From: a virus
DNA length: 27,589 bases
Reading direction: 5' to 3' (one strand)
IMG/VR virus record: IMGVR_UViG_3300025141_000588
Location: 1 to 27,589 of that record
In this document: positions 1-27,589 of the stretch, piece by piece
How positions within the stretch are numbered: position 1 is the first letter of the stretch
Layout of the letters: each line of letters begins with the position of its first letter
Translations under genes and position numbers: made by a program
Notes under the pieces: generated by a model
Seen by the model: the letters and a program-made list of their open reading frames with translations, nothing else
Told to the model about the DNA's origin: nothing
Database searches by the model: none

Positions 1-1641
1 ACTGACTATTTCTTGTAAATCTGAAACATTGGATTGTAATATAGGGAAATTATTTCTTAAAGTTTGTAAATCTTGTTGAAGGTTATATAAAAAATCTTGT
101 TGGTCAGGAGTTAAGTTATCAGATGATAATATAATTATACCTAAAGCAGTTTCAGTTCCTGTTGATGTTAAATTATCAGAAAATGATAATAAATTAAGAA
201 AATTACCAGATAAATTAACTATCTCATCAATATCAGGTGATAAAGCATCTTGATATGCTTGTTGAATATCTGTTGCTGCTGGTGTCGTATTTCTTGAAAC
301 AATTACTTTTGCTATGTTTCCAAATCGTGAAGACATATTCATTGTTCTGGCTTCATAATCTTCTTTTGTTACACATCTGTTTTGTGTTGTGAAAAATGCT
401 CTAGCTTTTTCTCTAATCTCATCTGTATCTTCTTCGTTAGCTCCACCTATAGCAGGTGTTGTATTCGTAACACCACCAATAGTTGCGCCACCATCAACTA
501 ATTTAGTTGGTGTTCCAATGATTGATGATAAGTCACCAACTGAAGCGTTGGCTTCAATACCACCACCAATTCTATAAGTTATGGTTAGAGTTGTTTGTGT
601 TGGTGTTTCACCAAGTGTTGAATACTCATCACCCAATAATGGGTTAATAGATTCATTCAAATCATTTGTTTGACCAGGTATGATTATCCCAAGTTGTTCT
701 AAATCTAAAAAATTATCATCAATGACATTACCATTTTTTAATATACCATTTCCAAAAACTAATGATGTTGAGTTATCTGTATTTGTTTCACGAGTAAATC
801 TTTTTGTTGTTTTAATATATTGTAAAGAATATGGAACTGGAACATCCATTGAATATTCTGTCCCATCTAAGTTAGTATAAGCATTATCTCTCAACGGATC
901 TTGAGCATAATGTTTTTTAACAGGTACTTGGTCTTGTGCTAAGAAATCAACTTCATACCATTCATTGTTATTTGTATCTTTACAAGATATAATATCAATT
1001 ATATTTGTTTCAGGTAAGGTTATTCTTCTAAACTTCTGTGGTGATGTTATTGTAAAAGTTTTTGTTTTAGTTTCACCACTAACAGCTCTAACTTTTCTTG
1101 TCAATGTGTAGTCTGTGGTTAAACCATCAGTTGCTGTATCAATTACAGGTGAACTTGTATCAGCAGAAGAGGATATTGTAAAATCAACAACATCCAATGT
1201 TTCAAAATATAAATTTGAATTAGCATTTGACTGTACCTTTATCCCCTCAATAAAAGTACTAGCATTAGAATAATCAACTTCAGCTCTGTTGGTAGTCACT
1301 GCATTAACTTCAGATGTAAATGATAATTCAACAAATGCGGGAATGATTGGTTTTACTTTATACCCCAACATCTTAGCCATATTGATTATATTTTTTCGTT
1401 CTTCAGCTAAAGGTAACATCATTTCTTTATATTGTTGGTCAATGTAAAATGACATAACATCCCCAACATAAGCAGACATTTCCATTAACATCATACCAGG
1501 TGATGTTTCATTGAAATCTTTATATGTATTTGGGAAATATGCTTGAGCATAATTCACTAAAGATTGTTTCAACGAATTGAAATCTTTATTTAAATAATTT
1601 ACATTTGATTCTTTAAAATCTTTTTTTCCGTATGTTGGCAT
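1..1641 (-). CDS. Baseplate wedge protein, gp6/J-like (partial, C-terminus off the left edge)
   Basis: An open frame of 547 codons without a stop runs from an ATG at 1641 off the left edge. In T4-like phages this family (gp6, Baseplate_J) forms the dimeric ring that ties the wedges together. The N-terminus (YLNKDFNSLKQSLVNYAQAY) and the block PAIGGANEEDTDEIREKA followed by RCVTKEDYEA are the usual J-family signature (GGa-xEs-xeeiR ... RavT-xeDYe). It is the last gene seen of the baseplate operon that starts at 4746, 13 nt after the gp25-like gene. The family call is strong; the number of residues missing is unknown. Confidence 0.85.
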   Translation of the reverse strand, partial: MPTYGKKDFKESNVNYLNKDFNSLKQSLVNYAQAYFPNTYKDFNETSPGMMLMEMSAYVGDVMSFYIDQQYKEMMLPLAEERKNIINMAKMLGYKVKPIIPAFVELSFTSEVNAVTTNRAEVDYSNASTFIEGIKVQSNANSNLYFETLDVVDFTISSSADTSSPVIDTATDGLTTDYTLTRKVRAVSGETKTKTFTITSPQKFRRITLPETNIIDIISCKDTNNNEWYEVDFLAQDQVPVKKHYAQDPLRDNAYTNLDGTEYSMDVPVPYSLQYIKTTKRFTRETNTDNSTSLVFGNGILKNGNVIDDNFLDLEQLGIIIPGQTNDLNESINPLLGDEYSTLGETPTQTTLTITYRIGGGIEANASVGDLSSIIGTPTKLVDGGATIGGVTNTTPAIGGANEEDTDEIREKARAFFTTQNRCVTKEDYEARTMNMSSRFGNIAKVIVSRNTTPAATDIQQAYQDALSPDIDEIVNLSGNFLNLLSFSDNLTSTGTETALGIIILSSDNLTPDQQDFLYNLQQDLQTLRNNFPILQSNVSDLQEIVS

Positions 1642-1654
1642 TATTTATTCTCCA

Positions 1655-2134
1655 TTAATATCCACTACCACCTGTACCAGCATCAGCTGATTGGTTGTTT
1701 GTATCGTTATCAATTGATATTTGAACTGATTCTAATGTGTTTGGGTCTTGTTTTATATTAAATAAAATGTCTATCACTATAGAATTTACATTCGTACCAT
1801 TTTTTAAATTTATATTTTGAATCCGAACAAAGGGTAGCCAAAAATTAAATGTAGAGGTTATACTATCTTGAATGCTTATAAGAGTCTCCTCTGTTATTTG
1901 ACTAAATAAATGTTGTCTCAAATTAATACCAAGATTTGGTTGAAACAATCTTTCACCTTTATTGGTATTTAATAAATTTCTTATATTGTTTTTTACAGCC
2001 TCAATGGTTGTTGAAGTAGTTGCAAAATATCCATCTCTATCATTACCTTTACGAATTGGTAAATCTATACCAATTCTCATATTATCATCATTGTCTTGAA
2101 TGTATGGTTTTCTTGATGTATCTTTTATAGCCAT
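1655..2134 (-). CDS. Baseplate wedge protein, gp25-like
   Basis: 159 residues. The family (GPW_gp25) is a small sheath-initiating wedge component found in all contractile injection machines. The segment GERLFQPNLGINLRQHLF at about residues 60-77 matches the family hallmark (GER-x-x-p-x-x-G), and the C-terminal part is the expected alternating beta-alpha pattern (VRIQNINL, NSIVIDILFNI). The ATG overlaps the stop of the upstream gene (TAATG), which implies translational coupling. The adjacency gp25 then gp6 is conserved in T4-like and P2-like baseplates. The C-terminus is a Gly/Ser-rich tail that is probably disordered. Confidence 0.85.
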   Translation of the reverse strand: MAIKDTSRKPYIQDNDDNMRIGIDLPIRKGNDRDGYFATTSTTIEAVKNNIRNLLNTNKGERLFQPNLGINLRQHLFSQITEETLISIQDSITSTFNFWLPFVRIQNINLKNGTNVNSIVIDILFNIKQDPNTLESVQISIDNDTNNQSADAGTGGSGY

Positions 2135-2637
2135 TATAATAAATCCTCAATATCTTCTCTAAACAACTCCACTCTTGTAAAATCTCTGATACCATCTAAT
2201 GTGTTTACATCAAACCCATCTTGTGAATCTGGATCTCCACCTATGTATACATATCCAGTTGAATCTAAAATACCTGTAGTTCCACCAGCTTTGTTGACAT
2301 CTATGGTTTTTGTTATTACACCATTTCTACCACCAGTTAATGGGACATTTACAGGTGGAGATGGAGCACCACCTGGATATGGAATATCCGTACTGACAAC
2401 TGTTGGTAAAATATCAGCTTGTTGTGATGGAATATTAAAATCCTCCAATACAACATTAGCATTTAATTGTGTAATTCTAAACTCACATTTAGTTAAAAAA
2501 TCAACAATAGCTTCTTTAATCAGTTCAGATTCAACCTCAATAGCAGAACCTGCTGATGTATCTATATCATTATGGTTTGCTCCAGCAGCTAAAGCTGATT
2601 GAGCTTTAGCTTCTATTAAATCATCTTTTAATCCCAT
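2134..2637 (-). CDS. Probable virion/baseplate protein, unknown family
   Basis: 167 residues. No family recognised. The N-terminal 45 residues are helical and Ala-rich. The middle (about 75-125) is rich in Pro, Gly and Val (TDIPYPGGAPSPPVNVPL), followed by a beta-like segment GYVYIGGDPDSQDGFD, which resembles a structural loop-rich virion protein rather than an enzyme. It sits between the spike-like gene and gp25, in the same operon and with overlapping start and stop codons, so a tail or baseplate role is inferred from context only. Confidence 0.6.
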   Translation of the reverse strand: MGLKDDLIEAKAQSALAAGANHNDIDTSAGSAIEVESELIKEAIVDFLTKCEFRITQLNANVVLEDFNIPSQQADILPTVVSTDIPYPGGAPSPPVNVPLTGGRNGVITKTIDVNKAGGTTGILDSTGYVYIGGDPDSQDGFDVNTLDGIRDFTRVELFREDIEDLL

Positions 2638-2639
2638 TA

Positions 2640-3038
2640 TTATCTTCCAATTTTGTTTTTAGATTTTTCTTTACTTTTCTTTAACACTTCACTATAATCT
2701 TTATTTAAGAATTGACTCATTGGGTCACTTGATGGAATTTGTGGTGATGTATTTTTATTCACCATATCACCATATTGTTTACCAACTAATTCATTCATTC
2801 TATCTGAAGTGAACTCACTACCACCTAATGTTTTCCATTCACCATCTTGAGCTGTTTCATTTAATACATCGTTTAATACTGAATTAGATGAATAATTTTT
2901 TTTCTCAGTGATTTTTTTATGTTGTGGTTGAGATTCAATTGGTTGTTTCAATTCAGTTATTACTTCCTTGATTGCCAACGCTACTTCTTCTCTAACTATT
3001 TGTCTTATTACTTGTCTTATTGTTTTTTTATTTTTCAT
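2640..3038 (-). CDS. Small helical protein in baseplate operon
   Basis: 132 residues, unknown function. The first 35 residues form an amphipathic, strongly charged helix (IRQVIRQIVREEVALAIKEV), followed by a polar, Lys/Ser-rich low-complexity region and a basic end (KKSKEKSKNKIGR). No catalytic motif is visible. Its place between the spike-like gene and the next structural gene, with only 14 nt and 2 nt gaps, suggests a minor tail component or assembly factor. This is inference from position. Confidence 0.5.
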   Translation of the reverse strand: MKNKKTIRQVIRQIVREEVALAIKEVITELKQPIESQPQHKKITEKKNYSSNSVLNDVLNETAQDGEWKTLGGSEFTSDRMNELVGKQYGDMVNKNTSPQIPSSDPMSQFLNKDYSEVLKKSKEKSKNKIGR

Positions 3039-3052
3039 AATTACCTCTTTGT

Positions 3053-4348
3053 TTATCCTCTATCATTTGGTTCTATAAAATGATGTTTACTTTTTATAGC
3101 ATCAATTTTTTGTCTCAATGGATCTAATACAGCTTTAAGTGGTGCTCCTTGATAACCTAATGCTAAAGGAAAATATTGGTTTGATGTTGTTCCCTCTAAT
3201 ATACTAAACAATTCATCAAAAATATCAAATAACGCATTTCCTAAAATTAATGGCTCCATTTTATCTTTATTTGTTTCTTTATTTGGATCACCTAAATATG
3301 TTTTATTAGATTCTATAATTAAATTTTTATTTGTTGATATTGACAATGTATTACCTGCTCCAATATGAATATTGTTTTTAGCTGATAAATAAATATCACC
3401 ATTATATTGCTCATTACCCCTTGAATTAAATATAATTCTATCTGAATTTATAAATACTTGATTTTTATCATAATTATATAAAACTTGATTTACATCATCA
3501 ACTTGATTAATTGACTTTACAACGCTTGACATTAACCGTTGATTACCTTCAACTCTATCAGAACCCAATATGAATGGGATTGGTGTACGAGTCCAAGTTG
3601 TATCATCATCAGGATTAGGTTTTTCTAATTCAATGTATTGTCCAAAATGTTGGTTAATTGTTCCTGAATTAGTAATACTTATTAAACTTCCATCAGCATT
3701 ACTTTCATTAAAATTATTTGAATGTCTACCATTGGAAATAAAAACATATGGATTTTTATCTCTACTTCCAATTCTTAAACTATTTCCATGTCTTCCTTCA
3801 AACAGCATATCACCATGTGTTTCATTAATTGCTTCACCTCTATCCAATTCTTTTTTTATAGGTTTCATCATTCTATTGTGATTGACTTTTTTAAAGTTTA
3901 ATGATTGTCCCATCATTGTTCTTTTTTCATCAGTTGCCATCTTGACAATATCTGTAATTGGTTTTTCGGGCACGAACATAAAGTCATTATTGAAGTTTGG
4001 ATTATTTTGTGTATTCAATGGTCCAAGATAATATTTTATACCCCCAATTTCACAAAGTAAAACAGGGTCTCCTTTAGCAGGTACATCAACAAAACCTCTC
4101 ATTAAAGGAAAGTATCTATCTGTATTTGTTAAATCAGATTTTTTTCTTTTAGGTTTACTTGTGATATGTGGCATAGCTAATATTGTGTTTGTATATTCAG
4201 CTTTATTAAATGATTGAAAACTTCTATCAGATGTAACAACTTCCGTAACAATACCCGGTACAAATTGTAAATAATAAGGAACACTTATTGGGTCACCAAA
4301 AGTACCTGGAATTGTAACATTGTCTGCTCTTGTAAATGTTGAACCCAT
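3053..4348 (-). CDS. Baseplate hub / central spike-like protein (gp5-like)
   Basis: 431 residues. The region around residues 105-135 (FVDVPAKGDPVLLCEIGG then KYYLGPLN) reads as an OB-fold like that of gp5/VgrG-type hubs. The later part (about 300-350: QVFINSDRIIFNS, DIYLSAKNNIHIGAG, LSISTNKNLIIESNKTYLG) is a run of short regularly spaced beta strands typical of a trimeric beta-helix needle. No lysozyme domain, which T4 gp5 carries between these parts, is visible. The start overlaps the stop of the preceding gene (TAATG) and a G-rich stretch serves as ribosome binding site. It could instead be another OB-fold hub protein. Confidence 0.5.
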   Translation of the reverse strand: MGSTFTRADNVTIPGTFGDPISVPYYLQFVPGIVTEVVTSDRSFQSFNKAEYTNTILAMPHITSKPKRKKSDLTNTDRYFPLMRGFVDVPAKGDPVLLCEIGGIKYYLGPLNTQNNPNFNNDFMFVPEKPITDIVKMATDEKRTMMGQSLNFKKVNHNRMMKPIKKELDRGEAINETHGDMLFEGRHGNSLRIGSRDKNPYVFISNGRHSNNFNESNADGSLISITNSGTINQHFGQYIELEKPNPDDDTTWTRTPIPFILGSDRVEGNQRLMSSVVKSINQVDDVNQVLYNYDKNQVFINSDRIIFNSRGNEQYNGDIYLSAKNNIHIGAGNTLSISTNKNLIIESNKTYLGDPNKETNKDKMEPLILGNALFDIFDELFSILEGTTSNQYFPLALGYQGAPLKAVLDPLRQKIDAIKSKHHFIEPNDRG

Positions 4349-4746
4349 TAATTGCCCCCCAAACCAATTGTTTTATTTTTTGTAGCTTCAAGTTTCTCAC
4401 TTTCTTTCTGTAAATCATCTACAGTATCTTGAAGTGTTCCCATTAATTCTTCCTTTTCTGCATCTGATAATAACATTGATTCATCAGATTCACCACTTGA
4501 TTTACTTATAATTCTTTGTAATACACCAGCTAGTTTTACCAAATGTTCATCATTACGAACAGCTGTATCCATATATTCCTTTATAATAGGTGCTACCATA
4601 ACCACATCATCTATGGTTGTAATGAATCCATGTATCTCTGATATTAACAAATCTATTTGAACTTTACGCTTTGTAGTGTTTTCGTAAATATCTTTTGTTA
4701 AGTCTTGAAAGGTTTTACCCTCAAATATTTCTTTTTCGTCTGACAT
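4348..4746 (-). CDS. Helical protein, first gene of the baseplate operon
   Basis: 132 residues, not recognised. Almost entirely helical with heptad-like segments (about 55-80, DEHLVKLAGVLQRIISK; and 95-125, ELMGTLQDTVDDLQKESEKL), so probably a coiled-coil oligomer. It is preceded by AGAGGAGA at a good distance and by the candidate late-promoter motif at 4771-4785. It therefore appears to open the operon that continues through the spike, gp25-like and gp6-like genes. A tail assembly role is inferred from that context. Confidence 0.55.
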   Translation of the reverse strand: MSDEKEIFEGKTFQDLTKDIYENTTKRKVQIDLLISEIHGFITTIDDVVMVAPIIKEYMDTAVRNDEHLVKLAGVLQRIISKSSGESDESMLLSDAEKEELMGTLQDTVDDLQKESEKLEATKNKTIGLGGN

Positions 4747-4770
4747 ACAATCTCCTCTGAATGTACTTAT

Positions 4771-4787
4771 TCATATATAAATATAAA
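4771..4787 (-). promoter_or_regulatory. Candidate late promoter for the baseplate operon
   Basis: On the minus strand the sequence reads TTTATATTTATATATGA, 25 nt upstream of the ATG at 4746. The same core (TATTTATAKATR) occurs at 13351-13366, 22064-22079 and, on the plus strand, 19897-19913. Its TATATAT portion resembles the T4 late -10 box TATAAATA, and no -35 is expected for gp55-type promoters. Assignment is inference from recurrence and position. Confidence 0.4.
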
Positions 4788-4789
4788 AT

Positions 4790-4807
4790 TTGTAAGAAAT
4801 TGTATGA
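4790..4807 (+). repeat. Degenerate TTGTAA-type direct repeat pair
   Basis: TTGTAAGA and TTGTATGA start exactly 10 bp apart (4790 and 4800). This is a weak version of the TTGTAACA pairs at 9230, 18665 and 19877. It lies between the gp55 terminator and the late promoter of the baseplate operon. Confidence 0.3.
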
Positions 4808-4810
4808 AAT

Positions 4811-4835
4811 AAAAAACCCTCATTTAAGAGGGTTT
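4811..4835 (-). terminator. Intrinsic terminator after the gp55 operon
   Basis: Perfect 8-bp inverted repeat AAACCCTC / GAGGGTTT (4814-4821 with 4828-4835) around a 6-nt loop. On the minus strand it is followed by a T-rich tail. It starts 6 nt after the stop codon of the gp55-like gene and separates that operon from the baseplate operon. Confidence 0.8.
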
Positions 4836-4840
4836 AGTAT

Positions 4841-5590
4841 TTAAAAGAAAGAACCACTTTTTAGTGGAATTATTGTACCATTCTTATGATATTCATTTGA
4901 TAATTTTCTATAATGTTTTCTAAAAACATTAACTACAGATGTTATTTGAGATGTGTTAACATCGGTCATTTCTCTTATCAAAATATAAAGAGCTTTTTTA
5001 TTAAAATTCTCTATCTCATCTATTTGCCTCATCAAATCTAAAATAGAATAAGCTATATTTAAATCTCTTTTTTTCTTAAACATTGTTTGAACATTATTTT
5101 CAAAATAGTTAATTATTTCATCAGTTAATTGTTTATAGTCTGAATTATCTGTACTTATATTTTTTTCTTTATCCAATACATCCATACCACTATGACTTTT
5201 TAATTTTTTATAATTGTTATTATTATGTAAAATTAAATAGTTTTTAGCAACTACTGAAAAATAACTAAAAGCTTTTGAACCTTTTGTGTGGTCATATTTG
5301 TGCATATTCACTACCATAAAGGCTACAACTTCATGTTTAATATCTTCAAACCCATAATCAAAATAAGTAAATTTAAAGGTATTAATTATATTCTCAGCAA
5401 GTTTATCAAAAGCCGCATGTATTCTTGTCCCATAAATTACATTTCTCTCACTAGCTCTTTCAGAAGCATTATATTCCACAATAGCATCTTGAACCTCTTG
5501 GCCAAAATAAACTTTACGCTTTTTCTTTTTAACTATTTTTTTAATCTCTTCTCTTACATCATTAACTACTTTATTTTTCTTTTTTGGCAT
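4841..5590 (-). CDS. Late transcription sigma factor, gp55-like
   Basis: 249 residues from the ATG at 5590, chosen because GAGGAGA lies just upstream; an in-frame ATG at 5617 lies inside the preceding gene and has no such site. In T4-like phages gp55 redirects host RNA polymerase to late promoters together with the sliding clamp. The N-terminus is very basic (KKKNK, KKKKRK). The core FDKLAENIINTFKF, HEVVAFMVVNMHKYD and KAFSYFSVVAKNYL (about residues 62-120) matches the marine T4-like version of gp55, with a sigma region-2-like helical layout. It is the last gene of the operon beginning at 9162 and is followed by a terminator. It would drive the neighbouring baseplate operon. Confidence 0.75.
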   Translation of the reverse strand: MPKKKNKVVNDVREEIKKIVKKKKRKVYFGQEVQDAIVEYNASERASERNVIYGTRIHAAFDKLAENIINTFKFTYFDYGFEDIKHEVVAFMVVNMHKYDHTKGSKAFSYFSVVAKNYLILHNNNNYKKLKSHSGMDVLDKEKNISTDNSDYKQLTDEIINYFENNVQTMFKKKRDLNIAYSILDLMRQIDEIENFNKKALYILIREMTDVNTSQITSVVNVFRKHYRKLSNEYHKNGTIIPLKSGSFF

Positions 5591-5849
5591 CTTGTGTCTC
5601 CTCTTCAAATATTCCATCTAAGGATAATTGAATTTGTTTTAGTTGTTCAAAGAAAAAACCAGTCTCATCGTCTGATTCATAATGTCCTTTAGAATCTACA
5701 AGTTTCATTTTATCTGTTGAGAATTTTATAACTTGTTGAATTTCTAAAATCAATTCCTCATATTGTGTTATTCTTCTAAGAGAGTATCTTAATAGTACTG
5801 ATATAAATACTGCAATTAAAAAGAATAAAATTGTTAATGTCCACCACAT
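5571..5849 (-). CDS. Single-pass membrane protein with cytoplasmic coiled coil
   Basis: 92 residues, unknown function. Residues 2-22 (WWTLTILFFLIAVFISVLLR) form a clear transmembrane helix, followed by basic residues and a helical, acidic C-terminal domain (EELILEIQQVIKF, FEQLKQIQLSLDGIFEEE) likely in the cytoplasm. The C-terminus overlaps the start of gp55 by 20 nt, so the two are co-translated. No family recognised. Confidence 0.65.
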   Translation of the reverse strand: MWWTLTILFFLIAVFISVLLRYSLRRITQYEELILEIQQVIKFSTDKMKLVDSKGHYESDDETGFFFEQLKQIQLSLDGIFEEETQDAKKEK

Positions 5850-5858
5850 ATTTATCTC

Positions 5859-6605
5859 CTAACTCGCAAACAATTCATCAAAACTTTTTTTGAGATTGTC
5901 TACTTGTTTTTGTTCATCTTTTGTTTTTGGAACTTTTGTATTAATTGGTTCACTTGATTCCATACCCCTATTCCATTGGTCGGATTCAATATGAGTCGCC
6001 ATCATATCAGCTTGATGTAATATGTAAGCCATATTGGTTCTTAATCCAAAGTCAGGATTGTAAGACATCAAATATGCTTTATTAGCTTCGTCATATAAAC
6101 CATCTGTTAATTTAATTCCAATGTATTCTTTGTCCGTAACCTTAACACCATAATGTTGAAGTAACCACAATCCTCTATCAGGTACTTTCATATATTGAAG
6201 TGCTGGATTGTGAGTATAAATTTCATCACGATTTTTTCTATGCCAATCTGATGTTTGTGGAATGTAATAGTCGTGTTCCAAATCACCAACCTTACCTAAG
6301 TCGTGATGTAAAGCAGCAAAGACCAATTCTTCATCCGTGAAGTTTATCTCTGCTCCATTCTTTTCCCACAATTGTTTTAACTCAAGTGAGTGACTTACAA
6401 TGTGAAGAATGTGTTCAACATATCCACCCGGCATCGCATTGTGATAATGTCCTTTAGCACTCGCCGGTGCAAACATCATTCTGTCTTGGAAATCATTATA
6501 GAACTTTAAAAGATTATCTCTTCTGTCATCACCAATGTGTGCATTAATAACATCTATTAATGTATTCCAATTGTTTTGTATTTCATCTGCTGTTAGTTTT
6601 TTCAT
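5859..6605 (-). CDS. HD-domain metal-dependent phosphohydrolase
   Basis: 248 residues from the ATG at 6605, preceded by GGAGAGA; an in-frame GTG at 6620 lies inside the upstream gene. HD-type ligands are in order: H53 and H65 in HYHNAMPGGYVEH, and the H-D pair in LHHDLGK (about 100-105), with further His residues at about 130-160. The HNAMPGGYVEH spacing resembles the HD domain of the YhaM 3'-5' exoribonuclease group and of phage HD nucleotidases. The substrate (nucleotide or nucleic acid) cannot be told. It is the third gene of the DruA-like/glycosyltransferase operon, overlapping the glycosyltransferase gene by 4 nt. Confidence 0.75.
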   Translation of the reverse strand: MKKLTADEIQNNWNTLIDVINAHIGDDRRDNLLKFYNDFQDRMMFAPASAKGHYHNAMPGGYVEHILHIVSHSLELKQLWEKNGAEINFTDEELVFAALHHDLGKVGDLEHDYYIPQTSDWHRKNRDEIYTHNPALQYMKVPDRGLWLLQHYGVKVTDKEYIGIKLTDGLYDEANKAYLMSYNPDFGLRTNMAYILHQADMMATHIESDQWNRGMESSEPINTKVPKTKDEQKQVDNLKKSFDELFAS

Positions 6606-7969
6606 TTGTTTTCTCTCCACTCATAACCATATTTGGTAAATTTAATTTCTTTATATTTTCTTAAAGCATTTCTATAAGGACTGAATTTAATTCTAACACC
6701 CCAACCAAGATAATCCAATATATTTTTCTTGGTTACAAAACCTTTGTCTTTAATAAAGTCTTTTATTTTTAAAACACTTTCTGTTTCACTAATTGAATCT
6801 AATTCAAACACATTTTTCCAACCACCAAACCAATTAGATATTCTTTCTTCCCAAATCATATTTTCTGCTAAATCACTTGTATCATATGTGATTGGATTAT
6901 CCAACATCTCATTAAACCTTTTAATAAAATCATTTCTATCATCATATAAATAAGGATATGGATTTTTAGCAACACTTGTCATTTCAGGATAACAAAGTTT
7001 GTTTGGTAACAAATAAGGAACACCAACTGAGAATCCATCAGTTGTTGAAATACTCCAAGCAGAATATGTTTGAAATGTTCCTACTCCAAATTTCATAGTA
7101 GATAAGAAGTCCATATATTCATCACGACTTTCACAATTAACTTTTTCATTCCACGGCCTATCAACTTGTGTTAGTGTTGTGTATACTTTGAAGTCTTGTC
7201 TTTGTTCCCATATTTCATCACATACTTTTACAAACCATTCCCAACCAGTATATCCAGCACCTCTGTGATTAAACACTACTGTCTTATCTTTATAATCTTT
7301 TCTTACATTAACTCTATCAACACCAAGATAATGTGGTTGAATAATTTTTTGTAATCTATCCAACACTCCTTGATTCCAATGTTTACTTGCTTCTTTGATT
7401 GTTAATTGTTTCAACCAATCACTATTTACTCCACACTCATCTTGCATTAATAAACCAGCAACACTCAAATATAATGCTCTCGCTGGGTCATCTTTATGTA
7501 TTCCACCTCTATCACCATAAGGAGCATTTTGTGGAACTTCAAACCAATGTGAGTAACCAATGAACTTTGGTGATAGGTTTGAATTGTTACTAAGACAATT
7601 TGCTATCTGTAAAGTATGTTCAGGTAGATGTGTATAAACAATATCAAAATCGTTATGTCTCCAATCAACATGCTTCATAAATTGTTTTGTATTGAAGTGT
7701 TGTCTCATTGTATTGATATAAGTTGGTAACTCATATATTCTTTGGTCAACATTTGGGAAGTCCAACGATTGAACAAATTCAGGTATCAATAAAGTGAAAT
7801 GAACTTTCCACCTTTTACTTATGAATGGTATAGTATGTCGTAACACTTCAACCAAACTATCTGCTTCTAAGTTTTTTCTATATGTGTAATTACCATAAAG
7901 TAATATCTTATAATCATATTGAGTACTTTTATTTTTATCTACAAAATAATCACTTACATCTTTTATCAT
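6602..7969 (-). CDS. GT-B-type glycosyltransferase, possible DNA-base or virion glycosylation
   Basis: 455 residues. The N-terminal Rossmann-like half has YKILLYGNYTYRKN, FDIVYTHLPEH and FIGYSHWFEVPQN. The C-terminal half has VVFNHRGAGYTGWEWFV, FKVYTTL, EYMDFLSTMKFGVGT and TTDGFSVGVPYLLPN, the layout of GT-B enzymes whose last motif contacts the nucleotide sugar. The last 60 residues look like a separate winged-helix-like module (FIKDKGFVTKKNILDYLGWG). T4 uses GT-B enzymes to glucosylate hydroxymethylcytosine. A DNA-modifying role is suggested here by the overlapping (4 nt) DUF4338-like partner, but surface glycan or protein targets are equally possible. Confidence 0.65.
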   Translation of the reverse strand: MIKDVSDYFVDKNKSTQYDYKILLYGNYTYRKNLEADSLVEVLRHTIPFISKRWKVHFTLLIPEFVQSLDFPNVDQRIYELPTYINTMRQHFNTKQFMKHVDWRHNDFDIVYTHLPEHTLQIANCLSNNSNLSPKFIGYSHWFEVPQNAPYGDRGGIHKDDPARALYLSVAGLLMQDECGVNSDWLKQLTIKEASKHWNQGVLDRLQKIIQPHYLGVDRVNVRKDYKDKTVVFNHRGAGYTGWEWFVKVCDEIWEQRQDFKVYTTLTQVDRPWNEKVNCESRDEYMDFLSTMKFGVGTFQTYSAWSISTTDGFSVGVPYLLPNKLCYPEMTSVAKNPYPYLYDDRNDFIKRFNEMLDNPITYDTSDLAENMIWEERISNWFGGWKNVFELDSISETESVLKIKDFIKDKGFVTKKNILDYLGWGVRIKFSPYRNALRKYKEIKFTKYGYEWRENK

Positions 7970-9162
7970 CTACCTACTTCTCCTAAATATTTTTCTTTAC
8001 ATTGTTCCCAAGACATACCCAATATATCTGAGTAGTATAACATTTCAGGCTTCAATCTATTTTCTGTATGTAATTTAGTATATCTTTTAATTGCTTTTCT
8101 TTTCCACCATTTATTAATGTATTCAGAACCTTGAGCAAACTTTGGTCTCATAACTAAATCACTATCATCAATCTCACCTCTTAAAAAGTCTCTTCCGTTT
8201 TCATAAAATGAACTGAAGTAAACTCCTCGTTTAAATCCGTGATTGTAATGTGATTTAACAATTCCTAATTCTTTAAACATATATGAAATCAATGTTTGTT
8301 TAACTCCTGTTGGAGGACCTGATACACCTTCTTTCGGTGTCATAATTCTTTTATAATCATCAGCTCTCTCATCTTTCATCCATTCAAGCCATGGCTTATA
8401 AACTGAATCATCAGGCTTCAATGCAATCTTACCAGCAGATTCACCAAGTGTTTTCCATAAAGGGATTCCATTATACATTGAATGAACACCATAAAGAGCT
8501 GTGGTAGTTAATCCAATTAATTCGTCACCATAAGTTTTCTTCCAATGAGCTCTGAGAGATTCATCAGTTAATAACATAGCAACTAATTTACCACCAAGAA
8601 AGTTAAATCCAAATGGTTGAGTTGCTACAATAGATGTTCCAATACTTGTACATCTTAATTTACCATCTTTAAATTTATTATCTTTAGTCCAACCAATGTA
8701 ATCATCTCTAACACCAAGTGATGTAATATCTGAACCCAATGACATCATACCTAAAACTTTATTAGTATTTCTATCTTTAGCAATCACTTTAATGTTTCTT
8801 CCTGGATTAGCTACATATTCCATTGAATGGATTAATCTTCTAAGAAGTGTCCAATTCTCAACCAATTGTTGATTCTTGTTATCTACGATTTCAACATAAG
8901 GGTCAAGATTTTCTATTTCAGATATTGTTAATTCTAAATTATTTATATCTGTTGGTTTCCAAATCTTCTTATTAAATAAATCAAACTTATAAGCATATTT
9001 TTGAAAGTCAGGATTCTTATTGAACTCCTGCCACTTCTTATAAAGTGTTTGTTCTTCAACAGACATAGATTTCAACATATCTAAATTATCTATGAACTCT
9101 TGTTTCTTCTCTTCGTAGTTAAATTCTTCTTTTACTTCTTCAAAAAAATTATCAAATGACAT
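7966..9162 (-). CDS. DUF4338/DruA-like (GNAT-like fold) protein
   Basis: 398 residues. The central block (about 125-235: KVLGMMSLGSD, DDYIGWTKDNK, LRCTSIGTSIVATQPFGFN, GGKLVAMLLTDESLRAHW, ELIGLTTTALYG) follows the order of motifs I associate with DUF4338, the family of the Druantia protein DruA. That order is gly-rich strand, then IGWs, then the nuclear NSRFLI-like strand and a helix. The fold reads as acyltransferase-like. The role is unproven. It is first in an operon with the glycosyltransferase (4-nt ATGA overlap), HD hydrolase and gp55, driven by the promoter at 9186-9214. Start supported by AGGA 7-8 nt upstream. The family link is from memory of motif order and needs a profile search. 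Confidence 0.5.
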   Translation of the reverse strand: MSFDNFFEEVKEEFNYEEKKQEFIDNLDMLKSMSVEEQTLYKKWQEFNKNPDFQKYAYKFDLFNKKIWKPTDINNLELTISEIENLDPYVEIVDNKNQQLVENWTLLRRLIHSMEYVANPGRNIKVIAKDRNTNKVLGMMSLGSDITSLGVRDDYIGWTKDNKFKDGKLRCTSIGTSIVATQPFGFNFLGGKLVAMLLTDESLRAHWKKTYGDELIGLTTTALYGVHSMYNGIPLWKTLGESAGKIALKPDDSVYKPWLEWMKDERADDYKRIMTPKEGVSGPPTGVKQTLISYMFKELGIVKSHYNHGFKRGVYFSSFYENGRDFLRGEIDDSDLVMRPKFAQGSEYINKWWKRKAIKRYTKLHTENRLKPEMLYYSDILGMSWEQCKEKYLGEVGR

Positions 9163-9185
9163 ATTTATTCCTATTCATAATATAC

Positions 9186-9214
9186 AATATACACATTATA
9201 TTTCAATTATACAA
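9186..9214 (-). promoter_or_regulatory. Sigma70-like promoter of the DruA-like/gp55 operon
   Basis: Minus strand: TTGTAT (9214-9209), 17-nt spacer, TATATT (9191-9186), about 24 nt upstream of the ATG at 9162. An A-tract followed by GCTTG precedes the -35, as at 10615-10644 and 14469-14498. Confidence 0.55.
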
Positions 9215-9229
9215 GCTTTTTTTTTTCTT

Positions 9230-9247
9230 TGTTACAAATTATTACAA
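9230..9247 (-). repeat. TTGTAACA-type direct repeat pair (possible operator)
   Basis: Minus strand: TTGTAATA and TTGTAACA with starts 10 bp apart, immediately upstream of the A-tract of the promoter at 9186-9214. Same architecture as the plus-strand pairs at 18665 and 19877. Confidence 0.45.
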
Positions 9248-9318
9248 TTTTTTTCATCGTTTTCTGGAAAACTATACTAATTATAGATCAATTAAGCTAA
9301 TTAATAATTAAATAATGA

Positions 9319-9663
9319 TCATAATAACTGTAAGATCATTATAATAATAGCTAACAGTATAGTAACCAAAGTTTTCAAAGTAATAACCTCCCCGAGATAC
9401 AGCCAAGTCATAATTGGAAAAGTTAACATTGAAGTTGCAAATCCCATAAATCTCACAGCCCACAGATTTCCAAATCCCTGATAACCTACCTTTGTAGCAT
9501 ACCAAAATAATAAACTAATAGGAATACCTAATAAAGACATAATCCACATAGATTTAGTACCTTTAGCCCAATCCCAAACAAGTTGGGAATTGAGCTGATA
9601 CCATATCAGAATATTGTTTAATAAAAATATTCCTATAGTTAATACAATATATTTATTTATCAC
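9319..9663 (-). CDS. Small multidrug-resistance/EamA-like four-helix membrane protein
   Basis: 114 residues starting at GTG (GTGA overlap with the upstream stop). Four hydrophobic helices are visible at about 4-22, 38-56, 66-86 and 92-113. The last two (RFMGFATSMLTFPIMTWLYL then GEVITLKTLVTILLAIIIMI) resemble the conserved end of small multidrug-resistance or half-EamA transporters, including a Gly-Glu between helices. Family length (about 105-115) fits. The usual membrane-embedded Glu in helix 1 is not evident, so transport is not assured. It ends the operon starting at 10587. Confidence 0.45.
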   Translation of the reverse strand: MINKYIVLTIGIFLLNNILIWYQLNSQLVWDWAKGTKSMWIMSLLGIPISLLFWYATKVGYQGFGNLWAVRFMGFATSMLTFPIMTWLYLGEVITLKTLVTILLAIIIMILQLL

Positions 9664-9875
9664 TTATTAGATTTTCTCAGATGTCGTTTTTGGGCTTTTG
9701 ACAATTTGTTTGTTTTACTATTTGTAGGTTCTTGTGGTTGTTCCGTATCACGAACTTTTTCTTTCCATATCGCCTTAGATACATATTTAAAATTTTCATT
9801 GTGATATAACTTTGAGGCTTCTTCATCTGATACTCTTATGATATTAGTACCATCCGAACTCATCATGCATTTCAT
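9660..9875 (-). CDS. Small hydrophilic protein, unknown
   Basis: 71 residues with a strong GGAG ribosome binding site upstream of the first of three closely spaced ATGs. The N-terminal half is mixed (NIIRVSDEEASKLYHNENFKY). The C-terminal third is very basic (KTNKLSKAQKRHLRKSNK), which suggests nucleic-acid or membrane contact. No family recognised. Confidence 0.5.
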   Translation of the reverse strand: MKCMMSSDGTNIIRVSDEEASKLYHNENFKYVSKAIWKEKVRDTEQPQEPTNSKTNKLSKAQKRHLRKSNK

Positions 9876-9876
9876 A

Positions 9877-10089
9877 CTATCTCCTATATATTAGAACTAT
9901 TATTGCTAATGAAATAAAACCTGCTAGTCCTTTTTCATCAACATTACTTATTAAATTACTTATGGTATTTATTATACCAAATGGGTCATTAAATAACAAC
10001 CCACATATTACAGCAAATACTAAAACATTCTTTAACAATTCTGTAACACTTACTAACCATTTATTTAGTTTATTTATTATCTTTTTCAT
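9877..10089 (-). CDS. Small two-helix membrane protein, holin candidate
   Basis: 70 residues. Two membrane segments, at about 18-34 (LLKNVLVFAVICGLLF) and 54-68 (GLAGFISLAIIVLIY), are separated by a polar loop, with a basic start and end (MKKIINKLNK, RR). It starts directly after the stop of the 3D-domain gene. Size, topology and neighbour fit a class II-type holin, but nothing proves pore formation. It shares layout with the 76-residue protein at 11649-11879, including the loop pattern FndPfGii..I..li before the second helix. Confidence 0.45.
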   Translation of the reverse strand: MKKIINKLNKWLVSVTELLKNVLVFAVICGLLFNDPFGIINTISNLISNVDEKGLAGFISLAIIVLIYRR

Positions 10090-10587
10090 TTAGCTATTAT
10101 CCACTATTATTTCATCTACATATTTATACATTATAACATCATTATATTTGAACCTACTGTTAGTAGTCAAAATATCCACTCTATTTGTCCATTTTGGATT
10201 CATCGTATCTCTGACTTGATAAACCCCATCCCTATCACCAGCACCCTCAATCACAATATAATCTCCATAATTAAATGGGCCACCCCAACGAGATAACAAG
10301 TCTCTTGACAAAGCAACATAACGATATGAAGATGCTCTCCAAGTTTTGAAATGTGTACCATCAGCTGTTATGTGAGGTGTATCATCACATTGATGTATTG
10401 TTGGATTGTATGTAGTTACTGTAACTTCGTAAGCTATTTTGTTAGTGTATTGTGTTTCCAATTCACTAATTCTTTGTTTCAACATTTTATTTTCTGCTCT
10501 AGTTCCCCCCATTGATTCAGAAAGAAACCAAGTTAAAATTATCATACATACTGCAGATAAAAATGTCGCATAAGATGTCTTAATCAT
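10090..10587 (-). CDS. Membrane-anchored 3D-domain (MltA/RlpA-like double-psi barrel) protein, possible cell-wall lytic enzyme
   Basis: 165 residues. A transmembrane or uncleaved signal segment (about 7-23) and a short coiled coil (32-50) precede a 3D domain. This has VTTYNPTIHQCDDTP with the first Asp, YVALSRDLL, GDYIVIEGAG, YQVRDTMN with the second Asp and NRVDIL with the third. In the family these three Asp line the active groove of lytic transglycosylase-type enzymes. With the following holin-like gene it could form a lysis pair, with the anchor holding the domain in the periplasm. A non-lytic peptidoglycan-binding role is the alternative. Confidence 0.65.
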   Translation of the reverse strand: MIKTSYATFLSAVCMIILTWFLSESMGGTRAENKMLKQRISELETQYTNKIAYEVTVTTYNPTIHQCDDTPHITADGTHFKTWRASSYRYVALSRDLLSRWGGPFNYGDYIVIEGAGDRDGVYQVRDTMNPKWTNRVDILTTNSRFKYNDVIMYKYVDEIIVDNS

Positions 10588-10614
10588 ATTTCTTCTCCAT
10601 TATATACTATAACC

Positions 10615-10644
10615 AATATACAACTTCTTTGATATTAAAGTCAA
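10615..10644 (-). promoter_or_regulatory. Sigma70-like promoter of the 3D-domain operon
   Basis: Minus strand: TTGACT (10644-10639), 18-nt spacer, TATATT (10620-10615). An eight-A tract and GC lie just before the -35. It is 28 nt upstream of the ATG at 10587, which has GGAG before it. Confidence 0.7.
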
Positions 10645-10652
10645 GCTTTTTT

Positions 10653-11510
10653 TTATTTTTTTATTTTATAAAAAGTATCATCCATTGAACCATCATTTGG
10701 ACTATCCAAACCATTCTCATGTACCCACATTGATATTGTCTTCTCAGCTGATACTTCATCTATTATATTAAATCCTTCGTGGTATCTTTTCAGTAATCTT
10801 CTAACCAATGAATGTCTCACTACATCTTTTTCTTTAAATTGAGCTAAACCTACTCCATGAACTCCAGCGAATCTTTTTACTGCATCTTCTAATCCACTTT
10901 TATGTTTAGCTATATCAGATTGTTCCAAGTCACCTGTAATTATATATTTACTATGTTCACCTATTCTTGTTACGAACATTTTTATTTGTTCAGGTGTTGC
11001 ATTTTGTGCTTCATCTAATATAACAAATTTATTAGAAAGAGTAATACCTCTCATAAATGCTAGTGGTATTACTTGTATGGTATTACTATCCTTTAAGATT
11101 TGTAATCTTTGTTTACCAACAATCTGTTCCATATTATAATAAAACGACATCATAAATGGTGCTGTCTTCTCTTCTACATCACCTGGTAAATATCCTATCT
11201 TTTCACCAGCCGCTTCTACCAATGGTTTGACAATAACAATTCCATCTATCTTGGAATCCTTATTACCTAACTCTCTTAAAGCTCTGTGAACAGATAAATA
11301 GGTTTTACCACAACCAGCTGGTCCGATTCCAAATGTTATATCTTTATCAGATATAGTTTTGTAAAATCGTCTTTGTGCTGGATTCTTATATTGTAATTCA
11401 TCAAAGTTTAATTTATTTAAATCCTTTAACGCTTGTCTTTTATTAGTTGTGGAATGATTATTTAATTCAGAAAGGGAAACCTTTTTTTGTGAACTTTTTA
11501 CTTTTGACAT
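10653..11510 (-). CDS. phoH: PhoH-like ATPase
   Basis: 285 residues, a normal length for phage PhoH. Walker A is GPAGCGKT (63-70). The PhoH-specific segment VIVKPLVEAAGEKIGYLPGD follows, then PLAFMRG, Walker B VILDEAQN (163-170) and the sensor ITGDLEQSD. The family is an RNA-binding NTPase, or helicase-like, of uncertain role; it is common in marine phages and is often used as a marker gene. AGGAGG lies 6-7 nt before the ATG. A short hairpin (CCTAT/ATAGG) overlaps this site and could modulate translation. Possible promoter TTATTG-16-TATAAT upstream. Confidence 0.9.
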   Translation of the reverse strand: MSKVKSSQKKVSLSELNNHSTTNKRQALKDLNKLNFDELQYKNPAQRRFYKTISDKDITFGIGPAGCGKTYLSVHRALRELGNKDSKIDGIVIVKPLVEAAGEKIGYLPGDVEEKTAPFMMSFYYNMEQIVGKQRLQILKDSNTIQVIPLAFMRGITLSNKFVILDEAQNATPEQIKMFVTRIGEHSKYIITGDLEQSDIAKHKSGLEDAVKRFAGVHGVGLAQFKEKDVVRHSLVRRLLKRYHEGFNIIDEVSAEKTISMWVHENGLDSPNDGSMDDTFYKIKK

Positions 11511-11596
11511 AAAACACCTCCTATTTGGATTATAGGTTTTTTTTGTTATTCAATAATAAATATCATATATATTAAGGATTCCATTGAATTAAATAT

Positions 11597-11629
11597 AAAA
11601 AAAAAGGGTTACCGAAGCAACCCTTTTTT
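11597..11629 (-). terminator. Intrinsic terminator with UUCG tetraloop
   Basis: On the minus strand GGGTTGC-TTCG-GTAACCC forms a continuous 7-bp stem (one G-U) capped by C(UUCG)G and followed by nine T. A-tracts on the other side let it work in both directions. It closes the porin/76-residue operon about 20 nt after the stop at 11649. Confidence 0.9.
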
Positions 11630-11648
11630 CAATTGTGATTTATATCAC

Positions 11649-11879
11649 TTACTTATTGTCCCATAACATTAATAGGATAAGTAATACTAATAATCCAGTA
11701 ACTCCACCATTTAGGAAAGAGCCTACAAGACTACCAATATTAGCAATAATATCAGTACCTAACCAACCGCTACCAAATACTACAGTTGATAGGATTGAAA
11801 CTGATACTAAGCCAGTTAATATACCAGCGATGCCTGTTAATACATCACCAATCATTCCGAATATATTTTTTACATTCAT
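11649..11879 (-). CDS. Small membrane protein downstream of the porin-like gene
   Basis: 76 residues. Two or three hydrophobic segments: about 8-37 (two short helices rich in Gly, GIAGILTGLVSVSIL) and 57-73 (GGVTGLLVLLILLMLW), with a central Gly-rich loop (FGSGWLGTDIIANIGSLVG). Only the last residues (DNK) are charged. Preceded by GGAG. Similar in layout to the 70-residue protein at 9877-10089. Possible holin, antiholin or membrane modulator; no family confirmed. Confidence 0.55.
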   Translation of the reverse strand: MNVKNIFGMIGDVLTGIAGILTGLVSVSILSTVVFGSGWLGTDIIANIGSLVGSFLNGGVTGLLVLLILLMLWDNK

Positions 11880-11904
11880 GTTTATTCTCCGATTTATTTG
11901 TTAA

Positions 11905-12762
11905 TTAGAATGAATAACTTGCTCTAATAGAAAAGTCATTCGTTACCTCATTACCTTCTGCATCTTTTAATCCAGAAGTGAACTCGGAAACAACTTTCAT
12001 ATTGTCCGAGCATTTGTACCCAACTCCATATGTCACAACTTCATCGGAGTTAAATCCGATAAGTAGAAATGCACCTTGAGCTTGAGGTGGTGTTACCACT
12101 CCTCTTAGCCAATATGCACCATCTGCCTCTTCAGACAAATCATACTCAAACGATGTAGTGAATAGGTTATTACCCATTGACACATCTATTAGTTGAGCTT
12201 CGTCACTATTTAACGATAGTCCTACATTAGAATCTATCCCAAGCAAATTCAATCCATAAGAAAATCTACCAGCCCAATAAAGTTCTGATTCATCATTCTC
12301 ATCTACTGAATCTCCTCCCCAAAACAAATCAGCTCCAACACCAAATTTGTTCAATCCAAATCCGACACCATTCGTAACGCTATGGTCTCTTGGAGTTGAT
12401 ACAAACCAGTTGTTAGATGGTCTATGTAAGCCCCATGCTAATCCGTAAGGTTCTGCTTGACTACCAAATGTTAAAGTCACACCGTCTACGACTGTCCACG
12501 AATACTTCGCTTCTTCAATGTTAACCACACCATCTGTTAGATTTGTACTTAAAACCCATCCATCACCACTAAAAGTTAATCCACTATATGGACTAACAAA
12601 TGTAGTAGCGTCACCAAAGGTAATGTCCGTACTGAACTCTCCAGTTACTGACACAACAGGTTCTGCAGTTTCAGTTACTGCTTCTTCAGCTCTAACAATA
12701 CCAAACAATCCTAACATAGCGATTGATAAGGTGATTAGAGTCTTCATACTTAGTTTCTTCAT
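11905..12762 (-). CDS. Outer-membrane beta-barrel (porin-like) protein with signal peptide
   Basis: 285 residues. A classical signal peptide (MKKLSMKTLITLSIAMLGLF, cleavage probably after VRA at about 25) is followed by alternating beta strands with Gly/Asp turns (GVGFGLNKFGVGADLFWGG, YGVGYKCSDNMKVVSEF). The C-terminus is SIRASYSF, a terminal Phe as required for BAM-mediated insertion. It therefore probably inserts into the host outer membrane during infection. It could mask a receptor (superinfection exclusion) or alter permeability. GGAG precedes the ATG. Codon use is noticeably less A/T-extreme than its neighbours, which hints at host origin. Its 5' leader contains an inverted repeat at 12876-12898. 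Confidence 0.7.
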   Translation of the reverse strand: MKKLSMKTLITLSIAMLGLFGIVRAEEAVTETAEPVVSVTGEFSTDITFGDATTFVSPYSGLTFSGDGWVLSTNLTDGVVNIEEAKYSWTVVDGVTLTFGSQAEPYGLAWGLHRPSNNWFVSTPRDHSVTNGVGFGLNKFGVGADLFWGGDSVDENDESELYWAGRFSYGLNLLGIDSNVGLSLNSDEAQLIDVSMGNNLFTTSFEYDLSEEADGAYWLRGVVTPPQAQGAFLLIGFNSDEVVTYGVGYKCSDNMKVVSEFTSGLKDAEGNEVTNDFSIRASYSF

Positions 12763-12875
12763 TAGTTTTCTCCCTAACTATTAACTTACTCTTGTTTACT
12801 ATCATATAAAACGCACATAATAATCCCAAAGGATTTGTTTTTTAATAACATCTATATTAACCAGGGGGATTCTTT

Positions 12876-12898
12876 AAACAATCAAGAACTGATTGTTT
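12876..12898 (-). promoter_or_regulatory. Perfect 9-bp inverted repeat upstream of the porin-like gene
   Basis: AAACAATCA (12876-12884) and TGATTGTTT (12890-12898) around a 5-nt spacer, in the 217-nt noncoding stretch before the porin-like gene. It could be an operator or an RNA hairpin. The rest of that stretch holds a second hairpin (12949-12974) and no convincing gene. Confidence 0.4.
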
Positions 12899-12979
12899 TA
12901 AGGTGTGTGTATTTCATATAATTCTTTTTATAACCATTGTATATAAGTATCACTCTTTTTTCAAAACGAGTGATTTTTT

Positions 12980-13330
12980 TTAACTTTCACCTACTTGACC
13001 AGGTGTCAACATATCCTTATTTTTCTTTAATTCTTTCTCAAACTCTTTTAAATCGTTACGCTTATCCATAAAATCATTAAGTACTTCTTTAAGTTCTTTA
13101 GCCTTTTTTATTCTTTTCTTTTCTTCTTCTGATAAGTCGGATACAAGTTCATTTTCATAATCTTCTACTATATCCACTTCTAATTGTTTTAGATAATCAA
13201 CTATTGTATTATTCTGTTTGACTAATTTAACTAATAGTTCTCTATCATCAGCCATTATATCTTCAATATGTTTTAAGGAAAAACTCATATCTTGCAATAC
13301 TTTTGCTAATTTTATTTCTTTATCTTCCAT
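12980..13330 (-). CDS. Coiled-coil protein, unknown
   Basis: 116 residues, highly charged and almost all helical: KVLQDMSFSLKHIEDIM, ELLVKLVKQNNTIVDYLKQL, then an acidic stretch and a Lys/Glu coiled coil (about 68-108). No Cys, no catalytic motif. The C-terminal TPGQVGES is flexible. It overlaps the end of the small membrane protein gene (13320-13484) by 11 nt. A late-type promoter motif sits at 13351-13366. Confidence 0.55.
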   Translation of the reverse strand: MEDKEIKLAKVLQDMSFSLKHIEDIMADDRELLVKLVKQNNTIVDYLKQLEVDIVEDYENELVSDLSEEEKKRIKKAKELKEVLNDFMDKRNDLKEFEKELKKNKDMLTPGQVGES

Positions 13331-13484
13331 ATATTTTACCTTTTATCTCTTCATATATAAATATCAAATTACCTGTAAATAACAATAATAAATTTGTAAT
13401 TACAATAACTATACTAAATAGGAATAATGATAATAACCAGGGTGTGATTAGTATCACATCTTTTATTGTTCTACTAATGTCCAT
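13320..13484 (-). CDS. Small membrane protein overlapping the deformylase gene
   Basis: 54 residues read from an ATG at 13484 preceded by a GGGGGATGG stretch. It has a short polar start (MDISRTIKDV), about 27 very hydrophobic residues (WLLSLFLFSIVIVITNLLLL) and a basic tail ending KGKIYGR. It overlaps the end of the deformylase gene by 22 nt and the start of the coiled-coil gene by 11 nt, the packing style of the neighbouring genes. The alternative is that this is a chance reading frame in an AT-rich spacer. Confidence 0.5.
   Translation of the reverse strand: MDISRTIKDVILITPWLLSLFLFSIVIVITNLLLLFTGNLIFIYEEIKGKIYGR
13351..13366 (-). promoter_or_regulatory. Candidate late promoter for the coiled-coil gene
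   Basis: Minus strand TTGATATTTATATATGA-like core, 20 nt upstream of the ATG at 13330 and inside the end of the small membrane protein gene. Same core as at 4771, 22064 and 19897. Confidence 0.35.
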
Positions 13485-14047
13485 CCATCCCCCAATAAAG
13501 ACTCAGCTTTTTTATATTTTAGTATTTTAGATTCAGAACCTTTGGTGATGGTTACTTTCTCATTCCTACCGATTTTCTTTGGAGCATTAACACCTTTGAC
13601 AATTGGTTCTTGTTTGAACTCTCTATCAAACATTGTGATTCCATCTAAGTGGTCTATTTCGTGTTGGATAGCAACACATTCAAATGCATCATTGATTTCT
13701 TTACTGTTTGCACTAAATGATAATTTACCACTGTGATTATCAGCTTCAACCACAATGTCTTGATGTCTTGTAGTTTTTACTTTTGAATCTGGAAAAGATA
13801 AACAACCTTCTGGAAATATAAATTGTTCTTTTGATTTTTCTACGATTCTTGGATTGATTAAAACCAATGGTTCTTTTACATTCACTACACAAACTCTTTT
13901 GTTGATACCTATTTGATTTGCAGCCAAACCAATACCATTTTCTGATTCTCTTAATTCGTGTAATAATCTAACACCAATTTCCTCACCTTCTACTATTGAT
14001 ACAGATGAACATTTTTCTTGTAACTTTGATTTATCTTTTATTATCAC
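13463..14047 (-). CDS. def: Peptide deformylase
   Basis: 194 residues; removes the N-terminal formyl group from nascent proteins. All three family motifs are intact: GIGLAANQ (38-45), EGCLSFP (80-86, Cys metal ligand) and QHEIDHLDG (128-136, two His ligands and catalytic Glu). Phage deformylases usually stop soon after the third motif. This one has about 55 more residues, including basic VKGVNAPKKIGRNEKVTITKG. Its start overlaps the stop of the zinc-finger gene (4 nt). Phage copies are known from marine cyanophages, where they are thought to support rapid turnover of host proteins such as photosystem subunits. No photosynthesis gene is visible here. Confidence 0.93.
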   Translation of the reverse strand: MIIKDKSKLQEKCSSVSIVEGEEIGVRLLHELRESENGIGLAANQIGINKRVCVVNVKEPLVLINPRIVEKSKEQFIFPEGCLSFPDSKVKTTRHQDIVVEADNHSGKLSFSANSKEINDAFECVAIQHEIDHLDGITMFDREFKQEPIVKGVNAPKKIGRNEKVTITKGSESKILKYKKAESLLGDGWTLVEQ

Positions 14048-14454
14048 TTTTTACCTCTTTTAGCTTTTAATCTTTTTTTATAATCAGCTGCTTTCTTAAA
14101 TAACTTCTCATCAGCTGTTAACTTCTTTCTTTTCTTTGGTGGTTTCACTTTAGTAGGTTTAAGAGTTCCCTTTAATTTAGGTTGTTCTTTTCCTTTGTGA
14201 AACACTCTACCATCTTTGTCAATGAACTCATTCATAAAATGCCAACCGGCAGGTCTTCCAGTTGATACTCTTTGTTTTGCAAAGAACTCATTCATTGGTT
14301 TTCTTTTCAAAGTTCCAATCATTGTACATCTTGAACAAGTTACCGCCTTGATACCCTCTTCAACTTTTTTATATTCGTAACAAGATTTACATTGTAACCA
14401 TCGCTGTCCATCTTCTGTAAAACTCATTAATTCTATTTCATTTTCTTCTGACAT
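14044..14454 (-). CDS. Small zinc-ribbon, basic DNA/RNA-binding-type protein
   Basis: 136 residues. C22-x2-C25 (CKSC) and C40-x2-C43 (CSRC) form a probable zinc ribbon. The C-terminal third is extremely basic (KPTKVKPPKKRKKLTADEK ... KKRLKAKRGKK), as expected for nucleic-acid binding. It is directly driven by the strong promoter at 14469-14498 and is followed by deformylase in an ATGA overlap. A function in early transcription or host takeover is possible but unproven. Confidence 0.6.
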   Translation of the reverse strand: MSEENEIELMSFTEDGQRWLQCKSCYEYKKVEEGIKAVTCSRCTMIGTLKRKPMNEFFAKQRVSTGRPAGWHFMNEFIDKDGRVFHKGKEQPKLKGTLKPTKVKPPKKRKKLTADEKLFKKAADYKKRLKAKRGKK

Positions 14455-14468
14455 ATTTCTAACCTTTT

Positions 14469-14498
14469 AATATAAGACTTTTTCTATATATATGTCAA
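14469..14498 (-). promoter_or_regulatory. Strong sigma70-like promoter (zinc-ribbon/deformylase operon)
   Basis: Minus strand: perfect -35 TTGACA (14498-14493), 18-nt spacer, TATATT (14474-14469). A-rich DNA plus GC precedes the -35. It is 14 nt upstream of the ATG at 14454, so the leader would be short. Confidence 0.75.
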
Positions 14499-14501
14499 GC
14501 T

Positions 14502-14755
14502 TTATTTTTTTCTACGAGATTTTTTTTTCTTTATTTTCTCACCAAGTAAAGATTTATCTATAACCATACCATTTGTAAGGGAGTTATAATAAACAAAGTG
14601 CGGATGAATTGCTGCACAATTTTTTGGACATTGATAGTTTTTAGATATTTTTACTGATGTATTTAAATAATGATGATGTTGTGGACCTGTTACATCATCA
14701 ACATAGTTTAAGGTAAGGGCTATTATTATTGTAATTAATTCTTCGTTCCCAACAT
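14502..14755 (-). pseudogene. Small exported protein gene with an apparent frameshift near its start
   Basis: An ATG at 14755 with GGAG upstream opens only MLGTKN then stop. A frame shifted by one base runs open to 14502 and encodes a hydrophobic signal-like segment (LITIIIALTLNYVDDV), then a His/Cys-containing part (GPQHHHY, YQCPKNCAAIHPHFVYY) and a basic tail KIKKKKSRRKK. One missing A in AAGAATTA would restore a signal peptide KKLITIIIALTL. Either this is a real inactivating deletion, a sequence error, or a start at a non-ATG codon. The strong promoter of the next operon lies just beyond its stop. Confidence 0.5.
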
Positions 14756-14802
14756 TTTATTTCTCCTACTTTATTATAAATAGTATTAATAAGATAGAAA
14801 CA

Positions 14803-14832
14803 AAAAAGGTTTCGTAAACACGAAACCTTTTT
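14803..14832 (-). terminator. Intrinsic terminator after the Hsp20 operon
   Basis: Thirteen-base-pair inverted repeat (AAAAAGGTTTCGT / ACGAAACCTTTTT) around a 4-nt loop, with a T-run on the minus strand. It begins about 24 nt after the stop at 14856. Confidence 0.88.
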
Positions 14833-14855
14833 GTGATGAAGATAACATAACCTAT

Positions 14856-15041
14856 TTAGAGTTCTTCAAACTCCGCGTCTATAACCTTGTTCAACATCCA
14901 AAATTGATTTTGATTGTTTTTTAAAACTAAATCACAACCATACATTGATTTAAGTTTGGTGTGGTCATCAACACGCTCCCCCGAACACTTACCGACAACC
15001 ACCCACTTACTACCTTGAAAATCAATCATCTCTGGAATCAT
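14856..15041 (-). CDS. Small protein following Hsp20, unknown
   Basis: 61 residues. Beta-rich start (IDFQGSKWVVVGKCSG), a loop with two Cys in all (C19, C35) and a short beta-alpha end (FWMLNKVIDAEFEEL); it resembles a compact SH3/OB-sized domain. Its ATG overlaps the Hsp20 stop region (TAATTAATG-like arrangement) and the operon ends right after it. No family recognised. Confidence 0.5.
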   Translation of the reverse strand: MIPEMIDFQGSKWVVVGKCSGERVDDHTKLKSMYGCDLVLKNNQNQFWMLNKVIDAEFEEL

Positions 15042-15382
15042 TAATTAACTTTTATCTTTCTTGGTTTCACTTCAGCTTTGTATGGAATGGATAAAGTTAA
15101 TAATCCATCAACCACCTTAGCGTCAATTGAATCAAAGTCAAACTTGTTATCAATTGAAAATCTTTTTACAAATGAATCATCATCTGTCTTACCTTCAATT
15201 ATTAATGTTTCAGAATCAACAGAGATGTCAATTGATTTTTTATTGAAGCCTGGTACTTTTAATTTTATTGTAGCACCATCATCATCGTGAGTGACATCAT
15301 CTGTGTAATTTATTTTATTCATTTTTCTGATTGCAAAAGTATCATCAAAAAAATTATCTAATAAGTTTGTTGTTAGTATCAT
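15041..15382 (-). CDS. Small heat-shock protein, Hsp20/alpha-crystallin family
   Basis: 113 residues. The alpha-crystallin domain spans most of the protein: DGATIKLKVPGFNKKSIDIS, LIIEGKTDDDSFVKRFSID and the hallmark AKVVDGLLTLSIPYK (A-x-x-x-(N/D)-G-x-L), with a short C-terminal tail (PRKIKVN). The N-terminal arm is short, as in phage versions. It is an ATP-independent holdase that protects unfolded proteins; phage Hsp20 genes are typical of marine T4-like genomes. GGAG lies before the ATG. A promoter-like region with an inverted repeat lies upstream at 15423-15448. Confidence 0.9.
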   Translation of the reverse strand: MILTTNLLDNFFDDTFAIRKMNKINYTDDVTHDDDGATIKLKVPGFNKKSIDISVDSETLIIEGKTDDDSFVKRFSIDNKFDFDSIDAKVVDGLLTLSIPYKAEVKPRKIKVN

Positions 15383-15422
15383 TTTAATTTCTCCTAGTTT
15401 GTTTAATAAAAAATGTCTACAC

Positions 15423-15448
15423 TATATATTGTACAAAAAGTGTACCAA
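15423..15448 (-). promoter_or_regulatory. Promoter-like region with inverted repeat upstream of hsp20
   Basis: GTACA and TGTAC arms are separated by five bases. On the minus strand TTGGTA, about 16 nt, then TATAGT could be the -35 and -10 boxes, with the repeat lying in the spacer. Operator function is inference. Confidence 0.35.
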
Positions 15449-15449
15449 A

Positions 15450-16010
15450 CTATAATAGAGTCATTAAGTCTGACAATCTGTCAATACTTTTATACTTGGT
15501 ATGACATTCTTTATTCCAAGATTGTTTCATACATATAGCCTCACCACTATTAACACTTTTGTTTTGAAAGTCTTTTAACTTTTCAGGTGAATCATCAATC
15601 AACATATCAACATCAACTAAATATTTATGTTTAGTAAAATGTATTTCATCAAACCCAACAAATCCCCAGCGTTGTAACCATTCTTCAGTTGGTTCAATAC
15701 AATGTTCTCTTTGAGCTGATACTAAAATTAACTTGTGACCATTTTCAATAGCCCAAGCTCTCAACTTATTCCAATCTTCAACAGCTGATTTGATTGGAGG
15801 ACAACCAACTCCAAAGAAATCTAAATAGTAATCTTCAAAAACATACTTTTCAGTTTCATCATCTGTCCAGAATGGTAACCATTGTTCCCAATCCCACGAT
15901 GTTGGTTCAAGAATTTTATCTGCGTGTTGTGGGTGAGTTTTTTTTATTGTATCTGTAATACAAGTAATCAAATCTCTTAAAATTCCATCGCAATCAATGC
16001 CTATCCTCAT
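15450..16010 (-). CDS. HAD-family 5'-nucleotidase-like phosphatase
   Basis: 186 residues. Motif I is DCDGIL (D6, D8), motif II is in HKLILVSAQ (Ser after a beta strand), and motif III/IV is KYLVDVDMLIDDSPEKL with Lys and paired Asp. The cap region carries aromatic WDWEQWLPFW. The pattern fits 5'(3')-deoxyribonucleotidases (NT5C group) found in phages, acting on nucleoside monophosphates in the cytoplasm. Its start overlaps the end of the upstream 68-residue gene by 17 nt. The exact substrate is unknown. Confidence 0.75.
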   Translation of the reverse strand: MRIGIDCDGILRDLITCITDTIKKTHPQHADKILEPTSWDWEQWLPFWTDDETEKYVFEDYYLDFFGVGCPPIKSAVEDWNKLRAWAIENGHKLILVSAQREHCIEPTEEWLQRWGFVGFDEIHFTKHKYLVDVDMLIDDSPEKLKDFQNKSVNSGEAICMKQSWNKECHTKYKSIDRLSDLMTLL

Positions 16011-16200
16011 TGAACCCCTCTCTTAAATCATTGTAGTGTTTCAAGCCAGAGATTGCTAACACTTCTAAAATCTCATCTGCTAACTCTTCCACTTGATTTA
16101 AATTTTTAAATTTGTCTTTATGTTTTTCAATTAACATCTCTACCAATTTATATTTGGTGTAGTTGCCAACCTTCTCATAAATTATTTCTCTTTCGTCCAT
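15994..16200 (-). CDS. Small helical protein, unknown
   Basis: 68 residues, charged, three probable helices (YTKYKLVEMLIEKHKDKF, VEELADEILEVLAI, LKHYNDLREGF). It lies between a micro-ORF and the HAD nucleotidase gene, overlapping the latter by 17 nt, so it is part of the operon beginning at 18601. No motif recognised. Confidence 0.5.
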   Translation of the reverse strand: MDEREIIYEKVGNYTKYKLVEMLIEKHKDKFKNLNQVEELADEILEVLAISGLKHYNDLREGFNEDRH

Positions 16201-16201
16201 T

Positions 16202-16357
16202 TTAATTTACCTCTATTTTAATTCCTTGTGTATTAACATTCCATTGTAGCTCTGTAATATCTTCTACAATACCCTCAATCTCTTGTCTATTTAGAAAGTC
16301 CATATCCATACTATCTTTTATTCTTTCTAATCTGTCTAATAGTTCTTGTCTAGTCAT
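16202..16357 (-). CDS. Micro-ORF (51 aa), unknown
   Basis: 51 residues, MTRQELLDRLERIKDSM followed by an acidic, helical remainder ending QGIKIEVN. Overlaps the preceding micro-ORF by an ATGA and has GGAG before its start. The first 11 residues resemble those of that neighbour (MTKQDILDRIQ), suggesting tandem duplication. Confidence 0.5.
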   Translation of the reverse strand: MTRQELLDRLERIKDSMDMDFLNRQEIEGIVEDITELQWNVNTQGIKIEVN

Positions 16358-16482
16358 TTTTCTCCTTCTTCTATTATATCATTTTCTAAATCGTGTCGTA
16401 GTAAATCTAAATCACCTGATTCAGTATCTACATTCTGATATAAAACATTTTGTATTCTATCTAATATATCTTGTTTAGTCAT
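16354..16482 (-). CDS. Micro-ORF (42 aa), unknown
   Basis: 42 residues, MTKQDILDRIQNVLYQ then an acidic tail (DLDLLRHDLENDIIEEGEK). It begins 1 nt after the stop of the VWA protein gene, with GGAGG inside that gene's end serving as binding site. Related at its N-terminus to the following micro-ORF. Confidence 0.5.
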   Translation of the reverse strand: MTKQDILDRIQNVLYQNVDTESGDLDLLRHDLENDIIEEGEK

Positions 16483-16483
16483 T

Positions 16484-18601
16484 CTATACCTCCAAGAATT
16501 TTTTGTTCATTGTTTTAGCCACAGCCATCATATTAGTTGGAGTGATGAACTCAGCGTCCTTACCATACATTGACTTGAAAGCCTTAGCGTCATAAGAATC
16601 ATCACTCACTTTGTAATCAGTAATGAAGTAACTCAACACACTAATACCTTTAGCTCTCATATTGTCACACATTTTTTTAGTATGTCTTTGAGCTCTCTCA
16701 CCAGAGTAGTAGATTTCCGAGTTATCAAAGTAAGGTTGACCATCTGAGTAGTTGATGAAGTAACTATCTTGATTAGAGTTACCTGGAATCAAATCTTTCT
16801 CAATAGCCTCAAAACATAATCCCTCAGGAGTAGTTCCACTAACATTAAGAGCCCCAAATAAACTTTTTACTTTTTGTAACTTGTCAACTCTTGAATCATA
16901 ACACACCATCATCATTGGAACACCTTGAGTGTTACCTTTAGAATGAGTAGCTCTGATAGTCATCACAACATCAATGTTACCAGCCATATCACATGCCTTA
17001 ATCATCGCAACTGCCGAAGTCATAGCCTTGTTCCATTTGTCACCTGACATAGAACCACTAGCATCAACCGACAAGTGTAAGTAAGCTTTGTTATATCTTT
17101 CAGTAAGAGTGTGAGAGAAAACATTTGAGTTTCCGAACCCAAGTTCAGCAATCAATCTCTTGTCAATCTTACCTGAATCTTGTCTTGAGAATTTCAACTG
17201 AGACTCTTCACCTCTAACTTGAAGTTTTCTACCCAACATAGAACCAAGTCTTAAACCTTCTTCAACAAAGTTATATTCTTCATAATTACTATAAGAACTT
17301 TGATTCCAAGTCTGAGCACAACCAAATTGATTAGAGTCAATCAAACCTTGTGTTAGTTTTTTAACAACCAAACACTTAGTACCTTTACTGATAGTTCCAC
17401 TCCAATTATCATTCTCAACTCCACTACCAACATTCTCATAAGTAGCACCTGACTCTTCAATAGCCTGAATATCTTGGTTTTCTTTTTTATTTAATTTTGT
17501 TTTTTGAACATCACCATTAAGAAACTTTTCTTGTTTCTCAAAGTGTTTTTTCAACATTTGTTTTTGTCTTTCAGTTAATTCAACAGAATCAGAACCATCA
17601 TCATTTCCAAGATTTTCATCAGGAGTTGTTGAAGATTCAATCTCATTATTATCTATCATATCTTGAAGTTCTTCATCAGACATAGTCTTACTATCACCTG
17701 AACCATTACCCTCTTGAGAATCACCATCCTGTGAATCAGAATCACTATCTTGTGATTGAGAATCATCTGAATCTTTTGTTTCAATCTTATCAATGTTAAG
17801 AAGAACAATACTCATCACATCACAAGCAACATTGAAAGCCTGTCTTGTCTCAGACAATAAACCTCTTTGAATACCACCTAAGTTGATAGTTTGATAAATT
17901 TCTTTTAAACCTTTAAGAGCAGTTAGTTGTCTGTTCTTGTTATGTAAGTTAATAATTCTAAACATATAAGACTCAATCTCTTCTGTTCTGAACTCATCTG
18001 ATAATAAACCTTTATCTACATTCTTTGAGTAGAAATACTTTTCATACATTGAGTGATAATAAGATTTATAACCAGGAGAAGTTCTGAAAATGAAACTATC
18101 AATTCTTCTATCTTCAACATAGTTTAGAATGTTTTTGATAGTTGAAATAACTTCATATCTTTGAACACCAACTTTCTCAGCCACATCATAAATCTCTTGT
18201 GGAATCTCAATTTCTAAATTCTTTAATAAATTAAAATCAGAAAGTTTAATGTGAGAACCCTCGTGAAGAGCAAGTCCAACAGCCACATCAAATTTCTTAT
18301 CATCTAAGTTAGAACCGATAACAACTTTTTTACCATCAGTATAACTTGAATCATTTGAATTGAAGACAACAGGTATATTATCTTCAGTAACAATATTAAC
18401 AAAGTTACCAATGGCTCTTTTATAACCAGCCAAAGCAACCAAGTCTTTACCTTTTTTTACATTCGTATCTAAACCTAAAAACTCATCAACATCATAGTCA
18501 TCATTATCATCTAACCAAAAATGACTATTTTGTTTAACAGTGTTTTTAACCGGCCCACTACGAAAGGTAAAACCCTTAAAATCTCTTTCATTAAAACTCA
18601 T
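16484..18601 (-). CDS. CobT-like protein: HExxH region plus von Willebrand factor A domain
   Basis: 705 residues. N-terminal part has a zinc-peptidase-like LALHEGSHIKL (HExxH at 113-117) and, 45 residues on, NYVEDRRID, where the Glu could be the third ligand. Residues 275-340 are an acidic Ser/Asp/Gln linker. The C-terminal VWA domain has the full MIDAS: DASGS (513-517), the Thr in SGTTPEG and the Asp in NYSDGQP. This is the architecture of phage homologues of the cobaltochelatase subunit CobT, whose partner is an AAA+ ATPase (CobS) common in marine T4-like phages but not seen in this window. An AAA+/VWA remodelling role is more likely than cobalamin synthesis. AAGGAG precedes the ATG. Confidence 0.8.
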   Translation of the reverse strand: MSFNERDFKGFTFRSGPVKNTVKQNSHFWLDDNDDYDVDEFLGLDTNVKKGKDLVALAGYKRAIGNFVNIVTEDNIPVVFNSNDSSYTDGKKVVIGSNLDDKKFDVAVGLALHEGSHIKLSDFNLLKNLEIEIPQEIYDVAEKVGVQRYEVISTIKNILNYVEDRRIDSFIFRTSPGYKSYYHSMYEKYFYSKNVDKGLLSDEFRTEEIESYMFRIINLHNKNRQLTALKGLKEIYQTINLGGIQRGLLSETRQAFNVACDVMSIVLLNIDKIETKDSDDSQSQDSDSDSQDGDSQEGNGSGDSKTMSDEELQDMIDNNEIESSTTPDENLGNDDGSDSVELTERQKQMLKKHFEKQEKFLNGDVQKTKLNKKENQDIQAIEESGATYENVGSGVENDNWSGTISKGTKCLVVKKLTQGLIDSNQFGCAQTWNQSSYSNYEEYNFVEEGLRLGSMLGRKLQVRGEESQLKFSRQDSGKIDKRLIAELGFGNSNVFSHTLTERYNKAYLHLSVDASGSMSGDKWNKAMTSAVAMIKACDMAGNIDVVMTIRATHSKGNTQGVPMMMVCYDSRVDKLQKVKSLFGALNVSGTTPEGLCFEAIEKDLIPGNSNQDSYFINYSDGQPYFDNSEIYYSGERAQRHTKKMCDNMRAKGISVLSYFITDYKVSDDSYDAKAFKSMYGKDAEFITPTNMMAVAKTMNKKFLEV

Positions 18602-18613
18602 ATAACTCCTTAA

Positions 18614-18634
18614 TTAACTTACAGTATAAGTTAA
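18614..18634 (-). promoter_or_regulatory. 8-bp inverted repeat over a putative -10 box of the VWA gene
   Basis: TTAACTTA (18614-18621) and TAAGTTAA (18627-18634) around CAGTA. On the minus strand the repeat covers TATACT, a plausible -10, and lies about 13 nt before the ATG at 18601, next to the ribosome binding site. It may be an operator or an RNA hairpin. Confidence 0.4.
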
Positions 18635-18664
18635 CACTTTTTTTGCTAATAAACAACAATATAA

Positions 18665-18693
18665 TTGTAACAGTTTGTAACAACATTGTTACA
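18665..18693 (+). repeat. TTGTAACA direct pair plus inverted copy
   Basis: TTGTAACA at 18665-18672 and 18675-18682 (starts 10 bp apart) and the inverse form TTGTTACA at 18686-18693, upstream of the VWA gene. Same pair as at 19877 and, on the minus strand, 9230. Confidence 0.5.
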
Positions 18694-18697
18694 GAAT

Positions 18698-18793
18698 GGG
18701 AACTCTGGTCAACCACTCGCTTCCCACCGTTTTGTTTCACACGCCTAAGCCTTGTCCGTTGTGAGTTCCCACTCATATTGAGGTTGCAAACCC
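18698..18793 (-). ncRNA. GC-rich structured noncoding segment, candidate RNA element
   Basis: About 55% GC in 18698-18770 within a roughly 30% GC window. GGGAACTC (18698-18705) pairs perfectly with GAGTTCCC (18763-18770), enclosing 57 nt. TGGGAA (18697-18702) can instead pair with TTCCCA at 18721-18726, and ACTC (18771-18774) with GAGT at 18763-18766, so mutually exclusive folds are possible. A further hairpin (GAGGTTGC/GCAAACCCTC type, 18778-18793) follows the stop at 18794. No poly-T tail, no tRNA T-loop and no known riboswitch consensus was recognised. Strand is uncertain; minus chosen because it would be the leader of the VWA gene. Confidence 0.35.
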
Positions 18794-19372
18794 TCAAATC
18801 AATATCTCAATTTTTTTACCAAGATAATCAATATCACATTCTGTCCATAATTGGTCTGACATTGATTTACTTATCTTAGCTGTATATGGTAAATTATCCT
18901 TACTACCACTCCACCCATTTACCTCTCCATTTTTACCATATGTTTCTTTCCAATTTAAAGCTGTGTAATCTATAATGTCTGCATTAAATACTAATAACCA
19001 ATATCGTTTGATACCATTATCCCAATCTTTTTTATTTCTACCTAACATCACATATTTATCATAATGTGGTTTTGATATAAAGTTAATCTTTTCTTCAATT
19101 GTTTTATGTGAAGTAGTTCTATGCCCATTCCATTTAATAGTGTTTTTATTTAAATTAATATCACCACTTTTATTTTGATACCTTGTTTTATCTTTACCCT
19201 CTGATACTACATCAGCACCAACTGAATGACCACCACCATTCCAATTTGAATCTTTACCATTTATGGCTTGGTCAAATATATCCTCCCACAATTCAGCTTT
19301 TACTGGAAATCTATACAACTTGTGGTGTTGAGATATTTTATCTTTTATAATCTTAATTATGTTTTTATCCAT
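18794..19372 (-). CDS. Putative PD-(D/E)xK restriction-like endonuclease
   Basis: 192 residues. The block GGGHSVGADVVSEGKDKTRYQ then NKSGDI places D54 and, about 12 residues on, Q66-N-K68, matching the D-x(n)-(D/E/Q)-x-K core of the nuclease fold. E28/E30 in the first helix could be the additional acid. The H-S-x-G-A-D segment resembles that of several type II restriction enzymes. The remainder is beta-rich with many Trp and Tyr (GIKRYWLLVFNADIIDY). No methyltransferase partner is next to it. GGAG precedes the ATG, which sits right at the stop of the phosphatase gene. Role (host DNA degradation, defence against rival phages) is inference. Confidence 0.45.
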   Translation of the reverse strand: MDKNIIKIIKDKISQHHKLYRFPVKAELWEDIFDQAINGKDSNWNGGGHSVGADVVSEGKDKTRYQNKSGDINLNKNTIKWNGHRTTSHKTIEEKINFISKPHYDKYVMLGRNKKDWDNGIKRYWLLVFNADIIDYTALNWKETYGKNGEVNGWSGSKDNLPYTAKISKSMSDQLWTECDIDYLGKKIEILI

Positions 19373-19834
19373 TTAAAAATCTCCATCTGCAACTTGAAAA
19401 CAGGTAAGTCCATTAGCTCTCCAAGTATCAACAACTTGTTGTCTATCATCAAAAACAGCAAAGACATCATCTTTATCAAGAAGAGTATCTAACCAAAATT
19501 GTTTCAATTCATTATCAGGCCAGTAGTGTTTATCCTCTGGTCTTTGTTGTAGTAAATCAAATGGAACATTGTGTTGATTTAACCAATCAATTGTAACATC
19601 TTTTGTTCTATCAGAACGCCCACTAAAGATAACAATTCTGAATCCTTGTGAGTGAAACAATTGAGCAGTTTTAATAACTGGTGTGTTTGGTTCATCTAAT
19701 GAAATGTTCTTTGGGTTAAAGAAAATATCCCAATCCAACTTACCATTAGGTTTTGTAGAAATCGCTCTTCGTTTATCAATCAGAGCAAGTGTTCCATCTA
19801 AATCAAATATAATTGTTTTCTTATCTTTTATCAT
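19373..19834 (-). CDS. HAD 3'-phosphatase resembling the PNKP/PseT phosphatase domain
   Basis: 153 residues from the ATG at 19834. HAD motif I is IIFDLDGTLA (D11, D13), motif II IVIFSGRSD, and the end carries VFAVFDDRQQVVDTWRANG, then LTCFQVADGDF. These are the signature of the C-terminal phosphatase domain of T4 polynucleotide kinase (PseT) and relatives, which removes 3'-phosphates from RNA or DNA ends. The kinase domain is absent, so it is a stand-alone phosphatase. The -10 box at 19840-19845 lies only 5 nt before the ATG, and no ribosome binding site is visible, which suggests a leaderless mRNA. Confidence 0.8.
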   Translation of the reverse strand: MIKDKKTIIFDLDGTLALIDKRRAISTKPNGKLDWDIFFNPKNISLDEPNTPVIKTAQLFHSQGFRIVIFSGRSDRTKDVTIDWLNQHNVPFDLLQQRPEDKHYWPDNELKQFWLDTLLDKDDVFAVFDDRQQVVDTWRANGLTCFQVADGDF

Positions 19835-19839
19835 ACTAT

Positions 19840-19868
19840 AATATACGAAGATTTGATATTTATCACAA
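19840..19868 (-). promoter_or_regulatory. Promoter of the 3'-phosphatase gene (leaderless type)
   Basis: Minus strand: TTGTGA (19868-19863), 17-nt spacer, TATATT (19845-19840). Transcription would begin at or within 1-2 nt of the ATG at 19834. Part of a divergent promoter region with the plus-strand genes. Confidence 0.5.
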
Positions 19869-19876
19869 CATATAAA

Positions 19877-19894
19877 TTGTAACAATTTGTAACA
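19877..19894 (+). repeat. TTGTAACA direct repeat pair (possible operator)
   Basis: Two perfect TTGTAACA copies at 19877-19884 and 19887-19894, starts 10 bp apart, between divergent genes. Identical architecture to 18665-18682. Confidence 0.55.
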
Positions 19895-19896
19895 AA

Positions 19897-19913
19897 TTGA
19901 TATTTATAGATGG
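19897..19913 (+). promoter_or_regulatory. Candidate late-type promoter for the plus-strand genes
   Basis: TTGATATTTATAGATGG, the plus-strand instance of the motif seen before 4746, 13330 and 22049. It ends 1 nt before the ATG at 19915 but would serve the following genes. Confidence 0.35.
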
Positions 19914-19914
19914 T

Positions 19915-20019
19915 ATGGAATATTTAGCATTAATAATATTAACAACTGGAATATCCATTACGATGATTGGTGGGGTTGTATTATTATTATATATTGCGTG
20001 GAGAACATTAGGTGATTAA
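19915..20019 (+). CDS. Tiny single-pass membrane protein
   Basis: 34 residues: MEYLALIILTTGISITMIGG continuing with VVLLLYIAWRTLGD. One hydrophobic helix of about 25 residues and a short charged end. Its last codons overlap the GTG start of the metallopeptidase gene by 8 nt. No good ribosome binding site is seen, so its reality rests on hydrophobicity and coupling. Confidence 0.4.
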   Translation: MEYLALIILTTGISITMIGGVVLLLYIAWRTLGD

Positions 20020-20371
20020 ATTAATGGATATATTAAACGAAGCTGATTACTTAAAAGATGCTATGAATAATGGTAAAAAAATATTCAAGCAATTACAAAA
20101 GATGTATCCAGATATACCAAAGTTTCCATTAATATTTAAAAATTTAAGAGGTAGAGGAACTGGATTTCTAACTACAAGAAGAATTGGTGGTAGAGATGTT
20201 CCAATAAAGATAACAGTTGATAGTTCTGGTATGACATCATATGATGCTGATTATGGAGTATGTCATGAATTTGCTCACGCAATATTAGGATACACAAAAG
20301 GAAATTTGGGTCATAATAGAGAACACGATAATTTAACATATAAGTTAGCAAAAAAGTTTGGATTGGCTTAA
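20012..20371 (+). CDS. Zincin-type metallopeptidase with capsid-targeting-like N-terminus
   Basis: 119 residues from a GTG at 20012; an ATG at 20024 is the alternative. The HExxH motif is VCHEFAHAILG (85-89), followed by GHNREHD, which could provide the third zinc ligand, as in SprT/M48-like small zincins. The first residues MIKLMDILNE|A parallel those of the next gene (MIHLTTLLAE|A) over exactly ten residues. This supports the GTG start. They resemble T4 capsid-targeting sequences cut by the prohead protease after (I/L)-x-E. It might therefore be packaged and injected. No inhibitor or substrate is evident. Confidence 0.6.
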   Translation: MIKLMDILNEADYLKDAMNNGKKIFKQLQKMYPDIPKFPLIFKNLRGRGTGFLTTRRIGGRDVPIKITVDSSGMTSYDADYGVCHEFAHAILGYTKGNLGHNREHDNLTYKLAKKFGLA

Positions 20372-20372
20372 A

Positions 20373-21479
20373 ATGATACACCTAACTACATTACTAGCAG
20401 AAGCCAAACTCAAACTAAACATACCTTCCGATATAAAGAAACTCCACAAATTATTTAAGAAGAATGGTAAACAACTTTATGTTGTTGGTGGTGCTGTTCG
20501 TGATGCTATATTGGGTAAGAGTCCTAAAGACTTTGACTTAACCACAGATGCTAAACCTGATGAAGTGTTGGACATAGCTAAACAAGGTGGATTCAAATCA
20601 GTAGAGGTTGGAAAACAATTCGGTGTTGTGATAATAGGTGGACACGAGATTGCTACATTCAGAAAAGATATAGGTAAGGGAAGAAGACCTGATGCTGTTG
20701 ACTTCACAGATATTAAAGGTGATGTTAAGCGTAGGGACTTAACCATTAATGCTTTGTTCTACGATATAGGTAAGAAACAAATCGTTGACTTAGTCGGTGG
20801 TATAGCTGACTTGAAGAAAAAGAAAATCAGAACCGTTGGTAAAGCAGAGGATAGATTTGATGAAGACCCACTTCGTAAGTTAAGAGCCGTTAGGTTCGCT
20901 GGTAGTGTTGGTGGTAAGATGACTAAGGATACTTGGGCTGCACTTAAACAGAACTCCGATATATCAGGAGTAAGTGCGGAACGAATAAGAGATGAATTTA
21001 TCAAAGGTGTCACCAAAGCTAAAAAAGTTCCCAACTATTTTAAAATGTTAAAAACTTTAGGAATGTTTAAACAAATCTTTCCTGGATTAAGTGTGTTACA
21101 TCAAAAATTAAATACCAATGATTATAAATTACAGATAGCTTATATGTTACAAACTAATGATAAGGATAAAATTAAATCTAAACTGAATAGTTTAAAGTAT
21201 ACTAATGTAGAGGTTAATGATATATGGTTGTTGATACATATGTCAAGACCAGCTGAAGTAATTAAGGACTTACCTACATTTAAAAAATTACAATCCAATA
21301 GTAAGTTAACTACATCACAGATTAAAGAGTGGGGTAAGATAAATTCAAGTAAGTATGTTACTCAATTATGGAATTGGAAGTTATCCATTACAGCAAAAGA
21401 TGCTATGTCTAAAGGATTAAAGGGTAAAGATATTGGTGACTACATCAAGGATGAAGAAGAAAAACTATTCCTCAGTTGA
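20373..21479 (+). CDS. CCA-adding/poly(A) polymerase-type nucleotidyltransferase
   Basis: 368 residues from the ATG at 20373 (an upstream in-frame TTG overlaps the previous gene). Class II tRNA nucleotidyltransferase motifs are complete: GGAVRD (39-44), DFDLTTDA with catalytic D53 and D55, RRDLTINALFYD (120-131), the EDPLRKLRAVRFA arginine-rich motif, and GVSAERIRDEF. The C-terminus (KGLKGKDIGDYIKDEEE) matches the tail of such enzymes, so it appears full length. It would repair or add tRNA 3' CCA ends, or add A tails. The first ten residues, MIHLTTLLAE, may be a removable capsid-targeting sequence. The gene ends 15 nt inside the convergent gene 21465-22049. Confidence 0.88.
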   Translation: MIHLTTLLAEAKLKLNIPSDIKKLHKLFKKNGKQLYVVGGAVRDAILGKSPKDFDLTTDAKPDEVLDIAKQGGFKSVEVGKQFGVVIIGGHEIATFRKDIGKGRRPDAVDFTDIKGDVKRRDLTINALFYDIGKKQIVDLVGGIADLKKKKIRTVGKAEDRFDEDPLRKLRAVRFAGSVGGKMTKDTWAALKQNSDISGVSAERIRDEFIKGVTKAKKVPNYFKMLKTLGMFKQIFPGLSVLHQKLNTNDYKLQIAYMLQTNDKDKIKSKLNSLKYTNVEVNDIWLLIHMSRPAEVIKDLPTFKKLQSNSKLTTSQIKEWGKINSSKYVTQLWNWKLSITAKDAMSKGLKGKDIGDYIKDEEEKLFLS

Positions 21480-22049
21480 TGGTGGTAGTAAACCTGACTT
21501 CTTTAGTAACTCATCATAAGACATACTATTCTTTTCTTCTTGAACTCTACGATGTTCCTCATAATACAAATCAAATCTTTCTTCTTCTGTAAGTTCATCA
21601 TCTTCTAAAAGATATTCTTTTATTTCATCAAGAGACATATACTCAGCTATATCATTCAATGGTGGAACAAACTTTTCTTTTGATTGTGGTTTTGAATTTG
21701 ACTTAGGTTGTTTGGTAGATTTCTTTTTAGAACTTTTCTTATATTCTTTTTCCCAACCTTTAAGAAATCCATCTACTTGGTCTACAAGTTTATTGTATTC
21801 TTCTTCAGACATCTCAGGTAAGTTCCAATCCATAAATGTTTCATCAACATAATCTTCTCTTGATTTCTTTTTTGGGAAGTATGCTTCAAAACTACTTGTT
21901 AATTCACCAATAGCCCAACTAATAAAATTAACTTTATGCATAGAATCTTTATCATTATTACCAGCTATATCAAATTGAATCTCATCAAGAAATTCAATCA
22001 AACTATTATGTAAGTCTTTTGTTATTAATATGTATTTTTTGTCTTTCAT
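21465..22049 (-). CDS. Charged unknown protein
   Basis: 194 residues, acidic and basic blocks. The N-terminal 70 residues look folded (YILITKDLHNSLIEFLDEIQ, FISWAIGELTSSFEAYF). A Lys/Ser linker (KKSSKKKSTKQPKSNSKPQ) follows, then an acidic helical end (LDEIKEYLLEDDELTEEERF). No family recognised. The 3' end overlaps the convergent nucleotidyltransferase gene by 15 nt. GAGAGGA lies upstream and a late-type promoter motif at 22064-22079. Confidence 0.55.
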   Translation of the reverse strand: MKDKKYILITKDLHNSLIEFLDEIQFDIAGNNDKDSMHKVNFISWAIGELTSSFEAYFPKKKSREDYVDETFMDWNLPEMSEEEYNKLVDQVDGFLKGWEKEYKKSSKKKSTKQPKSNSKPQSKEKFVPPLNDIAEYMSLDEIKEYLLEDDELTEEERFDLYYEEHRRVQEEKNSMSYDELLKKSGLLPPSTEE

Positions 22050-22063
22050 AACGATGTCCTCTC

Positions 22064-22079
22064 TTATATATAAATATAA
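22064..22079 (-). promoter_or_regulatory. Candidate late promoter for the charged protein gene
   Basis: Minus strand TTATATTTATATATAA, 14 nt upstream of the ATG at 22049; same core as at 4771 and 13351. Confidence 0.35.
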
Positions 22080-22150
22080 TGTTAATTCACGAAACGATTA
22101 AAAAGTAAAGAAGAAAAAATTTAATTTTTTTTTTGGAAGTATATATAGAT

Positions 22151-22516
22151 TTATAAATTTTTTATTTTATTTTCTAATTCTTCTATTGTAGATGCTTGGT
22201 CTTCTTTACTTCTGTTACGATTGAATTGTTTTATTCTCCACCCACTTTCATTCCTATTATCAATAGCTTCCATTTCTTCTTTCGTTCTTCCATCACCAAA
22301 CTCTGTATTGTATGGGTAGTCATCTTCCCATAAGTCAAAATTATCTTTTAGAAAATTAACTCCTCTACTCAACGCCCATTCAGCAGACCTTGAGTCAAAC
22401 CTATTATAACCTTCAAGTACTTTTATAGCTTCTTCTATAACTTCTCTCACCAATACTTGATGCATATCATTACCTTTATAACTTAATTCAATACCATCTT
22501 TGTTTTTATACTTCAT
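22151..22516 (-). CDS. Unknown protein, last gene of the Mom-like operon
   Basis: 121 residues from the ATG at 22516, chosen because GGAAGG lies upstream and the start overlaps the stop of the preceding small gene (ATGA). N-terminal YKNKDGIELSYKGNDMHQVL, a helical middle (VREVIEEAIKVLEGYNRF, SAEWALSRGVNFL) and a charged end with a short coiled coil (TIEELENKIKNL). Acidic and aromatic residues around 70-85 (LWEDDYPYN). No family recognised. Confidence 0.5.
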   Translation of the reverse strand: MKYKNKDGIELSYKGNDMHQVLVREVIEEAIKVLEGYNRFDSRSAEWALSRGVNFLKDNFDLWEDDYPYNTEFGDGRTKEEMEAIDNRNESGWRIKQFNRNRSKEDQASTIEELENKIKNL

Positions 22517-22689
22517 ACTTTTACCTTCCTTAAAAAAACCCATACACCTATATTGATTGAACCTATTATAAGATTGAACAAACTATGTCCACTACTGAAT
22601 AAGTATATTCCATATATTCCTATAACTAAGTTTAACCATAATGTCATTTTAAATAACTCAATATTATCCTCATTCACATCTAACTTCAT
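22513..22689 (-). CDS. Small two-helix membrane protein in the Mom-like operon
   Basis: 58 residues. Acidic N-terminus (MKLDVNEDNIE), two hydrophobic segments (MTLWLNLVIGIYGIYLF and LFNLIIGSINIGVWVFL) and a basic end (RKVKV). Start overlaps the stop of the Mom-like gene upstream (ATGA) and its stop overlaps the next start (ATGA), which is strong support for translation. Function unknown. Confidence 0.55.
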   Translation of the reverse strand: MKLDVNEDNIELFKMTLWLNLVIGIYGIYLFSSGHSLFNLIIGSINIGVWVFLRKVKV

Positions 22690-23426
22690 TTAACTGGCTC
22701 CATTCTTATTATCTCCGATTCGTTTGTATCTCTTGACTTTGGATATGGTAAGGTTTCGTGTTTCAATGTTTTCATTATCTTCTTCTTATGTTTCTTATTA
22801 GCCAAAATATAAACATATCTATGTTTCTGTAATTCTTTTCTTATCCAAAATGTTTCAGTAACTTGTTTCTGTATTTCATATGGGTCATTGGTTTTGTAAT
22901 GTGGGAAGATAGTTCTTCCATGTATCCATCTACCATCTGGTTCAAACTTAAATATCCAACCATCATTCCAACGATTATTGTTACCTTGATAAATCCAATT
23001 CGTTGCTTGATAGATTGTTCCACTATGTCCTTCAACAGGAGAAGCGTATGATATTAAGGCTTTGATTTCGGGTTTGTTTTTTCGTAACCAATTAAAGGAT
23101 TGAGATATAAACCAACTTTCAATATTACTACCATAACCATCATATATAAATAGTCGTGTTAGTTCTAAAACTTCCGTTCTTTTTATTTCATCTGATATGG
23201 ATTGTCCAGTCAATCTTCCTATTGGGTCACCATATACAATAACACCAATCATCTTCTCTTCTGCTTCGTCAAAGAATGAATGTTGTTTACCTGTATCAAT
23301 AAACAAACCTAATGCTACTGAACACTTAGTCCATAGTTTAGAGTAATGGTATTTAACAACCATCTTCTTAGCCGTTGGTTTATCTATTTGTCTGATAGAT
23401 AGTTTAGTTGTATCGCAATATTTCAT
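22686..23426 (-). CDS. Mom-like DNA-modification acyltransferase, paralogue 1 (conserved Asp replaced)
   Basis: 246 residues. Phage Mu Mom uses a GNAT-like fold to convert adenine in DNA to a carbamoylmethyl form that resists restriction. The family pattern is present: H27-Y28 (KYHYSK), ELTRL with R91, NIESWFISQS, then ISYASPVEGHSGTIYQATNW with Y139. Spacings R to acid (38) and acid to Tyr (10) equal those I recall for the essential Mu residues R101, D139 and Y149. Here the Asp position is Ser129 (SYASP), unlike the other three copies, so activity or chemistry may differ. The start overlaps paralogue 2 by 23 nt, with AAGGA upstream. The N-terminus (KYCDTTK) and C-terminus (LPYPK) are shared with paralogues 3 and 2 respectively. 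Confidence 0.65.
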   Translation of the reverse strand: MKYCDTTKLSIRQIDKPTAKKMVVKYHYSKLWTKCSVALGLFIDTGKQHSFFDEAEEKMIGVIVYGDPIGRLTGQSISDEIKRTEVLELTRLFIYDGYGSNIESWFISQSFNWLRKNKPEIKALISYASPVEGHSGTIYQATNWIYQGNNNRWNDGWIFKFEPDGRWIHGRTIFPHYKTNDPYEIQKQVTETFWIRKELQKHRYVYILANKKHKKKIMKTLKHETLPYPKSRDTNESEIIRMEPVK

Positions 23427-24114
23427 CTTTGTCCTTTGGATAAGGTAGTACTTTATATTTAAGATTACTCATCAATTCTTTTCTTTCTTTTTTATTTTTT
23501 GCTAACAAATAAATGTATCTATACTTTCTTGGTGTTCTTCTCATCTTAACACCTGGAAATAATTTCTTAATTTCTTCTGTCTTTCTTGTTCCATAATTAA
23601 GAACTGTGTTTCTTGGATGTTGCCATTTACCATCAATATAAAATTGATAACCACCAACCTTATCTGTAATACCACAATATAACCAATTCGTTGATTGGTA
23701 GATTGTTCCTATATGTCCTTGCTCTGGGTCTGAAAAAGCAATTAAACATTTTATATGAGGGTAATTTTCTTTTATGTATTTAATACTTTGTCCTATACAA
23801 TAACTTTCCATATTCTTACCAGCCCAATCAAAACTAAATAATCTAACTAATTCAAAATAATCACCTGGCAAACTATTTAACATTTTATCGTGAGATATTG
23901 AAGCTCTACCATATACCATTACTGTATTTAATTTACCATCAATATAAAATCCTAAACATATGTTTGCTCTATTTAATGTATGAGTATAATGGTGTTTAGA
24001 AATAATATCTCTAGCTAACTTAAATGGTATTACTTCCATTGTTATTCGTTCTTTATTTAATTCACCCATCTCAACAAATGAATTAGGTGCACCTTTCCAA
24101 AAACCATTACTCAT
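23404..24114 (-). CDS. Mom-like DNA-modification acyltransferase, paralogue 2
   Basis: 236 residues. Key positions are intact: H42-Y43 (KHHYTHT), R91 in ELVRLF, D129 in IAFSDPEQGH and Y139 in GTIYQSTNW; NMESYCIGQS between them is conserved in all four copies. A 25-residue N-terminal extension (MSNGFWKGAPNSF) is unique to this copy. The end has a Lys/Arg-rich segment (MRRTPRKYRYIYLLAKNKK) then LPYPKDKDE, as in paralogue 1. It starts 8 nt inside the preceding 57-residue gene. DNA is the presumed substrate; the modification it makes cannot be inferred from sequence. Confidence 0.7.
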   Translation of the reverse strand: MSNGFWKGAPNSFVEMGELNKERITMEVIPFKLARDIISKHHYTHTLNRANICLGFYIDGKLNTVMVYGRASISHDKMLNSLPGDYFELVRLFSFDWAGKNMESYCIGQSIKYIKENYPHIKCLIAFSDPEQGHIGTIYQSTNWLYCGITDKVGGYQFYIDGKWQHPRNTVLNYGTRKTEEIKKLFPGVKMRRTPRKYRYIYLLAKNKKERKELMSNLKYKVLPYPKDKDEILRYN

Positions 24115-24280
24115 TTAATTTCCTATTTAGAAATCTCTGCCAATCTCTTGCATCATTTTCTGCAAATATCCAAATGGGTTCTACTCCCATATCAACAGCA
24201 CTTTCTTCTGCTGCGTCAAAATCTCCACAATCACATAAATCCCACAACTTACCTTTTGAATCTAAACAAAAATATTTCAT
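24107..24280 (-). CDS. Small acidic protein between Mom-like genes
   Basis: 57 residues with a strong AGGAGG ribosome binding site. MKYFCLDSKGKLWDLCDCGD carries three Cys (C5, C16, C18); the rest is acidic and aromatic (VEPIWIFAENDARDWQRFL). It reads like a compact alpha/beta domain with a possible metal or disulfide site. It overlaps the start of paralogue 2 by 8 nt. Unknown family. Confidence 0.55.
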   Translation of the reverse strand: MKYFCLDSKGKLWDLCDCGDFDAAEESAVDMGVEPIWIFAENDARDWQRFLNRKLNE

Positions 24281-24289
24281 ATGTTCCTC

Positions 24290-24970
24290 CTAACTATACT
24301 CCAACAATGGATGTTTCAGTTCTTTAATTAATCTCTTCTTCTCTTTCTTACTACAAAGGAAATAGATATATCTATGTTTCCTTAATTTCTTTTTATACTC
24401 CATATCAGGTATCTTATCCAACACACCCTTTAATCCATTAGTTCCAAGTTGTTCACCAATCGCTCTATCGGATAACCAATTGTCTGTATTGGGATAACGA
24501 TACATATAAGCATCAGCAGCTCCTATTTCATTACCTTGATACAACCAATTAGATGCTCGGTAGATAATACCTTTATGATTAGCAGCTGGGTCTGCATATG
24601 ATATAACAACCTTTGTTTGTGGTGAATCTTTCTTTAACATCTTCAATGTCTGAGCTATACAATAGGATTCTATATTCTTACCATAACCATCTTCAATCCA
24701 TAATCGTTTCAACTCCAATACATCTATATCAGTAAACTCTCCACATATGGATTTAACAACTCTAAACCCAACGGGATTACCATAGATAACACAACCAATT
24801 AATTTTAAGTTATCACTATCAAAGAACTTGTGTTCACCATCTCTATAGTATATAGCATAGATGTCTGATGAAGCTGTCCAAGTATTTGCATAATGTTTAT
24901 TCATTATCATATCATAAACAATCTCTTTCTTAGTTCTCTCTATTACTATCTTGGATGTATCACAATACAT
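24290..24970 (-). CDS. Mom-like DNA-modification acyltransferase, paralogue 3
   Basis: 226 residues. H26-Y27 (NKHYANTW), R89 in ELKRLW, D127 in ISYADPAANH and Y137 in GIIYRASNWLYQG keep the Mu Mom spacing (38 and 10). The usual G-H-x-G is N-H-K-G here. The N-terminus MYCDTSK matches paralogue 1 (YCDTTK), so these two are the closest pair at that end. The C-terminal segment KKLRKHRYIYFLCSKKEKK is shared by all copies and is basic, as expected for DNA contact. It overlaps the 61-residue gene upstream by 11 nt. Confidence 0.7.
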   Translation of the reverse strand: MYCDTSKIVIERTKKEIVYDMIMNKHYANTWTASSDIYAIYYRDGEHKFFDSDNLKLIGCVIYGNPVGFRVVKSICGEFTDIDVLELKRLWIEDGYGKNIESYCIAQTLKMLKKDSPQTKVVISYADPAANHKGIIYRASNWLYQGNEIGAADAYMYRYPNTDNWLSDRAIGEQLGTNGLKGVLDKIPDMEYKKKLRKHRYIYFLCSKKEKKRLIKELKHPLLEYS

Positions 24971-25145
24971 ATTCTTCCCACAACTTATTAGCTTCTTTTA
25001 AAGTATTCTTTGTCATATTTGACATATTACCTTTTTCTAAATCTTCTATATGATACTTAACCCAATACCATTGTTCACGGCTTGTATCTTTATAATTATT
25101 TTCTATTCTATGTTTAAGTTTAATAAACTTTTCTTTAATCTTCAT
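24960..25145 (-). CDS. Small charged protein between Mom-like genes
   Basis: 61 residues, helical and charged (KIKEKFIKLKHRIENNY, REQWYWVKYHIEDLEKG, TLKEANKLWEEYVL). Overlaps both neighbours (ATGA with paralogue 4's stop, 11 nt with paralogue 3). No family recognised. Conceivably an accessory factor, but nothing in the sequence proves it. Confidence 0.5.
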   Translation of the reverse strand: MKIKEKFIKLKHRIENNYKDTSREQWYWVKYHIEDLEKGNMSNMTKNTLKEANKLWEEYVL

Positions 25146-25774
25146 TTCAACATTTTCTTTTTTAGTTTTTTATTTAGATAATATACATAAATGTTTTTGG
25201 GTTTTGTTTCTACAAAATAAATATCATCATCCTTTTTACCATTTTGTTTTTCTTCCCATCTTCTTTTTATAGCTCTAGCATATGGTCTTTTATTTCTAAT
25301 AGTTCTATCGTGGTATTGTTTACCATCTACCATTAAAGCTTGACCACTTGGTGTTTGTCCCATATTAATAAAGTTACTAGCTTTATAAACCACACCTTCG
25401 TGTCCTTGTTGTAAATCAGAATAAGATATAATAACTTCAGCGTCTGTATTTTGTTTTAACCACTTTAATGTTTTACCTATAAAGAAACTCTCTGTATTCG
25501 TAGGTGTATCATCTATACAACATAATCTTCTTAACTCCCAACATCTATCAGGATTATCTGGATGATATTTAGTAGCTGTGTTGGACATAGCTGGTTGTCC
25601 GTAAATCATACAACCAATCATTCGTGGTAATCCAAACTTACCATCAGGTGAATACAATGCAAAACATTGTCTATGTTGTATACCACCAGCGTAATGAGAG
25701 TAATGCCATTTCTCAATGAATGATGTAACAGTTTTCTTTGGAACAGGTTCTATTGTAAAATCACTTACTTTCAT
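25142..25774 (-). CDS. Mom-like DNA-modification acyltransferase, paralogue 4
   Basis: 210 residues, the most divergent copy. H24-Y25 (KWHYSHYAGG), R83 in ELRRL, D120 in ISYSDLQQGH and Y130 in GVVYKASNF are present; R to Asp is 37, one shorter than in the others. The strand-loop IGCMIYGQPA corresponds to the GNAT-like cofactor-binding strand (VIVYGDP in copy 1). It lacks the YCDT start. The C-terminus is basic (KRRWEEKQNGKKDDD, YYLNKKLKKKMLK). It overlaps the HNH gene by 14 nt, so the nuclease and this copy are coupled. Confidence 0.7.
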   Translation of the reverse strand: MKVSDFTIEPVPKKTVTSFIEKWHYSHYAGGIQHRQCFALYSPDGKFGLPRMIGCMIYGQPAMSNTATKYHPDNPDRCWELRRLCCIDDTPTNTESFFIGKTLKWLKQNTDAEVIISYSDLQQGHEGVVYKASNFINMGQTPSGQALMVDGKQYHDRTIRNKRPYARAIKRRWEEKQNGKKDDDIYFVETKPKNIYVYYLNKKLKKKMLK

Positions 25775-26273
25775 CTTTCCTTATCTTAGCTCTTTCACTA
25801 GCTTCTTTTTTAGTTTTCTTCTTATGACAATTATAACATAAGGTTTGTAGATTTTCTTCTTCCCAATATGTTAAATCAATCTCTTCAAAGGTTTTACCCT
25901 TTTGTTCCCACAATGGTCTGATGTGGTCTACATTCCATTTCTCATTATTCCTACGAGAACGCCAAGGAAATGATTCGTGACAATGAACACAATTCCCTTT
26001 ATCTCTTTTCCAAATATACTTTCGTGTTTCACTTGAATGGTAGATAAACATATACTCATCAGCACATTTACTATGCCAAGACTTTCGTTGATTAGTAAGG
26101 CCTGTCTTCTCACTCTTAATAAGATTACCACAAAATCTACACTTACCTTTCTTCTTCGTATAATAAGCTGTAGGTTTAGGTGGTATTCTATGTTCTTCTA
26201 AAAATACCTTAGACTCTTCTTTCTTTTTACCAAAGGTTCTCTTATGTCTTCTACTCCATCTTGATAAAGGCAT
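25761..26273 (-). CDS. HNH endonuclease with extra zinc finger
   Basis: 170 residues. Very basic N-terminus, a zinc finger C45-x2-C48 ... H67-x2-C70 (CRFCG, WHSKC), then a HNH/beta-beta-alpha nuclease: C95-x2-C98, NVDHIRPL with catalytic H117 in D116-H117, NLQTLCYNCHKKKT with N141 and C146-x2-C149. The additional finger is unusual for simple homing HNH proteins. It sits upstream of the Mom-like copies in one operon. A role in attacking DNA that lacks the phage modification, or simple mobility, is possible; neither is shown. Confidence 0.85.
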   Translation of the reverse strand: MPLSRWSRRHKRTFGKKKEESKVFLEEHRIPPKPTAYYTKKKGKCRFCGNLIKSEKTGLTNQRKSWHSKCADEYMFIYHSSETRKYIWKRDKGNCVHCHESFPWRSRRNNEKWNVDHIRPLWEQKGKTFEEIDLTYWEEENLQTLCYNCHKKKTKKEASERAKIRKDESK

Positions 26274-26410
26274 TAATCAACCATAGCTTGTTTTACTTCT
26301 TTTATTATTCTACTAGCTGCTCTATCAAACATACCATCATAAGGTACTTGTGTTTTCACTCTATCATATTCTTCTTTCAATATATCTTTAACTATCTGTT
26401 CTAATATCAT
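26273..26410 (-). CDS. Micro-ORF (45 aa) before the HNH gene
   Basis: 45 residues: MILEQIVKDILKEEYDRVKT, then PYDGMFDRAASRIIKEVKQ, an amphipathic helical protein. Its stop overlaps the HNH start (TAATG), and AAAGGAAT lies upstream. Unknown function. Confidence 0.5.
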   Translation of the reverse strand: MILEQIVKDILKEEYDRVKTQVPYDGMFDRAASRIIKEVKQAMVD

Positions 26411-26430
26411 ATTATATTCCTTTTGGTTTA

Positions 26431-26496
26431 CTATACATATTCTCTAATACCAGTACCTACATGTTGTAAATACCATTGTTTCTTTTCTGTATCAAA
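26431..26496 (-). pseudogene. Possible coding remnant without a start
   Basis: The 95 nt between two small genes contains, on the minus strand, an open stretch reading FDTEKKQWYLQHVGTGIREY and V then TAG, preceded directly by TGA and with no start codon. It is protein-like in composition and may be the end of a frameshifted small gene. It may also be chance. Confidence 0.25.
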
Positions 26497-26505
26497 TCAA
26501 GAGTA

Positions 26506-26706
26506 TTATTCCTTTCTTTGATGTGTCATTAATATATTAACAATGCCTGTAATGCATATACCACAAAAGGCTACAGGTAATTGTCCTATTTTACCTTGAA
26601 CACCACCTGGTATCGTATGTATATCAATATCACATATTTCACAAAAAGCAGGTGTGGGTTTATTATCTTTAACCTTACCTGATTTAAGATTTATTATCTT
26701 TACCAT
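26506..26706 (-). CDS. Small CxxC/CxxC zinc-binding-type protein
   Basis: 66 residues. FCEICDIDIH (C22-x2-C25) and FCGICITGI (C48-x2-C51) would bind one zinc. The short basic start (MVKIINLKSGKVKDNK) and the small size are typical of nucleic-acid-binding ribbons. In phage Mu a 62-residue zinc protein, Com, activates translation of mom. This gene lies in the Mom-like operon, but its Cys spacing differs and no homology is claimed. Confidence 0.55.
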   Translation of the reverse strand: MVKIINLKSGKVKDNKPTPAFCEICDIDIHTIPGGVQGKIGQLPVAFCGICITGIVNILMTHQRKE

Positions 26707-26714
26707 TTATTAAT

Positions 26715-26960
26715 TTAATCGGTTAAATGTACTAATATACTTAATGCCAATGTATGTACTGCAGTCATCATCCATTCAGTATATAAAGCAGGGTCAACCC
26801 AAGTTGCTATAATGCAACAACAGATAGGTGTTATGAATATGATGTATTTAAATACCTGCATTACCTTATCCAATGTAGTAGGCATAGTATCAGTCTTTCT
26901 TCTTTTATTATACTTCTTACCTTTATATGGTTTACGAGTTGTTCTTTTTTTAGTTTTCAT
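26715..26960 (-). CDS. Small membrane protein with very basic N-terminus
   Basis: 81 residues. The first 25 are Lys/Arg/Thr-rich (KTKKRTTRKPYKGKKYNKRR), then two hydrophobic helices (about 34-50, VFKYIIFITPICCCIIATW; and 62-78, MTAVHTLALSILVHL). Probably both ends are cytoplasmic. Overlaps the upstream 40-residue gene. Unknown function. Confidence 0.55.
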   Translation of the reverse strand: MKTKKRTTRKPYKGKKYNKRRKTDTMPTTLDKVMQVFKYIIFITPICCCIIATWVDPALYTEWMMTAVHTLALSILVHLTD

Positions 26961-27072
26961 TATTATCCTCCATAGCGTATCTAATGATTGTATAGCTGGT
27001 AATGATACCTAATAGTATTATCCCCACTATACCAATCGCTGATATGATTAAGTTTATTAAAGTTATTATCAT
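26950..27072 (-). CDS. Small single-pass membrane protein (40 aa)
   Basis: MIITLINLIISAIGIVGIIL then LGIITSYTIIRYAMEDNNEN: one long hydrophobic helix and an acidic tail. GGAG lies upstream (27084-27081), and the stop overlaps the next start by 11 nt. Unknown function. Confidence 0.5.
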   Translation of the reverse strand: MIITLINLIISAIGIVGIILLGIITSYTIIRYAMEDNNEN

Positions 27073-27076
27073 TTAT

Positions 27077-27226
27077 TTATCTCCATTCTTTATATAATTT
27101 ATTATGTTTGATTCTTACTAATACTGGTAATTCTATTATTAACCAATACATAAGATAGAAACCAAGCACTATACCTATAATGGAAAACAATACTAATCCA
27201 ATTGTCATCATTGTTAAACCTGTCAT
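27077..27226 (-). CDS. Small single-pass membrane protein (49 aa)
   Basis: Begins MTGLTMMTIGLVLFSIIG, continues with a second hydrophobic part (IVLGFYLMYWLIIELPVL) and ends basic (RIKHNKLYKEWR). The ATG at 27226 has a perfect GGAGGT six nt upstream; the ATG at 27231 is too close and stops after two codons. First gene after the promoter at 27263-27292. Confidence 0.6.
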   Translation of the reverse strand: MTGLTMMTIGLVLFSIIGIVLGFYLMYWLIIELPVLVRIKHNKLYKEWR

Positions 27227-27262
27227 TTCATTACCTCCAATTCAATTTAATTTTATCATTAT

Positions 27263-27292
27263 AATTTACAACGAAATACGCCATAAAGTCAA
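27263..27292 (-). promoter_or_regulatory. Sigma70-like promoter of the Mom-like operon
   Basis: Minus strand: TTGACT (27292-27287), 18-nt spacer, TAAATT (27268-27263), preceded by AAAACGC, close to the A-tract-GC context of the other early-type promoters. About 30-nt leader to the ATG at 27226. Confidence 0.6.
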
Positions 27293-27305
27293 GCGTTTTC
27301 TTTCA

Positions 27306-27381
27306 TACAATCAAATGGTTGTGAATAGCTGCCCATTCTTCATTTGCTCTGATTACCTACATTTACAACCATTGGATTGTA
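27306..27381 (-). repeat. Long imperfect inverted repeat between operons
   Basis: 17-nt arms (27306-27322 and 27365-27381) pair with a single mismatch, ACAATCAAATGGTTGT against ACAACCATTGGATTGT, enclosing 42 nt. It begins 3 nt after the stop of the truncated gene at the right edge. There is no T-tract, so it is not a standard terminator; it may be an RNA processing/stabilising hairpin or an operator. Confidence 0.5.
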
Positions 27382-27384
27382 ATA

Positions 27385-27589
27385 TTATACTGATATTGTT
27401 TCTTCCATTAATATTTCTTTAGCGAAATATTTACCAACATCTGATTTTTTTATTCTCCATTTGGAAGGTCTATCATAACTCTTTCCATATAATTGAACAC
27501 CATCATCTAACATTTGTGTTGCTTTCTTACTACTGAAGAATAGTTCAGCTCCTGATTTAGGATTAGTCCAATTTTGTCTTACTAAGTCA
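27385..27589 (-). CDS. C-terminal part of an unknown protein (partial, right edge)
   Basis: 67 codons are open from the right edge to a TAA at 27385. The end reads NPKSGAELFFSSKKATQML, DDGVQLYGKSYDRPSKWRI and KKSDVGKYFAKEILMEETIS. Mixed alpha/beta composition; not recognised. The start lies outside the window. Confidence 0.55.
   Translation of the reverse strand, partial: DLVRQNWTNPKSGAELFFSSKKATQMLDDGVQLYGKSYDRPSKWRIKKSDVGKYFAKEILMEETISV

Follow-up and report, generated by a model that had tools for sequence, protein, structure and literature searches.

The window, i.e., the whole stretch of DNA that was analyzed, is a single-piece virus record 27,589 bases long. Among its genes are PhoH and a T4-like baseplate wedge gene, and its source is an uncultured phage, tailed and with T4-like baseplate genes. 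On the minus strand, four genes encoding Mom-type proteins (mom1 to mom4) lie in one operon, transcribed in the order HNH endonuclease, mom1, 61-aa ORF, mom2, 57-aa ORF, mom3, mom4, 58-aa ORF, and 130-aa ORF, as follows:

25761..26273, minus strand: HNH endonuclease, 170 aa (PF01844, E = 3.8e-7), with a 14-nt overlap with the start of mom1
25142..25774, minus strand: mom1, 210 aa, Mom clade A (PF25680, E = 2.7e-37; AF2 model with Foldseek; tree)
24960..25145, minus strand: 61-aa ORF with no family match, lying between mom1 and mom2 and overlapping each
24290..24970, minus strand: mom2, 226 aa, Mom clade B (PF25680, E = 3.4e-37)
24107..24280, minus strand: 57-aa ORF between mom2 and mom3; no family match
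23404..24114, minus strand: mom3, 236 aa, Mom clade C (PF25680, E = 8.3e-45); frame overlaps mom4 directly
22686..23426, minus strand: mom4, 246 aa, Mom clade D (PF25680, E = 1.3e-47); Ser129 at the D139-equivalent position
22513..22689, minus strand: 58-aa hydrophobic ORF with a 4-nt overlap with the end of mom4
22151..22543, minus strand: 130-aa ORF; no Pfam match

From end to end, adjacent frames overlap or almost touch, a layout like that of an operon with translational coupling. The initial annotation of four Mom-like ORFs of 210–246 aa in one operon was borne out, all four being minus-strand family members by profile. The copies were also described as interleaved with tiny ORFs, which is the case between mom1 and mom2 (61 aa) and between mom2 and mom3 (57 aa), whereas mom3 and mom4 overlap directly; the range 22151–25774, given for the four Mom genes, contains all of them but also takes in the non-Mom 130-aa and 58-aa ORFs. 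Among the fetched loci and contigs, which carry L numbers, the 61-aa ORF has a weak relative in L327 (30% over 61 aa), the 58-aa ORF has one adjoining mom4 in L006 (52%), and relatives of the 130-aa ORF adjoin mom in L005, L006, and L077. Upstream of the mom array, positions 26506–26706 of the window encode a 66-aa ORF with CxxC..CxxC spacing, similar in size to Mu Com, a relative of which is found upstream of mom in L007. On the opposite strand, positions 20358–21479 encode a nucleotidyltransferase of the poly(A)-polymerase/CCA-adding type, which is kept beside the Mom island in L005, L006, and L326.

The four proteins are genuine Mom proteins. Their scores against the Pfam Mom family (PF25680), 129–163 bits compared with a cut-off of 27.1, exclude a chance match; all four also match PHROG 1384 (E = 1e-44 to 1e-54), and a profile of the four copies returns one clear match among PDB sequences, namely Mu Mom (8bv8, E = 1.7e-27). 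AlphaFold (AF2) models of mom1 (pLDDT 93.7) and mom4 (pLDDT 92.2) likewise have 8bv8 as their best PDB match in Foldseek (E = 2.1e-12 and 3.0e-13, respectively), with general GNAT acetyltransferases weaker at about 1e-4 to 1e-5, and the models thus show a Mom/GNAT fold for these two proteins. Placement in an unrelated GNAT family, a check set in advance by the initial annotation, was not the result; profile and structure searches both put Mom first.

The motifs HY, ELxRL, NxES, and HxGxxYxxxN are present in all four copies as annotated. A further motif, S-Y/F-x-D-P, had also been assigned to all four, but mom4 reads ISYASP, mom3 reads AFSDP, and mom1 has SDL instead of DP. The Mu positions H48, Y49, R101, D139, and Y149, given in the initial annotation, are correct in the 231-residue numbering of Mu Mom (from NC_000929), which equals the longer numbering minus ten, and S114 also belongs to the set; the annotated spacings agree as well, with 38 residues from the Arg to the D139-equivalent position (37 in mom1) and 10 from that position to the Tyr. 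The Mu-type set is complete in mom1 (H24, Y25, R83, S96, D120, and Y130), mom2, and mom3, and the equivalents of H48, Y49, R101, S114, and Y149 are kept in all four copies, mom4 included. The statement that all four retain the essential Mu residues therefore stands for mom1–mom3 and fails for mom4, which has Ser in place of D139. We take D139 of Mu Mom to be catalytic, which rests in part on its conservation here: among 302 Mom sequences, the column holds Asp in 293, Asn in 5, and Ser in 4. The S114 position holds Ser in 301 of 302 aligned sequences and in mom1–mom4, and the PDB title of 8bv8 names an inactive mutant, S124A, which corresponds to S114 in the 231-residue numbering.

The four sequences with Ser at D139 are mom4 and its closest relatives in L005, L006, and L007 (89–94% identical), against which the dN/dS values of mom4 are 0.047/0.31, 0.049/0.64, and 0.072/0.985, respectively (ratio about 0.07–0.15). 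Since the Ser is common to three relatives and dN/dS is low over all of them, decay of mom4 after loss of D139 is ruled out. The five distinct genes with Asn at D139 (dN/dS about 0.05–0.08) each stand second in a Mom pair whose first gene bears Asp. Both D139-less lineages are under purifying selection, and the D139N lineage arose separately from the D139S lineage. Judged by descent, mom4 is a family member whose active-site position has departed from the Mom type; no Mom enzyme activity is claimed for it.

Pairwise identity among mom1–mom4 is 30–39%, and the closest relative of each lies outside the operon: in L075 for mom1 (about 80%), L010 for mom2 (79%), L081 for mom3 (58%), and L005 for mom4 (94%). 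A maximum-likelihood tree of 122 rows gives each copy a separate group (support A 97/96, B 100/100, C 100/100, and D 98/94). Local tandem duplication is ruled out because each copy has nearer relatives in other phages than among its neighbours in the operon, and the phylogeny shows four separate evolutionary origins, the set having been assembled from old lineages and not duplicated in place. The age and divergence of these lineages fit different specificities or roles.

The Mom set is accessory in this phage lineage, because the same site in relatives holds a DruA-like gene plus the D139S mom, the D139S mom alone, or other genes with no mom. L005 shares the HNH gene (82%) and the downstream genes with the window; between them mom4 is kept, and a 156-aa ORF and a DruA-like gene replace mom1–mom3. 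In L007, the D139S mom is present alone, with an abutting UvdE-like gene (the family being called on the L005 homologue). The same site in L326 (a 168.8 kb contig) and L324 is occupied by a 534-aa ORF and others, and neither contig contains a Mom gene anywhere. The HNH gene, which was assigned by profile and overlaps mom1, forms the left edge of the exchangeable island and has relatives in L005 and in the mom-less L324, L326, and L327. A role as a dedicated restriction partner of mom is not supported, since the HNH gene is kept without mom in contigs up to 168.8 kb.

The conserved 534-aa ORF of the mom-less contigs (L326:5531-7928 and L324:4794-7213) has no Pfam match, shows GHKL ATPase-like motifs by eye, and adjoins a DUF6445 protein in L326; the two are perhaps another exchangeable defence or counter-defence pair. 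Positions 7966–9162 of the window encode a DruA-like protein (PF14236, E = 6.9e-22, and PADLOC DruA models), i.e., a member of the Druantia defence family inside a phage. In 19 fetched loci, its relatives are found no more than 1.5 kb from Mom genes, with overlap in some cases and often directly after a clade D–clade E pair (L106, L280, L308, L300, and L301). Common ancestry of the DruA-like and Mom proteins, raised by one weak match in a small set (E = 1.7e-6), is unsupported, with a profile comparison probability of 0.7%. A 455-aa protein at 6602–7969 resembles GT-B glycosyltransferases by eye and has no sequence match in Pfam, PHROG, or PDB; relatives occur in 52 fetched loci, in 21 of the 52 within 1.5 kb of Mom genes, and the protein is possibly a further DNA-modification component.

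Tandem Mom sets, as pairs and several triples, are frequent in uncultured phage contigs, so the multi-Mom arrangement is not peculiar to this phage; the initial statement that Mu carries one mom stands. Distinct arrays in the fetched loci (letters denoting Mom clades) comprise 44 D-E, 5 D-E(D139N), 3 D-B-E, 2 A-B, and 2 A-D-E, together with B-D, D-C, B-A-x, and D-E-A once each, counts that represent what searches with queries drawn from the same clades reached and not an unbiased frequency. Furthermore, Moms of clades F and A lie 1.6–2.4 kb apart in 11 fetched loci, and one 113-kb contig has three scattered Mom genes; the largest array found is the four-gene mom1–mom4 set. A recount gave 50 distinct adjacent D-E pairs, with D first in all and overlapping frames in 32. 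Distances among the D copies track those among their E partners (Mantel r 0.56, a value reached in 0 of 2000 permutations), a correlation for which common phage ancestry alone could account. Among 50,697 cultured-phage records searched with three Mom queries (threshold E 1e-5), no tandem set was found, the 306, 234, and 241 matched records each having exactly one matching place, and nucleotide relatives in cultured phages were limited to short stretches. The Mom family is already known; in the open-licence papers searched, no description of multiple Mom genes or of D139-less members was found. Long forms were also observed: a 48-kb viral contig encodes a long multidomain Mom protein, a 948-residue frame that opens with a Mom domain (L323:1517-4360), and a cyanobacterial genome bin contains two divergent long Mom-like ORFs 1.6 kb apart (L213:4974-6248 and 7874-9385).

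We give roughly even odds (a probability of about 0.5) to the reading that the operon is an accessory, modular four-member set of Mom-type adenine modifiers that jointly mask more sites from host nucleases. By analogy with Mu Mom, the complete copies mom1–mom3 would attach a small group, of carbamoylmethyl or acyl type, to the N6 position of adenines in the phage's DNA. The copies may differ in recognised sequence context, in which case the set together would shield a larger number of adenines against restriction and other nucleases of the host, and different target contexts would explain why long-diverged copies were collected rather than duplicated. For the D139S copy, mom4, altered chemistry or a non-catalytic partner role is suggested, which is the least certain step. 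The modular reading is supported by the varied combinations in which the same clades occur elsewhere (D-E, D-B-E, B-D, A-B, D-C, A-D-E, and B-A-x), and protection of Mu DNA from restriction enzymes by Mom has been described (PMC6483171). Counting against it, Mu manages with one Mom. The divergence of the copies could instead mean separate acquisition without complementary function. Moreover, in close relatives the D139S mom is the only Mom found within incomplete genome fragments of 28–48 kb, a finding at odds both with simple redundancy and with any dependence on mom1–mom3.

The main rival is a heteromer, in which paralogues assemble, the D139-less members (mom4 and the D139N E-type) provide DNA binding, specificity, or regulation, and a D139-bearing partner catalyzes. 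Two independent D139-less lineages under purifying selection among 302 sequences, the placement of all five distinct D139N genes after a D139-bearing Mom, and the two Mom chains in 8bv8 speak for it, as does the use of Mom as a test case for homo-oligomer prediction (PMC13232217). We nevertheless regard it as rather unlikely; against it, D139 is present in both members of most D-E pairs and the closest mom4 relatives carry their D139S copy alone, the latter point not being decisive because those genomes are incomplete. That the copies transfer different groups, with loss of D139 marking a changed donor or reaction and several hypermodified adenines per genome, is less likely still: substitution of an otherwise almost invariant position in conserved proteins that keep S114, R101, Y149, H48, and Y49 speaks for such a change, but no donor-site signature separating the copies was found, and the literature searched does not establish where Mu itself obtains the transferred group.

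The varying content of the locus among relatives and the four separate origins would also be produced by an exchangeable island that acquires Mom genes horizontally, the copies acting together little or not at all. Operon packing with overlapping starts, four full-length ORFs, purifying selection on mom4, and a stable order in which D precedes E throughout 50 distinct pairs all point to retained function, which makes passive accumulation quite improbable. Most GNAT enzymes act on targets other than DNA, and Foldseek also returns general GNAT acetyltransferases, so the four proteins might act on protein, RNA, or a small molecule; Mom leads those matches by eight orders of magnitude for mom4 and seven for mom1, and the residue set is that of Mom, among them the Ser replaced by Ala in the mutant that the title of 8bv8 calls inactive, so that a non-DNA target seems very improbable indeed.

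Beyond this phage, multi-Mom operons might encode machines for adenine hypermodification that are hetero-oligomeric or use several chemistries. A conserved Mom lacking D139, evolved at least twice, would serve in them as a non-catalytic specificity subunit or carry out new chemistry; this broader proposal is tentative, and we lean against it. Mom is known from single-copy phages, and to our knowledge there is little understanding of its choice of target sequence. Natural operons that combine two to four diverged copies, two lineages devoid of the near-invariant Asp among them, offer material for testing specificity, partner use, and chemistry. They also point to layered adenine masking as a possibly commonplace means of counter-defence among uncultured phages, overlooked so far in culture collections.

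Mu Mom (PDB 8bv8; Mup55 of NC_000929; PF25680; PHROG 1384) is the closest known counterpart, with the family, the GNAT-type fold, and the status of phage accessory gene in common. Its residue set H48/Y49/R101/S114/D139/Y149 is complete in mom1–mom3, whereas mom4 has Ser at the D139 position; Mu has one mom, with com ahead of and overlapping it, whereas the present operon has four from separate clades and no readily recognisable Com. The single Moms of cultured phages, including Vibrio phage ICP1, Klebsiella K64-1/RaK2, Listeria, Enterococcus, and Polaribacter P12002L, belong to the same family, reaching 46% identity with mom1 and 41% with mom4, but have one matching place per record compared with four here. 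Mom-endonuclease fusions occur in jumbo phages (PMC7824862); a nuclease is likewise combined with Mom here, as the HNH gene overlaps mom1, but the two are unfused, and at this locus the HNH gene is retained even where mom is absent. In principle, the operon is also comparable with the paired DNA glucosyltransferases of phage T4, alpha-GT and beta-GT (PMC13216743), where two enzymes act on one phage genome for wider protection, although these are unrelated enzymes and their substrate is hydroxymethylcytosine.
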